A stretch of DNA of 57,180 nt from Bacteroidaceae bacterium. Lineage in GTDB: Bacteria; Bacteroidota; Bacteroidia; Bacteroidales; Bacteroidaceae. The notes beneath the pieces were generated by a model. The model saw only the letters and a list, made by a program, of their open reading frames with translations. It was not told the DNA's origin and did not search any database. Positions 1 through 57,180 of the stretch are shown here, one piece after another (within the stretch, counting starts at the first letter, position 1; each line of letters starts with the position of its first letter). Location: assembly GCA_017451645.1 (NCBI GenBank), contig JAFTNZ010000033.1, positions 1 through 57,180 of the forward strand. The letters run 5' to 3'. A program made the translations under genes and the position numbers.

Positions 1-1
1 A

Positions 2-100
2 AAAAACATCTTCAGCCAACCCAAATATTCCACCATGGAAGAGTTGACTCAGATTCGCAAGAACACCGGCAAAAGTCGGGCATTTAAGAAGGAAATATGA
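2..100 (+). CDS. 3' end of a HipB-like antitoxin gene (cut by window edge)
   Basis: An open frame enters from the left edge and stops at TGA (98-100), overlapping the ATG of the hipA-like gene at 97 in an ATGA arrangement. The visible tail is about 32 residues, lysine and arginine rich, ending in RAFKKEI. No helix-turn-helix is visible because only the C-terminus is present. In HipBA modules the antitoxin and operon repressor (a small XRE-type protein) normally lies directly upstream of and coupled to the kinase, so HipB is an inference from position, not from a recognised domain. Confidence 0.5.
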   Translation, partial: KNIFSQPKYSTMEELTQIRKNTGKSRAFKKEI

Positions 101-1218
101 TAGACAGACTTACAGTGAAATATCACGAGGAGGTCGTGGGCATCTTGTCCCTCACTCCAGACAACAAGCTGTGCGCATTTGAGTATGACAAGGCATGGCT
201 GGTGAATGGTTTCAGCATTTCTCCGTTGGAATTACCTTTGAAGCCAGGCTTGTTCATTGCCAAACCTACTCCATTCTACGGGAACTTCGGGATTTTCGAA
301 GACAGTCTGCCCGATGGATATGGACGCTACCTACTCCACAGGGCGTTGTTGCGTGAAGGAATAGATGACAGGAATCTTACATCCATTGACCGTCTGAGTA
401 TGGTGGGTCATAGCGGTATGGGAGCACTTTGCTACGAACCTGAGACCGTTATTGGCAGAAGTCAAGAACTTACCGACTTTGATTTATTGCAGGAAAAGGC
501 ACTGGAGGTACTGAAGGAACAACAGGACACAGATGCTGGATTGCTTCTTTACAATAGTGGCAATAGCGGTGGTTGCAGACCAAAAGCCATCTTTTCGGAC
601 AACGAAGGACATTGGTTGGTAAAATTCCGACATACATACGACCCCAAGGACATGGGAATACAAGAGTTCCACTACAATGAAGTCGCTCGACGATGTGGTA
701 TCAGTGTGCCAGATTTTAAGCTTGTAAAAGGGAAGTATTTTGCCACCAGACGTTTTGACCTGACCTCGGATGGCGAACGTATCCATACAGCTACGGCTGG
801 TGGTCTGCTTTGCATATCCCTTTCCGAGCCTGTGCTGGACTATAGCAACCTGTTGGCATTGACAGGATATCTCACACAAAATCCGAAGGATGTGGAAGAG
901 ATGTATCGTCGGATGGTATTCAATTACCTGACAGACAATAAGGACGACCATTGCAAAAACTTCAGTTTCTATGTGAGCAAAGACAATACGGGTAAATGGT
1001 GTTGGCACCTCGCTCCTGCCTATGACCTGACACTCTGCACGGAAGGCTATAACGGACAGCATGCCACATCGGTCAACCAGACTGGCACTCCTACGCTGAA
1101 GGACTTCATTGCCGTAGGCACAAAAACGAAGATAAGCGAAAAGCGTTGCCTAGAAATCTACGATGAAGTTTATCAGAATTGCGGAGACATACTTCGATAC
1201 AAGGTTACTGATAAATAG
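97..1218 (+). CDS. hipA: HipA-type serine/threonine kinase toxin
   Basis: A 373-residue HipA-family protein. HipA kinases phosphorylate tRNA-synthetase-type targets (GltX for E. coli HipA) and cause growth arrest until neutralised by the HipB repressor. The first ~100 residues form the HipA N-terminal subdomain (FGIFEDSLPDGYGR). The kinase core has a glycine-rich nucleotide loop GNSGGCRPKA (155-164), a catalytic loop DDHCKNF (283-289, D283 and H285 in D-x-H) and a Mg-binding PAYDLT segment. All key elements are intact, so it should be active. It is translationally coupled to the preceding partial gene through ATGA. Length fits the full-length HipA type rather than the split HipS/HipT form. 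The cellular target cannot be deduced. Confidence 0.88.
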   Translation: MIDRLTVKYHEEVVGILSLTPDNKLCAFEYDKAWLVNGFSISPLELPLKPGLFIAKPTPFYGNFGIFEDSLPDGYGRYLLHRALLREGIDDRNLTSIDRLSMVGHSGMGALCYEPETVIGRSQELTDFDLLQEKALEVLKEQQDTDAGLLLYNSGNSGGCRPKAIFSDNEGHWLVKFRHTYDPKDMGIQEFHYNEVARRCGISVPDFKLVKGKYFATRRFDLTSDGERIHTATAGGLLCISLSEPVLDYSNLLALTGYLTQNPKDVEEMYRRMVFNYLTDNKDDHCKNFSFYVSKDNTGKWCWHLAPAYDLTLCTEGYNGQHATSVNQTGTPTLKDFIAVGTKTKISEKRCLEIYDEVYQNCGDILRYKVTDK

Positions 1219-1242
1219 CCTATTATCAGAATGTTGGATAAC

Positions 1243-1316
1243 ATAATGTTGTAAACATGTAAACATATAAACGTGAATACATATCTACATGAAAACATGT
1301 ATTCATGTGTATAAAG
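1243..1316. repeat. centromere-like ACATGT repeat cluster A
   Basis: A cluster of overlapping ACATGT/ACATAT words. Positions 1277-1316 match 3113-3152 at 36 of 40 bases in the same orientation. Together with cluster B it brackets the parA/RHH pair, which suggests parS-like binding sites. Function is inferred. Confidence 0.55.
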
Positions 1317-1318
1317 AG

Positions 1319-1362
1319 AGTCACCACCAGTTCTAATCAGATCTGATGGTGACTTTTCTTTT
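1319..1362. terminator. intrinsic terminator between convergent genes
   Basis: AGTCACCACCAG (1319-1330) pairs with CTGATGGTGACT (1343-1354) with one mismatch, followed on the + strand by TTTCTTTT. It lies between hipA (+) and the lipoprotein gene (-), whose stop codon it touches. Confidence 0.7.
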
Positions 1363-1879
1363 ACTTGCTGATGAAGCTATAGTCTATATTGAAGCAGACA
1401 TCGGAGACCCTAACCGTTGTAATAACCATAGACTTATCTTGGTTGGTAAAGGTGTACTGCAATCTGGCCTCATTCTTGTATGCTCCTGGCACTTCATCGT
1501 ACTTATCGTTGAGATACTTGAAGATAATGTCATCATTCACCACCAGCTCCGTATCAATGACAGAATAAAGCGAACCTGTATGCTTGGTAAAACTATAAAG
1601 CACACCTTCGTCATTTACGCCGGTTGTGTAACGCAACTGGATTGAGCTTGAATTTGATGTTTCACCAGACAGACCATATCTTTGCATGGCATCAGACATA
1701 TAAGCCTTTGCATCTTCTACAGTACCATCCTTCACATGGTATGGCTCAACCCAATGTGTAATGGTAGGCTTGTCAGACCGAATTTCATTCAACGAATCAT
1801 CATCATTACTACAAGAGGTTGTAATCACAGATGAAGCCATCAGCAATGCTGAGATGGCATAATAAAAATACTTTTTCAT
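1361..1879 (-). CDS. small predicted lipoprotein, unknown function
   Basis: A 172-residue protein I do not recognise. The N-terminus is a type II signal peptide with a hydrophobic stretch and a lipobox ending ITTSC, so the mature protein starts at Cys23. The next residues are SNDDDS, acidic and close to the cysteine, resembling the lipoprotein export signal of Bacteroidetes, so surface display is plausible. The rest is soluble, with no repeats or further membrane segments. It is convergent with hipA and separated from the partition pair by ACATGT repeats. Secretion is supported by sequence; the role is unknown. Confidence 0.8.
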   Translation of the reverse strand: MKKYFYYAISALLMASSVITTSCSNDDDSLNEIRSDKPTITHWVEPYHVKDGTVEDAKAYMSDAMQRYGLSGETSNSSSIQLRYTTGVNDEGVLYSFTKHTGSLYSVIDTELVVNDDIIFKYLNDKYDEVPGAYKNEARLQYTFTNQDKSMVITTVRVSDVCFNIDYSFISK

Positions 1880-1913
1880 TGTTTGTTGGATATTATAAAG
1901 TTTAACAATATTG

Positions 1914-1976
1914 GATACATGTATTCATATAAACATGTACACATATACACATGTATAGATGAAAACATATATCAAC
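1914..1976. repeat. centromere-like ACATGT repeat cluster B
   Basis: AT-rich stretch with several ACATGT, ACATAT and CATGTA words, between the RHH gene and the lipoprotein gene. It resembles clusters A and C, partly in inverted orientation. Interpreted as part of a partition or conjugation regulatory site; not proven. Confidence 0.45.
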
Positions 1977-1978
1977 GT

Positions 1979-2317
1979 TTACATCACGTCATTTACATCT
2001 TTTGTCTTGATTTTCTTCGCTTTACCATGTTTAGCTTCGTACTTGTCAATACCTTGACGCATAAGAAATTCCATCAAGGCACGAATAGTGAACCCTTCTT
2101 TATGCGCTATCGCCTGAATCTTGTCAACGAGTTCGACGGAGCAGATGAAGGAGAAATGTTTCCAAGGCGTATCTGCCGTTTTCTCTTCCATTCTTGTCGC
2201 TTTCATTGAAGCTTTAACCTCTTTACTTCCAATGGGAGGTTCATACTTGTCTTGCGGTCTGATAACCGCATCGCCCATGATATTGCTGAGCAGCAAATCC
2301 ATATTCTTTTTTGCCAT
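1979..2317 (-). CDS. ribbon-helix-helix ParB-like partner protein
   Basis: A 112-residue basic protein. Residues ~55-95 read as a ribbon-helix-helix: a short strand (FSFICSV), helix (ELVDKIQAIAHKEG), turn, second helix (IRALMEFLMRQGIDKYE), followed by a lysine-rich tail. Small proteins of this type (similar to DUF3408 proteins of Bacteroides conjugative elements) follow parA and act as the centromere-binding partner. It starts 12 bp after the parA stop on the same strand, so the two form an operon. DNA binding at the ACATGT repeat clusters is inferred from context. Confidence 0.7.
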   Translation of the reverse strand: MAKKNMDLLLSNIMGDAVIRPQDKYEPPIGSKEVKASMKATRMEEKTADTPWKHFSFICSVELVDKIQAIAHKEGFTIRALMEFLMRQGIDKYEAKHGKAKKIKTKDVNDVM

Positions 2318-2329
2318 AGCATTTCTATT

Positions 2330-3076
2330 TTATCTGTTCATGATTTCTTCTGTCAAAGCCTGATAGTCTTTTGCTCCATTTGAATTGGGGTCATACTCAA
2401 ATATGCTGTTACCGCTACCTGCAGATTCTGCCAAAGCGATGTTTTCCCTTATTCTTGACTGAAGTGTTATGTCCTGGTATCGGTTTCGTACCACATTCTC
2501 TACGGCTTTGTTAAGTTTGCGATGATTGAAACGGGTAGTGAAAACCCCACTTAGATGAATGGACGGTTTCACCTTCTGGAGACTGGTGATAAAACTATCG
2601 AGCATTCGCATACCTTTCAGAGGAAGGAGTTCGGGAGTCATCGGCACAAGAATTTCATCAGCAGCCAGAAAAGCATTGGTTGTTACTATGCCCAATGAGG
2701 GTGGACAATCTATGAGAATATAATCATAGTCTTGTTTCACATCATCGAGCAATCTGCTGAGAATTTGTTCCCTTGCCAGAAGGTTTGTAAGGGCAATCTC
2801 TGCACTTGCCATTTCAAGTGAGGACGGAACAATGTCCAAGTTCTCCTTCACATTGATGATAGGCAATGGTTCACCAGAAATCAACGAATCAAAGATGCTG
2901 ACCTCTATCTCACTGTCATTGGGGATGTAATATAATGTCAGATTTGCCTGACCATCCAAGTCTATGAGCAAAACCTTTTTGCCCATCAAAGCCATGCAAG
3001 CACCAATGGAGGCAGTAGAGGTCGTCTTTCCTACTCCACCTTTCGCATTGCAGATTGTTATGATTTTCTGTATCAT
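2330..3076 (-). CDS. parA: ParA/Soj-family partition ATPase
   Basis: A 248-residue ParA/MinD-superfamily ATPase. It begins with the deviant Walker A signature NAKGGVGKTTSTASIG, with both the signature lysine and the P-loop lysine, followed by LIDLDGQANLT (Walker A') and ILIDCPPSLG (Walker B). ParA proteins move a ParB-bound DNA site by ATP-driven nucleoid binding. It heads a two-gene operon with the RHH protein. A TACCTTTG promoter element (minus strand, 3148-3155), a 40-bp repeat and nested inverted repeats lie directly upstream. Such pairs are typical of plasmids and integrative elements, which supports a mobile origin for this region. Confidence 0.9.
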   Translation of the reverse strand: MIQKIITICNAKGGVGKTTSTASIGACMALMGKKVLLIDLDGQANLTLYYIPNDSEIEVSIFDSLISGEPLPIINVKENLDIVPSSLEMASAEIALTNLLAREQILSRLLDDVKQDYDYILIDCPPSLGIVTTNAFLAADEILVPMTPELLPLKGMRMLDSFITSLQKVKPSIHLSGVFTTRFNHRKLNKAVENVVRNRYQDITLQSRIRENIALAESAGSGNSIFEYDPNSNGAKDYQALTEEIMNR

Positions 3077-3112
3077 ATGATTATATGTTTATTTGTATAT
3101 ATGTCTTCAAGG

Positions 3113-3152
3113 ATACATATCTACATGTAATCATGTATCCATGTGTACAAAG
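3113..3152. repeat. 40-bp centromere-like repeat, copy C
   Basis: Matches 1277-1316 at 36 of 40 bases, same orientation. It lies between the parA start codon and the candidate -7 element (3148-3155), so a protein bound here could both mark the DNA for partition and repress parA. Confidence 0.55.
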
Positions 3153-3155
3153 GTA
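3148..3155 (-). promoter_or_regulatory. candidate parA promoter -7 element
   Basis: The minus strand reads TACCTTTG, matching the Bacteroides TAnnTTTG element, about 70 nt before the parA start. No clear -33 TTTG was found. Confidence 0.45.
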
Positions 3156-3159
3156 TATC

Positions 3160-3227
3160 CTTGATAGCAGCTATCTGAAAGCTTCATCGTGAGCAGTTCA
3201 GATAGCACGATAAGTATCACTATCAAG
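3160..3227. repeat. nested inverted repeat upstream of parA
   Basis: CTATCTGAA (3171-3179) pairs with TTCAGATAG (3197-3205), and the outer arms CTTGATAG (3160-3167) pair with CTATCAAG (3220-3227). The two nested perfect arms could form a cruciform or two operator dyads next to the parA promoter. Confidence 0.5.
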
Positions 3228-3281
3228 AGTTGTTTATGCCTGTGATATGCCGACAATCAGCAACATATCACAGGATTTCCA

Positions 3282-3869
3282 TCATCCAAACGTGAATTCG
3301 TTTATGTAGAAATAGGTATCCAAATCATCATAGTCGTATTCACTGATATATTCGAGCATTTCTGCATCTGTCCGCTCGCCTTGCTCTATGTTCATCTTGG
3401 TACACCATTCATTGATGGCATCTTTCACAGTAGAGAAAACATCACTGCAGGATTCTTCAAAAGGTTCACCAGACGAACTCACGCAACATTCTTCTGGAAA
3501 CCATCCGCATTCGTCGTGAACGAAGTATATATCACATCCAGGTTCTATTTCCCGGTAACTGATGGACAATTCACCACCGAGAGCCTTGTTCAACTCATCA
3601 AAGAAGAGGTCACAAGCAGACCATGCCGTTTCCGTATCAAACGAAAGCAGACAATAATCGTCTGATTCCTTTTCCTCAAATTCTGCCCAATAGATGAAAC
3701 CTCGGACTGAAATGCCCTTCTTCTCATAGTCTATGCCATAGCGTTCAGCCAATTCATAGAGATAGACGTTCTTACTGTTCACTTCCATTTCCTGAAGTGT
3801 GTTCCACAACTTTTTCACCGCTTTTGGTGAACCGATAACCTTGTAGGAGGTGTCGCACGTATTTGCCAT
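3282..3869 (-). CDS. hypothetical protein of accessory region
   Basis: A 195-residue acidic soluble protein, not recognised with confidence. It begins MANTCDTSYKVIGSPKAVKK and is rich in Glu, Asp, Tyr and Trp, with no signal peptide or membrane segment. The start and the pattern of short strands and helices recall the Api92/DUF1281-type ferredoxin-fold proteins found on plasmids and integrative elements, but this is only an impression. It is encoded alone, between parA and ssb on the same strand, with about 200 bp of noncoding DNA before parA. Its acidity raises the possibility of a DNA mimic or antirestriction role, which is speculation. Confidence 0.65.
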   Translation of the reverse strand: MANTCDTSYKVIGSPKAVKKLWNTLQEMEVNSKNVYLYELAERYGIDYEKKGISVRGFIYWAEFEEKESDDYCLLSFDTETAWSACDLFFDELNKALGGELSISYREIEPGCDIYFVHDECGWFPEECCVSSSGEPFEESCSDVFSTVKDAINEWCTKMNIEQGERTDAEMLEYISEYDYDDLDTYFYINEFTFG

Positions 3870-4159
3870 ATCAATTAAATTTTTATTTCCCTTTCGTTTA
3901 TCAACTACTTCGGGAATGGTTAGAAATTATGTTGCTTTCAGAAGGTGTTCTGTCTTCAAATACAAGGTTTTGACATCAAAATACTACCCATCGGTGTGGA
4001 GATTTTCATGCAAAGCGAAGCCCTGACCTTGTAGATGAAAGACAGGACATATTACCTTCGCAACAGAATATCTGACGGTTGCCAGAAGTCACTTGATGAA
4101 AGAGTCATTACGATTCAGTAAAAGAAGGATAACCACTATGTGAATAAAACATGAACATA
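3870..4159. other. intergenic region without a recognised gene
   Basis: About 290 bp between the hypothetical gene and the ssb terminator. No open frame with family resemblance, no strong promoter element and no repeat was seen. Confidence 0.5.
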
Positions 4160-4184
4160 AAAAAAGGCGACCGAAGCCGCCCTT
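4160..4184 (-). terminator. intrinsic terminator of ssb
   Basis: On the minus strand GGCGGC-TTCG-GTCGCC forms a 6-bp stem with a UUCG tetraloop followed by seven T. It starts about 20 nt after the ssb stop. The same core recurs at 9834-9851. Confidence 0.85.
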
Positions 4185-4202
4185 GGCATGTAGAAGAAAG
4201 GC

Positions 4203-4583
4203 TTATTTGCCCTTCTTCTTAGGAGTTTCTGCCTTTGGAGCAGGAGTTTCTTCCTTTTCAACAGGCTCGTAGAACTTGGTTGCGACAAATACAACTCGGT
4301 TGTGTTTGACACCATCTTCAGAGTTCCATTCCTCTGGCTTGAAGTAGCCTTCTACTGTCAACATGGTTCCTTTTGTGAGACGTTCGAATGAAGAGGTGTT
4401 TTCGTTCTTGCGCCAAGCCTCGATGTTGATGAAGGCTGATGTACGGCTGGTTTCATCGCCATTCTTCTCTGTACGGCTGATTGCAAGTGAGAAACGAGCA
4501 ACGCTAGATGTTGTGAACTCATGGATAGAAGCGTCCTTACCAACGAAACCTGTAACTGCGAAAGTGTTTTCAATCTTTTTCAT
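4203..4583 (-). CDS. ssb: single-stranded DNA-binding protein, mobile-element type
   Basis: A 126-residue SSB with one OB fold: ENTFAVTGFVGKDASIHEF at the start, SLAISRTEKNGDETSRTSAFINIEAW in the middle and GTMLTVEGYFKPEEW near the end. The tail is lysine, proline and glutamate rich and ends KKKGK; it lacks the DDDIPF-type acidic tip by which housekeeping SSB recruits replication proteins. Small tailless SSBs of this type are common on Bacteroides conjugative elements, where they coat transferred single-stranded DNA. It is a single gene with a strong terminator downstream; the context with parA supports a mobile-element role. Confidence 0.88.
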   Translation of the reverse strand: MKKIENTFAVTGFVGKDASIHEFTTSSVARFSLAISRTEKNGDETSRTSAFINIEAWRKNENTSSFERLTKGTMLTVEGYFKPEEWNSEDGVKHNRVVFVATKFYEPVEKEETPAPKAETPKKKGK

Positions 4584-5313
4584 AATCTTTGTTTTTTAGA
4601 AGTTATACATTTATTTTTTACGGTGCTCTCAGAGTTGGCAAGGAAAGGATGCAAAGCAAGGAATTAACGAATTATTTCACTCTGCCTGGAAAAGTTTTAT
4701 GTATGAGCAGCATGCGGAAAAGTTTTTGAAAAAATTCAGGAAATAAGGAACTGGTACTTGTAGGAATACGGCTTGCACTAACTTTGCAGCGGAAAAAGTA
4801 AGTGTGATACTTCGCTCGAAAAAACTGATATGAAGAGGATGACCAAGAACACTCGCACAGGTTCATAAGGTAAGCTGCCCTAAGAGTTTGCTACATGTTG
4901 TCGCTTTATTCACATCAGTATTCAGTAAGAAGAAAAGATATACTAGCATATCTGCTAAACAGCAAAGTGGCCAGAACAGATACGACTCTTCATTGTCTTA
5001 GAAATAGGAATCTGACAGAAAGACACGAACAGAGGAAGAACTAATGAAAATGCAGGCAAGTTTACGGATATGCAGCAACCAAGTGAGCAATATTGAATGA
5101 TAAGGAACGACTCAAAGGAAGACCAAGAAGAAGAAAAAGCTTTTCACATGCCAAGAGCGGTTTCGGTCCGAAATTACGGGAATCCAATAAATCACATAAA
5201 TAAAATATGATTTTTGTTTTTGCGTAACGAAAATTATTTTTGGAAAAACATAAAAAATAGGCTAAAATTCTTCATAAAAGCAGGTTTCCCCAGGTGAAAT
5301 ACCGTATCAATAA
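4584..5313. other. long intergenic region with an orphan promoter
   Basis: About 730 bp with no convincing protein gene on either strand; frames are short and lack family resemblance. It holds a good rightward promoter (4758-4786) followed only by a 12-codon frame at 4830 (MKRMTKNTRTGS), and a short palindrome TTTCGGTCCGAAA at 5161-5173. A noncoding RNA or remnant of a deleted gene is possible. Confidence 0.45.
4758..4786 (+). promoter_or_regulatory. orphan rightward Bacteroides-type promoter
   Basis: TTG (4758-4760), 18 nt, then TAACTTTG (4779-4786) followed by C. This is a close match to the TTTG/TAnnTTTG promoter. No gene of normal length follows on this strand before the HU gene, which is on the opposite strand. 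Confidence 0.55.
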
Positions 5314-5352
5314 AGAAAAAAGAGCTGAACCATTTAAAACGATTCAACTCTT
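5314..5352 (-). terminator. intrinsic terminator of the HU gene
   Basis: AAGAGCTGAACC (5320-5331) pairs with GATTCAACTCTT (5341-5352) allowing two mismatches; on the minus strand the hairpin runs into T-rich sequence. It lies 52 nt beyond the HU stop codon. Confidence 0.7.
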
Positions 5353-5404
5353 GAAAGCTTATGCCACAGTCAGACTTTTACGGTCTTATATTGCTTTATA
5401 GTGA

Positions 5405-5677
5405 TTATTTTACTTTCTCCAGAAATTCTTTTGCAGGTTTGAATGCCGGAATGTTATGAGCAGGTACAATCATTGTGGTATTCTTTGATATATTTCTTGC
5501 AGTCTTTTCCACTCTGCGCTTAATGATAAAGCTGCCAAATCCACGAAGAAATACTTCTTCACCATTGGTCATTGTAGTCTTGATTGTGTCCATCAAACTC
5601 TCAACAACCATCAAAACTTCACGTTTATCAATTCCTGTTTTAGAAGCTATTTCGCTTACAATCTCTGCTTTTGTCAT
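5405..5677 (-). CDS. HU-family DNA-binding protein
   Basis: A 90-residue HU/IHF-family protein of standard length. It starts MTKAEIVSEIASKTGIDK, has the helix pair of the dimerisation body, the conserved GFGSF strand (RGFGSFIIKRR, ~45-55), the DNA-binding arm with the intercalating-proline region (TMIVPAHNIPAFKP) and the final helix FLEKVK. HU proteins bend and compact DNA and assist recombination and replication. It has its own terminator and a TACCTTTG element upstream (minus strand, 5718-5725), so it is a single-gene unit. Whether it belongs to the mobile region or the chromosome is not clear. Confidence 0.93.
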   Translation of the reverse strand: MTKAEIVSEIASKTGIDKREVLMVVESLMDTIKTTMTNGEEVFLRGFGSFIIKRRVEKTARNISKNTTMIVPAHNIPAFKPAKEFLEKVK

Positions 5678-5717
5678 AATTATCTTCTTAATTTATTATA
5701 TTTCTGAATTGGGGGTA

Positions 5718-5725
5718 CAAAGGTA
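5718..5725 (-). promoter_or_regulatory. HU gene promoter -7 element
   Basis: The minus strand reads TACCTTTG 40 nt before the HU start codon, matching TAnnTTTG. No good -33 element is visible. Confidence 0.5.
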
Positions 5726-5801
5726 CTGCTTTTTATACATATCTCGAATATGTGTCCAGACAATATTATTTGGATATTTCTTGTTGAATACATATCAAAG
5801 A

Positions 5802-7277
5802 TTAGAAACGGAGTATATACCCATCACCATCCTTGAATGCATAACATTCTTCCAGATATTTTCGGGTAGTCTCAAAATCGTCACCAGTCAGTTTTGCGCT
5901 GAACTGACGGACTCTGGACATAGCTCTTATGATGACACTCGGATCTCCTTTTCTTGTCAATCTTCGAAGAGCATTCAGATAGTCTTCTCGAAAAACTGTA
6001 GGAATGATTACCTTTGACTGGTCTGCCGCTACAAGTTCTGCATTCATCATTATTCTTGAAATACGTCCGTTACCATCATTGAACGGATGAACCTCACTTA
6101 CCATAAACAGCATGAACAAAGCCTTGGCGAAAGGATGTTCGAGAGCCTGATAAAATTCATACCCTTTACGAAGTGTGCCTCTAACAAGCATACAATCCAC
6201 AAAATGGCTGTCTCCTGCATGATTGTTTTGCATCTTGAACATACCAGGATTTCGGTCCGGACGAGCAGCCATCATTATTCGATGCCTGTCTTGAAGCAGC
6301 TCAATCAAATCATCTGATGATGTGGGGGTTCGCCGCATTTCTCTTCGGCTTGCAACAATTTGGAATGTACCCAAAACGTCATGTGAATCAGCATTACGTG
6401 CTGGCATTGGCTGGCCAGTCTCAATTATTTGCCAAGCATCTTCGATTTCAAATTCAGTTCCTTCAATATAGTTGGAGAAATAGCTTTCAAAAAATGCAAA
6501 ATTTCTGAAAGCCGAATTTTCCACATTGGGTTCGTCTATATAAGGGAACTGTTCATTGTGAAGTGCCTGAAACAAAGTTCCAAATAGATGCACTCTTTCT
6601 GAATCAAATGGTTCTCCTTTAGCTCTTGCTGCTGCACTTTCGGATGTGAGTATTTCAGTCGGGCGAGTTGACAACAGTGCACCGATAATGGAGTTTAAAG
6701 TCTCAAACTCTTCTACCATATCAAGTTCTGCAGCAATAGTCCTAGCTTTATCACGGAACATATTGATGTAAGCCTCGCCGTTTATCTGAAGCATCCGTTC
6801 CAAATTCTCTTCAATGAATGTACGGGGCATACATTTGGATACACCTGAACGCGCTCTGCCTTTCTGAAGATTTTCCAAAGTCCTGCGTTCCGCACTGGAG
6901 ATATAGAGGTTTTCGATGAAAGGCATATCATGCTCCGTTCCTTGTGGTCCTTGCAACAGGTGTACTTTAATTCCTGGCAAAGAAATGTTCTTGGTATATG
7001 AGTAGGTCAGAAATATATCACCTTCTGCTGTAGGTTTCAGTTCATAAGCAGACCTGTGGCTTATGACGGCACGAGGGTATAGTTGTCCTAATATGTAGAA
7101 CAAATTCCTACGGATAATTACCTCCGGTGTATCTTCCATATTGGTAGTATATACCTTTGGAGCAATTTTCCTTATTGTACCCTGTTTTATCATTTCTGCC
7201 TTTCGGCTTGAATCATTCTTTTCGGAAGTAGCCATTATCACTTCCAAGACATTCTGCATTGAACTGTTTTTTGCCAT
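5802..7277 (-). CDS. AbiEi-like/Fic fusion protein (leftward)
   Basis: A 491-residue protein. Residues ~25-140 resemble the AbiEi antitoxin: a winged-helix tail (MIKQGTIRKIAPKVYTT), then YPRAVISHRSAYEL and a later AERRTLENL segment. The C-terminal half is a Fic domain with the complete catalytic motif HPFNDGNGRISR (H397 first), which transfers AMP or another nucleotide to a hydroxyl of a target. Upstream of it SNYIEG (268-273, E272) matches the class II inhibitory helix (S/T)xxxE(G/N), so the enzyme should be self-inhibited. It is divergent from a second protein of the same design. A -7 element and operator-like repeats lie just upstream. Target unknown; autoregulation by the N-terminal domain is inferred. 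Confidence 0.85.
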   Translation of the reverse strand: MAKNSSMQNVLEVIMATSEKNDSSRKAEMIKQGTIRKIAPKVYTTNMEDTPEVIIRRNLFYILGQLYPRAVISHRSAYELKPTAEGDIFLTYSYTKNISLPGIKVHLLQGPQGTEHDMPFIENLYISSAERRTLENLQKGRARSGVSKCMPRTFIEENLERMLQINGEAYINMFRDKARTIAAELDMVEEFETLNSIIGALLSTRPTEILTSESAAARAKGEPFDSERVHLFGTLFQALHNEQFPYIDEPNVENSAFRNFAFFESYFSNYIEGTEFEIEDAWQIIETGQPMPARNADSHDVLGTFQIVASRREMRRTPTSSDDLIELLQDRHRIMMAARPDRNPGMFKMQNNHAGDSHFVDCMLVRGTLRKGYEFYQALEHPFAKALFMLFMVSEVHPFNDGNGRISRIMMNAELVAADQSKVIIPTVFREDYLNALRRLTRKGDPSVIIRAMSRVRQFSAKLTGDDFETTRKYLEECYAFKDGDGYILRF

Positions 7278-7305
7278 TTTTTTCTATTAATAATTCAATT
7301 CTAAT

Positions 7306-7314
7306 GCAAAATTA
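7306..7314 (-). promoter_or_regulatory. -7 element of the leftward Fic gene
   Basis: The minus strand reads TAATTTTGC, matching TAnnTTTG, ending about 29 nt before the ATG. The first operator-like repeat (7324-7333) sits where the -33 region should be, so binding there would block polymerase. A second TAATTTTGC lies at 7533-7541. Confidence 0.55.
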
Positions 7315-7316
7315 GG

Positions 7317-7525
7317 CAATTTTGTCGATTAAGGGGTGTGTTTTAGGGTAATTTTGTCGATTAAGGGGTTAAAAAGATGATTTTTCTGATTAAAAAGCCA
7401 GATTTTGATATTTATCTTATGATTAAAAGCAAATTTTTCCATTAAGCGACATCAATTGCTACAAGAAACGGTAATTTTGTCGATTAAGAGGCGTATTTTA
7501 GGGTAATTTTGTCGATTAAGGATTC
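7317..7525. repeat. operator-like array of AATTTTGTCGATTAAG repeats
   Basis: Four near-identical copies of TTTTGTCGATTAAG: core GTCGATTAAG at 7324-7333, 7356-7365, 7479-7488 and 7511-7520. They form two pairs, each with 32-bp spacing and TTTTAGGG in the spacer; the pairs are 155 bp apart. Degenerate GATTAA/CATTAA copies lie at 7388, 7421 and 7440. All are in one orientation, directly upstream of the leftward Fic gene. Confidence 0.75.
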
Positions 7526-7784
7526 AAATAAGGCAAAATTATATTTATTGGTTAGTAAGATTAAATCTCACATTGAACGCATTCTGCTCAGAAAGGAAAG
7601 TAGAATACAGATGGCTCAACATTTATTATAGTACATTATATGGGTATGTTTCATTAATTATATGATGGGTTGAGGGGATTTTATTCAGAACTATGGAAAC
7701 GAGAGCTGAAAAGTCAATCTCCAAAATTTACTTCTTCAGGCTAAATAGAACTAGTTACTCGGTTAATCACATTTAAAGCGGTTA

Positions 7785-7825
7785 TATAAATTCGGCAATA
7801 ATATAGAGTTATTGCCGAATTTATA
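7785..7825. repeat. perfect 17-bp inverted repeat (hairpin)
   Basis: TATAAATTCGGCAATAA (7785-7801) and its exact reverse complement (7809-7825) around a 7-nt loop. It lies between the two divergent Fic genes, 8 bp before the flanking direct repeat. There is no T tract on either side, so it may be a protein-binding site or element end rather than a terminator. Confidence 0.7.
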
Positions 7826-7832
7826 TTCAAAA

Positions 7833-7934
7833 CTTATCACAAGCCTGTCTTTCAATAAGGAGAAAAGCATTATCAAGCACCAAGTTTATGTTAAAATCAT
7901 GTATATATACATGTAATCTAAACCCGAAAATTAA
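7833..7934. repeat. direct repeat flanking rightward Fic gene, copy 1
   Basis: Positions 7882-7934 are identical over 53 bp to 10082-10134 and contain the 16-bp palindrome CATGTATATATACATG (7898-7913). The preceding ~49 bp is similar but diverged. Both copies are in the same orientation. Confidence 0.85.
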
Positions 7935-8043
7935 GGTTCATCCCCGAATGGCTTAAATACATAAAAATCACATTTAATCCTCGATTCTTGCAGAAAACAT
8001 GCAAAAATCAGGTAGTCAGAATTTGAAATAATTGTCGTAAAGC

Positions 8044-8074
8044 TTGTGTGTTACGGTAAAAACTAATACCTTTG
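8044..8074 (+). promoter_or_regulatory. promoter of the rightward Fic gene
   Basis: TTG (8044-8046), 20 nt, then TACCTTTG (8067-8074) followed by C. Transcription should start near 8080, giving a leader of about 80 nt that contains three of the five repeat motifs; a fourth overlaps the start codon and the first lies in the promoter spacer. Confidence 0.7.
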
Positions 8075-8164
8075 CAGGCGTAAATACTAACATCGATGCA
8101 TTGATATAAACTAATATCATCGCTCTATATAAAAACTAACAGCATCATATAGTATAAATACTAA
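8062..8164. repeat. five ACTAA motifs at 24 to 25-bp spacing across promoter and start
   Basis: The core ACTAA, preceded by AA or AAAT, occurs at 8062, 8086, 8110, 8135 and 8160. Spacing is 24, 24, 25 and 25 bp. The first is inside the promoter spacer and the last overlaps the ATG at 8164. Regular phasing next to a gene with an N-terminal DNA-binding region suggests an operator array. Confidence 0.65.
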
Positions 8165-9675
8165 TGGCAAGCATACAAGAGAAACTGGCAGATTCATTGG
8201 GTGTTTTGAAACAATATCAAGACACTCACCAAAACTGCATCATTAAAGGTCTTGAAACCTTGGGGGGTGTTCATTCAAAACGCCTTATTCAAAATGGCTA
8301 CCTTGAACAGATCATCAAAGGATGGTATATGCCCACCATGCCTGGCATGGAAGGAGATACCACAGTTTGGTACGCTTCTTATTGGCATTTCGTCGTAGCC
8401 TATGCAAACAATAGATTCGGAGAGGGCTGGTGTCTTACCCCTGAAGAATCATTAGATTTTTATGCAGGAGAGACTGTTGCTCCGCATCAGTTGATTCTGC
8501 GTTCCACAAAAGCCAGTAATAACATCATCCAGCTGAAACATGGCGACTCATTATTGGACATCACTGCCTCGATGCCCAGACAGGTGTACATCGAACCAAG
8601 ATATGGTTTAAGATTGTACACTCTGCCCGAAGCTTTGGCATTTTGTACTCCCACGTACTTCAAGAAGAGTGCTGTAAATGCACGTACATGTCTTTTGATG
8701 GTTGGTAGTGCGGATGAAATACTAAGGGAAGTTGCAGATGAAGGAAATTCATCCAGAGCATCAAGATTGGTTGGTGCTCTTCGCAATGTCGGGCGCGAGG
8801 AAATGGCTCAGAGAATCCTTGACTATATGGTAAGAATAGGTCACAATCTGCGTCCCGAGGACCCTTTTGAGGATAAAATGGAAAGCACGTTTGCAAGTGG
8901 TCGTATCATTTCTCCCTATACAATACGCTTACGCCTGATGTGGAAGAAGATGAAAGAACAGATTCTTGCATTGAATCCAAAGGCAGCTAATTCAACATTA
9001 TCCTTGGAGGAGGTTCTTGGTAACATGGACGAGAACTATGTTAGAGACTCCTATCACTCCCTGTCAATCGAGGGTTACAGAGTTACAGAAGGACTTATAG
9101 AACGAGTGCGTTCTGGTGAATGGAATCCTAAAGATGATAAGACAGATGCAGAACGCAAGAACGCATTAGCGGCAAGAGGGTATTATCAGGCATTCCTGCA
9201 AGTTAAGGAAAGTGTAAGGGAGATTATTCAGAACGGCAATGCAGGAGAAATCGCCGGGCGTAATTTTGAGAATTGGCACTTTGAGATGTTTCAACCCTGT
9301 ATCGTAGCCGGTATCATCAAGCCTTCAGACCTGATTGGATATAGAACTGGACAAGTTTACATTCGTGGTTCTAAGCATACACCCCTTTCTCCCGATGCGG
9401 TCAGAGACGCTATGCCCGTATTCATTGATCTGATGAAGGAAGAGGAGAATGCCATGGTAAGAGCCATTTTAGGGCACTTTTTCTTTGTCTATATCCATCC
9501 TTACATGGACGGAAACGGAAGAACAGCGCGATTCCTGATGAATGTAATGCTGGTTACGGCCGGTTACCCTTGGAAAATCATTACTGTTGAAGAACGTTCC
9601 ACATATATGGCTGCACTTGAAAAGGCAAGTATCAATGGAGATATTACTGATTTTGCAAAGATTATCCTTCTTTGA
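8164..9675 (+). CDS. AbiEi-like/Fic fusion protein (rightward)
   Basis: A 503-residue protein with the same plan as its divergent neighbour. The N-terminus has a winged-helix-like segment (KRLIQNGYLEQIIKGWYMPT) followed by an AbiEi-type body to about residue 200. The inhibitory helix SLSIEG (299-304, E303) matches class II Fic proteins, and the catalytic motif HPYMDGNGRTAR begins at H445. Predicted activity is nucleotide transfer (AMPylation) held in check by E303. The two proteins are clearly different in sequence, so this is not a recent duplication. Transcription starts from a consensus promoter, and five phased ACTAA motifs cross the promoter, leader and start codon. Direct repeats flank the gene. 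Target and trigger are unknown. Confidence 0.85.
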   Translation: MASIQEKLADSLGVLKQYQDTHQNCIIKGLETLGGVHSKRLIQNGYLEQIIKGWYMPTMPGMEGDTTVWYASYWHFVVAYANNRFGEGWCLTPEESLDFYAGETVAPHQLILRSTKASNNIIQLKHGDSLLDITASMPRQVYIEPRYGLRLYTLPEALAFCTPTYFKKSAVNARTCLLMVGSADEILREVADEGNSSRASRLVGALRNVGREEMAQRILDYMVRIGHNLRPEDPFEDKMESTFASGRIISPYTIRLRLMWKKMKEQILALNPKAANSTLSLEEVLGNMDENYVRDSYHSLSIEGYRVTEGLIERVRSGEWNPKDDKTDAERKNALAARGYYQAFLQVKESVREIIQNGNAGEIAGRNFENWHFEMFQPCIVAGIIKPSDLIGYRTGQVYIRGSKHTPLSPDAVRDAMPVFIDLMKEEENAMVRAILGHFFFVYIHPYMDGNGRTARFLMNVMLVTAGYPWKIITVEERSTYMAALEKASINGDITDFAKIILL

Positions 9676-9708
9676 TCTAAGTAGCCATCGAATTTGTGGA
9701 TAACGAAA

Positions 9709-9759
9709 TTCGCCTCTCTCTTCAAATGATATAACTTGAGTCATAATGAGAGAGGTGAA
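9709..9759. terminator. inverted repeat after rightward Fic gene
   Basis: TTCGCCTCTCTC (9709-9720) pairs with GAGAGAGGTGAA (9748-9759) through one G-T. It lies 34 nt past the stop codon. There is no T tract, so it may end or stabilise the mRNA. Confidence 0.45.
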
Positions 9760-9828
9760 CTTATGTATGTCATTGTCGGCGGTAAACCTATTATCAATTA
9801 GTCTAATAAGAAATCTTTTCAGTAAAGA

Positions 9829-9851
9829 AAAAAGCGACCGAAGCCGCCCTT
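9829..9851. terminator. second copy of the ssb-type terminator hairpin
   Basis: GCGACCGAAGCCGCCCTT (9834-9851) is identical to 4167-4184. On the minus strand it reads as a stem with TTCG loop and a T run, yet no leftward gene precedes it. It looks like a fragment of a duplicated mobile-element segment, or it acts in the + direction for the Fic gene. Confidence 0.55.
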
Positions 9852-9863
9852 TTGTAGAAGGAA

Positions 9864-10064
9864 GTGCCAACTTTGGAAAAATTGTTGGTCGATACTCAAA
9901 AAGATGCAGACTTTGACTATTTGCGTGGAGTTGAATCCCTTAACATGTACTGGCTTGCATTCGACCAATATTCTATAAATACCCAAAAGCTGTTGCGCTA
10001 TGCAAAACGCAGAAGCATTAATCAAGAAATCAACGAACTCATCACAAACCTGTTATTTCAGTAA
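9864..10064 (+). CDS. 66-residue open frame of unknown status (possible gene fragment)
   Basis: A frame starting at GTG (9864) and ending LITNLLFQ. It has no recognised domain and looks helical, with several Tyr and Leu. It begins 12 nt after a terminator-like hairpin and has no visible Shine-Dalgarno, while its last 9 codons lie in the direct repeat whose other copy (7833 onward) has a similar but unterminated frame. That suggests the 3' end of an older gene left behind by rearrangement. It may equally be noncoding. Confidence 0.3.
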   Translation: MPTLEKLLVDTQKDADFDYLRGVESLNMYWLAFDQYSINTQKLLRYAKRRSINQEINELITNLLFQ

Positions 10065-10134
10065 AGAGAAAAGTATCATCAAAGTTTATGTTAAAATCAT
10101 GTATATATACATGTAATCTAAACCCGAAAATTAA
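10038..10134. repeat. direct repeat flanking rightward Fic gene, copy 2
   Basis: 10082-10134 is identical to 7882-7934, including the palindrome CATGTATATATACATG (10098-10113). The two copies enclose a segment of about 2.15 kb carrying one Fic gene with its promoter. Confidence 0.85.
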
Positions 10135-10688
10135 ACTCAAATCTACTTCCGTGAAAAGCAAATGAGTTTAAGTAATATCATATATATGTATATGCCTATT
10201 TAAACCTAAACTTAAACTCAAAGACAATACAAAAACAGCGTTTATCTACTAGCTATCAATGGAATACAAAGTAGTCACCGATGAGATTCTGTACAATATC
10301 TTTTAAATGTTCCAGAATGCTCACAAATGATTTTTCAACCAAATTTGGACAGTTTTTGGCCCAAATTTATTCAGGCCATTTAAACCCATATGGCAACTGT
10401 TAATCTAAATAGAGTAAAACAGCATGAAATCAGGTAAATCACTGAGATATAGCACTTAATAAAAGTTAAATATGTTAAATCTTGACTTTTTCAGGGAAAT
10501 TTCTTTTTCCTTTTTGAATTTCAAATACTATCTTTGTAAGTCATTGAAAGCTTGATAGTTACAAGCGTGGCCCAAATTTTTGCCCAATTTCATGTAAGTT
10601 ATTGACTATCAGAAGGGTTACTTTGCTGCATCGGGAAGTGAACAAAATCTCATTTATTGAAGTTGTATAAGAATAAACAATAGAGTCA
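10135..10688. other. AT-rich intergenic region at probable accessory/chromosome boundary
   Basis: No protein gene is visible. The left part has TATATATGTATATG-like sequence similar to the repeats further left. GGCCCAAATTT occurs at 10358-10368 and 10569-10579. A TATCTTTG element (10529-10536) could serve the flavodoxin gene with a leader of about 150 nt. No integrase or tRNA marks the junction. Confidence 0.4.
10529..10536 (+). promoter_or_regulatory. candidate promoter of the flavodoxin-like gene
   Basis: TATCTTTG matches TAnnTTTG; no correctly spaced -33 element is seen. It is about 150 nt upstream of the next + strand gene. Confidence 0.35.
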
Positions 10689-11321
10689 ATGAAAAAGATT
10701 ATAATTATCGATGGCGGTCCACGAAAGAATATGAATACTGCAAAGTTGTTGCAGAGATCTGCCGAAGGAGCCAAATCTGTGGGTAGTGATATTGAAGTTA
10801 AGACTGTACGGCTCTATGACCTCGATTATAAGGGTTGCATGTCGTGCATGGCTTGCAAACTCAAAGGTAAAGCATCGAATATCTGCCGTTTTAAGGATAC
10901 GCTGACTCCCCTCTTGGAGGAGATTGCGCAGGCTGATGGTCTTGTGCTTGGCTCACCAATCTATTTTGGTGAAGTAACGGGACAGATGCGTGCTTTTCTG
11001 GAGCGTTTGGCATTCCCGTGGCTATCGTATAACGATTACAGCCTGACCGCCCCCAAGCGTATGCCAGTGCTACTTGTTGAAACCATGAATGGTACGCCTG
11101 AACGCAATAATAGCAACGGCTTTGGCTCGATGGAATGGTGCATCACTACAGCCCTTGGCGAGCCACAACGTATAGTAGCCTACAACACTTGTCAGGTGGC
11201 GAAATATGGCAATTACGAATTGGGCGGTTTTTCCGAAGAAGCCAAATATGCTTGGCGTGATGCCCATTGGGAGGAAGACTTGCAAAAGGCATACGATGCA
11301 GGCAAGCAGATGCTTGGGTAA
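10689..11321 (+). CDS. flavodoxin-family NAD(P)H-dependent FMN oxidoreductase
   Basis: A 210-residue flavodoxin-fold protein. It begins with the strand-loop KKIIIIDGGPRKNMNTAKLL, which binds the FMN phosphate, then has a cysteine cluster GCMSCMACKLKGKASNICRF (~51-70) as in iron-sulfur flavoprotein-like and multimeric flavodoxin proteins, and GSPIYFGEVTGQMRAFLERL as the flavin-ring loop. It probably reduces quinones or other small electrophiles with NAD(P)H. It is convergent with the alcohol dehydrogenase gene, with 13 bp between the stops. The cysteines may hold a cluster or serve a redox switch; the spacing is not enough to decide. Substrate unknown. Confidence 0.82.
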   Translation: MKKIIIIDGGPRKNMNTAKLLQRSAEGAKSVGSDIEVKTVRLYDLDYKGCMSCMACKLKGKASNICRFKDTLTPLLEEIAQADGLVLGSPIYFGEVTGQMRAFLERLAFPWLSYNDYSLTAPKRMPVLLVETMNGTPERNNSNGFGSMEWCITTALGEPQRIVAYNTCQVAKYGNYELGGFSEEAKYAWRDAHWEEDLQKAYDAGKQMLG

Positions 11322-11334
11322 TGGTGGTTAGCAA

Positions 11335-12366
11335 TCAAACTATCGCCACTTTAATCACCCCATCCAACTTGTTCTCGAAGATGTGGTAGGCTTCTTCAAT
11401 TTCACTCAATGTGAAACGATGCGTGATGAGCGGAGTGGTGTCAATCTTTTCCTGTTCAATAAGATGAAGGACTTCTTCGCAATCACATCCATCCACACCA
11501 CCGGTCTTGAAGGTAAGGTTCTTGCCATACATGTCGGGTAAAGGAAGAACCTGAGGCTGGTCGTAGAGGGCAACCACCGTTACGATGGCATTCGGGCGGG
11601 CACATTCCCACGCGAGGCGGAAAGTATCATCGGCTCCGGCCACTTCAAGCACACGGTCGGCTCCACCATGATTGCTATGCTTCAAGACAAACTCCTTGCA
11701 TTCTTCGGGAGTAGTGAGCAACACATCGGGGTAATGTTCTTGGATGAAGCGACATCTTTCTTCAGATTTTTCACAGACAATGATGCGTTTGGGGTGTTTC
11801 AACATCACGCAAAGGAGCGTGCAGATACCTGTAGGTCCCGCTCCTATGATTAGTACGGTATCGTCTTCAGTAATCTTAGAAATACGGGCCGCCCAAAAGC
11901 CTGTGGCCAAGACATCGCCTACTAGTAAGGCTTGTTCATCGGAAACGCTATCAGGGATGTGGTTCAATCCTTGATTGGCAAGCGGTACACGCACGTATTC
12001 CGTCTGTCCGCCATCGATACGGCATCCCAATGCCCAACCGCCATTCGGGTCGGTACAATTGTTCACGTAGCCATTCTTGCAGAAGAAACACTCTCCGCAG
12101 AAGGTCTCTACGTTTACAGTTACTCTATCCCCTGGCTTTACATTGGTGACTTCTGATCCAACCTCTTCAACAACACCTACCATTTCGTGACCGACAGTAA
12201 TACCAGGCACTGCACGAGGCACGCTTCCATGCTTAATATGTAGGTCACTGGTGCAGATACTACTCATCGTCACTCGAACAATGGCATCGGTAGGTTCAAT
12301 GAGTGCAGGCTTCGGCTTTTCCACCAAAGCGAACTTTCCTTTTTCGATGTATGTGTATGCTAACAT
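11335..12366 (-). CDS. zinc-dependent alcohol dehydrogenase (MDR family)
   Basis: A 343-residue medium-chain dehydrogenase. The catalytic zinc site is C in SSICTSDLH with GHE downstream (TVGHEMVGVVEEVG); the structural zinc loop has the four cysteines CGECFFCKNGYVNNC; the Rossmann fold shows GAGPTGI. It should oxidise a secondary alcohol or sugar alcohol with NAD(P)+. The start at 12366 (MLAYTYIEKGKF) is preferred because family alignment begins there and GGAGGA lies upstream; the frame stays open further upstream but reads into remains of a truncated SDR gene. It was probably the second gene of a dehydrogenase operon. Substrate unknown. Confidence 0.88.
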   Translation of the reverse strand: MLAYTYIEKGKFALVEKPKPALIEPTDAIVRVTMSSICTSDLHIKHGSVPRAVPGITVGHEMVGVVEEVGSEVTNVKPGDRVTVNVETFCGECFFCKNGYVNNCTDPNGGWALGCRIDGGQTEYVRVPLANQGLNHIPDSVSDEQALLVGDVLATGFWAARISKITEDDTVLIIGAGPTGICTLLCVMLKHPKRIIVCEKSEERCRFIQEHYPDVLLTTPEECKEFVLKHSNHGGADRVLEVAGADDTFRLAWECARPNAIVTVVALYDQPQVLPLPDMYGKNLTFKTGGVDGCDCEEVLHLIEQEKIDTTPLITHRFTLSEIEEAYHIFENKLDGVIKVAIV

Positions 12367-12418
12367 AATTGTCTGAATATTTATTCCTCCAACTTCCACC
12401 CACAGTCTCCGTGATAAA

Positions 12419-12568
12419 TCATCTGCTTGGTAAATGCTCACCTTCTTGCTTGTCAATCACACAGACAATGGCTCCCTTTGAACGGAACTCATCGGCAATA
12501 CACCGGCCAATACCGTTGGCACCACCGGTTACAATAACTACTTTATCTTTGAATGTATTTGCTATCAT
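12419..12568 (-). pseudogene. truncated short-chain dehydrogenase (N-terminal fragment)
   Basis: A 49-codon frame begins MIANTFKDKVVIVTGGANGIG, the glycine-rich NAD(P)-binding start of SDR enzymes, and continues to IDKQEGEH before stopping at TGA. Complete SDRs have about 250 residues, so more than three quarters is missing. Just past the break another frame reads YQADDLSRR, which could continue the SDR after a frameshift, and then runs straight into the alcohol dehydrogenase leader. A frameshift plus deletion is the simplest reading. The upstream promoter appears intact, so it may still drive the dehydrogenase gene. Confidence 0.75.
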
Positions 12569-13109
12569 AAAGTCTTATTCTTTTATATCATCAACATTAT
12601 CCGCCCTTCGGATTTCACAAACAGATCGGGAAAGCGACAGATAACTGCATAAACCTGATTAGATGTAACTATTGATATTTATAATGCAAATCTACTGATT
12701 TACTTTCAATCAAACACATATTTCATTCGAAAAAAGTGGTTTTACGCTAATTCTTATCATTATTCGATTGATTTCAAAAAAAACAATTTTACTCATATAT
12801 ACGAGAAATAAAGTAAAATCAATTTACTTTTATTGTCATGCAGCACGCAAAAGTTTAAATTAAACTTTTCACATCCGCAAAATAAAAAGTTTGCATAGGC
12901 AATCAGATTTTTGATACCCGAATATCAACTGTCAGGCCCGAATGTCTTTGGCTATTGCTTATCCTTAATGGACTCCATCGGTAAAGTAATATATACTCCA
13001 AGTGCCAACGCAGTATATATTCGTTGGCAAAGTAATTGCAATTATTTTGGAAACACATCAATCAAATCATTAATCTGTAAAAAATACTATGTATTCAGAA
13101 AAGATTGAT
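12569..13109. other. intergenic regulatory region between SDR remnant and yjbR-like gene
   Basis: About 540 bp without a supported gene. It holds a minus-strand promoter element at 12686-12694, an inverted repeat AAAGTAAA (12810-12817)/TTTACTTT (12823-12830), and a 21-bp palindrome with 10-bp arms at 12849-12869 (AAAAGTTTAA, then its complement). These look like operator sites for a regulator of the degenerate dehydrogenase operon. Confidence 0.5.
12686..12694 (-). promoter_or_regulatory. candidate promoter of the SDR/ADH unit
   Basis: The minus strand reads TAGATTTGC, matching TAnnTTTG; a TTTG (minus strand of CAAA at 12711-12714) lies 16 nt upstream, shorter than the usual spacing. Confidence 0.4.
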
Positions 13110-13117
13110 TACTTTTG
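13110..13117 (+). promoter_or_regulatory. -7 element of the yjbR-like gene
   Basis: TACTTTTG followed by C, 17 nt before the ATG at 13135. Its place shows that translation cannot start at the upstream ATG of the same frame at 13105. Confidence 0.5.
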
Positions 13118-13134
13118 CTCCAAAAATACAGAAG

Positions 13135-13515
13135 ATGGATATAGAAATAGCAAGAGATTATTGCCTCTCACTGCCTCAGGTAACAGAAGATTTCCCATTT
13201 GACGAAACAACATTGGTATTTCGTATAGGTGGAAAAATATTTGCCATGATGGATTTGGAAAATACAGAATGGTTTGTACTGAAGTGTGAACCTGAATATG
13301 CCATTGAGTTACGCGAGCATTATCCGGAGATAGCTCCTGCCTGGCACATGAACAAGAAATACTGGAACCAATTGAATCTTTTCGGCCAGTTACCCGACAA
13401 CCTGATATGTTCACTCATCCGACACAGCTACAATGAGGTGGTGAAGAAGATATCAAAAAAAATAAAAAAAGAGGCAGGAATAAATTTATTGAATGATGAA
13501 ATAAATTTAAGGTGA
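13135..13515 (+). CDS. MmcQ/YjbR family DNA-binding-like protein
   Basis: A 126-residue protein of the MmcQ/YjbR family. Typical features are DIEIARDYCLSLPQVTEDFPFDETTLVFRIGGKIFAMMDL at the start, the middle WFVLKCEPEYAIELREHYPEIAPAWHMNKKYWN and a final SYNEVVKKISKK. The fold is cytoplasmic and related to some DNA-binding proteins, but no clear function is established for most members. Start chosen at 13135 because a promoter -7 element occupies 13110-13117. The next gene (yjbQ family) begins 21 bp after its stop, so the two are probably co-transcribed. Confidence 0.85.
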   Translation: MDIEIARDYCLSLPQVTEDFPFDETTLVFRIGGKIFAMMDLENTEWFVLKCEPEYAIELREHYPEIAPAWHMNKKYWNQLNLFGQLPDNLICSLIRHSYNEVVKKISKKIKKEAGINLLNDEINLR

Positions 13516-13536
13516 TTCTATAAATAATCCACAACT

Positions 13537-13947
13537 ATGATAAAACAATTTACGTTCAAAATTTCATCAAAACGCAGAGGATGTCATCTGATAACCAACG
13601 AAATATTGAAAAACATAACTCCTCTGCCGAAAACAGGATTGCTTAACCTGTTTGTACAACATACTTCATGCGCACTCTCCATCAATGAAAATGCTGATCC
13701 GGACGTACGGAGCGACTTGAACCAGATAATGAACCGGCTTGTAAAAGAGAATGAACCATATTACAACCATACAATGGAAGGGGAAGATGACATGCCGGCA
13801 CATGCAAAATGCTCACTCTTTGGTGTAAGTCTGACTATTCCAATCACAGAAGGACGTCTGAACCTTGGCACTTGGCAAGGTATCTACCTCTGTGAATTCC
13901 GCAACTATGGCGGAGAACGAAAAATAGTGGCAACCATTTATGAATAA
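13537..13947 (+). CDS. YjbQ family protein (UPF0047)
   Basis: A 136-residue protein of the YjbQ/UPF0047 family of normal length. Diagnostic segments are HTSCALSINENADPDVRSDL (~44-63), HTMEGEDDMPAHAK (~79-92) and LGTWQGIYLCEFR near the end; the conserved histidines and acidic residues form the presumed active site. Some members have weak thiamine-phosphate synthase activity in vitro, which gave the annotation secondary thiamine-phosphate synthase; the physiological role is unsettled. It is the last gene of a two-gene unit and is followed by a strong inverted repeat. Confidence 0.9.
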   Translation: MIKQFTFKISSKRRGCHLITNEILKNITPLPKTGLLNLFVQHTSCALSINENADPDVRSDLNQIMNRLVKENEPYYNHTMEGEDDMPAHAKCSLFGVSLTIPITEGRLNLGTWQGIYLCEFRNYGGERKIVATIYE

Positions 13948-13950
13948 AAT

Positions 13951-14004
13951 TTCCGGACATGAATGATGTTGAAAAATCAGTCACATCGTCATTCATGTCC
14001 GGAA
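13951..14004. terminator. bidirectional terminator hairpin
   Basis: TTCCGGACATGAATGA (13951-13966) is perfectly complementary to 13989-14004. It lies between the convergent yjbQ-like (+) and esterase (-) genes, immediately after both stops. Confidence 0.75.
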
Positions 14005-14008
14005 TATT

Positions 14009-15190
14009 TCATTTCAGGACTTCGTCAAACCAATCGGCTACTTTTTTTTGAATCTCCTTACTGCAAAAATGAGGAAGATCCCAAAATTCGGTGACAAGCT
14101 TATCTGAAGCATCTTGACTTTCCCACACACGACGCATTTCTGCATAAGCCTTTTCGACAGAAGGCACGGGGAAAAGTTTATCTTTTCTTCCATTGAAGAA
14201 AAGCATGGGCTTCGGACATGCCAAAGAGGCAATGTGAGGATAATCCATATACTGACGGATACCAGGCAATGTATTGGCAAAGTCAGAACCTCCTTTTCCT
14301 CCACGATAATCCCAATGAAGCTGATAGTCGGTAGTCACCATCCAACAAATGGCAGCACCTGCCTTCACCTTATCGCTCAAAGCAGAAAGCATCCAGGTGC
14401 GATAAGCCCCCATGGAAAATCCCATTGCTCCTATCCGCTCTTTATCCACTTCCGGCAAAGTTGTCAGAAAATCTACTGCATAACAATCTTCATAAGTGGT
14501 GAATCCGCTCCAACTACGACCCAACATCTCAAATACACAAGCTACAGCCTGCTGACTATCGTATTTTACTCCCTCTTTGCGTCCACGCTCTCCCCAAAAG
14601 AGTGCATCGAAAGTGAGCACAACATAACCGCGTGAAGCCAGATAGTCGCCCACATACTGGTCGTCGTAACACCCATGTGCCCAAGTGTCTGCATCAGCCA
14701 ACACCAATGAATCCACTCCAAAAGGACGCACCATTTTCTCTTTGCCAATCGAGAAGTGTGCACCATGGTCATGCATCAGCACAACGGCAGGAAAAGGGCC
14801 TTCACCTTCAGGTACCAACAAGTAGGCAGGCACACGGGAATATTGCGTAAGATTGAAATCTATTTTCCTTACCTCGTATCCCGGACGTTTCTCCACAGCG
14901 CTGACCTCCATGTCGTACGAACTGCTTTCAAGAGGAGGTGCCATCATGGATTCGAACACTTTTCTGCGCGCTTCACGCTTCCATTTTGAAAATTTCTTTA
15001 TAGGACTGTTTCCCCAAGCTAAGGGATAGGTCAGCTCCGACTTCAATGCATCAAGAAACACGGGCATATCTTTCCTCAATTCATACCGGCCGCTCACCCT
15101 TGCCTCCTCACCTTTCTTCTTTTGGGCGTGCAGAGGAGCAGTCACCAATGTGAACAGCAACCAAACCAAACCAAACCGCACTGTCATCAT
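14009..15190 (-). CDS. secreted alpha/beta hydrolase (dienelactone hydrolase-like esterase)
   Basis: A 393-residue protein with a cleavable signal peptide (hydrophobic FGLVWLLFTLVTAPLHAQ), so periplasmic or exported. The alpha/beta hydrolase core shows VVLMHDHGAH (oxyanion region), the nucleophile elbow GFSMG with S259, the acid in FFNGRKDKLFPV and the histidine in LPHFC. This pattern suits acetyl-xylan-esterase or dienelactone-hydrolase-like enzymes that release acyl groups from glycans, but the substrate is not known. Its ATG overlaps the nadA stop (15187-15190), so it is translationally coupled to nadA, an odd pairing of NAD synthesis and a secreted esterase. Confidence 0.8.
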   Translation of the reverse strand: MMTVRFGLVWLLFTLVTAPLHAQKKKGEEARVSGRYELRKDMPVFLDALKSELTYPLAWGNSPIKKFSKWKREARRKVFESMMAPPLESSSYDMEVSAVEKRPGYEVRKIDFNLTQYSRVPAYLLVPEGEGPFPAVVLMHDHGAHFSIGKEKMVRPFGVDSLVLADADTWAHGCYDDQYVGDYLASRGYVVLTFDALFWGERGRKEGVKYDSQQAVACVFEMLGRSWSGFTTYEDCYAVDFLTTLPEVDKERIGAMGFSMGAYRTWMLSALSDKVKAGAAICWMVTTDYQLHWDYRGGKGGSDFANTLPGIRQYMDYPHIASLACPKPMLFFNGRKDKLFPVPSVEKAYAEMRRVWESQDASDKLVTEFWDLPHFCSKEIQKKVADWFDEVLK

Positions 15191-16179
15191 AACCCAAGCT
15201 TGGCTGAAATTTCTAACATCCGCCGGATAGGACGCACAGCTTTTTCAGCTACTTCTGCATCCACTTCAATGGACGGCCACTCATATTTCAGGGTGTTATA
15301 TAATTTCTCCAATGTACCCAAACGCATGAAATTGCATTCGTTACAAGCACACGTGCTATCCTCAGGCGGAGCAGGAATGAAATTTTTCTCAGGACACTGT
15401 TTTTGCATCTCATGCAAAATACCGCTTTCGGTAGCTACAATGAAGTCCTTACAATTACTATTTACAGCATGCTTCAACAAAGCAGCTGTAGAACCTACCA
15501 CATCAGCCAACTTCACCACTGCGCCCTTACACTCCGGATGGGCAAGGATGAGTGCATCGGGATACTGGCGCTTGAGTTCGAGAATCTTCTGTACAGAAAA
15601 TTGTTCATGCACATGGCAGGCACCATTCCACAAGAGCATTTCACGCCCAGTAATGGAATTGATGTAATTGCCCAAATTGCGATCGGGTCCAAAAATAATG
15701 GGTGTATCCTCAGGAAAACTCTCTACTATCTGTCGGGCATTGGTAGAGGTAACTACCACATCCGTTACCGCCTTTACAGCAGCTGTAGTATTCACATAAG
15801 AAATGACAGTGTGTCCGGGATGCTGCTTTACAAAAGCTTCAAACTCCTTGGCATCGCAACTGTCAGCCAATGAACATCCGGCATTCATATCGGGCACAAG
15901 CACTTTTTTTTCAGGACAGATGACTTTTGCTGTCTCTCCCATAAAATGCACTCCACAAAGTACTATGATGTCAGCATCGGTCTTTGCCGCCCATTGTGCC
16001 AATGCCAGACTATCGCCCACATAATCGGCTATATCCTGTATTTCACCAGACTGATAATAGTGCGCCAAGATGACTGCATTCTTTTCTTTGCGCAACCTGT
16101 CAATCTCTTTTTTCAAATCTACGGATTCATCGATAGGTTCATCTACAAATCCTTTTTTCAACCAATTCTGCTTAACCAT
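15187..16179 (-). CDS. nadA: quinolinate synthase
   Basis: A 330-residue NadA. It condenses iminoaspartate with dihydroxyacetone phosphate to quinolinate, the first pyridine intermediate of NAD biosynthesis, using an oxygen-sensitive [4Fe-4S] cluster. Visible family motifs are AHYYQSGEIQDIADYVGDSL at the start, LCGVHFMGETAK, PDMNAGCSLAD, YVNTTAAVKA, NGACHVHEQF and the C-terminal cysteine cluster STCACNECNFMRLGTLEKLY. All three domain repeats are present and the length is typical. nadB and nadC are not adjacent. A minus-strand -7 element at 16383-16391 predicts an untranslated leader of nearly 200 nt. Confidence 0.97.
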   Translation of the reverse strand: MVKQNWLKKGFVDEPIDESVDLKKEIDRLRKEKNAVILAHYYQSGEIQDIADYVGDSLALAQWAAKTDADIIVLCGVHFMGETAKVICPEKKVLVPDMNAGCSLADSCDAKEFEAFVKQHPGHTVISYVNTTAAVKAVTDVVVTSTNARQIVESFPEDTPIIFGPDRNLGNYINSITGREMLLWNGACHVHEQFSVQKILELKRQYPDALILAHPECKGAVVKLADVVGSTAALLKHAVNSNCKDFIVATESGILHEMQKQCPEKNFIPAPPEDSTCACNECNFMRLGTLEKLYNTLKYEWPSIEVDAEVAEKAVRPIRRMLEISAKLGL

Positions 16180-16723
16180 AAATTAATATATATTTTTTTA
16201 TTTCTATAGAAGAAAAATCTATGCTGATGATAATAGCCTGTTAACTGTGTGGATAATGAAACTTCCGTTTTTTTGTTCATTAAGTTATTAAGGTATTATT
16301 AACTGTCTTCCTCTATCTGTCCACAGGATAGTTCTTTGATTATAAAAGGAATTGCATAGTTTTCAACTTTCTGTTTATAAGTGCAAAGTTAAAAAGTAAA
16401 TTTGAAAAACCATGCCATTTATTATTGAAAAGTGAGTTTATATTATAGAATTAACTTTCTGCTTCTTTTTTTGGGCAGTTCAATTTTGCGTTTGGATATG
16501 CGTTTTTTTTGAATGACCAAAAGTTTTTCCTATTTTCTTTCAGATTTTAATTCACCGGTTTTTCACCGGTTGTTAACAAATAAGCAAGGGTTGTTGACAT
16601 TCTGAAGCAAGTAGATTTGTCAGCTGTGTTCCTCCTTTTATCGAAATTCCCTTGAAAACCTTTGCTGTTGTGAAAGAAAATCCATTTCTTTGCAAAATAT
16701 TTATAGGATTAGGGGAAAGAATA
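16180..16723. other. intergenic region between nadA and methyltransferase genes
   Basis: About 540 bp, very AT rich. It holds a minus-strand promoter element (16383-16391), one perfect DnaA-box-like word TGTGGATAA (16248-16256), a direct repeat TTCACCGGTT (16551-16560 and 16562-16571, 11-bp period) followed by TGTTAACAA, and no convincing gene. Confidence 0.5.
16383..16391 (-). promoter_or_regulatory. candidate nadA promoter -7 element
   Basis: The minus strand reads TAACTTTGC, matching TAnnTTTG, about 205 nt upstream of the nadA ATG. The -33 region is not clear. Confidence 0.45.
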
Positions 16724-17257
16724 ATGAGAAAACTCAGTATAACAGAAATGAAACGTATCAGTGCCGAGGAGTTTCGTCTATCGGAAAAAATACCTTTGGT
16801 AGTGGTGCTTGATGAAGTGCGTAGTTTGCATAATGTAGGGTCAGTTTTCCGTACGTCGGATGCCTTCAAAGTGGAGCGCATCTGCTTGTGTGGTATTACA
16901 GCTACTCCACCACATCCCGAGATGCACAAGACTGCACTTGGTGCTGAAGACACTGTAGCATGGACATATCACACCGATACATCGGATGTCATCGGCCAAC
17001 TTCATGCAGCAGGTTACACTGTGTTTGCTATCGAACAGTGTGAAGGAAGCACGATGCTTCAGGATATAGCGCTGTCGTCTGAAGGAAAATATGCTGTTGT
17101 ATTGGGAAATGAAGTGAAGGGAGTGAAGCAGGAGGTGGTGAATGCTTGCGACGGATGTATAGAGATTCCTCAGTTTGGTACGAAACATTCGTTGAATGTT
17201 TCCGTTACTGCCGGTATCATCATTTGGGAATTTGCCCGCCGGATAATGAAATTATAA
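16724..17257 (+). CDS. TrmH/SpoU-family RNA methyltransferase
   Basis: A 177-residue SPOUT-fold enzyme that methylates 2'-O-ribose in tRNA or rRNA with S-adenosylmethionine. The three SpoU motifs are present: LHNVGSVFRTSDAF (motif 1, Asn and Arg), VVLGNEVKGV (motif 2, Glu) and IPQFGTKHSLNVSVTAGIIIWE (motif 3, knot). No extra RNA-binding domain precedes the catalytic domain, so it resembles TrmL/TrmH minimal enzymes. Start at 16724 is preferred: GGGGAAAG sits 5 nt upstream, and a TTTCTTTGC promoter-like element occupies the longer frame. Its last 6 bp overlap the 3' end of the convergent DUF4294 gene. Exact target not determined. Confidence 0.88.
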   Translation: MRKLSITEMKRISAEEFRLSEKIPLVVVLDEVRSLHNVGSVFRTSDAFKVERICLCGITATPPHPEMHKTALGAEDTVAWTYHTDTSDVIGQLHAAGYTVFAIEQCEGSTMLQDIALSSEGKYAVVLGNEVKGVKQEVVNACDGCIEIPQFGTKHSLNVSVTAGIIIWEFARRIMKL

Positions 17258-17857
17258 TTGTCCGTTTTCAACCAATACCACCACGCGTTCGACCATAGCA
17301 TCGTCGTTTTCAGGGTCGTATTCCTTCTTGAGGCTTGCTCCAAAGAGCGAAGCGAAGGTCTGATAGAAACTTGCTTTGAAAGGTCCCATAAAAGCTTTTA
17401 CCAATTCGTATGACGACTGGTTGCACTCCCTGTCCACCAACTTTATCAACAGTTTTCCTTGTGAGAAGGTGAGTTTTTTCATCCGTGGTGTATATTGCTC
17501 TTTCAGCGATTCTTCTACAGCTTTGATGTGTTTTTTTCTGGCCTTCTCATCAGGCAATGTCTCCATATATTCATAGGTCTCTATGATGATGTGATTGATT
17601 TCTTTGGCTATGGGCAATGTCTTTTTCACGTTGCGCACCAATTTGTCGTAGGCCTTTCTTTGTTTTTTGTTTTTCAGTTTGAGTGGCTTATATATATATA
17701 CCGTGCGGAGCTGTATCCATGGTATGGTGTCTCCTTCATATACACATAACCTGAGCATTACCCGTCTGTTTTCAGTTGTGCTCTGTGTCTGTGCATAAGC
17801 ATTTATGCTGATTGCAAGAAATCCGGCAAATATAGCTGTATGGAGATATCTTAACAT
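17252..17857 (-). CDS. DUF4294 family secreted protein
   Basis: A 201-residue Bacteroidetes-specific protein with a signal peptide (MLRYLHTAIFAGFLAISINAYAQ), hence periplasmic or outer-membrane associated. The body has RLCVYEGDTIPWIQLRTVYIY, then a lysine-rich helical region and a conserved GKLLIKLVDRECNQSSYELVKAFMGPFKASFYQTFASLFG segment typical of DUF4294, function unknown. The start at 17857 is chosen because a promoter occupies the longer frame (next in-frame ATG at 17893). That promoter ends 4 nt before the ATG, so the message would be almost leaderless. It overlaps the 3' end of the methyltransferase gene by 6 bp. Confidence 0.8.
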   Translation of the reverse strand: MLRYLHTAIFAGFLAISINAYAQTQSTTENRRVMLRLCVYEGDTIPWIQLRTVYIYKPLKLKNKKQRKAYDKLVRNVKKTLPIAKEINHIIIETYEYMETLPDEKARKKHIKAVEESLKEQYTPRMKKLTFSQGKLLIKLVDRECNQSSYELVKAFMGPFKASFYQTFASLFGASLKKEYDPENDDAMVERVVVLVENGQL

Positions 17858-17861
17858 GCAG

Positions 17862-17893
17862 CAAAAGTAAAAATAAAATCTGTTGGTTACCAA
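17862..17893 (-). promoter_or_regulatory. promoter abutting the DUF4294 start codon
   Basis: On the minus strand TTG (17891-17893), 21 nt, then TACTTTTG (17862-17869) followed by C. The predicted transcription start coincides with the ATG at 17857. Confidence 0.5.
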
Positions 17894-17953
17894 GTATCTT
17901 AACTATCTTTTAGTCAGTCAGGATAACTTTTATGTAAAGTTGTATTAAAAGTG

Positions 17954-18025
17954 TACCTCCGAGGGGAATCGAACCCCTATCTAAAGTTTAGGAAACTTCT
18001 ATTCTATCCGTTGAACTACAGAGGC
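17954..18025 (-). tRNA. tRNA-Arg (anticodon CCU)
   Basis: The minus strand folds as a complete cloverleaf: acceptor GCCTCTG with CGGAGGT, D-stem GTTC/GAAT, anticodon stem GAAGT/ACTTT around loop TTCCTAA, variable loop AGAT, T-stem AGGGG/CCCCT around TTCGATT, and discriminator A. The anticodon CCT is at 17990-17992 (complement), reading AGG codons. The 3' CCA is not encoded. No mobile element is inserted at its 3' end. Confidence 0.95.
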
Positions 18026-18088
18026 AACTCAATACTTTCAGGCTGCAAAGGTAGGCTTTTTTATCGGATATACGAAATGTAAGCCTTG

Positions 18089-19033
18089 TTATTTTTGTTT
18101 TTTTGCTGCTTGGATGTTTCGTACCAATCCTTCATATTTTACACGTTTGACAGCAGAACCTTTAAAAAGTTTGCGGTATGTATCTCTGTCCAAATTGTCC
18201 ATATCTTCGTGCGTAGCTTGGATGAATGCTTCAGAAGAATGTAATTCTTCAATTTTCGTAGGTGTGGCAAATCTGTTCCATGGACATACTTTTTGGCACC
18301 GGTCGCAACCATAGATGCAGTTTCCCATAGCATTCCCTGCTTCAGGAGTGAGCGTTTCTCCCCTGTATTCGATAGTCAGATAAGAAAGGCATCGCGCCGC
18401 ATTCAATTTGTAAGGTTTTTCCAATGCGTGTGTGGGGCATTCCCTGATGCAGGCATTACAATTTCCACAACGGTCTTTTATGGGTGTGTCGTAATGAGTG
18501 AATGGTTGGTCGATGAGAATTTCTCCCAAAAAGAAATAAGAGCCTGCGTTAGGGATAACCAATTGTGTGTTTTTACCTATCCATCCTATTCCACATTGTT
18601 GTGCCCAATAGCGTTCAAACATGGGAGCTGTGTCGCAAAAGACACGTGCATGTATCTCCTTGTCCGTCCATTGTCTTATAATATATAATAAGGTGTATAT
18701 ACGTTCCTTCATCACTTCATGATAATCTCTTCCATAAGCATAATAGGAAAATTCGTATTGTGATGAAGGATCCAACCTTTTTTGGGGGTAATAATTCATA
18801 GCCAGACTGATAATGCTTTTTGCCCCTTCCATCAGCAGAGTTGGGGAAAGGCGTTTTTCTACATTATTGCCCATATAATGCATCTCTGCCTGTTTGCCTT
18901 CTGATAACCATCGCATAAAGTTTTCGCACTGAATGTGGTCAACAGCTTTTACAGTAGTCACTCCACAAGCTGAAAACCCGAGTTTCAGAGCTTCTTCCTT
19001 CAAACGTTTTGTATCTATAGGGGAGATTGTCAT
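18089..19033 (-). CDS. queG: epoxyqueuosine reductase
   Basis: A 314-residue QueG. It carries out the last step of queuosine synthesis, reducing epoxyqueuosine in tRNA to queuosine with a cobalamin cofactor and two [4Fe-4S] clusters. The N-terminal part has LGFSACGVTTV, MHYMGNN and the cobalamin-domain segment DTAPMFERYWAQQCGIGWIGKN. Two ferredoxin-like cysteine groups follow: CGNCNACIRECPTHAL and CIYGCDRCQKVCPWN. Length is that of the short form without C-terminal HEAT repeats. The deacetylase gene ends one base before it begins on the minus strand side, so the two are adjacent and probably co-transcribed. Confidence 0.95.
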   Translation of the reverse strand: MTISPIDTKRLKEEALKLGFSACGVTTVKAVDHIQCENFMRWLSEGKQAEMHYMGNNVEKRLSPTLLMEGAKSIISLAMNYYPQKRLDPSSQYEFSYYAYGRDYHEVMKERIYTLLYIIRQWTDKEIHARVFCDTAPMFERYWAQQCGIGWIGKNTQLVIPNAGSYFFLGEILIDQPFTHYDTPIKDRCGNCNACIRECPTHALEKPYKLNAARCLSYLTIEYRGETLTPEAGNAMGNCIYGCDRCQKVCPWNRFATPTKIEELHSSEAFIQATHEDMDNLDRDTYRKLFKGSAVKRVKYEGLVRNIQAAKKQK

Positions 19034-19034
19034 C

Positions 19035-19643
19035 TTATAGTGTGCCGAAACTGTATCCTTGTTCTATCATCCACTCAATGGAACGTGGCAAGGCATATTT
19101 GAGATTTTTTTCGGATTTCAGTGAATCGTGGAAAGTGATGATGGAACCATTGCGTACATATTTCTTGAGTTTTTCGAAGACCTGTTTGCCATTCAGCCGC
19201 CGACTATAGTCGCGTGTGACAAGATCCCACATGATGATGCGGTACTGCTTGCATAGGGTATGATACTGTCTCCATCCCATATATCCGTGTGGTGGACGGA
19301 AAAGGTCGGAATGTATGAGTTCATCGGCTTTTTTCACATTTTCAATATACTGTGGTGCTTTGTCACTGAATCCTCTTACATGGTTATATGTATGGTTGCC
19401 TACCCGGTGTCCACGTCTGACAATCATGTCGAATTCTTCCTTGTGTTTCCTCACATTGTCTCCCACAAGAAAGAAAGTTGCCTTTATTTTGTATTTGTCA
19501 AGAAGGTCGAGTACCCAAGGTGTAATGCCTGGTATAGGGCCATCATCGAAAGTAAGGTAAACCTTTCTTTCATTGGGATTCATCCGCCAAATGGCCTTGG
19601 GATATATCCATCTGACAATATTTGGAGGTTGTTCTATAAACAT
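19035..19643 (-). CDS. polysaccharide deacetylase family protein (NodB domain)
   Basis: A 202-residue NodB-type carbohydrate esterase. The metal-binding motifs are complete: TFDDGP (motif 1), H-x3-H in NHTYNH (motif 2), RPPHGY (motif 3), with the later WDL and HD (ITFHDS) pieces. It should remove N-acetyl groups from peptidoglycan or another amino sugar polymer. There is no signal peptide after the chosen start, so location is uncertain. Start at 19643 (MFIEQPPNIVRW) is preferred because a terminator at 19661-19721 lies inside the longer frame. It is followed at once by queG. Confidence 0.85.
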   Translation of the reverse strand: MFIEQPPNIVRWIYPKAIWRMNPNERKVYLTFDDGPIPGITPWVLDLLDKYKIKATFFLVGDNVRKHKEEFDMIVRRGHRVGNHTYNHVRGFSDKAPQYIENVKKADELIHSDLFRPPHGYMGWRQYHTLCKQYRIIMWDLVTRDYSRRLNGKQVFEKLKKYVRNGSIITFHDSLKSEKNLKYALPRSIEWMIEQGYSFGTL

Positions 19644-19660
19644 GTGTATAGTCTGATGTA

Positions 19661-19721
19661 AAAAAAAGAAAAAGGAGAGTGAAGTCTGTCTGCTGTACAG
19701 TAGCTTCAATCTCCCCTTTTT
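19661..19721 (-). terminator. intrinsic terminator of the DUF2723 gene
   Basis: On the minus strand GGGGAGATTGAAG pairs with CTTCACTCTCC and is followed by a T-rich run of about 14. It lies just after the DUF2723 stop and 18 nt before the deacetylase start. Confidence 0.75.
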
Positions 19722-19730
19722 CTAACGATG

Positions 19731-22700
19731 TTATTGATTCAACCGGCCACGCAATCTGGCAAATTTCTCATCGAGTGATTGCTGATAAGCCAATCCTTCT
19801 TCAGAGTTACCCAATAGTGTAGCTACTGTGTTCAGTATGCTGAAATTCCATTGGCAATCGCTAATTTTGGCCTGAAGTTGTTTTTGATCCAATGAAAGAT
19901 ACCAGTCGATATATTCGTTTGCTTTATCTCCCAATTGTTTGAGTATGCCTGTAGCCTTTTCTTTTTCACCCAATTGGAGATATGCTTCGGCAAATTCCAT
20001 AGAGCCTGACATGAGATAATCGTGAGGCAGCGTTGTAGATGGAATCACTTTTTCCATATAGTCAAGTGCCTTGAGTGCCTTGTCTTTCTTTCCTTCACGA
20101 ATCAGTTGTCTGATAAGTTGGGCAAAGATGCGGCGGTGGCTGTGACACATACGGCTCACAGTTTCATCCAAATAGATATCCGGATTGTCTATACCTCCGA
20201 ATTTGAACTTGTTGAGCATGACATCGTAAGTCTTTTCCGTATCCATGAAATATTCTCTCGGATATTGTTGTTGTTTTGGCAAGTAGCCCAGTTTTGCCCA
20301 GTTGAATGGTGTAATGCGATAGGCCAATCCTTCCTGAATAAAGTGGTCACTCAACCCCAAGTGATTCTGTGGTCCGACACTGATGGCCATGTAAATGGGA
20401 CGGCTCCAATTGGCATTTGCTAACATTTCCAACATCATCAGGTCGTTTTTGTAGAGTGCGTTGCGTCCTTTCAATGAAATATACATCTTGTCTGGAATTT
20501 CAGCTGAATCAGGAATGAACATACCTGAGCGGAGGACAGCTTCCTTATCTACAGTGATTTCCAACGTATCTGTAGGAATAACCTGAAAGTTAGGATTGCC
20601 AGAACAAATCCAATGCTTCATGATGTTCTTCACTTCGAACGGATTATCTCCGAATGCTTGTCTGGCCTTTTCTGGCTGATTCTTATAAAGTTTCCTGATT
20701 TCATTCTTCATTTTGGACTCAATCCGTACGTAGTCATTTGAGCCTTCCACATAGTCGTAGCGTTTCCATTCAATGGGCAATGAAGGAGAATCGTATGCCG
20801 GACGCCTCATCTGATCGATGTACCAGTCGGTCTGTAAGTAGCTGAGGTTGCAGACACGTGCATCGGTGCGGACCCCTTCGGTTTCTTGATTGTACCAAAG
20901 GGGGAATGTGTCGTTGTCTCCATTGGTGAAGATGATGGGATTGTCTTTTTCCGAAATACTGTTCAGATAGTTTTGTCCAAAATCGCGACAAGTGTATCGT
21001 CCGCTCCGGTCGTGGTCATCCCATGTCTGGCTGACCATTTGGACAGGTACACAGAGGCATGCCACTGCAGCCAGTATGGCGGCTGGTGTCTCTTTCATTT
21101 TCTTGCGGAGCAATTCGGTGAGTCCGGCCACTCCCATACCAATCCAGATGGCGAAAGCATAGAACGACCCTGCATAGGCATAGTCTCGTTCACGTGGCTG
21201 TGACGGTGTTTGGTTAAGGTATAATACGATGGCGATACCCGTCATGAAGAAGAGGAAAAATACTACCCAGAATTGTTTTACTCCCTGTTCTCCCCGGTAG
21301 GCTTGCCAAAAGAGTCCGATGAGTCCTAACAACAATGGCAGGCAGTAGAATACGTTGTGTCCCTTGTTGTTTTTCAGGTCACTGGGCAGATTATCCTGGT
21401 TACCCACAAGCAGATTGTCTATGAAACTGATACCGGTTATCCAGTTGCCATGTTCCAGTTCTCCGTTGCCCTGAATGTCATTCTGTCGTCCGGCAAAATT
21501 CCACATGAAATAGCGCCAGTACATGAAATTTATCTGGTAAGAGAAGAAAAATCTCAAGTTTTCCAACTGGGTAGGCATCTGTACCGTCACCATGTTTCCA
21601 CATTCGTCATAGGGTACCTTATATTCTTTGATTCCTCCAAGCCATTGTTTGTACTTGTCAGCATGTTCAGGGCTGTACATACGTGGGAAGAGCATATTTT
21701 GTGCATACTTGTAGTTCTGCTTGTAACGAATCAATTCGTAACGGTCGGGTTCGTCGGCAGACTTTTTCTCCTTGCGGTGATAGACAGGTGCACCCTCTTC
21801 ATAGACGGGTATGCAGTGATTTCCCTCAGTCTTCAGTGCTATTTTGGATGAGTATGCTTGTCCATAAAAAAGCGGTCGGTCGCCGTACTGTTCTCGTCCT
21901 AAATAGGTACCTAAGGTGAAAATGTCTTCCGGTGAATTCTGATCCATCGGTGTATTGGCCGTAGAACGGATGACAATGACGGCATACGAGGAATATCCCA
22001 CTACAATCATTGTCAGGCAGAGTAATGTTGTGTTCAGTGTGCGCACTGATACCCGGTAGTTTCCACCCTTTTTGTAGAAAAGGAAGAAAGCCAATACGGC
22101 CAATACCACCATTCCGATGAGGATACTGTTGAATCCGTAACCATAGAAAGGGATACCCAAGAGAGCTACAGAAAGGAGAAAGGCGATGTTCATCCGTTTG
22201 CGATTTTCGCTACGGAAGGTTTCATAGACACCCCAGATAAGGGTAACTGCCAACAAAATGATATAGACAATCAAACCTGTATTGAATGGTGTACCTAAAG
22301 TGTTGACAAACAATAGTTCGAACCATCCGCCTACCTTCACGATGCCCGGCACGATGCCATAAAGTACGGCTGCTATCAGCAGTGCTGAAACAATGAGTGC
22401 TCCTAAGGAACCTTTCAGGTTTGCATTGGGATTCCGTTTGTAGTACCAAATGAGTACGATAGCAGGGATACAGAGAAGATTGAGCAGGTGTACACCCACT
22501 GAAAGTCCAGTCAGATAAGCTATAAGTATCAGCCAACGGTCGCTGTGAGGTTTATCGGCTTGCTCTTCCCATTTGAGTATCAACCAAAAAACTACAGCTG
22601 TAAAAAGTGACGAATAGGCATATACTTCACCCTCCACAGCACTATACCAGAAAGTATCGCTGAACGTGTAAGCTAAAGCACCGGTCATGCCTGAAGCAAT

Positions 22701-23060
22701 GATGGTAATCAGTTTTCCGGTAGTCATCTTTGTTTCATCAGGGCACACCAACTTCTTGGTCAGGTGTGTGATGCTCCAAAAAAGGAAAAGGATACATCCT
22801 GCACTGAGCAATGCCGACATGATGTTCACCATGTAGGCTACCTGACTCGGATCGCTGACAAACTGCGAGAAGATGTTGGCTGTCAGCATAAAGAAAGGAG
22901 CACCAGGAGGGTGGCCTACTTCCAGCTTATAGCCGGTGGTGATAAACTCAGGACAGTCCCAAAAACTGGCTGTCGGTTCGATGGTCATACAATACACCAC
23001 GGCTGCAATGGCAAAAGCAATCCAGCCGAAGATGTTGTTGACGATACTGTACTTTTTCAT
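19731..23060 (-). CDS. DUF2723 multi-pass membrane protein (GT117-like glycosyltransferase)
   Basis: An 1109-residue protein. The first ~400 residues contain about ten hydrophobic helices with the family signature FWDCPEFITTGYKLEVGHPPGAPFF near residue 33 to 57; the acidic and His residues there resemble the catalytic loop of GT-C/protein-mannosyltransferase enzymes. A large periplasmic region with further membrane helices (~560-670) follows, and the C-terminus is helical with TPR-like segments (LDYMEKVIPSTTLPHDYLMSGSMEFAEAYLQLGEKEKA). DUF2723 proteins are assigned to GT117; a lipid-linked sugar donor and protein or lipid acceptor are likely but unproven. Single-gene unit with its own promoter element and terminator. 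Confidence 0.87.
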   Translation of the reverse strand: MKKYSIVNNIFGWIAFAIAAVVYCMTIEPTASFWDCPEFITTGYKLEVGHPPGAPFFMLTANIFSQFVSDPSQVAYMVNIMSALLSAGCILFLFWSITHLTKKLVCPDETKMTTGKLITIIASGMTGALAYTFSDTFWYSAVEGEVYAYSSLFTAVVFWLILKWEEQADKPHSDRWLILIAYLTGLSVGVHLLNLLCIPAIVLIWYYKRNPNANLKGSLGALIVSALLIAAVLYGIVPGIVKVGGWFELLFVNTLGTPFNTGLIVYIILLAVTLIWGVYETFRSENRKRMNIAFLLSVALLGIPFYGYGFNSILIGMVVLAVLAFFLFYKKGGNYRVSVRTLNTTLLCLTMIVVGYSSYAVIVIRSTANTPMDQNSPEDIFTLGTYLGREQYGDRPLFYGQAYSSKIALKTEGNHCIPVYEEGAPVYHRKEKKSADEPDRYELIRYKQNYKYAQNMLFPRMYSPEHADKYKQWLGGIKEYKVPYDECGNMVTVQMPTQLENLRFFFSYQINFMYWRYFMWNFAGRQNDIQGNGELEHGNWITGISFIDNLLVGNQDNLPSDLKNNKGHNVFYCLPLLLGLIGLFWQAYRGEQGVKQFWVVFFLFFMTGIAIVLYLNQTPSQPRERDYAYAGSFYAFAIWIGMGVAGLTELLRKKMKETPAAILAAVACLCVPVQMVSQTWDDHDRSGRYTCRDFGQNYLNSISEKDNPIIFTNGDNDTFPLWYNQETEGVRTDARVCNLSYLQTDWYIDQMRRPAYDSPSLPIEWKRYDYVEGSNDYVRIESKMKNEIRKLYKNQPEKARQAFGDNPFEVKNIMKHWICSGNPNFQVIPTDTLEITVDKEAVLRSGMFIPDSAEIPDKMYISLKGRNALYKNDLMMLEMLANANWSRPIYMAISVGPQNHLGLSDHFIQEGLAYRITPFNWAKLGYLPKQQQYPREYFMDTEKTYDVMLNKFKFGGIDNPDIYLDETVSRMCHSHRRIFAQLIRQLIREGKKDKALKALDYMEKVIPSTTLPHDYLMSGSMEFAEAYLQLGEKEKATGILKQLGDKANEYIDWYLSLDQKQLQAKISDCQWNFSILNTVATLLGNSEEGLAYQQSLDEKFARLRGRLNQ

Positions 23061-23466
23061 TTTTGACTATTATTATTTTATTTTTTCCTTTTCCGTGTAG
23101 TCTATGCCTTCAAAATTACCAATGTATGAGGTTGTTTGCAGGCTTTATCGGGCAAAGATAAATAAGAATTGCAGATAAATCCTATATATCCGCTTGTTTA
23201 TAAGTTTATTTAACCTGAAAAGGTAGGAAAACGACCGCTTGACAGGAAACTTCTGCAAATAGGGAAACAGGGGAAGGCATGGGAAAGAAATCAAAATGAG
23301 ATTTTTTTACGCTTCGGATGTATGTGCAAAAAAAGAGTGAAAGAATGGTAATCTTGATGAGTAAAGAATACTAATCTTACGTGTGTACGATTGGTATTCT
23401 TTATCAGTTTAAGGTTGTAATAAAGTTACTTTTTGTATGAGATTCCATTAATTTTCTTCTTTTTTC
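23061..23466. other. divergent intergenic region upstream of mutS
   Basis: About 400 bp between divergent DUF2723 and mutS genes. It holds the minus-strand -7 element at 23152-23160 and no gene or clear repeat. Confidence 0.5.
23152..23160 (-). promoter_or_regulatory. promoter -7 element of the DUF2723 gene
   Basis: The minus strand reads TATCTTTGC, the most common form of the Bacteroides -7 element, about 90 nt before the ATG. No clear TTTG at the expected distance. Confidence 0.55.
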
Positions 23467-23497
23467 TTTGACCCTCTTTCGAAAAAATCTATCTTTG
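23467..23497 (+). promoter_or_regulatory. mutS promoter
   Basis: TTTG (23467-23470), exactly 19 nt, then TATCTTTG (23490-23497) followed by C. It is a full consensus promoter 33 nt before the mutS ATG. Confidence 0.85.
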
Positions 23498-23529
23498 CAC
23501 TTTTCTAAAAAACAGAAGACAGAAAGCGA

Positions 23530-26157
23530 ATGGCGAAACTAAAAGAGGCTATGGAAACTCCAATGATGAGGCAATTTTTGGAGCTGAAGTCAAAGCATCC
23601 GGATGCGGTGCTGCTCTTCAGGTGTGGAGATTTCTATGAGACATATTCGGAAGATGCTGTAGTTGCAGCGGACATATTGGGTATCACACTGACCCGCCGG
23701 AACAATGGCGGAGGGGGAAGTATAATAGAGATGGCAGGATTCCCCTACCATGCATTGGATACCTATCTGCCAAAATTGGTGAGAGCCGGACGGAGAGTGG
23801 CTATCTGCGACCAGTTGGAAGATCCTAAACTGACGAAAAAATTAGTAAAGAGAGGTATTACGGAATTGGTAACACCCGGTGTTGCCATGGCTGACAATGT
23901 ACTCAATTACAAAGAAAATAATTTTTTGGCATCCATTCATTTCGGAAAAGGGAACTTATGTGGAGTGGCACTGTTGGATATCTCTACCGGTGAGTTTATG
24001 ACTGCCGAAGGGACCGCTGATTATATAGATAAATTATTGGTAGGGTTCAGTCCGAAAGAGATTCTTTTTGAACGTGGACGGAAAAGTATGTTTGAAGAGC
24101 GTTTCGGCAGCCGGCATTTCACTTATGAATTGGATGATTGGGTGTTTACCGAAAATTTTGCCAGAGAGAAACTGACCGGACACTTCGAAACGAAGAACCT
24201 GAAAGGATTTGGAGTGGAACATCTGCGTTTGGGTATTGTGGCAGCTGGAGCTGTTCTGCAATATCTTGAAATGACGCAACATACACGCACAGGACACATT
24301 ACAGCATTAAGCCGTATAGAGGAGGACAAATATGTACGGTTGGATAAATTTACTGTCAGGAGTTTGGAGTTGGCTGCACCTATGAATGAGGGAGGAACTG
24401 CATTGTTGGATGTGATGGATCGTACTGTCAGCCCTATGGGGGCACGTATGCTGAAACGGTGGGTGATTTTTCCATTGAAAGATGTAAAACCTATTGAGGA
24501 GCGTCTGGATGCTGTAGAACATTTTTTCCGTGAGCCATCGTTGAGGGATGCTGTGGGTGAGCAACTTCAACGAGTGGGAGATTTGGAACGAATAGTTTCG
24601 AAAGTGGCTGTCGGGCGTGTATCACCCCGTGAAATGGTGCAACTTAAAGTGGCTCTACAGGCAATAGAGCCAATCAAGCAACTTTGTATGGAAACGGGAG
24701 AAGGCAGTTTGGAACGGATAGGTGAACAACTGAATCTTTGCCGGAGCATACGAGACAGGATTGCTCGTGAAGTGACTCCGGATCCTCCTTTGTTAGTAGC
24801 TAAAGGAGGAGTAATCAACAGTGGGGTGAATGAGGAACTTGACGAACTCCGCCGTATGGCTTACAGTGGAAAGGACTATCTATTGCAGATGCAACAGCGC
24901 GAAGCTGAACGAACAGGAATACAAAGCCTGAAAATAGCTTACAACAATGTGTTCGGATACTACATAGAAGTACGTAATACCTACAAAGATAAAGTACCTG
25001 CCGAATGGATACGTAAGCAGACATTAGTAAATGCTGAACGCTATATCACGGAAGAATTGAAAATCTACGAAGAAAAAATACTGGGTGCAGAGGAGAAAAT
25101 ATTGGCTATTGAAACACGCCTTTTCAATGAATTGGTGATGGCAGTAGCAGAGTTTATTCCTGCCATTCAGGTCAATGCCAATCAATTGGCACGACTTGAT
25201 TGTCTGCTTTCGTTGGCTAATGTTGCTTTGGAAAACCGCTATATCCGTCCGATAGTGGACGATACTGATACGTTGGACATTTGCCAAGGAAGGCATCCGG
25301 TGATAGAGCATCAGTTGCCGGCAGGAGAAAAATATACTCCGAATAGTGTCTCTTTGGACAGCAAACGGCAGCAGATAATCATTATTACAGGTCCTAATAT
25401 GGCCGGAAAATCGGCTCTGCTGCGTCAGACCGCACTCATTACATTGATGGCACAAATGGGTAGTTTTGTCCCCGCAGAAAGTGCGCGTATCGGATTGGTG
25501 GATAAGATTTTTACCCGCGTGGGAGCCAGTGATAATATTTCGGTAGGAGAATCTACTTTCATGGTAGAGATGAATGAGGCGGCTGACATATTGAATAACC
25601 TCTCATCACGCAGTTTGGTGCTTTTTGATGAATTGGGTCGAGGTACGTCAACTTACGATGGTATTTCTATTGCATGGGCTATTGTAGAGCATATTCACGA
25701 GCATCCAAAAGCTAAGGCACGTACACTCTTTGCTACCCACTATCATGAACTGAACGAAATGGAACGTTCGTTTGTACGTATCAAGAATTACAATGTATCA
25801 GTACGTGAAGTGGATGGTAAAGTGATATTTCTCCGGAAGCTGGAACCTGGAGGGAGCGAACATTCGTTTGGTATCCATGTTGCGAGGTTGGCCGGTATGC
25901 CGAAGAGTATTGTGAAACGTGCAGGGCAGATATTAAAACAGCTTGAGAAAGAAAATCGCCGGCAAGGAAATCCGGTAGGATCGGTTGCTGGAGTGGCTGA
26001 CAGTAGGGAAGGAATACAACTCAATTTCTTTCAGTTGGATGATCCGGTACTTTGTCAGATACGTGACGAAATTCTTAATTTGGATGTCAATAATCTGACT
26101 CCATTAGAGGCTCTTAACAAACTGAATGACATCAAAAAGATTGTCAGAGGAAAATGA
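23530..26157 (+). CDS. mutS: DNA mismatch repair protein MutS
   Basis: An 875-residue MutS. The mismatch-reading motif is CGDFYETY with F35 and E37, the connector, core and clamp domains follow, and the ATPase has Walker A GPNMAGKS (621-628), the stretch [14 protein letters not shown], Walker [17 protein letters not shown] and the helix-turn-helix dimerisation end. It recognises base mismatches and small loops and recruits MutL. Walker A reads MAGKSA instead of the common MGGKST, a change I believe is usual in this lineage. The C-terminus ([14 protein letters not shown]) is the usual tetramerisation tail. It has its own promoter; the next gene is convergent 11 bp away. Confidence 0.97.
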
Positions 26158-26168
26158 GTACTGAAGAT

Positions 26169-27425
26169 TTAACTTTCTTCGCGAGGAAAGTGTAAGGTGA
26201 AGCATGCTCCCTTTCCCGGGGTGCTCTTCAATGTTATGTTTCCATGATGTCCTAACATTATCTGACGGCAAAGAGCCAGACCGATACCGCAACCGTGCTG
26301 TTTTGTGGTGTAGAAGGGTACAAAAACATGCTTGATTGCTGTAGGTGAAATGCCTGTACCATTGTCTTGAATGTGTAACTGTACTTGTTTTTCAGAAACT
26401 TCAATGTTGATGTCTATGCGCGGTTGGTTTGTTTGTTGACAAGCATCATCGGCATTCTTCAAAAGATTAAGTATCACTTGTTCTATCTGTATGGGATCCA
26501 TCTGTACGCGAAGTGTACTGACATTGTGTGGGATAGAAGGGAAAATTACTTTTGCACGGAAGCCGTGAGTGAGTGGACGCAGAGTCTTCAATAAATCATA
26601 CGGTGAGAAAGATTGTAAAATGGGAGAGGCGAGTTTGGTTAGTTGCCTGTAATTGTTGACAAAACGTAAAAGACCATCGCTACGTCGGCGGATGACTTCG
26701 ATGCCTTCACAGATTTCATGCAAGTCGCATTCGGGCTGTAAAACGGCCTTTTTCAATGTTTCGCTCAGGGCAATGATGGGAGTTAATGAATTCATCATTT
26801 CATGTGTAAGTACCTTCATCAGTTGGTGATTGGCCTGCTGTTCATTTTCTATCAATAACTGATGGATGTTGCGCAGATTGAAAATGGTCAGCGATTGTTT
26901 TCGCGAAAAATAACGTGTCATGGTAACGGCCATTTCATAGTTTTTTCCATTGCGTTCGAATCGTAATGATTTGACTTCTCCTGGACGGAGTTGTGCCAGT
27001 TGTCCGGGGAGTTCGGGTGAGAGTGTTTCCAATTGTTGTAGTTTGTGTGGTGTATATCCCAATAAAGAGTGTTGAGCCGACCGATTACACCAATTGATGT
27101 TTCCATGTTCATCTAAAACGATAAGCGCTGAATCCACGTTATCGAGCAAATTGTTCAGATAAAGCAGCTGTTCTTGTTGTTGCAGATAACGTTCGTTGAG
27201 ATAGTTGAGAACATTGTTGACTGTTTTTTCGTGTCTGTCTATAAAGGGGAGCGTCCATTTCGAAAGAGGACGCACAGAATAATTATTGCATTTTATGCAG
27301 TTGAGAATCTGCTCTATAGTGTTCAGTCGTGAACGTAAATAATGGATATAGTATAACATGGCTATGACAACCGCTACTATACCAAAAATGATGGTGTACG
27401 ATTGTATGTCTGTGAGAGTGGTCAT
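26169..27425 (-). CDS. sensor histidine kinase, NtrB/NtrY-like
   Basis: A 418-residue membrane-bound kinase. One N-terminal membrane helix (YTIIFGIVAVVIAMLYYIHYL) anchors it; there is no periplasmic sensor of note. A PAS domain (~85-185, SALIVLDEHGNINWCNRSAQHSLLGY) follows, then the dimerisation helix with the phospho-acceptor H208 in LTHEMMNSLTPI and the ATP-binding domain with N box NLLKNADDA, G1 DNGTGI and G2 GCGIGLAL. It should phosphorylate the adjacent response regulator, whose stop codon overlaps its start by ATGA, so they are one operon. The signal is unknown; with no large external domain, a cytoplasmic or membrane cue is likely. Confidence 0.9.
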   Translation of the reverse strand: MTTLTDIQSYTIIFGIVAVVIAMLYYIHYLRSRLNTIEQILNCIKCNNYSVRPLSKWTLPFIDRHEKTVNNVLNYLNERYLQQQEQLLYLNNLLDNVDSALIVLDEHGNINWCNRSAQHSLLGYTPHKLQQLETLSPELPGQLAQLRPGEVKSLRFERNGKNYEMAVTMTRYFSRKQSLTIFNLRNIHQLLIENEQQANHQLMKVLTHEMMNSLTPIIALSETLKKAVLQPECDLHEICEGIEVIRRRSDGLLRFVNNYRQLTKLASPILQSFSPYDLLKTLRPLTHGFRAKVIFPSIPHNVSTLRVQMDPIQIEQVILNLLKNADDACQQTNQPRIDINIEVSEKQVQLHIQDNGTGISPTAIKHVFVPFYTTKQHGCGIGLALCRQIMLGHHGNITLKSTPGKGACFTLHFPREES

Positions 27426-28801
27426 AGATGATGTTTTTCTAATTTCCGATAAATGGCATATCGGCTGATACCCAACAATTCGGCTGCTTGCTGTGGATTT
27501 CCTTTGGCATTTTTCATAGCTTCGGACACAGCTCTTCGTTCCAGTTCGTCGAGATTGAGTGTAGGCAATTTATCAGTAATTTCTTGTACTTCATTGATGG
27601 GTAAAAGCATCAGGTTGGCTGATTCTATAGTGGATGTGTTGCAAAGGATTACAGCCCGTTCGATAGTATGTTGCAGTTCGCGCACATTGCCGGGCCAGTT
27701 ATACATTTGTAACTTATGTATGGCCTTTTCTGAAAAGTTATCGATATTTTTTTTGTATTTGTCTGAAAATTGCTTGAGAAAAAAGTGTGCCAGCAATTTT
27801 ACATCGCCTTCGCGTTCGCGCAAAGGCGGAATGTGTATTTCTACCGTATTGATACGATAAAGAAGATCTTGTCTGAACGTACCTTCACGTACCATACGAC
27901 GTATGTCGGCATTAGTGGCACAAATAAGTCGCATTTCTATGCTTCGTGAATGGGTAGAACCTACACGCATAATTTGCTTCTTCTCTATGGCTGTAAGTAG
28001 TTTTGACTGCATGGCCGGAGACAAATTGCCTATTTCATCGAGAAAAAGAGTACCTCCGTCGGCCAATTCCATACGTCCGGCTTTTGCCTGACGCGCATCA
28101 GTAAAGGCTCCTTTTTCGTAACCGAAGAGTTCGCTTTCGAAAAGTGTTTCAGGAATACTTCCTAAGTCAACGCATACATAAGGTGCTCCGCGTTCTAAAG
28201 ATGGATTTGCCAATGCATTGGCAACCAAATCTTTACCAGTTCCATTTTCTCCCAAAATGAGTACATTCGCATCCGTATTCCGCACTTGTTCTATCATGGC
28301 AAACACACGTTGCATGGCCGGTGATTGGCCTATAATGTCTGATGTGTGAGGACTGAGCATGCTGATGTGTTCTTTCATGCGGAAAACCTCCTGACGAGAC
28401 TGCTTCAGGCGTATAGCTGCAAGAAGTGAGGCCAACAGTTTGTCGTTTTCCCATGGTTTGCAAATGAAATCGACAGCTCCTTGCCTAATGGCTCGTACAG
28501 CCTTTTCAGTGTCGCCATAAGCTGTCATCATAATGACAGAAGTTTGTGGTTCCAATGTCAGAATATGTTGCAGAAGTTCAAATCCTTCTTCACCTTCGAC
28601 TGTATCAATTGTGAAATTCATATCAAGCAGTACCACATCGGGACAAAATGTTGTGATATAATGTTCTACACGGGCAGGTTGGGTAGTTACCCGCACAGCT
28701 TCCACATGGGGTTTAAGTATCATGTTGAGTGCAAAAAGAACATCTTCGTTGTCATCTACCACAAGCACTTTTCCATAAGGTTTGTCTTTCTTTTGTTCCA
28801 T
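27422..28801 (-). CDS. NtrC-family sigma-54-dependent response regulator
   Basis: A 459-residue regulator: receiver domain with phosphorylation site D60 in VVLLDMNF and lysine in KPWE; AAA+ domain with Walker A GENGTGKD (184-191), sigma-54 contact loop GAFTDA (231-236) and Walker B GGTLFLDEIG; and a Fis-type helix-turn-helix (GNPQQAAELLGISRYAIYRKL) at the C-terminus. It activates sigma-54 promoters when phosphorylated. The contact loop has Asp where most members have Gly (GAFTGA). It is the first gene of an operon with the kinase and has a TACATTTG element upstream. No target promoter was recognised in this window. Confidence 0.93.
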   Translation of the reverse strand: MEQKKDKPYGKVLVVDDNEDVLFALNMILKPHVEAVRVTTQPARVEHYITTFCPDVVLLDMNFTIDTVEGEEGFELLQHILTLEPQTSVIMMTAYGDTEKAVRAIRQGAVDFICKPWENDKLLASLLAAIRLKQSRQEVFRMKEHISMLSPHTSDIIGQSPAMQRVFAMIEQVRNTDANVLILGENGTGKDLVANALANPSLERGAPYVCVDLGSIPETLFESELFGYEKGAFTDARQAKAGRMELADGGTLFLDEIGNLSPAMQSKLLTAIEKKQIMRVGSTHSRSIEMRLICATNADIRRMVREGTFRQDLLYRINTVEIHIPPLREREGDVKLLAHFFLKQFSDKYKKNIDNFSEKAIHKLQMYNWPGNVRELQHTIERAVILCNTSTIESANLMLLPINEVQEITDKLPTLNLDELERRAVSEAMKNAKGNPQQAAELLGISRYAIYRKLEKHHL

Positions 28802-28830
28802 CTATGCTGTCAAATTTGCCATTGTTTGCT

Positions 28831-28839
28831 GCAAATGTA
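28831..28839 (-). promoter_or_regulatory. -7 element of the two-component operon
   Basis: The minus strand reads TACATTTGC, matching TAnnTTTG, about 30 nt upstream of the response regulator ATG. Confidence 0.5.
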
Positions 28840-28914
28840 ATGTATTTTTTTCAGATAGATTGCATTTGGAAGTAAAAAAACGGTGGAGTTTACCTATTAA
28901 CCAAGAAAAAACAC

Positions 28915-28922
28915 TATCTTTG
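28915..28922 (+). promoter_or_regulatory. ychF promoter -7 element
   Basis: TATCTTTG followed by C, 46 nt before the ychF ATG. A TTTA (28889-28892) 22 nt upstream may serve as the -33 element. Confidence 0.6.
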
Positions 28923-28968
28923 CAGGATATTTCATTATGTACTTCAAAAAAAAAACATTCAATCATAT

Positions 28969-30072
28969 ATGGCATTAAAAGCAGGTATTGTAGGATTACC
29001 GAATGTGGGGAAATCTACACTTTTCAATTGTTTGTCAAGCGCAAAGGCACAGAGTGCCAATTATCCTTTTTGCACCATAGATGCACAGCAGGGACAAATT
29101 TCTGTACCCGATGAGCGACTGAACAAGTTGGCAGAATTAGTACACCCTGGACGTATTGTGCCAGCTACGTGTGACATTGTGGATATTGCCGGATTGGTAA
29201 AAGGAGCCAGTCAGGGTGAAGGATTGGGAAACCAATTTTTAGGGAACATCCGTGAAACGGACGCAATCATTCATGTGTTACGTTGTTTTGATAACGATAA
29301 CATTGTACATGTAGATGGTTCTGTGAATCCTGTACGTGATAAAGAAATCATTGATACAGAGTTACAATTGAAGGATTTGGAGACGGTAGAGAATCGAATC
29401 AAGCGTGTGGAAAAGCAAGCCAAAGTGGGAGGTGACAAGTTGGCTAAGATAGAATACGATGTCCTGCTCAGGTATCGGGATGCATTGTTGCAGGGAAAAT
29501 CGGCACGAACAGTCACTTTTGATACGGAAGATGAAGAAATTGCAGCAAAAAATCTTTTTTTATTGACAACAAAACCAGTACTTTATGTATGTAATGTGGA
29601 TGATACCGCTGCAGCCATCGGAAATCCTTATGTAGAGGCTGTGCGTGAAGCCATCAAAGATGAAGAAGCCGAACTGCTCATTATCAGTGCACAAACAGAA
29701 GCGGATATAGCGGAATTGGATGACTATGAAGAGAAACAGATATTCCTTGAGGATTTAGGATTGAAGGAGTCTGGATGCGACCGTCTTATAAAGGCCATTT
29801 ATAAATTGCTAAATCTGGAGACTTTTATCACAGCAGGTGAAATGGAAGTGAAGGCTTGGACCTATCGGAAGGGGTGGAAGGCACCACAGTGTGCAGGTGT
29901 GATACATACTGATTTTGAAAAAGGGTTTATCCGTGCTGAAGTTATCAAGTACGATGATTTTATCAAGTATGGCTCAGAATCAGCCGTCAAGGAAGCTGGT
30001 AAAATGGGAGTAGAAGGAAAGGAATATGTGGTACAAGATGGAGATATTATGCATTTCCGTTTTAATGTATAA
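28969..30072 (+). CDS. ychF: redox-regulated ATPase YchF (Obg-family)
   Basis: A 367-residue YchF/OLA1 protein. G1 is GLPNVGKSTLFN, G3 is DIAGLVKGASQGEGLGNQFL, and the usual NKxD is replaced by NVDD (YVCNVDD), the change that makes YchF prefer ATP to GTP. A coiled region (LKDLETVENRIKRVEKQAKVGG) and the C-terminal TGS domain (CAGVIHTDFEKGFIRAEVIKYDDF) complete it. It binds ribosomes and affects the oxidative stress response in E. coli. It is alone on its transcript or followed by lgt 87 bp later. Confidence 0.97.
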   Translation: MALKAGIVGLPNVGKSTLFNCLSSAKAQSANYPFCTIDAQQGQISVPDERLNKLAELVHPGRIVPATCDIVDIAGLVKGASQGEGLGNQFLGNIRETDAIIHVLRCFDNDNIVHVDGSVNPVRDKEIIDTELQLKDLETVENRIKRVEKQAKVGGDKLAKIEYDVLLRYRDALLQGKSARTVTFDTEDEEIAAKNLFLLTTKPVLYVCNVDDTAAAIGNPYVEAVREAIKDEEAELLIISAQTEADIAELDDYEEKQIFLEDLGLKESGCDRLIKAIYKLLNLETFITAGEMEVKAWTYRKGWKAPQCAGVIHTDFEKGFIRAEVIKYDDFIKYGSESAVKEAGKMGVEGKEYVVQDGDIMHFRFNV

Positions 30073-30159
30073 TGATTCTCCATTTTCTTTCAAGGAGGGA
30101 TGAGATAAAAAATAGTTGTTTTCTCTCGGAGAGAGAGAAGGAAAGAATAAAGCTGAATT

Positions 30160-30993
30160 ATGTTACTTCAAATAATATGGAATCCGTCTATGGATTTGTT
30201 CTCTATAGGTGATTTCTCCTTACGGTATTATTCGCTCTGTTGGATTATAGGATTGGCATTGGCTTATTTCATTGTACAGCATCTTTATAAGGAGCAACGA
30301 ATTTCGGACGAGAAGTTCGACCCATTAGCTTTTTACTGTTTTTTTGGTATTCTTATCGGTGCTCGTTTGGGGCACTGCCTGTTCTACGAACCCGCTTTTT
30401 ATCTGAGTCATCCTATTGAAATGTTGTTGCCTTTCCGTGAGACTGCCAATGGATGGAAAATGGTTGGGTATCAAGGATTGGCCAGTCATGGAGGAACTTT
30501 AGGATTAATGATAGCTTTGTGGTTTTATGTTCGTAAGACGAAGGTAAACATATTGCGTGTGTTGGATAACATTGCCATTGCTACTCCTGTTACGGCTTGT
30601 CTGATACGGATAGGAAATCTGATGAACAGTGAAATTGTCGGTAAGGCAACTGATTTGCCTTGGGGATTTGTTTTTGTACAGAATGGAGAAGATTTTGCGC
30701 GTCATCCGGCTCAACTTTATGAAGCTATCGCTTATTTCATCTTTTTTGTTGTAGGATGGAACATTTACAAGAAAAAGCCTGAACAGGTAGGTTCGGGATT
30801 TTTCTTCGGTTATTGTTTGGCTACTATTTTTACATTCAGATTTTTTGTGGAATTCTGTAAAGAAATACAGGTAGATTTCGAACAAGGAATGGTGTTGGAT
30901 ATGGGGCAATGGCTGAGTGTGCCATTCATAATTATAGGCATTGCTTGCATGAAAGGTGGACCATGGCTGCGCCGATGGGGAGAGCAAAAATGA
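30160..30993 (+). CDS. lgt: prolipoprotein diacylglyceryl transferase
   Basis: A 277-residue integral membrane enzyme with about seven helices. It transfers diacylglycerol from phosphatidylglycerol to the lipobox cysteine of prolipoproteins, the first step of lipoprotein maturation. Signature parts are YSLCWIIGLALAYF, RLGHCLFYEP, SHGGTLG and RIGNLMNSEIVG, which contains the Lgt signature arginine and asparagine. The stop TGA overlaps the ATG of the following regulator gene (30990-30993), so the two are translationally coupled. This is the only lipoprotein-processing gene here; it would act on the lipoprotein at 1361-1879 among many others. Confidence 0.96.
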   Translation: MLLQIIWNPSMDLFSIGDFSLRYYSLCWIIGLALAYFIVQHLYKEQRISDEKFDPLAFYCFFGILIGARLGHCLFYEPAFYLSHPIEMLLPFRETANGWKMVGYQGLASHGGTLGLMIALWFYVRKTKVNILRVLDNIAIATPVTACLIRIGNLMNSEIVGKATDLPWGFVFVQNGEDFARHPAQLYEAIAYFIFFVVGWNIYKKKPEQVGSGFFFGYCLATIFTFRFFVEFCKEIQVDFEQGMVLDMGQWLSVPFIIIGIACMKGGPWLRRWGEQK

Positions 30994-32993
30994 AAAAAGA
31001 AAAATGGTTCTTGTGTCTTGTCGCTATGCTGTTTCAGACAGTTCTTTGGGCCATAGGTGGGTATGATATTGAACGATTATCGGCTAAAGATGGCTTGGAA
31101 GAGTGTGAAATTGTAAAAATACTGCAAGATGAACAGGGATATATGTGGATTGCTACCGATAAGGGAATATATAGGTATGACGGATATTGGTTGCGAAAGA
31201 TTGAATCTGACAGGAAAAATAGTCAAGATGTTGTTTGTCTGACAGAAGATAAAAAAAACGGGGTTTTATGGATTCTGTACAAGCAGGGAGGGACTGATTG
31301 TTTGGACCTTAAAAAGCACTGTTTCATAGAATTTGACCAAGGAGAAGATTCGGGTAAATTTGCACAACAATACGTGGGAAAGCTGTATTTGTGGCAATAT
31401 GGTGATGGGGAGAAATGCAGACGAGTACGTTTTGTAGGAGGCAAGATACATAAAGAGGAGTTCAGTAAAAAAGTGAATGATATATGTTCTGATCAAGCCG
31501 GAAATGATTGGATATTGACTAATGATGGAGTATATTTAAATGGATTTGAGAGGATGCTTCCTCATTCGGATAATGTTCGTCACATAGCAGTTTATCGTAA
31601 CATATGTTTAGCTATCGCTTCCGACAGGATAATTATATATAATGTTTCCAGACGTGTTGTGAGAGAGACGCTGTTTCCTGCCAATTTGCTCGCTGATTTG
31701 AGCAATTGCTCGGATAAGTCTGTTTGGAATGAACAATTGCTATTATTTTCTTCTGGAAGAACTTATGCCTATCATATCATTGATGGCATATTCACCTCGC
31801 CTGAGGAATGGCAAGCGCCTGATGGCAGTGTATTCTCTGAACATGAGGGGGATGTGATGGTAGAGGATGAAAGGGGAGAGTGGCTCTGCTACAGGAGCAA
31901 TGGAGAAGTAAAACGTTTGAAATCAGATGAAGTTAGGAAAAAAGAACGCTATTCCCCTCTTTATGCAAAGGTGAATGCCGACATAGAAGCTATAGCTGTA
32001 CACGATGAAGGATTATGGATTTATGATATTGAACAAAATGAACTGGACAAATGTCCGATAGTACAGAAGGGGGATAGCATTACTGCTATGGTTTCAGATC
32101 GGACGGGGTGTATATGGATAGGTAAAAAAAGAGATGGTGTGCTCTGTTTGAGAATTAGTCAAAAAAATGAAGTCCATTCTGTAAGCGTAGTCACCGATAT
32201 TATTTATGGAAATCAGCATTTTACCCCAGATAGAACGCCTTTAGAACTAGAAGGAAAACATAGAAAATTGACTTTGTATTTTTCCAATTTTCAGTATGCG
32301 GATATCCGTTCCGTTCGTTATCAATATTATTTGGAAGGGATAGAGAATGAATGGAGTGAAATTACTTCCGGTCATACTGCCGTTTACCATAATTTATCTC
32401 CAGGAATGTATGTATTTCATGTGCGGTCTGCCGATAGTAGTGATTGTTGGGGAGAGGTTTCATCTTATACTTTTTTCATTGAACACCCTTGGTGGAGTCA
32501 ATGGTCTGACCAAATATTGTATATATTAGTTATAGGGGGTATATCAGGTGTCTTTGTGTACAAAAGAAAATACAGAGAAAAGCATTCGGGGGTAAAAAGA
32601 GAGCTTGAGGAACAAACTGAAAGAGAAACAATGCAAAAAGACAATGATGAAAAAAGTGTGCTCAACCCGAAGGATCTGCGGTTTTATAATAGGTTGCAGA
32701 CTATTTTATCATTGAATGCCGAAAATCCGGAATTCACGGTGGATGAATTGGCTGTACAGATGCATTTGAGCCGTACACGGTTATATACACGCATAAAGGA
32801 AGTAACAGGCAAGACACCTTCGGAAATGTTGAGAAAGGTGCGTATGGAGCATATTGCACATCTTTTGTTGGAAACAGATTTAACAATAGAGGAAATTCGC
32901 TTACAATGTGGTGTTGGGAATTCTAATCAGTTCTACAATCATTTTAAGAAACAGTTTGGTGTAACACCTCATCAGTATCGTACGAAAGTATAA
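30990..32993 (+). CDS. membrane-tethered AraC regulator with hybrid-two-component sensor half
   Basis: A 667-residue protein. It has a signal/anchor helix (WFLCLVAMLFQTVLWAIGG), a periplasmic beta-propeller with Reg_prop repeats (GYMWIATDKGIYRYDG, GCIWIGKKRDGVLCL), a Y_Y_Y-type domain (~415-500), one membrane helix (~508-526, ILYILVIGGISGVFVYK), a charged linker, and a C-terminal AraC helix-turn-helix (~564-667). The kinase, ATPase and receiver domains that lie between sensor and AraC domain in Bacteroides hybrid two-component systems are absent. It probably signals directly through the membrane to DNA. The propeller is also shorter than the usual double one. Start chosen at 30990, coupled to lgt by ATGA. 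Ligand and targets unknown. Confidence 0.88.
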   Translation: MKKEKWFLCLVAMLFQTVLWAIGGYDIERLSAKDGLEECEIVKILQDEQGYMWIATDKGIYRYDGYWLRKIESDRKNSQDVVCLTEDKKNGVLWILYKQGGTDCLDLKKHCFIEFDQGEDSGKFAQQYVGKLYLWQYGDGEKCRRVRFVGGKIHKEEFSKKVNDICSDQAGNDWILTNDGVYLNGFERMLPHSDNVRHIAVYRNICLAIASDRIIIYNVSRRVVRETLFPANLLADLSNCSDKSVWNEQLLLFSSGRTYAYHIIDGIFTSPEEWQAPDGSVFSEHEGDVMVEDERGEWLCYRSNGEVKRLKSDEVRKKERYSPLYAKVNADIEAIAVHDEGLWIYDIEQNELDKCPIVQKGDSITAMVSDRTGCIWIGKKRDGVLCLRISQKNEVHSVSVVTDIIYGNQHFTPDRTPLELEGKHRKLTLYFSNFQYADIRSVRYQYYLEGIENEWSEITSGHTAVYHNLSPGMYVFHVRSADSSDCWGEVSSYTFFIEHPWWSQWSDQILYILVIGGISGVFVYKRKYREKHSGVKRELEEQTERETMQKDNDEKSVLNPKDLRFYNRLQTILSLNAENPEFTVDELAVQMHLSRTRLYTRIKEVTGKTPSEMLRKVRMEHIAHLLLETDLTIEEIRLQCGVGNSNQFYNHFKKQFGVTPHQYRTKV

Positions 32994-33196
32994 TTTGTTA
33001 GCTTTTGATATGTTGGATTTCCAAAATTCAAAATCATTCACATCAGCATAAGATATTCCTATTTCTTCTTAATTTCTACTTTCAAAATACCAGAAAGCTC
33101 CTTTTGGTCATCGTTTTCAGAAGCTTTAAAATCAGCGTATTGTAGTTATTAACAAGTCTGTTTATAACCTTTTTGAAACTTTTTTCATAAAAAGTG

Positions 33197-33211
33197 TGGG
33201 GAATTGTGGGG
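33197..33211 (+). promoter_or_regulatory. MraZ box (operator)
   Basis: Two TGGGG words (33197-33201 and 33207-33211) separated by AATTG, with a third half-like TG at 33217. This equals the TGGGN-N5-TGGGN operator bound by MraZ. It lies 40 to 54 bp before the mraZ ATG, next to a TAATTTTA promoter-like element (33219-33226). Confidence 0.85.
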
Positions 33212-33250
33212 AATTGTGTAATTTTACGGCCAAATTCTATTTCTACTAAA

Positions 33251-33721
33251 ATGAGGGGTATTCGATTTATAGGGAGCAGTGATGCTAAAGCCGATGCAAA
33301 AGGCCGAATTTTTTTCCCGGCAAACTTTCGTAAAGTAATGCAGGAAGCCGGTGAAGAAGGTATGGTTATGCGCAAGGATGTCTTTCAGGATTGTCTGGTC
33401 ATCTATCCCGAATCGATATGGGAAACACAGTTGGAAATTTTGCGGGGGAAACTTAGTCGGTGGAATAGTCATGAACAAAATATTTTCAGGCAGTTTACTG
33501 CTGATGCTGAAGTGCTGGTGCCAGATGCCAATGGGCGTATTCTTCTGCCTCGGCGTTACCGCGATATGGTTGGCATTGTACAAGATGTTAGATTTATTGG
33601 GATGGATGACGTGATTGAAGTGTGGGCTCGTGAAAAAGTTGATGCACCTTTCATGTCACCAGAAAAATTCAGTGAAGAATTGGAAAAATTGATGGATTTG
33701 AGCAAAGATGCCGCTCTATAG
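33251..33721 (+). CDS. mraZ: transcriptional regulator MraZ
   Basis: A 156-residue MraZ made of two AbrB-like/SpoVT repeats: residues ~1-70 (DAKADAKGRIFFPANFR) and ~75-140 (DANGRILLPRRYRDMVG), each with the DxxGRxxLP-type signature. MraZ forms a ring and binds repeated TGGG sites upstream of its own gene to control the division and wall cluster. The operator is visible at 33197-33211. Start at 33251 is preferred over an upstream ATG that would lie in the operator. The stop is 16 bp before the rsmH start. It opens the dcw cluster. Confidence 0.95.
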   Translation: MRGIRFIGSSDAKADAKGRIFFPANFRKVMQEAGEEGMVMRKDVFQDCLVIYPESIWETQLEILRGKLSRWNSHEQNIFRQFTADAEVLVPDANGRILLPRRYRDMVGIVQDVRFIGMDDVIEVWAREKVDAPFMSPEKFSEELEKLMDLSKDAAL

Positions 33722-33737
33722 ATATGTGGAGGTGATG

Positions 33738-34673
33738 ATGAAGGGAAAAGAAACGAATAAAGTGAATGGATATCACGTACCTGTGATGTTGCATGAAGCT
33801 TTGGAGGGGATGAATATAACCTCTGGAGGTATCTATGTTGATTTGACATTGGGAGGAGCAGGTCATTCACGTGAAATATTGGCACGTATGGACGAAGATG
33901 CCCATCTTTACGGATTTGATCAGGATGAGGATGCGGAACGGAATATACCTGCTGACTCAAGATTCACTTTTGTACGCAGTAATTTCCGTTATCTGAATAA
34001 CTTCATGCGTTATTATGGCACAGCGGGAAGAGTGGATGCTATTTTGGCGGACTTGGGTGTCTCATCTCATCATCTGGACGAGGCTGAACGTGGATTCTCA
34101 TTCAGATTTGATGGCAGATTGGATATGCGCATGAACAAACGGGCGGGACGGACTGCAGCTGAATTGGTGAATACTCTTAGTGAAGATAGTTTGGCTAACA
34201 TCTTTTATCTTTATGGAGAGTTGAAGAACAGCCGACGTATAGCGACTGCCATTGTGAAAGCAAGAGGAAAACGTCAGATTGAAACGATTGGTGACTTTTT
34301 GGATATTGTCAAACCTCTTTTCGGACGCGAGCGTGAAAAAAAGGAGCTAGCAAAAGTGTTTCAGGCATTACGCATTGAAGTGAATCAGGAGATGGATGCT
34401 TTGCGTGAAGTGCTGCAGGATGCAGTGAAGACTTTGAAGCCGGGAGGGCGGTTGGTGGTCATTACCTATCATTCGTTAGAAGATCGTATGGTAAAGAATA
34501 TGATGAAAACAGGAAATGTAGAGGGGAATGCCAAACAAGATTTTTTCGGACGTGTCACTTCGCCTTTGCGTGCATTGACAGGGAAAGTAATAACTCCAAG
34601 TGAAAAGGAATTGGAACAGAATCCACGTTCACGGAGTGCTAAATTGAGGATAGCGGAAAAAATAGAAGAATGA
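33738..34673 (+). CDS. rsmH: 16S rRNA (cytosine(1402)-N4)-methyltransferase
   Basis: A 311-residue RsmH (MraW). It adds the N4 methyl group of C1402 in the decoding centre. The AdoMet-binding start YVDLTLGGAGHS, then GFDQDEDAERN, ADLGVSSHHLDEAERGFSFRFDGRLDMRMN and the closing VITYHSLEDRMVKNMM and NPRSRSAKLR are all family signatures. Start at 33738 is favoured because GGAGG (33728-33732) lies 5 nt upstream; an in-frame ATG three bases earlier is too close. The stop overlaps the next start by ATGA. Second gene of the dcw cluster. Confidence 0.95.
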   Translation: MKGKETNKVNGYHVPVMLHEALEGMNITSGGIYVDLTLGGAGHSREILARMDEDAHLYGFDQDEDAERNIPADSRFTFVRSNFRYLNNFMRYYGTAGRVDAILADLGVSSHHLDEAERGFSFRFDGRLDMRMNKRAGRTAAELVNTLSEDSLANIFYLYGELKNSRRIATAIVKARGKRQIETIGDFLDIVKPLFGREREKKELAKVFQALRIEVNQEMDALREVLQDAVKTLKPGGRLVVITYHSLEDRMVKNMMKTGNVEGNAKQDFFGRVTSPLRALTGKVITPSEKELEQNPRSRSAKLRIAEKIEE

Positions 34674-35065
34674 GGAACGAAGTTTTGGACAGACAGGGTG
34701 AAATGCCCAAAAGCAATGGTGAGGATAACAAGCGGGGAGATGTGTCCTCAACAGGAAGGAAGATTACTTTGAAAAGTATTTTTCTAGGAGATTTTCTGAT
34801 AGGAGGATTTTTACGTAGGCAGGCATTGTTGTTGGCACTGATTACCATATACACAGTGATATACATAAGCAACCGGTATTCCTGCCAGCAGGAAATGATA
34901 GAAATAGATCGCTTGCGCAAACAGTTGGTGGATATTAAATACGATGCATTGACACGGTCAAGCGAGTTGACAGAGCGTACCCGGCAGTCTCGCATAGAGG
35001 AGTATGTGTCGGAGAAGAACAGTGAACTGCAGACATCAACGGCTCCACCCTATGTCGTGGAATGA
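34670..35065 (+). CDS. ftsL: FtsL-like cell division protein
   Basis: A 131-residue bitopic protein: a basic cytoplasmic region of ~50 residues, one membrane helix (RRQALLLALITIYTVIYISNRY), then a short periplasmic coiled coil (EMIEIDRLRKQLVDIKYDALTRSSEL). This layout, and its place between rsmH and ftsI, fit FtsL, which joins FtsB and FtsQ to activate FtsW-FtsI. Sequence similarity among FtsL proteins is weak, so the call rests mainly on topology and synteny. The cytoplasmic part is longer than in E. coli, as in other Bacteroidetes. Translationally coupled to rsmH. Confidence 0.82.
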   Translation: MRNEVLDRQGEMPKSNGEDNKRGDVSSTGRKITLKSIFLGDFLIGGFLRRQALLLALITIYTVIYISNRYSCQQEMIEIDRLRKQLVDIKYDALTRSSELTERTRQSRIEEYVSEKNSELQTSTAPPYVVE

Positions 35066-35113
35066 GTGGTTTAGAAAAAAGAGAGTATAGAACGTTTAAA
35101 ATAAAGGTATATC

Positions 35114-37267
35114 TTGGATTTTAGAAAGAACATATCGATGCGCTACTTCTCTGTAGTTGCCATCATGGTGGTTGTAGCATTGTCTATCATTGTAAAAGCT
35201 GCTTTCCTGATGTTCGCCCGACGCGATTATTGGGAAGAGGTGGCTGCACGCTTCGTGAAGGTCGATATTGTGAAGAAACCGAATCGGGGAAACATTCTCT
35301 CTGCTGACGGCCAACTGATGGCCAGTAGTTTACCTGAATATAAGATATTCATGGATTTCATGACAGCAGAATCGAAAAAAAATCCTGAGAAGCGGGAGAA
35401 AGATCAATATCGGAGAGATACACTGTTGCAAAACAACATTGACTCTATTTGCCGAGGGTTGCATCGCATATTTCCAGAAAAAAGTGTGGCAGAATTCAAG
35501 GCTCATCTGCTCAAGGGAAGGAAAAAGAAGAGCCGCAATTGGCCCATTTACCCTAAGCGTATATCATACATACAGTACAAGGAAGTAAAAAAATTGCCCG
35601 TGTTCCGGATGAACCAGTATCGAGGAGGATTTATCGGATTGCCCTTCAGTCGACGAAAAAAACCTTTTGGTTCATTGGCAATGCGCACGTTGGGCGATAC
35701 TTTCATCGGATATCCAGATTCCGCAAAAAACGGATTGGAATTGGCTTACGACTCTATCTTGAAAGGTGAAAACGGATTGATACATCGGCAGAAAGTAAAA
35801 AATACCTATCTTGATATCGTAGATAAAGCTCCTGTAGATGGTGCTGACATTGTGACAACCATTGATGTGAATATGCAGGATATAGCAGAAAAAGCATTGG
35901 TGGACAAACTCGTTGAATTGAAAGCTTCGATGGGAGTAGCTTTGTTGATGGAGGTGAAAACAGGAGAAGTGAAAGCAATAGTCAATATGACGCGTGCTGC
36001 TGATGGAAAATATTATGAAATGCAGAATCATGCAGTGTCGGCATTAATGGAACCAGGATCGACTTTCAAGACTGCTTCAATGATGGTGGCATTGGAAGAT
36101 GGAGTCATCGATACATCTACGGTGGTCGATACAGGATGTGGGATTTACAATATGCATGGCAGCAAAATGAAAGATCACAATTGGTATCGTGGAGGTTATC
36201 AGCAACTCACAGCCACAGAAGTGATGATGGTATCATCAAATATAGGTGTGTCTCGTTTGATTGATGATTATTATTACAAACAGCCGGAGAAATTTGTTGA
36301 TGGCCTTTATCGTATAGGGATGGCCGCTGATTTGGAATTGCCTTTTGCCGGGTCAGCCACTCCACGTATCAAACGACCCAGTAGTCCTTATTGGTCTAAG
36401 ACAGCTTTGGCGTGGATGTCTATCGGATATGAAACGCAAATACCTCCTATCAACACATTGGCTTTTTACAATGCCATAGCTAATGGGGGAGTAATGGTAA
36501 AACCGAAATTTGTGAAATCCGTGGTACGAGGAGGTGAAGTTGTAGAGGAGATTCCTACTGAAGTTCTTATACCTGCTATATGTTCGGAAACAACCTTGAA
36601 GAAGGTACAATATATGTTGGAAATGGTGGTGAGCAAGGGATTGGGAAAAAAGGCGGGTAGTAAACAATTTGCAGTAGCAGGTAAAACGGGTACGGCTCAA
36701 GTGTCACAAGGTGCTGCCGGATATAAGAGCGGGCCGATGCAATATTTGGTGAGTTTCTGTGGATACTTTCCTGCAGATCAACCCAAATACAGCTTGCTTG
36801 TGGCAATTTGTAAGCCTGGGTATCCTGCTTCAGGAGGAGGAATGGCTGGGCCTGTTTTCAGTCGCATAGCTGAACGGGTGATGGCTGGTAGTCTGAAGCG
36901 CAGTTTGGCAGAAGCTGCAGATTCGGGTGCTGTGAGGGTTCCTGATGTCAAACCTGGTGAACTCGGTGATGCACGTTATTTGCTTGACGAGTTAGACATA
37001 GAAAGTGAATGGGATGGATATTATCAGAAGGCTGGTGTTTATGGTAAGGCTGATATTGTAGGTGAAGAAGTGTTACTGACACAAATGGAGGTGGTTGACG
37101 GGCGTGTTCCGGATGTACGTGGAATGGGAGCCAAAGATGCTGTCTATCTGATGGAGCGTAGTGGGCTGAGAGTGATGGTCAATGGAGTCGGTAAAGTTTC
37201 TTCCCAAAGTATTGCGGCAGGAAGTCGGGTGGTGAAGGGGCATACGGTGGTGCTGAAAATGAAATAA
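35114..37267 (+). CDS. ftsI: division-specific penicillin-binding protein (FtsI/PBP3-type) with PASTA domain
   Basis: A 717-residue class B PBP, the septal transpeptidase. An N-terminal membrane helix ([24 protein letters not shown]) is followed by the dimerisation region and the transpeptidase domain with S316-T-F-K319, SxN at S374-N376 and K524-T-G526. The C-terminus has a PASTA domain ([21 protein letters not shown]), found in many Bacteroidetes and Firmicutes FtsI/Spo proteins. The start is probably TTG at 35114 (AAAGG upstream); an ATG at 35138 would remove eight residues. It follows ftsL by 48 bp and should work with FtsW encoded downstream. Confidence 0.95.
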
Positions 37268-37319
37268 AAGAATTGTAGGTTTCTCTTGTGGTCACCTAAA
37301 TAATAAATGTAGGTATAAA

Positions 37320-38765
37320 ATGAATTTGAAAGAACTGATAGCGGGTTTGCCGATTGTGGAGACCGTGGGTTGCATAGACAAGGAAATTATTGGCATAGAC
37401 ATTGATTCGCGCCAAATAAAGCAAGGATACCTTTTTATCGCTCTTAAAGGTACGGTTGCTGACGGACACGTTTATATAAACAACGCTATTGCTGCTGGTG
37501 CAGTAGCTGTTATTTGTGAAGAAATACCGATAGAAAGAGATGATTCAAAGGTGTCTTATGTGAAAGTGAAAAGCACTGAGAGTGTATCCGGATGCATTGC
37601 TACAACATTTTTTGGGAAACCTACGGAACGAATAAAATTGGTTGGAGTGACAGGTACAAATGGAAAGACCACTGTAGCCACACTGCTCTATAAATTATTT
37701 CGTCAGATGGGGCATAAAGTGGGATTAATATCTACCGTATGCAATTACATTGATACGGAGGCCGTGGCTACAGATCATACAACTCCTGACCCTATCACTC
37801 TGAATCGTCTGTTAGCACGCATGGTCGATGAAGGGTGTGAATATGCTTTTATGGAAGTAAGTTCGCATGCAGTGGTACAACAACGTGTTGGTGGATTAAA
37901 GTTTTTTGGTGGTATTTTTACCAATCTGACACGAGACCATCTTGATTACCATAAAACGGTAGAGAATTATCTGAAGGCTAAAAAGAGCTTTTTCGATAAC
38001 TTGCCATCTGATGCTTTTGCGCTGACTAATGTTGATGATAAGAATGGTTGTGTGGTAATACAGAATTCTTTGGCTACGGTCAAAACATATTCTCTCAGGA
38101 GTATGGCTGATTACAGAGGGAGGATTGTCGAAGAGTATTTGGGTGGAATGCTCATCAGTATTGATGGACATGAAGTTGCTGTCCAGCTAATGGGACGTTT
38201 TAATGTTAGCAATTTATTGGCTGTTTATGGAGCAGCTCTGATGTTGGGAAAAACTCAAGAAGAGGTTTTGCGTCTGCTAAGTGTACTTACACCTGTAGCC
38301 GGTCGGTTCGAAACTGTACAGAAATCGCAGGGATACATTGCTGTGATTGACTATGCTCATACTCCTGATGCTATAGCTAATGTATTAGGTGCTATACGTG
38401 AAGTCACTGCAGGAAAAGGAAGAATAATCACTGTAACAGGTGCAGGAGGTAATCGTGACAAAGGAAAGCGTCCTCTGATGGCTGCTGAAGCAGCCAAAGG
38501 CAGTGACCTGCTTATCTTGACTTCAGATAACCCCCGATGGGAAGAGCCGGAAGAAATAATTTTTGATATGATGGCTGGACTCAATGAAGGGCAGCGCACG
38601 CGCACATTGTCCATTTCCGATCGTCGCGAAGCCATTCGGACTGCTTGTATGATGGCTCAGCAAGGAGACGTTGTGCTTGTAGCAGGCAAAGGGCATGAAA
38701 ATTATCAAGAAGTGAAGGGGGTAAAACACCATTTTGATGATAAGGAAGAGGTAGAGAAAGTGTAG
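37320..38765 (+). CDS. murE: UDP-MurNAc-tripeptide synthetase (mDAP-adding)
   Basis: A 481-residue MurE. It adds meso-diaminopimelate to UDP-MurNAc-Ala-Glu in the cytoplasm with ATP. The ATP loop GTNGKTT is at 112-118; [18 protein letters not shown] and [12 protein letters not shown] follow, and the amino-acid specificity motif is DNPR (SDNPRWEEP), the form that selects diaminopimelate rather than lysine. That agrees with a Gram-negative wall. It sits 52 bp after ftsI and 74 bp before mraY in the same direction. Confidence 0.97.
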
Positions 38766-38839
38766 AATTAGAGATTTGAGAAGCAAGTGCGGATTAATGA
38801 ATCTGTCCATTAAGGTTAAATTTTAGATAAAATTCGAAA

Positions 38840-40114
38840 ATGCTATATTATCTGTTTGATTATTTACAGCAAATTGATTTTCCAGGTGCACGGATGATGG
38901 GGTATGTCTCGTTCAGATCGTTGACTGCTGTTATTTTAGCATTGCTGATTTCGGCTATTTTCGGTGAACGGTTTATCAAATTTCTGAAAAAACGTCAGAT
39001 TACCGAGACACAGCGAGACCCTGCTATAGATCCCTTTGGAGTGGAGAAGAAAGGAGTTCCTTCTATGGGAGGAGTCATTATTATTGTGGCAGTGTTGGTT
39101 CCCTGTCTTTTATTAGGGAAACTGGGGAACATTTATATGCAGTTGATGATTGTTACTACGCTTTGGTTGGGTATTTTAGGGTTTGCGGATGACTATATTA
39201 AAATCTTTCATCACAATAAAGAAGGGTTGCATGGACGCTTTAAAATTATCGGACAAGTAGGATTAGGGCTTATTGTGGGAGTGACTCTTTATCTGAGTTC
39301 TGATGTAGTGATGCGAGAAAATGTGGAAGTGACAAATTCTAAAGGAGGAGGTCATATCGAAGTGGTACACCGTGCAGAAAATAAGAAATCGACTAAGACG
39401 ACCATTCCTTTTGTGAAGAATAATAACTTGGATTATGCAGATTTGACGGCCTTTATGGGAGAGCATGCGCAGGCGGCAGGATGGATTCTGTTTGTCATTG
39501 TTACTATATTGGTGGTAACGGCTGTATCAAATGGAGCAAATCTCAATGACGGCATGGATGGTATGGCAGCAGGAAATTCAGCCATTATTGCTGCCACGTT
39601 GGGAGTGTTGGCCTATGTGTCGAGTCATACAGCATATGCGGCCTATTTGAATATCATGTATATTCCTGGGGCTGAAGAGTTGGTGGTTTTTGTCTGTGCT
39701 CTGGTAGGTGCTTTAGTGGGATTTCTTTGGTACAATGCCTATCCTGCTCAGGTATTCATGGGTGATACAGGAAGTCTAACCATTGGAGGTATTATAGCTG
39801 TTATAGCCATTATCATACACAAGGAGTTGCTCATACCGGTACTCTGCGGAGTTTTCTTGATAGAGAATCTGAGTGTCATTCTACAGGTAAAGTATTTTCA
39901 GAAAGGGAAGCGTCATGGACGGAAGCAGCGTATATTTAAGCGTACACCCATACATGATCACTTTCGCACACTGCCATCGATGCTTGATCCTGAATGTTCT
40001 TATCTGATTATGGGGCCGAAGAGTGTTTTTCACGAATCGAAAATTACCGTTCGTTTCTGGATTGTCACTTTGGTATTAGCTGCCATTACCATCATCACGT
40101 TGAAAATAAGATAA
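38840..40114 (+). CDS. mraY: phospho-MurNAc-pentapeptide translocase
   Basis: A 424-residue membrane enzyme with about ten helices. It makes lipid I from UDP-MurNAc-pentapeptide and undecaprenyl phosphate. Signature parts: KKGVPSMGG (MraY signature 1), GFADDYIKI with the paired aspartates, NLNDGMDGMAAG, GDTGSLTIGG and the HHH-like loop near PIHDHFRTL. It is longer than the E. coli enzyme (360 residues) owing to an extra hydrophilic loop of ~50 residues between helices (VMRENVEVTNSKGGGHIEVV onwards), which I believe is usual in Bacteroidetes. Confidence 0.97.
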   Translation: MLYYLFDYLQQIDFPGARMMGYVSFRSLTAVILALLISAIFGERFIKFLKKRQITETQRDPAIDPFGVEKKGVPSMGGVIIIVAVLVPCLLLGKLGNIYMQLMIVTTLWLGILGFADDYIKIFHHNKEGLHGRFKIIGQVGLGLIVGVTLYLSSDVVMRENVEVTNSKGGGHIEVVHRAENKKSTKTTIPFVKNNNLDYADLTAFMGEHAQAAGWILFVIVTILVVTAVSNGANLNDGMDGMAAGNSAIIAATLGVLAYVSSHTAYAAYLNIMYIPGAEELVVFVCALVGALVGFLWYNAYPAQVFMGDTGSLTIGGIIAVIAIIIHKELLIPVLCGVFLIENLSVILQVKYFQKGKRHGRKQRIFKRTPIHDHFRTLPSMLDPECSYLIMGPKSVFHESKITVRFWIVTLVLAAITIITLKIR

Positions 40115-40159
40115 GAGTGAAGAACGAAGAAATCAATGTTTAATGTTAAGGAGAAAAAT

Positions 40160-41593
40160 ATGAATGACGATAAAGGACACCTGAATTTTCCTCATGAAGG
40201 AGGGGGTGGAAATAGCCGAAGCGATTTTCACTGTGAGAAATCGGGTCGGTCTCGTATTGTAATATTGGGAGCTGGCGAAAGCGGAGTGGGAGCTGCTGTG
40301 TTGGCGAAGAAAGAGGGATTGGAAACATTTGTGTCGGATGCATCGTCCATCAAGTCCCATTATAAGGCACTGCTCGATTGTCATGGAATTTCTTGGGAAG
40401 AAGGTCAGCATACGGAAGATCTTATACTTTTTGCCCACGAGGTGATAAAAAGTCCCGGTATACCCAAAGAGGCTCCTATTGTGCAAAAGATAATGGCACA
40501 CGGGATACCAATTATCTCGGAAATAGAGTTTGCAGGACGGTATACTGATGCTACCATGGTGTGCATTACTGGTTCGAATGGAAAAACCACTACTACATCC
40601 CTCATTTATCATATTTTTAAAGAAGCTGGACTTGATGTAGGATTGGCTGGGAACATAGGGCAGAGTTTGGCATTGCAGGTGGCCACCCGAGACCATAAGT
40701 ATTATGTGGTGGAGTTAAGTAGTTTTCAGCTTGATAATATGTATGGTTTTAGAGCAAACATAGCTGTAATGATGAACATTACCCCCGATCACTTGGATCG
40801 TTATGAGGGGGAGATGCAAAACTATGTGGATGCGAAATTCCGTATCCTGCAGAATCAGACGCCAGAAGATGCCTTCGTATTTTGGAACGATGATCCTGTT
40901 ATCCGTCGTGAATTGCGTCGATACGGTATCGAGGCACGTCTGTGTCCTTTTGCCATAGCTAAAGCGCAGGGATTGGTAGCCTATACAGAAGATCGTTACC
41001 TCTGTTTTGAGGGGGCTATTGATTCTGAAGTTCCTTCTTTTAATATGGAACAGGAGGAGTTGGCACTGACAGGAGAACATAACCTCTACAATTCCATGGC
41101 TGCAGGAATTTCAGCAGGTTTGGCAGGAATACGTAAGGAGGATATCCGACGCGCATTGGCCACATTCGGTGGTGTGGAACATCGGTTAGAGAAACTGGGA
41201 AGGGTGAAGGGTATAGAATATATCAACGATTCAAAGGCTACGAATGTAAACTCTTGTTGGTACGCTTTACAAAGCATGACGGCTCCTACCGTGCTTATAC
41301 TTGGAGGGAAGGATAAGGGAAATGACTATGCGGAAATCATACCGTTAGTCAAAGAAAAGTGCAAAGCATTGGTTTATTTGGGGGTGCATAACGAAAAGTT
41401 GCATGATTCGTTTGACTCTATAGGAATACCTGTGGCTGATGTACAGAGTATGAAGGCGGCTGTAGAAACTGCTACTAGTATGGCAGTGTCTGGAGATACA
41501 GTGTTGCTTAGCCCTTGTTGTGCCAGTTTTGACCTTTTTATGAGTTATGAAGATCGTGGAAGGCAGTTCAAGCAGTGTGTAAAAGAGTTATGA
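40160..41593 (+). CDS. murD: UDP-MurNAc-L-alanine:D-glutamate ligase
   Basis: A 477-residue MurD that adds D-glutamate to UDP-MurNAc-Ala. The core begins with the Rossmann-like ILGAGESGVGAAVLAKKEG near residue 32, the ATP loop is GSNGKTTTTSL, then MNITPDHLDRYEG and the closing NDSKATNVNSCWYAL and LLSPCCASFDLF. Start at 40160 is chosen because AAGGAG lies 7 nt upstream. The first ~31 residues, rich in Gly, His and Ser, precede the usual start of the family and match nothing I know. It is the third ligase of the cluster by position, out of pathway order as is usual. Confidence 0.95.
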   Translation: MNDDKGHLNFPHEGGGGNSRSDFHCEKSGRSRIVILGAGESGVGAAVLAKKEGLETFVSDASSIKSHYKALLDCHGISWEEGQHTEDLILFAHEVIKSPGIPKEAPIVQKIMAHGIPIISEIEFAGRYTDATMVCITGSNGKTTTTSLIYHIFKEAGLDVGLAGNIGQSLALQVATRDHKYYVVELSSFQLDNMYGFRANIAVMMNITPDHLDRYEGEMQNYVDAKFRILQNQTPEDAFVFWNDDPVIRRELRRYGIEARLCPFAIAKAQGLVAYTEDRYLCFEGAIDSEVPSFNMEQEELALTGEHNLYNSMAAGISAGLAGIRKEDIRRALATFGGVEHRLEKLGRVKGIEYINDSKATNVNSCWYALQSMTAPTVLILGGKDKGNDYAEIIPLVKEKCKALVYLGVHNEKLHDSFDSIGIPVADVQSMKAAVETATSMAVSGDTVLLSPCCASFDLFMSYEDRGRQFKQCVKEL

Positions 41594-41636
41594 GTTGGTT
41601 TAGGGGTGTATTATTCATAAATCGAAGTGCAATTAT

Positions 41637-42992
41637 ATGGATTTATTAAAGAGTCTTTTCAAGGGAGATAAAGTAATCTGGGTGGTTTTCATGACTTTGT
41701 GTCTTATCTCTATCATAGAAGTGTTCAGTGCGGCCAGTACGCTCACTTATAAGAGTGGTGATCACTGGGCACCCATTGCACAGCATAGCCTTTATTTGCT
41801 GTTGGGAGCCGGGGTGGTGGTGATAGTGCACAATATTCCATGCAAATTGTTGCGTCTTATTCCCGTATTGACATTGCCTGCGGGTATTATATTGTTACTG
41901 GTTGCTATGCTGTTCGGTGAAAGAGTGAATGGAGCTGGTCGATGGTTACCAATTTTTGGAATACAGTTTCAGCCGTCGGAAATAGCCAAAATGGCTGTTA
42001 TTACTTCTACAGCCCTTATTCTGTCAATGATGCAAGGCGAAAGCAATGCACAACCGAAAGCTTTTAGGTACATTCTTGGGATAGTGGGAGTGAATTGTTT
42101 ACTTATTGCTCCAGAGAATTTCTCAACAGCAGGAATGCTTTTTATGGTAACCTTGTTGTTGATGTATATTGGGAGAGTGTCTATGAAACAATTGGGTAAA
42201 TTATTGGGAGTCATTACTGTAGCTGCAGGGATTGCTGTTGCTGCACTTTTTGCCACTCCAGAGAAAGTTCTCAATGAGACTCCAGGATTGCACCGTGCCA
42301 TTACTTGGAAGAATCGTCTGACGGAATTTTTTGTCAGCAAAGATGTGTCGCCTCAAGACTACGACATAGACAAAAATGCACAGAAGGCACATGCAAGCAT
42401 TGCTATTGCTACAAGTCATGTAGTAGGGAAAATGCCAGGAAATTCAGTGGAAAGGGATTTTCTCTCTCAAGCTTTTTCTGATTTTATCTTTGCTATTATC
42501 ATTGAAGAATTGGGATTGCTTGGTGGAGGATTTGTCGTTTTTCTATACATAATCCTTCTTATCAGAGCAGGACGTATAGCTGGGCAGTGCGACAAGAAAT
42601 ATTTGTCACTATTGGTTATGGGTATAGCCTTGTTATTGGTAGCACAGGCTATGTTAAATATGATGGTGGCTGTCGGGTTATTTCCTGTAACAGGACAACC
42701 TCTCCCCCTAATAAGTAAAGGCGGTACATCTACATTGATCAACTGTGTTTATATCGGCATCATTCTCAGTGTGAGCTGTTATGTGGAACAGATGAAGAAA
42801 AATCAGATTGCTATTCCTGTTACGGAGTCAGAAGAAAATGAGGGGCTATCTGCTGAAAATGAGAGTGAAGAGATAATTGAAATTGTAAATAAAGAAAACA
42901 TATCGGAAGCATGGACAACATCAGAGTTATCATTAGCGGAGGAGGTACTGGCGGACACATCTTCCCCGCAGTATCCATCGCAGACGCACTGA
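41637..42992 (+). CDS. ftsW: FtsW, septal peptidoglycan polymerase (SEDS family)
   Basis: A 451-residue SEDS protein with about ten membrane helices. FtsW polymerises lipid II at the septum together with the class B PBP. Family signatures: GAGRWLPIFGIQFQPSEIAKMAVI with the conserved Gln-Pro-Ser-Glu, and VGLFPVTGQPLPLISKGGTSTLINC near the end. After the last helix a hydrophilic acidic tail of ~65 residues follows. The final 27 codons overlap the murG start by 82 bp in another frame, unusually long for this cluster; the end of FtsW may be a read-through extension of a once shorter gene. Confidence 0.95.
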   Translation: MDLLKSLFKGDKVIWVVFMTLCLISIIEVFSAASTLTYKSGDHWAPIAQHSLYLLLGAGVVVIVHNIPCKLLRLIPVLTLPAGIILLLVAMLFGERVNGAGRWLPIFGIQFQPSEIAKMAVITSTALILSMMQGESNAQPKAFRYILGIVGVNCLLIAPENFSTAGMLFMVTLLLMYIGRVSMKQLGKLLGVITVAAGIAVAALFATPEKVLNETPGLHRAITWKNRLTEFFVSKDVSPQDYDIDKNAQKAHASIAIATSHVVGKMPGNSVERDFLSQAFSDFIFAIIIEELGLLGGGFVVFLYIILLIRAGRIAGQCDKKYLSLLVMGIALLLVAQAMLNMMVAVGLFPVTGQPLPLISKGGTSTLINCVYIGIILSVSCYVEQMKKNQIAIPVTESEENEGLSAENESEEIIEIVNKENISEAWTTSELSLAEEVLADTSSPQYPSQTH

Positions 42993-44032
42993 AAAAACTT
43001 TGGCCCGAGACGGAAATACTTTTTGTAGGGGCTGAAGGGCGTATGGAGATGCAGCGTGTGCCTGCTGCAGGATATCGTATAGAAGGACTACCCATTTGTG
43101 GGTTCGACCGCAAGAATCCTTTGCGTAATTTGCTCGTATTGTGGCGTATCGTTAAGAGCCAATGGATTGCACGGAAGATCATACGGCAGTTTCGTCCTGA
43201 TGTGGTGGTGGGAGTCGGTGGTTATGCCAGTGGGCCTACCTTGAAAACCGCAGCTATGATGGGAATTCCTACATTGATACAGGAACAGAATTCCTATGCG
43301 GGCGTAACCAATAAACTATTGGCTCGACAAGCTGATGCCATTTGTGTGGCTTATGAAGGTATGGAACGTTTCTTTCCAAAAGAGAAAATATTACTTACGG
43401 GAAATCCCGTTCGACAAGGGTTGTCCAATTGCAACATTACAAGAGAGGAGGCATTACAATCATTTGGGCTATCGCCAGACAAACGTACAATTCTCATTAT
43501 AGGGGGTAGTTTGGGGGCACGCACTGTGAATGAGAGTGTATTGCAACATCTTGATTTGGTAAAAAAGTCAGGCGTGCAGTTTATCTGGCAGACAGGGAAA
43601 TTTTATCACAAGGAAATTCTTGACCGGTTAAATCGTACAGAAAAGTTGCCTATGCTTTGTGTTACGGACTTTATTTCGAGGATGGACTGTGCTTATGCCG
43701 CAGCGGATTTGGTTATTTCAAGAGCCGGAGCAGGATCTATTTCTGAGTTCTGTGTCTTGAAAAAACCCGTTATTTTGGTGCCTTCCCCCAATGTGGCTGA
43801 GGATCATCAGACCAAGAATGCTTTGGCATTAGTAGAAAAACAGGCGGCTCTCTACATTAAAGATGCTGATGCGACTGAAAAACTGTTGGAGACAGCTATA
43901 GATACTGTTTTAAAAGATGATGTGCTGACATCACTTAGTCAACACATTGCCACCATGGCTTTCAACGACTCTGCAAATGTCATAGCCAGAGAAGTATATA
44001 AATTGGGAAGAAGAAAAACGAGCATTGAGTAA
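42911..44032 (+). CDS. murG: UDP-GlcNAc:lipid I transferase
   Basis: A 373-residue GT28 enzyme that adds GlcNAc to lipid I to form lipid II on the inner face of the membrane. Seen: ISGGGTGGHIFPA (first G loop with the catalytic His), VGVGGYASGPTL (second G loop), LIQEQNSYAGVTNKLL, GGSLGARTVNESV (third) and the UDP-GlcNAc site ISRAGAGSISEFCVLKKPVILVPSP. It starts inside the ftsW gene (82-bp overlap), so its translation probably depends on ftsW translation. murC follows 20 bp later. Confidence 0.97.
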   Translation: MDNIRVIISGGGTGGHIFPAVSIADALKKLWPETEILFVGAEGRMEMQRVPAAGYRIEGLPICGFDRKNPLRNLLVLWRIVKSQWIARKIIRQFRPDVVVGVGGYASGPTLKTAAMMGIPTLIQEQNSYAGVTNKLLARQADAICVAYEGMERFFPKEKILLTGNPVRQGLSNCNITREEALQSFGLSPDKRTILIIGGSLGARTVNESVLQHLDLVKKSGVQFIWQTGKFYHKEILDRLNRTEKLPMLCVTDFISRMDCAYAAADLVISRAGAGSISEFCVLKKPVILVPSPNVAEDHQTKNALALVEKQAALYIKDADATEKLLETAIDTVLKDDVLTSLSQHIATMAFNDSANVIAREVYKLGRRKTSIE

Positions 44033-44052
44033 CAACTATATATTCATCAACT

Positions 44053-45450
44053 ATGGACATCAAGGATATACAATCGGTTTATTTTATAGGTATCGGAGGC
44101 ATTGGTATGAGTGCCATAGCTCGTTACTTCCTCACACAAGGGAAATTGGTAGCGGGGTATGACCGTACCGCCACTTCTCTCACTTCTCGTCTGGTTGAGG
44201 AAGGAGCTGTAATACTCTATGAAGACAATCCCGCTTTGATACCGGAGGAATTTCGCCGAAAAGAGACTACGTTAGTTGTTTATACACCAGCCATTCCGTC
44301 AGATCACAGACAGCTTTGTTGGTTTCTCACTAGAGGGTTTTGTGTGGAGAAGCGTGCTCAAGTGTTGGGTATTATTACGCGTTCCTCGAAAGCCCTGTGT
44401 GTTGCAGGTACTCATGGCAAAACCACTACTTCTACCATGTTGGCTCATCTGCTTCACCAGTCAGATGTGGATTGTAACGCATTCTTGGGAGGAATTTCTA
44501 AAAATTATGGCACTAACTATATCCTTTCACCTGCGAGTGAGTATGTTGTTATAGAGGCTGATGAGTTTGATCGTTCGTTCCATCATCTTTCACCTTATAT
44601 CTCTGTTATTACTTCTGCCGATTCAGATCATCTTGATATTTATGGAACGCGTGAAGCCTATCTGGAGAGTTTTCGTCATTATACCTCACTCATCCGTCCG
44701 GGAGGAGTTCTAATTATGCACGAGGGACTTGAGGTAGTTCCTGATTTGGCAGAGGGAGTTGCCCTATACACTTATTCGCGCGATGAGGGCGATTTTCACG
44801 CAGCTAATGTACGTATTGGTAAAGGAGAAATAATATTCGATTATGTATCTCCGCTGGGCTGTATTGACGATGTTCATTTGGGGGTTCCCGTGAGTATCAA
44901 TATAGACAATGGCATTGCTGCTATGGCTATAGCTCAGTTGGTGGGTATGTCTATGGAGGAAATTCGTTTGGCTATGGCCTCGTTCAGTGGTGTAGAACGC
45001 CGGTTCGATTTCAAGTACAAGAGCAATACTCGGGCTTTCATTTGCGATTATGCTCATCATCCTTCGGAAATACGACAAAGTGCCCTTTCCATTCGCCAAC
45101 TCTATGTCGGCAGTCGCATTACAGCGATATTTCAACCTCATCTGTATAGTCGTACAGGTGATTTCTATCGTGAGTTTGCTGAAAGTCTGTCACTTTTCGA
45201 CGACCTTATTCTAACGGATATATACCCGGCCCGTGAACAACCTATTCCCGGTGTGACGAGCCAGCTTATTGCTGATCATTTACGCCAAGGAATGTCTTGT
45301 CGGCTTTGTTGTAAGGAGGAATTGTCGGATATTGTACGTAAGCGTACGGATATAGAGGTATTGGTCATGCTCGGTGCGGGTGATGTAGAGAACTATGCGG
45401 AAGAAATCGTGGGCATAATGGAGGAAAAAGATGAAAAGGTAAAAGAGTAA
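44053..45450 (+). CDS. murC: UDP-MurNAc:L-alanine ligase
   Basis: A 465-residue MurC that adds the first amino acid of the peptide stem. It starts with the nucleotide-sugar fold (YFIGIGGIGMSAIARYFL), then the ATP loop AGTHGKTTTSTML, the metal-binding EADEFDRSF, SADSDHLDIY, the base-binding GVERRFD and the C-terminal FICDYAHHPSEIR and FQPHLYSRT. Length and all motifs are normal. The order murG-murC-ftsQ-ftsA-ftsZ, with no ddl gene between murC and ftsQ, is the usual order in Bacteroides. Confidence 0.97.
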   Translation: MDIKDIQSVYFIGIGGIGMSAIARYFLTQGKLVAGYDRTATSLTSRLVEEGAVILYEDNPALIPEEFRRKETTLVVYTPAIPSDHRQLCWFLTRGFCVEKRAQVLGIITRSSKALCVAGTHGKTTTSTMLAHLLHQSDVDCNAFLGGISKNYGTNYILSPASEYVVIEADEFDRSFHHLSPYISVITSADSDHLDIYGTREAYLESFRHYTSLIRPGGVLIMHEGLEVVPDLAEGVALYTYSRDEGDFHAANVRIGKGEIIFDYVSPLGCIDDVHLGVPVSINIDNGIAAMAIAQLVGMSMEEIRLAMASFSGVERRFDFKYKSNTRAFICDYAHHPSEIRQSALSIRQLYVGSRITAIFQPHLYSRTGDFYREFAESLSLFDDLILTDIYPAREQPIPGVTSQLIADHLRQGMSCRLCCKEELSDIVRKRTDIEVLVMLGAGDVENYAEEIVGIMEEKDEKVKE

Positions 45451-45497
45451 TCTGTATCAGTTAAAGAATAAAAAAGTTGTAACCTAAACTCAAAAAT

Positions 45498-46232
45498 ATG
45501 TTTCGTCGAATATTAATTATAGTTGTTTTGTTGGGCGTGACGGCCTATTTGGCCGTAGCTTTCACAGTACTCAACAGTACACCTTCTGGACGTATTTGTG
45601 AATCTGTCAACATCATTATGAATGATAGTACAGGCCCTTGTTTCATCACTTCTAACGAAGTGGATGCTATCCTTAAACAGAGTCGCCTTTATCCTTTGGG
45701 AACGCCAATCGATAGTGTTCAGAGCAAAATTATCGAACAGTCTTTGGAAAAAAACATTTTCATTGACAATGCAGAGTGTTACAAGACGCCAGGTGGTAGC
45801 CTATGTATCAGTGTACAACAGCGTCGTCCCATTTTGCGTGTTATTCCCATTTCAGGGGAAAGCTATTATGTTGATGAACAGGGGCGCACTATGCCCTACG
45901 CGGCAGGTAGTGCAGCTCGTCTTCCTGTGGCTACAGGTTATATTAACCGGACAATGGCCGAGAGTACCTTGTACCATTTTTCTTTGCTTCTTCGGGCAGA
46001 TTCTTTTTGGGATAAGCAGGTCGAACAGATTAATGTCACTTCTGACGGGTCATTGGAACTGGTTCCGCGTGTGGGCAATCACATTCTCTTTCTCGGAAAG
46101 GCTGAGAATCTGGAAGCAAAACTTCGCCGTATCCGCACCTTTTATGATAAAGCACTTCATCGCATTGGATGGAATAAGTATTCTCGCATTAGCGTGGAGT
46201 TTGATAACCAAGTGATATGTAAGAGAAAATAG
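45498..46232 (+). CDS. ftsQ: cell division protein FtsQ
   Basis: A 244-residue bitopic protein: short basic start, one membrane helix (ILIIVVLLGVTAYLAVAFTVL), then a periplasmic part with a POTRA-like domain (~50-115: PCFITSNEVDAILKQSRLYPLGTPIDSV, ENAECYKT-like strand, LCISVQQRRPILRVI) and a C-terminal beta domain. FtsQ links FtsL and FtsB to the septum and restrains FtsW-FtsI. The sequence is far from E. coli FtsQ, but topology, size and position between murC and ftsA support the call. It has ~47 bp upstream of its start and is 11 bp before ftsA. Confidence 0.92.
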   Translation: MFRRILIIVVLLGVTAYLAVAFTVLNSTPSGRICESVNIIMNDSTGPCFITSNEVDAILKQSRLYPLGTPIDSVQSKIIEQSLEKNIFIDNAECYKTPGGSLCISVQQRRPILRVIPISGESYYVDEQGRTMPYAAGSAARLPVATGYINRTMAESTLYHFSLLLRADSFWDKQVEQINVTSDGSLELVPRVGNHILFLGKAENLEAKLRRIRTFYDKALHRIGWNKYSRISVEFDNQVICKRK

Positions 46233-46243
46233 AACTATAAGTT

Positions 46244-47776
46244 ATGACAGCAACAACAGATTTCATGGTGGCAATCGAATTGGGTTCCACCAAAATTACA
46301 GGCGTAGCCGGGCGCAAGCGTTCAGACGGTACGCTCGATATATTGGCATATGCTGCAGAAGAGGCGTCTGCTTGCATTCGCAAGGGAGTCATATTCAACA
46401 TTGACAAGACGGCTATTGCCGTCACCTCTATTCTTAATCGGCTTGAAGCTGCTCTTGATGCTCCCATTGCTCGGGTTTATGTAGGTATTGGCGGGCAATC
46501 GCTTCATACAGTCAAAAACTCTGCCTGCCGTCATTTTGATGAGGAGACACGTATAACTTCTGCCATTGTCAGCGAACTCATTGCGGTCAATCGTACTATT
46601 CAGATGGCTGGTCAGGAGATTTTGGAGGTTGTTCCTCAAGAATATCGTGTAGATAGTGGTATGCTTGCTGAACCTGTGGGAGTGGTCAGTTCTGCTATTG
46701 AAGGGCGTTTTCTGAACATCGTGGCTCATACTGCTGTTCGTCAGAGAATTGAAGCATGTTTTGCCCAGACAAAAACTCGCATTGCAGGTTGTCTCATCGC
46801 TCCTTTGGAGATGGCTCGTACAGTGCTCACTGATGCGGAGTTGCGTTCGGGATGTGTTTTAGTTGATTTTGGTGCTGAAACCACTACTGTGCAAGTTTAC
46901 AAAGACCATTTGTTGCGCCATTTGGCTGTTATACCTTTGGGTGGAGCTTCTATCACTAAAGACATCTGCAGTCTGAAGATTGAGGAGGCTGATGCCGAGC
47001 AACTCAAACTGGATTATGCAAATGTCTTTACCCATCCTCAAACTGAAAATCGATCTGCAGGTGCTGATAATGGCAATTCTTACACTTATGGCACTGAGGG
47101 GGCTACTGTCAGTGCCCGCTTGCTTTCTGAAATTGCCGAAGCCCGTCAGGAAGAGATTATTGCTAATGTATGGCATCAGGTGAGTCTTTCAGGGTACGAC
47201 GATAAATTGATGGGTGGTATCATCGTTACCGGGGGGGCTTCTGCAATCAGTGGTTTGCAGGAAGCCATTGTGGCCAAAACTCATATTGAAAAGTTCCGTT
47301 ATGCTCCTTACGTTGGTCTGTCCGTCGAGAGTGTCAGTCCCGAACCTTTAACGAAAGATGGTCGTACAGTCACTTTACTCTCTTTATTAGCCGCTGCGCG
47401 CGAAAATTGTTGTGGACAGCAGGAGCAGCAGATTGGCTCTCTTTTCGATGAGGAGGGTGAAGATGCTGCCGCCAAAGCGGAGCGCGAACGTGATGAAAAG
47501 GAAGCTCTCATCCAGCAGCAGAAGGACAAGGCTGTCCGTTTGGCTCGTCAGAAAGAAGATGAGGAAGCTGCCCGGCGTGCCATCAAAGCCAAGGAAGATG
47601 CTGATCGTCGTGCGGCAGAACGGGCAGCCGAAGAAATTGAGAATATAAGGAAGAAAAAAGAGGAAGATGATGAAGAACGTCGCCGCCGCCGTCAAAACAG
47701 CCTTTTCGGACTTTTGCAGAAGAAATGGGAAAAATTCACTCAGGAACTGATGGATGATGAGGAAAAGAAAGTGTAA
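46244..47776 (+). CDS. ftsA: cell division protein FtsA with long charged C-terminal extension
   Basis: A 510-residue actin-fold protein that tethers FtsZ to the membrane. The actin-like core covers residues ~1-385: AIELGSTKITGVAG (phosphate 1), the 1C domain with YVGIGGQSLHTV, VLVDFGAETTTVQVYK (phosphate 2) and GGIIVTGGASAISGLQE (adenosine). After it comes a 100-residue region of repeated Glu, Lys, Arg and Ala (AERERDEKEALIQQQKDKAV onward), a predicted long coiled coil, and then a short amphipathic helix SLFGLLQKKWEKFTQELM, which is the likely membrane anchor. E. coli FtsA has only 420 residues; a charged spacer of this length distances FtsZ from the membrane. Confidence 0.95.
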   Translation: MTATTDFMVAIELGSTKITGVAGRKRSDGTLDILAYAAEEASACIRKGVIFNIDKTAIAVTSILNRLEAALDAPIARVYVGIGGQSLHTVKNSACRHFDEETRITSAIVSELIAVNRTIQMAGQEILEVVPQEYRVDSGMLAEPVGVVSSAIEGRFLNIVAHTAVRQRIEACFAQTKTRIAGCLIAPLEMARTVLTDAELRSGCVLVDFGAETTTVQVYKDHLLRHLAVIPLGGASITKDICSLKIEEADAEQLKLDYANVFTHPQTENRSAGADNGNSYTYGTEGATVSARLLSEIAEARQEEIIANVWHQVSLSGYDDKLMGGIIVTGGASAISGLQEAIVAKTHIEKFRYAPYVGLSVESVSPEPLTKDGRTVTLLSLLAAARENCCGQQEQQIGSLFDEEGEDAAAKAERERDEKEALIQQQKDKAVRLARQKEDEEAARRAIKAKEDADRRAAERAAEEIENIRKKKEEDDEERRRRRQNSLFGLLQKKWEKFTQELMDDEEKKV

Positions 47777-47802
47777 AAATCATAACTCAAAACTAAAAAT
47801 AG

Positions 47803-49143
47803 ATGAACGACTATAATAGCACCCTGCCATTGAATTTACCTACCGGCACTCCCAACATCATAAAGGTTATTGGTGTAGGAGGCGGTGGTAGCAACGCTGT
47901 AAAGAATATGTACCACGAAGGTATTCATGATGTTACCTTTGTACTTTGCAATACCGATATTCAAGCACTCAATAGTTCTGATATACCCATCCGAATCCAG
48001 TTGGGTCCTGAGACCTGTAAAGGATTGGGTGCCGGTGCCCAACCTGAAGTCGGACGTATGGCGGCAGAAGAGAGCATTGAGGAAATCAAGTCACTCTTCA
48101 GTGACCGTACACAGATGGTTTTCATTACTGCCGGTATGGGGGGGGGGACAGGCACAGGGGCTGCTCCTGTGGTCGCCCGTGCTGCCAAAGAGATGGGTAT
48201 GCTTACGGTGGGTATTGTCACTATTCCTTTCAAGTTCGAGAGAGAACCTAAAATTTTAAAGGCTATTGAAGGGGTAGAGGCTATTGCACAGCATGTGGAT
48301 GCCCTACTTGTCATCAACAATGAGCGTTTGCGTGAGATGTATCCCAGTCAGACGATTGCCGAAGCCTTCCGTGTGGCTGACCGTATGCTCACTACTGCCA
48401 CCAAGAGTATTGCTGAAATCATAACTGTAGAGGGCATTATCAATCTTGATTTTCGTGATGTCAGCAAAGTGCTTAAAGATGGAGGTGTAGCCATCATGAG
48501 TACCGGAACAGGTACAGGTGAGAAGCGTCTCGACAATGCCATTTCCGCAGCGCTTTATTCTCCTCTGCTCAATAATAATGACATTTACAATTCCCGCAAG
48601 ATTCTCTTCAACATTTACCAGAGTACAACGAAACCGCTTATTGTGGAGGAAATGGATGAGTTGGATAATTTCATGAACCGTTTTTGTTCTTCGGAGATAG
48701 AGGTTATCTGGGGAGTTGCTGACGATCCGACTTTGCAGGATGAGGTGAAAATCACTTTGCTGGCTACCGGATTCAGTATGGAGCATATTCCTGGTATGGA
48801 TGAGGCATTGGCAGGACGGCGTACCGAGGAACGTATCCGTAACGAACGTTGGCGTATCCAGCAGACCGAAGAGAATCAAGCTAAGGTGGAGAAATATTAT
48901 GGTCCTTCGAAACTTTCTCCCAAACGAACTGTGCGCACTTTCCTTTTTGCTGATGAGGATTTGGACAATGCCTCTCTCATTGCAGCTATCGAAAGTTCAC
49001 CTGCTTACAGACGTACCTTCAAAGAATTGGCAGAGCTTGAAACACTGCGTCACCCCGAGTCCGCTTCTGCTGAAGCGGATTCAATACAGTCGGATTCCGC
49101 CGATACGCATGTCGAATCCGATGGGATGATTACTTTCTTCTGA
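47803..49143 (+). CDS. ftsZ: cell division GTPase FtsZ
   Basis: A 446-residue tubulin-like GTPase that forms the division ring. Seen: GVGGGGSNAVKNM at the start, CNTDIQAL, the tubulin signature AGMGGGTGTGAAP, the NNERL region, the T7 catalytic loop NLDFRDVSKVLKDGG and the C-terminal domain GTGTGEKRLDNAI. After residue ~320 the tail is longer and more charged than in E. coli, ending in ESDGMITFF; the last residues are the presumed site for FtsA or another partner, but the usual C-terminal peptide consensus is not evident. Last gene of the cluster. Confidence 0.98.
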   Translation: MNDYNSTLPLNLPTGTPNIIKVIGVGGGGSNAVKNMYHEGIHDVTFVLCNTDIQALNSSDIPIRIQLGPETCKGLGAGAQPEVGRMAAEESIEEIKSLFSDRTQMVFITAGMGGGTGTGAAPVVARAAKEMGMLTVGIVTIPFKFEREPKILKAIEGVEAIAQHVDALLVINNERLREMYPSQTIAEAFRVADRMLTTATKSIAEIITVEGIINLDFRDVSKVLKDGGVAIMSTGTGTGEKRLDNAISAALYSPLLNNNDIYNSRKILFNIYQSTTKPLIVEEMDELDNFMNRFCSSEIEVIWGVADDPTLQDEVKITLLATGFSMEHIPGMDEALAGRRTEERIRNERWRIQQTEENQAKVEKYYGPSKLSPKRTVRTFLFADEDLDNASLIAAIESSPAYRRTFKELAELETLRHPESASAEADSIQSDSADTHVESDGMITFF

Positions 49144-49194
49144 GAGTGAAATAGGGTATAATCACATAATAAAATATATATAAAGAGATCCGTT

Positions 49195-52119
49195 ATGGAA
49201 TATAATTTCAGAGAAATTGAGAAAAAATGGCAACAACGATGGGTGGAGCAGAAGACCTATAAAGTTGCTGAAGACGACACCAAAAAGAAATTCTATGTAC
49301 TGAATATGTTCCCCTATCCATCAGGGGCCGGATTGCACGTGGGCCATCCGCTGGGCTACATTGCCAGTGACATTTATGCCCGATACAAACGCCAACAGGG
49401 ATTCAACGTGCTGAATCCCATGGGATATGATGCGTATGGATTGCCAGCAGAACAATATGCTATACAGACCGGACAACACCCGGCCGTTACCACAGAAGCA
49501 AACATCAACCGCTACCGTGAGCAATTGGACAAGATAGGTTTCTCATTCGATTGGGACCGCGAAGTGCGTACCTGCGAACCGGGATACTACCATTGGACCC
49601 AATGGGCCTTCCAACAGATGTTCGGCAGTTTCTATTGCAACTCTTGCCAGAAGGCACAACCCATCAGCAAACTGGTGGAACACTTTGCCCAGAAGGGTAC
49701 AGAAGGACTGGACGTGGCCCAAAGTGAAGAATTGAACTTCACCGCCGATGAGTGGAATGCCATGACAGAGAAGGAGCAGCAAGAGACATTGATGAACTAC
49801 CGCATCGCTTATCTGGGCGAAACCATGGTAAACTGGTGTCCGGCCTTAGGTACAGTATTGGCCAACGACGAAGTGGTGGACGGTGTATCTGAACGCGGCG
49901 GATTCCCTGTAGTGCAGAAGAAGATGCGCCAATGGTGCTTGCGTGTAAGCGCCTATGCACAGCGTCTGCTTGACGGATTGGACAAGATAGATTGGACAGA
50001 GTCACTGAAGGAGACCCAGAAGAACTGGATTGGCCGCTCAGAGGGTGCCGAGGTACAATTCCGCGTGAAAGACTCAGACATGGAATTCACCATCTTCACC
50101 ACCCGTGCAGACACCATGTTCGGCGTCACCTTCATGGTATTGGCACCCGAAAGTGAGTTGGTTGCCCAACTGACAACAGCCGAGCAGAAGGAGGAGGTAG
50201 AAGCTTACCTTGACCGCACCAAGAAGCGTACCGAGCGCGAACGTATCGCCGATCGCAAGGTGACAGGTGTATTCAGTGGCTCGTATGCCATCAACCCCTT
50301 CACCGGTGAGGCTGTACCCATCTGGATCAGTGACTATGTATTGGCCGGATACGGAACAGGTGCCATCATGGCCGTACCTGCCCACGACAGCCGTGACTAT
50401 GCTTTTGCCAAGCACTTTGGCTTGCCTATCATCCCATTGGTTGAGGGATGCGATGTGAGCGAAGAAAGTTTCGATGCCAAAGAGGGTATCGTCTGCAACA
50501 GTCCCAGAAGACCCCATCCCAGCCTTCCCCAAGGGGAAGGAGTAAAAACTTCTGCCATTGATGGGCAAAACAATTCACTCCCCTCCCTTGCGGAGGGGCA
50601 GGGGGAGGGTCTGGTCCTCAACGGACTTACCATCAAAGAGGCTATCGCTGCCACCAAGAAATATGTGAAAGAGCACGGACTTGGCCGCGTGAAGGTGAAC
50701 TTCCGTCTTCGCGATGCCATCTTCAGCCGCCAGCGCTACTGGGGCGAACCGTTCCCTGTATATTACAAGGATGGCATGCCCTACATGATTGATAGCAGCA
50801 AACTTCCACTGGAACTCCCCGAAGTATCCAAGTTCCTGCCTACCGAGACAGGCGAACCACCGTTGGGCAATGCAACCAAGTGGGCTTGGGATGTACAGAA
50901 AGGCGAAGTGGTGGACAATACCCTCATCGACAACGTAAATGTATTCCCCTTGGAACTGAATACAATGCCTGGCTTTGCCGGTTCAAGCGCCTACTATTTG
51001 CGCTATATGGACCCGCAGAACGACAACGCATTGCTGAGTCAGAAGGCTGCAGGCTACTGGCAGAATGTGGACCTTTATGTAGGTGGTACCGAACACGCTA
51101 CAGGACACCTTATCTACAGCCGTTTCTGGAACAAGTTCCTCTATGACCTGGGAGTCAGCATGAAGGATGAGCCATTCCAGAAACTGGTGAACCAAGGAAT
51201 GATTCAGGGACGAAGCAACTTCGTATATCGTATCAAGGATACCAACACCTTCGTCAGCCATGGCCTGAAGGGCCAGTACGATGTGACACCCCTGCATGTC
51301 GATGTGAACATTGTAAGTGCCGATGTGTTGGATGTGGAAGCTTTTAAGGCATGGCGTCCTGAGTATAACGATGCAGAGTTCATCCTTGAGGATGGCAAAT
51401 ATATCTGCGGTTGGGCCGTAGAGAAGATGTCAAAATCGATGTTCAACGTGGTGAACCCCGACATGATTGTAGAGAAATACGGTGCCGACACCTTGCGTAT
51501 GTACGAGATGTTCTTGGGACCTGTAGAGCAGAGCAAACCATGGGATACTAACGGAATCGATGGTGTACACCGCTTCTTGAAGAAGCTGTGGGGATTGTTC
51601 TACAGCCGTACGGATGAATATCTGCCCACCGATGTCCCCGCGACAAAAGAGGAGTTGAAGTGCATCCACAAACTCATCAAGAAGGTAACCGGTGATATCG
51701 AGACCTTCTCATACAACACCAGCATCAGTGCCTTCATGATTTGTGTCAACGAACTGATCCAATTGAAGTGTCGTTCTACAGAGGTCCTGCGCCTGCTGAC
51801 CACGCTGATTGCGCCTTTTGCCCCCCATTTGGCCGAAGAACTTTGGGAAATGCTGCATAGTGACGGACTGCCAGTTACCAGTGTCTGCGATGCCAAGTGG
51901 CCGGAGTACAATGAATCATACCTTGTAGAGGATACCGTAAAATATACCATCTCTTTCAACGGTAAGGCACGTTTCACATTGGACTTCCCTGCAGATGCCG
52001 ATAATGCAACCATCGAAAGTACTGTGATGGCTGACGAGCAGAGTCAGAAATGGATTGAAGGAAAGACTCCGAAGAAGGTCATCATCGTACCGAAAAAGAT
52101 TGTGAACATTGTACTGTAA
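49195..52119 (+). CDS. leuS: leucyl-tRNA synthetase carrying an in-frame repeat insertion
   Basis: A 974-residue class Ia synthetase that charges tRNA-Leu. The HIGH-type motif is HVGHPLGY near residue 48; the CP1 editing domain is recognisable by [19 protein letters not shown] and [21 protein letters not shown] stands at 744-748 ([10 protein letters not shown]), and the anticodon domain and C-terminal end (KKIVNIVL) are present. Residues ~439-473 are encoded by a palindromic repeat element (50509-50612), giving a Pro, Ser, Gly, Gln-rich stretch that I do not know from other LeuRS. It lies just after the editing domain, in a surface linker by context, so function can be kept. Codon use becomes more GC rich than in the genes before it. 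Confidence 0.97.
50509..50612. repeat. palindromic interspersed element, copy 1 (inside leuS)
   Basis: 104 bp with ends AGACCC and GGGTCT. It has two hairpins: CCTTCCCC-AA-GGGGAAGG (50523-50540) and CCCCTCC (50580-50586) with GGAGGGG (50592-50598). The frame stays open through it. It matches copy 2 (52122-52230) in layout and in many bases, with paired changes in the stems. Confidence 0.8.
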
Positions 52120-52121
52120 AC

Positions 52122-52230
52122 AGACCCTCCCCCTACCCCTCCCAAGGGAGGGGAGTAAATAGACAATACGTATGGAAACAGACAAAAAAGGCAACTCACT
52201 CCCCTCCTCTGGGAGGGGCAGGGTGGGTCT
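52122..52230. repeat. palindromic interspersed element, copy 2 (leuS/yitT junction)
   Basis: 109 bp with ends AGACCC and GGGTCT. Hairpins CCCCTCCC-AA-GGGAGGGG (52136-52153) and CCCCTCC (52201-52207) with GGAGGGG (52212-52218). It begins 3 bp after the leuS stop and contains the ATG and first ~19 codons of the next gene. Confidence 0.8.
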
Positions 52231-53119
52231 TCTTTGGCGAGAAACCAAAGACTATCTCACAATCACTTTAGGCTTGATGGCCTATGCACTCGGATGGACC
52301 CTTTTCCTGCTACCCTATCAGATAACCACGGGAGGAGTGACAGGTATCTCGGCCATCATATACTATGCCACAGGCATTGAGATGCAAATTTCCTATTTCG
52401 TCATCAATGCGGCCTTTCTGGCAGTAGCCCTCTATATCTTGGGACTGAAATTCTGCTTGAAAACTATCTATTCTGTATCGGTGCTGACATTCTTCCTGGA
52501 TGTATTCCAAGAGATGATGAAGAACCCCGAAACAGGCGAACTACTACAAATTATCGGTCCCGGACAGGACTTTATGGCCTGCGTCATCGGTTCCATATTC
52601 TGCGGAGTAGGTATTGCCGTGGTATTCATAGTAGGTGGTAGTACGGGTGGTACGGACATCATCGCTGCCATTGTCAACAAGTACAAGACCATCACTTTCG
52701 GTCGCATGATTATGGTGTGCGACATTGTCATCATCTCTTCCTGCTATTTCATTTTCGAAGATTGGCGCCGCGTAGTATTCGGTTTCGTCACACTCATCAT
52801 CATCAGTGTGGCCATCGACTATATTGTCAACAGTGCCCGACAGAGTGTGCAATTCCTTATCTTCAGCAAGAAGTACGAGGAGATTGGCGAAGCTGTCTTA
52901 ACGGAAGTGAACCGCGGTGTCACCATACTGGATGGTACAGGCTTTTACAGCAAACAGCCTATGAAGGTACTTTGCATATTGGCCAAGAAGAGTGAGGCCA
53001 TCCACATTTTCCGCCTGGTGAAGGACATAGACCCCAACGCCTTCATTTCGCAAAGCAACGTGGTGGGTGTCTATGGCGAAGGATTTGACCAGATTAAAGT
53101 AAAGAGCAAGAAAAAATAA
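52172..53119 (+). CDS. YitT family membrane protein (DUF161/DUF2179)
   Basis: A 315-residue protein: five or six membrane helices (YLTITLGLMAYALGWTLFLLP, GIGVAVVFIVGG-type segments, VVFGFVTLIIISVAIDYIV), with the family motif TTGGVTGISAIIYYATG, followed by a cytoplasmic DUF2179 domain (TEVNRGVTILDGTGFYSKQPMKVLCILAKKSE). Such proteins are of unknown function, possibly transporters. The N-terminus up to about residue 19 (NSLPSSGRGRVGLL) is encoded by the palindromic element, so the start codon or its context was replaced by an insertion. No closer start with a good Shine-Dalgarno exists between the element and the first membrane helix. Confidence 0.9.
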   Translation: METDKKGNSLPSSGRGRVGLLWRETKDYLTITLGLMAYALGWTLFLLPYQITTGGVTGISAIIYYATGIEMQISYFVINAAFLAVALYILGLKFCLKTIYSVSVLTFFLDVFQEMMKNPETGELLQIIGPGQDFMACVIGSIFCGVGIAVVFIVGGSTGGTDIIAAIVNKYKTITFGRMIMVCDIVIISSCYFIFEDWRRVVFGFVTLIIISVAIDYIVNSARQSVQFLIFSKKYEEIGEAVLTEVNRGVTILDGTGFYSKQPMKVLCILAKKSEAIHIFRLVKDIDPNAFISQSNVVGVYGEGFDQIKVKSKKK

Positions 53120-53130
53120 GTGCATGTACA

Positions 53131-53194
53131 ATTTACCATTTACAAGGTACAATTTGTGTACAGCATGATAAATGGTACTTTGTAAATGGTAAAT
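53131..53194. repeat. 20-bp-arm palindrome between yitT-like gene and rdgB
   Basis: ATTTACCATTTACAAGGTAC (53131-53150) pairs with 53175-53194 with one mismatch. The right arm is followed by more TAAATGG words (53186-53200) that reach the rdgB start. No T tract, so a dispersed palindrome rather than a standard terminator. Confidence 0.65.
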
Positions 53195-53204
53195 GGTAAA
53201 TGAA

Positions 53205-53798
53205 ATGATTTTTGTAACAAACAACCGACACAAATTGGAGGAGGTTAGCGCCATCCTCGGAGACAGTATTGAACTGAAAAGCCTGAAAGAGATAGGTTGC
53301 ACCGACGACATTCCCGAAACAGCCGACACCTTGGAAGGAAACGCATTGATGAAAGCCCGTTATATCTATGAGCGCTATGGGCAGGATTGCTTTGCTGATG
53401 ACACTGGTTTGGAAGTCGATGCCTTGGATGGGGCCCCAGGTGTCTATTCTGCCCGTTATGCAGGTCCGGGACATGATTCTGAAGCCAACATGCAGAAGCT
53501 TTTGGAAGAATTGGATGGAAAAAATGACCGTCATGCACAATTTCGCACCGTTATTGCGTTAATAATAAAGGGAGAGGAGTTCCTTTTCGAGGGAGTGGTA
53601 AAGGGAACCATCCTGGAAGAGCGCGAGGGAGAAGGCGGATTCGGCTACGACCCCATCTTCCGCCCCGAAGGTTACGACCACTCTTTCGCGTTGTTGGGCA
53701 ATGACATCAAGAACCGCATTAGCCATCGTGCGCGTGCTGTGGAGAAGTTGTGCAAATTTCTTGCGGAGCATTCCCCGTGTAGTAGTTACAAGTGTTAG
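53205..53798 (+). CDS. rdgB: dITP/XTP pyrophosphatase (RdgB/HAM1 family)
   Basis: A 197-residue HAM1-family enzyme that hydrolyses dITP, ITP and XTP to the monophosphate, keeping deaminated purines out of DNA and RNA. Signature segments: [12 protein letters not shown] (substrate loop), [53 protein letters not shown] and the closing [13 protein letters not shown]. The start at 53205 ([10 protein letters not shown]) fits the family best; an ATG 12 bp upstream is inside the palindromic repeat. It is 15 bp from the porZ-like gene, so probably co-transcribed. Confidence 0.95.
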
Positions 53799-53813
53799 TA
53801 TTTTAGAGTTTGT

Positions 53814-56111
53814 ATGAAAAAACTTGTTCTTCTTTGTTTGTTGTGGTGCTTGGGAGTTGTTCTTCACGCTCAGTTGGCTGTAGGTGAGTGGCAGGCTCAC
53901 ATGGCCTATGGAAGCACCTCCATGAGTGTGTTTTTTGGCGGTAAAGTATATGCCCTGAGCAGTGGCTCGCTTTTTTCTTATGACCCCGACGACAGTGATA
54001 TTGTGACATACGACCTTGTCCATACGTTGAGTGACGTGGAAATAGCGCATATCGCTCTCTGTCGTCAGGAAAAGAAATTGTTGCTGGTTTACAGCAACGG
54101 GAACATAGACCTGATGGACGAACAGGAAGACATTTACAACATTACAGACTTGAAGAACTCGTCGTTGGCCGACAAGCGTGTGAATGGGGTGAGTGTGGAA
54201 GGCAGTCGCGCTTACTTGGCTACCAACACGGGGATTGTTGTACTGGATGTCAGGCAGCGGACTATTGCTGTCAATTATACGCTTGACAAACAGGTGGTCA
54301 GTTGTGCTGTCAGCAATGGTTATTTGTTGGCTGCTGTTCCGGGCGATGGGCTTTATAGTGGCCGTTTGTCAGACAATCTGCTCGACATCAGCAAGTGGAC
54401 CCGGATACGCACCAATACATTCACGCATCTTGTCAGCCACAAGGGGGTGCTCTATGGCTACATTCCCCGTCATGCTTTGCTTGCACTCGATCCTGCGACG
54501 GGAGAATATACCCGCGTGCTGGAGGGTACTTGCAACTATTTCAGTCTGCTTGCCGACAAACTGGCTGTAGGTACTGATGACAAACTCTATCTTTTCGAAT
54601 CTCCACAAGACTACGAGGTCATGCAAGCTCCACTGGGAGCCGTCGATGTGACTTATGGCAAGTCCACCTATTGGGTGTCGCACACCGGCGAAGGATTGGC
54701 AGGCTATATCCCCGATGGAAATACGCTGAAACAGAGCGTGGCTCCCCTCGCGTTGAATGCACCGAAGCGCAACCTCTTTTACAGGATGTTCATGCATGGA
54801 GGCAAACTATATACTTGCGGTGGAGGTATCTATCTGGATCGCTACTACAATCCCGGTACCATTCAAATGATGGATGGAAATGGCCAATGGCTTATTTATC
54901 AGGAGGAAGGCATCACAGAGCAGACCGGAAAGTCACGCTACGGGGACATCACCTCCATTGCTGTAGATCCCGATGACGACGGTCACCTGTTTGCCGCTTC
55001 GGCAGGTGAAGGGCTTTACGAGTTTCAAGACGGGAAGTTCGTCAGACTCCATACTCCGGCCAACAGCGCTATCAGCAGCGATCACCGCTATCCTAACATC
55101 GTCCGGGTAGATGGTCTCTGCTACGATGACCAGAAGAATCTGTGGGCACTCTGTGCCGGAGCTACCAACATCATTAGTGTCTATACACACGAAAAAAAGT
55201 GGGTGTCGCTTTACCATCAGGAAATTAGTCAGGTAGAAACTTTCCGCAGAACCTTTTTCGACCGTCGGGGGTGGATGTGGTTTCTGACACCGAATTATAC
55301 CAAGACAGGCATCGTTGTACTTGACCACAAGGGTACTATCGAGGACGTGTCCGACGACCGCATTGCTTACCTCTCAGACTTGACGAATCAAGATGGCGAG
55401 AAGATGAACAATGCGGAAGTGACTTGTGCCGTGGAAGAGGCCGATGGAGCCATCTGGGTGGGTACCCGGCAAGGGCTTCTTGTCATACCCAATCCGGCCA
55501 CCATATTCGATGAGGCCGACAACTTCCGCTTTACCCAGATAAAGGTACCACGCAACGATGGGACCAACTATGCCGACTATCTGATGGATGGTGTGGCCAT
55601 TACCGAGATTGCTATCGATGGTGCCAATCGCAAATGGGTGGGTACAGAATCGGGTGGCATCTATCTGCTTTCGGCAGACGGACTGGAACAGATTGCTCAT
55701 TTCACTACTGAAAACAGCCCCTTACTTTCTAATGAGATACAGAGTATTGCTGTCAACAAAGAGACCGGCTTGGTCTATATAGGCACCAGCAAAGGGTTGG
55801 TTGCCTACCAGAGTGAAGCCACTCAGGCACAATCCTCTTTTTCAGAGAGCAGTGTGCGTGCCTATCCTAATCCGGTGCGTCCCGATTATGCGGGTACGGT
55901 CAGCATCGTGGGCCTGATGATGAATTCGCAGGTGAAAATCACAGATGCCTATGGCAGCCTGATTCATGAAGGCACCTCCGTGGGAGGAAGTTTCTCTTGG
56001 GATGGGCGTAACGCGCAGGGCAAACGGGTGGCTTCCGGGGTTTACCATGTGATGGCTACCGATGAAAAGGGCGAGGAGGGGATTGTCACTAAAATCATCT
56101 TTATCAAGTGA
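53814..56111 (+). CDS. PorZ-like periplasmic beta-propeller protein with C-terminal sorting-like domain
   Basis: A 765-residue protein with a signal peptide (LVLLCLLWCLGVVLHAQ). Most of it is repeats of a two-component-regulator type propeller (GDITSIAVDPDDDGHLFAASAGEGLYEF, GAIWVGTRQGLLV, NRKWVGTESGGIYLL, GLVYIGTSKGLVAY). The last ~85 residues (VRAYPNPVRPDYAGTVSIVGL to GVYHVMATDEKGEEGIVTKIIFIK) form an Ig-like domain resembling type IX secretion A-type sorting domains. Length and layout match PorZ of Porphyromonas gingivalis, which sits on the surface and binds A-LPS for T9SS modification. No other T9SS gene is in the window, so this may be a PorZ homologue with a changed role. Confidence 0.8.
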   Translation: MKKLVLLCLLWCLGVVLHAQLAVGEWQAHMAYGSTSMSVFFGGKVYALSSGSLFSYDPDDSDIVTYDLVHTLSDVEIAHIALCRQEKKLLLVYSNGNIDLMDEQEDIYNITDLKNSSLADKRVNGVSVEGSRAYLATNTGIVVLDVRQRTIAVNYTLDKQVVSCAVSNGYLLAAVPGDGLYSGRLSDNLLDISKWTRIRTNTFTHLVSHKGVLYGYIPRHALLALDPATGEYTRVLEGTCNYFSLLADKLAVGTDDKLYLFESPQDYEVMQAPLGAVDVTYGKSTYWVSHTGEGLAGYIPDGNTLKQSVAPLALNAPKRNLFYRMFMHGGKLYTCGGGIYLDRYYNPGTIQMMDGNGQWLIYQEEGITEQTGKSRYGDITSIAVDPDDDGHLFAASAGEGLYEFQDGKFVRLHTPANSAISSDHRYPNIVRVDGLCYDDQKNLWALCAGATNIISVYTHEKKWVSLYHQEISQVETFRRTFFDRRGWMWFLTPNYTKTGIVVLDHKGTIEDVSDDRIAYLSDLTNQDGEKMNNAEVTCAVEEADGAIWVGTRQGLLVIPNPATIFDEADNFRFTQIKVPRNDGTNYADYLMDGVAITEIAIDGANRKWVGTESGGIYLLSADGLEQIAHFTTENSPLLSNEIQSIAVNKETGLVYIGTSKGLVAYQSEATQAQSSFSESSVRAYPNPVRPDYAGTVSIVGLMMNSQVKITDAYGSLIHEGTSVGGSFSWDGRNAQGKRVASGVYHVMATDEKGEEGIVTKIIFIK

Positions 56112-56212
56112 GCGGCTCCTGAATGCTTTGTTTCTGTTATTCCACCACAGGAGATACAACCTTTTTGAGATTTGTGGGCCAGACTGATGTCTTGCCCTCC
56201 TATCAGTTATAA

Positions 56213-56251
56213 GTGGGCTAAAACAGCGGATTCTTCATCGTTTTAGCCCAC
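56213..56251. terminator. inverted repeat between convergent genes
   Basis: GTGGGCTAAAAC (56213-56224) and its perfect complement (56240-56251) around a 15-nt loop, between the PorZ-like (+) and HU-HIG-like (-) genes. A probable bidirectional terminator although no long T run follows. Confidence 0.6.
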
Positions 56252-56261
56252 AAATCCACCT

Positions 56262-56885
56262 CTACTTCCTCCTTACATACACTTTGTGAGTGCCACGCCC
56301 TTCGTGGGTGATGCCGCTTTCAGGGTCGTTGCGGAAGGCTTGCAGCTCCAGAGTGGCAGCTGTGCGCGACAGGCCGGTCAGCGACACGTATTGCGCGATG
56401 TTCATGGTTGCGTGTTTGTCCAGATATTCCAAAGCACGGGCCAGTCGCTCTTCACGGGTATATTTCTGCTCGCGGATGCGTCGGGTGCCACCGCGTGTCA
56501 GAGTGCAGTTGTAGTTCGTGTCGTGGATAAGTTTCTTGTCCGGCCGGAAATATACGTCCGTCACCTGCAGGCTCTGTGCATTGAGGCTTGGTTTTCCGTC
56601 GTTCAATCCGTCCATCTCCTTCCCGCGTTTGAGTCCGATGCCGGCACGGAAAGTGCCCAGTCCGTCAATCGTCACGCTGTGTCCCAGTGCCATGACTACA
56701 GCCATTTGGTGCGTGATGTGTTTCAGTACACTTTCTGCATGTTTCGTGATGAACGGGTCAGCATTCTCCAACCATTCCAAAAACTGCTCGTGTGTGAAGT
56801 GCAGGTTGCGCTTCATGCGGTAATAGACTTGCTTCTCGCCTGTGTCATTCAAGTCCACAATTTCCTGTTTGATATACTCTGCCAT
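56262..56885 (-). CDS. HU-like DNA-binding protein with winged-helix tail (HU-HIG-like)
   Basis: A 207-residue protein of a Bacteroidetes HU-related group. Residues ~1-120 have an HU-like fold: MKRNLHFTHEQFLEWLENADPFITKHAESVLKHITHQMAVVMALGHSVTIDGLGTFRAGIG, where GLGTF stands for the GFGSF of HU. The C-terminal ~60 residues (LARALEYLDKHATMNIAQYVSLTGLSRTAATLELQAFR) look like a winged helix. It should bind DNA as a chromosome or regulatory factor. Start at 56885 (MAEYIKQEIVD) is chosen because a consensus promoter fills 56921-56952, leaving a leader of about 30 nt. Four phased operator-like sites lie just upstream of it. Confidence 0.85.
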   Translation of the reverse strand: MAEYIKQEIVDLNDTGEKQVYYRMKRNLHFTHEQFLEWLENADPFITKHAESVLKHITHQMAVVMALGHSVTIDGLGTFRAGIGLKRGKEMDGLNDGKPSLNAQSLQVTDVYFRPDKKLIHDTNYNCTLTRGGTRRIREQKYTREERLARALEYLDKHATMNIAQYVSLTGLSRTAATLELQAFRNDPESGITHEGRGTHKVYVRRK

Positions 56886-56920
56886 AGTGATGTTAAGATT
56901 AAAAGTTGGTTTGCTTGTGT

Positions 56921-56952
56921 GCAAAGTTAATAAGACTTGCTGAAAAAACAAA
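56921..56952 (-). promoter_or_regulatory. promoter of the HU-HIG-like gene
   Basis: On the minus strand TTTG (56949-56952), exactly 19 nt, then TAACTTTG (56922-56929) followed by C (56921). Full match to the Bacteroides promoter. Confidence 0.85.
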
Positions 56953-56976
56953 ATGGCTTTGCATGAAACTTTAATC

Positions 56977-57048
56977 ATCGTCGATGTTTATATAATCATC
57001 GACGATGACTATGTGATTATCGACGATGTTTATATAGTTATCGTCGAT
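56977..57048. repeat. four ATCGwCGAT sites at exact 21-bp spacing
   Basis: ATCGTCGAT at 56977-56985, ATCGACGAT at 56998-57006 and 57019-57027, ATCGTCGAT at 57040-57048; start-to-start distances are 21, 21 and 21 bp. The two forms are reverse complements, so the order is forward, reverse, reverse, forward. Spacers include TTTATATA twice. The array begins 25 bp upstream of the -33 element of the HU-HIG-like gene. Confidence 0.8.
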
Positions 57049-57180
57049 GATTAAACTTTTCTCTGTATGTTAACGATTTTAGTTGACTACTTTTCGTCTT
57101 ATTTGTATAGCAAGTTGACCCAGTTAAACAATATTTTTAATTATGGTTGACTTGTTTTTTATTTAGTCATACATTTGGTT
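57049..57180. other. window end, no gene seen
   Basis: About 130 bp of AT-rich sequence right of the operator array. No supported frame or repeat; any gene it belongs to lies outside the window. Confidence 0.5.

Follow-up and report, generated by a model that had tools for sequence, protein, structure and literature searches.

Whether a Bacteroidota palindromic repeat can enter the gene of an essential enzyme in frame is the question raised by leuS in the window, the 57,180-nucleotide stretch of Bacteroidaceae DNA that was analyzed. The initial annotation had suggested such an event, and our findings support the suggestion: the inserted residues are absent from the LeuRS of relatives, the element is dispersed, and further copies lie in frame elsewhere. 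Taken together, the results indicate that the element is probably a non-autonomous, REPIN/BIME-like repeat that is tolerated in LeuRS as a flexible loop and resembles the Rickettsia palindromic elements (RPEs) in behavior.

The leuS product was identified as a leucine--tRNA ligase by NCBIfam TIGR00396 (908 bits against a cut-off of 548). Apart from an identical copy on contig C29, this leuS is the sole copy found in the genome that contains the window (G000). The frame is open across the element, as previously described, and since it is open in the only leuS found, the insert is presumably translated. The 104-bp element with AGACCC and GGGTCT ends and two hairpins was correctly placed by the initial annotation. 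Approximately 35 residues are added, as claimed, but their true span is residues 438-472 (105 nt) and not 439-473. The features of the gene are as follows.

49195-52119, plus strand: leuS, leucine--tRNA ligase, 974 codons, carrier of the element (TIGR00396 and open frame)
50509-50612, plus strand: palindromic element, asymmetric "type A" copy, 104 bp, in frame in leuS (family search; missing from the other LeuRS of the genus)
50506-50610, plus strand: 35 codons (residues 438-472) where relatives have approximately 9 codons (alignment)
50509-50543, plus strand: left arm, with a hairpin at 50523-50540 (sequence reading; arm conservation over 70 copies)
50544-50576, plus strand: variable spacer, 33 bp (spacer conservation over 70 copies)
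50577-50612, plus strand: right arm, with a hairpin at 50580-50598 (sequence reading; profile matches; arm conservation)

In the protein alignment, the site corresponds to a stretch of LeuRS chain 9tjv_A, between residues 391 and 407, that did not align; we take this chain to be the E. coli enzyme, with the site within its CP1 editing domain. This alignment, combined with the domain limits of LeuRS, presumably places the insert on that domain. In the predicted structure, residues 438-471 lack secondary structure and have pLDDT values below 50; as the whole model is of poor quality (mean pLDDT 64.3, pTM 0.54, 272 of 974 residues below 50), this points only weakly to a disordered loop.

The LeuRS of relatives were compared, as the initial annotation had advised, and the result favored insertion: none of the 13 other LeuRS of the genus contained the 35-residue stretch (15 genomes including G000; G004 gave no leuS match, and G006, in which leuS is split on two contigs, was represented by residues 1-706), and the leuS-type repeat was found in this loop in none of 80 named relatives, a set that overlaps the genus set in part (e.g., L066 with G008 and L120 with G001) and is thus not independent of it. 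The loop, located by pattern in 79 of the 80 named loci, comprises 11 residues in 71 relatives, 10 in four, 12 in three, and 50 in L130, and it is shorter in the eightieth, L124. The 50 residues of L130 form an unrelated direct repeat of GTRGQGNE units at the same site as the window element. Within the genus, 11 of the 13 other LeuRS have a short loop, and the loops of G013 and G014 are approximately 14 residues longer and lack a leuS-type repeat.

An alignment gap exactly at 439-473 had also been predicted. The extra residues are indeed absent elsewhere, but the gap is not clean, with approximately nine native codons replaced. In the nearest relative, G002, the leuS flanks are 99% and 96% identical to those of G000, and 26 nt stand in place of the 104-nt element. 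Counted in codons, G000 has 35 and G002 has 9 (27 nt), a net gain of 78 nt that keeps the frame; this is therefore an insertion with loss of native sequence and not a clean insertion. The leuS event is a replacement of approximately 9 codons by 35. As a separate observation, the G002 LeuRS (L035, L048) contains another in-frame palindrome near residue 293, of the GAGCTAC type and approximately 21 residues long (fold z -3.62).

The genome-wide search that had been proposed revealed that the element is dispersed far above chance. The 104-bp query matched 59 places in G000 at E <= 10, among the matches listed 50 places at E <= 0.001, and the best copy outside the duplicate contig had E = 2.7e-22. 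A profile of the right half gave 65 matches in the stretches searched (47 at E <= 1e-5; two on the duplicate contig C21). Contigs C5 and C21 carry element places with the same scores and are redundant. Among the matches listed at E <= 0.001, 8 of the 15 genus genomes, including G000, carried the element and the other 7 had none; in the wider taxonomic family, 22 of 301 sampled genomes matched at E <= 1e-6, the 8 genus genomes included. Searches of 50,697 phage and 72,556 plasmid records yielded no match at E <= 1e-3, and one exact element pattern found nothing in viral contigs. On the absence of matches in those records, carriage of the family by phages or plasmids was rejected. A known RNA family was likewise rejected as the identity of the element, with six Rfam matches at E <= 1 in positions 50400-52400 of the window and none at gathering score.

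The family occurs in two layouts, asymmetric as in leuS and symmetric as in a copy immediately downstream.

52122-52230, strand not assigned: second family element, symmetric variant, between leuS and a YitT gene (family search and fold; same place in G002)

A second copy in nearby intergenic DNA had been reported at the outset; the two belong to the same family and the location is intergenic, but this is a symmetric variant that resembles the leuS copy in the arms only. Folded by itself, the leuS copy showed no significant advantage over shuffled sequences (z -1.36, with 19 of 200 shuffles equally good), in contrast to the intergenic copy at 52122-52230 (z -5.46) and the family consensus (z -4.42). 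For the asymmetric layout, 70 near-full-length copies from eight genomes were picked among the matches listed, with half-copies and the duplicate C29 copy omitted. The matched stretches of these listed copies measured 78-114 bp; most arm columns were 90-100% conserved, with a few lower, and most spacer columns were 39-80% conserved. The two inverted arms are related but not identical. The inner hairpin base read GTAG in 34, GTGA in 45, and GTAA in 24 of 114 scored arms, and the family thus has no fixed GTAG tag. Nested or partly duplicated copies occur. The one clear filled and empty pair (G006:C140 against G000) exhibited, by eye, a possible AT-rich 8-bp repeat; a clear target-site duplication was not seen in this single usable pair, and leuS shows loss instead.

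In-frame cases, which the initial annotation had proposed to count, proved to be common. In G000, 10 of 40 listed element places (merged from the 104-bp and right-half searches, with contigs C21 and C29 excluded as duplicates) are flanked within an ORF by 60 or more codons on either side. Seven ORFs are concerned, namely leuS, a GH2 enzyme, a CcsA-like protein, two ABC-F proteins, an 800-codon protein, and dnaG. The 800-codon ORF (L157, G000:C5:48391-50790), which has a weak DUF3987 match, carries three in-frame copies, and an ABC-F ORF (L153, G000:C12:144789-146894) carries two. Across the eight genomes, 26 of the 70 copies were in frame by the same measure of at least 60 codons on each side, at 10 sites; these copies were picked among the matches listed, so that the fraction should not be read as a rate for whole genomes. 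One of the 26, in G008:C125, lies in a probably spurious ORF, without which the count is 25 of 70 at 9 sites. The sites are those of LeuRS (one copy), GH2 (four), ResB (four), CcsA (five), a rhamnosidase-like protein (two), RNase R (four), agmatine deiminase (three), ABC-F (one), an RND transporter (one), and the doubtful ORF (one). The remaining 44 of these listed copies comprised 30 between ORFs, 12 across an ORF end, 1 inside another called ORF, and 1 at a contig edge.

The element has a modest excess of stop-free frames, with a mean of 2.33 per copy versus 1.78 after shuffling. Homologues without the insert were compared for LeuRS, agmatine deiminase, RNase R, and partly ResB and CcsA. Among element-free genomes, the agmatine deiminase loop was short in 7 of 7 and the RNase R loop in 5 of 5 that were aligned; the RNase R loop was also short in the element-bearing G004. 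In the RND-family ORF (L201, G006:C101), two more Pro/Gly-rich or repeat-like in-frame stretches were seen by eye in addition to the element.

We propose that a non-autonomous repeat, composed of two related inverted arms around a variable spacer and dispersed in a Phocaeicola-like gut clade, would be moved by an enzyme acting in trans. One copy entered leuS in the G000 lineage with the loss of approximately 26 bp of the native loop, and it would have survived because the phase used is free of stop codons and the net gain is divisible by three. Its translation would give the CP1 editing domain a flexible loop rich in Pro, Gly, and Ser, and the insert is presumably close to neutral for LeuRS.

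The search for a mover gave an equivocal result. PF01797 was not found in G000, which is 72.6% complete, and was found in 5 of the 15 genus genomes, two of them element-free. A RAYT-like protein of 345-347 residues, which matches NF047646 partially and below the cut-off, occurs in 3 of the 15 genomes, all element-bearing, and was found neither in G000 nor in G002 (91% complete). In the taxonomic family, NF047646 matched 11 of 22 element-bearing genomes versus 87 of 279 others, a difference that is not significant (Fisher p = 0.096), and its cut-off was passed by 11 of 301 genomes. No convincing element unit was found within 1.5 kb of the RAYT-like genes; in G007 and G008, an element copy lies 3.3 and 4.2 kb from the gene, respectively. 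Because the RAYT link is equivocal, we only infer movement in trans, with a RAYT-like Y1 transposase as the leading but unproven candidate. In the element-free genome G012, locus L061 contains an IS200/IS605 transposase, and nearby reading frames repeat one another.

Several sites that hold the leuS-type element in some species are filled by other repeats in others. The agmatine deiminase loop contains a GTTGAC/GTCAAC palindrome in G002 and G007 (fold z -7.06) and the leuS-type element in G003, G006, and G008. At the CcsA site, G002 has a repeat with GAGCTAC-type arms (z -2.15, equaled by 6 of 200 shuffles) versus the leuS-type element in five other genomes, and G002 also has a different repeat at the ResB site. 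Among six intergenic junctions with the leuS-type family in G000, G002 has other inverted repeats in four (by eye), an empty site in one, and the same family in one. These differently filled loops and junctions, together with the nested copies, suggest permissive sites that are re-used.

Such exchange could also apply to leuS, where the element may have replaced an earlier insert and not a native loop, and L130 shows that the same leuS loop can be filled by another repeat. We consider this alternative unlikely, however. No earlier leuS insert was seen in the genus, in which the loop is short or, in two genomes, somewhat longer, and independent insertion into permissive sites explains the remaining cases. 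A broader reading can be offered tentatively, as well below an even chance. In this gut clade, surface loops and intergenic junctions may serve as docking sites at which unrelated palindrome families are repeatedly inserted or exchanged between species. Agmatine deiminase, ResB/CcsA, and possibly LeuRS would then have, at one set position, a repeat-encoded peptide whose sequence varies, with the arms kept constant at the DNA level.

The preferred reading, a repeat that is merely tolerated, was also weighed against the alternative that the palindrome is kept in genes for a useful DNA or RNA role such as mRNA stability, pausing, or protein binding. The conservation of the arms over the 70 listed copies favors such a role, as does sequence change at shared sites. 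For six gene groups, the pooled pN/pS was 0.76 in the inserts versus 0.22 in the flanks, and the insert peptide is therefore weakly constrained; pS was 0.17 in the inserts versus 0.51 in the flanks, which suggests that insert DNA changes less than simple neutral inheritance predicts. A low pS with pN near pS indicates conservation at the DNA level and not at the protein level. The CcsA site alone showed little contrast (0.62 in inserts versus 0.53 in flanks). Arms differed by 0.085 at shared sites in genes (31 pairs) and by 0.070 at other shared sites (10 pairs), values barely below that for unrelated copies (0.095; 2,374 pairs), and the corresponding spacer differences were 0.234, 0.131, and 0.304. 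The pairs behind all these values are not independent, and the rhamnosidase-like pair consists of two contigs of one genome.

Nevertheless, a useful role appears improbable, slightly more so than the replacement of an earlier insert. The leuS copy is private to the G000 lineage, and no Rfam family reached its gathering score. Pairing in the outer stem fails in 60 of 317 cells, and double changes are scarce (0 in the left hairpin, 3 in the right hairpin, and 3 in the outer stem), with too few changes to judge covariation. The low divergence of the inserts could be explained by DNA-level constraint, by exchange with similar copies, or by repeated insertion, and the last two could yield the same pattern as a useful role. 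Recent copying within a genome, judged by spacer likeness, was not detected among the 70 listed copies (10.8 best matches in the same genome versus 10.0 expected; 197 of 500 permutations as high), and on this null result within-genome copying or conversion was set aside as an explanation of the conserved arms. A single pair of copies within one G003 operon resembles a local duplication.

An assembly artefact or chimera in a metagenome-assembled genome is less probable still. The leuS copy comes from one 2.5-Mb, incomplete assembly, and contigs C29 and C30, both carrying leuS, are identical over 5,922 bp, which looks like one locus assembled twice, so that C29 offers no independent support. However, the family is in frame in genes of seven other genomes, the frame is preserved across the leuS join, and G002 matches the surrounding region at 95-98% identity. 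That the loop is a native, lineage-specific LeuRS expansion merely resembling the repeat is scarcely credible, since its DNA belongs to the repeat family (89% identical over 104 bp to the G006 rhamnosidase-like copy and 82% to the G000 GH2 copy), even though G013, G014, and L130 show that the loop varies in length unaided.

The tolerated-repeat reading has published precedents. RPEs are stem-loop elements of 105-146 bp with terminal inverted repeats that occur between genes and in frame in conserved protein genes, among them 19 reading frames of Rickettsia; an insert-bearing guanylate kinase was active with a changed substrate affinity (PMC2229807). The leuS element is similar in having inverted repeats at its ends (here AGACCC/GGGTCT), in its length of one base under the RPE range, and in having copies in frame inside conserved protein genes. 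Unlike RPEs, it resides in gut Bacteroidota and not in Rickettsia, and the likeness is one of behavior.

According to PMC3733652, intragenic REP dimers of the GTAG/CGTC kind are present in several species, where many of them lengthen the protein by 20-30 residues; their targets include tRNA synthetases of X. oryzae, E. litoralis, and S. alaskensis; Bacteroidetes is among the phyla with CGTC repeats; and recB of two Xanthomonas species holds different REPs at approximately the same site, a precedent for re-used sites. Compared with the REPs so described, the leuS-type family is longer (104 bp, 35 codons) and lacks an invariant GTAG, which, scored at the inner base only, occurs in 34 of 114 arms.

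REPINs, in which a short and highly diverse spacer separates two inverted units, are duplicated by RAYT and have many genomic copies (PMC8049555). The leuS-type family shares the two inverted units, the variable spacer, and the many copies per genome, but its arms differ from each other and no RAYT was found in G000. MITEs such as the Coxiella QMITEs are short, non-autonomous, and lie in or extend ORFs in frame (PMC5896051). The leuS-type element is likewise short and in frame in ORFs; unlike MITEs, it has no recognized target-site duplication or parent transposon.

Among the open-licence papers listed for intragenic palindromes in Bacteroides, Phocaeicola, or Bacteroidetes, and judged by title and the start of the abstract, only PMC3733652 dealt with the topic. 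In-frame repeat invasion is thus already known; what looks new, within the reach of this literature search, is the leuS-type family, the clade, and the proteins concerned. The findings bring the in-frame invasion of housekeeping proteins, on record for Rickettsia and some REP-rich bacteria, to several protein sites in gut Bacteroidota. The filled, empty, and differently filled sites of related species make the question of whether the peptide is junk or useful testable by comparison. Stretches such as PHPxLPQGEG...SLPSLxEGQGEG in predicted proteins of the clade should be regarded as repeat-derived and not as functional motifs. Of greatest interest for further work are the loops that unrelated repeats fill in turn and the conservation of the arms.

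The second element of the window also overlaps a reading frame.

52172-53119, plus strand: YitT-family membrane protein ORF, with its first listed start codon inside the second element (PF02588, E = 1e-57)

The position of this start suggests that the YitT N-terminus may be element-encoded. The start of the G002 YitT gene likewise lies inside an element, and among 16 other loci scanned by pattern, 4 matched, all with different N-termini. Farther downstream, the window contains two strong inverted repeats, I1 (53112-53213) and I2 (56966-57059), which are probably further palindrome families; by eye, an I1-type repeat also occurs at a G002 junction where G000 has a leuS-type element.
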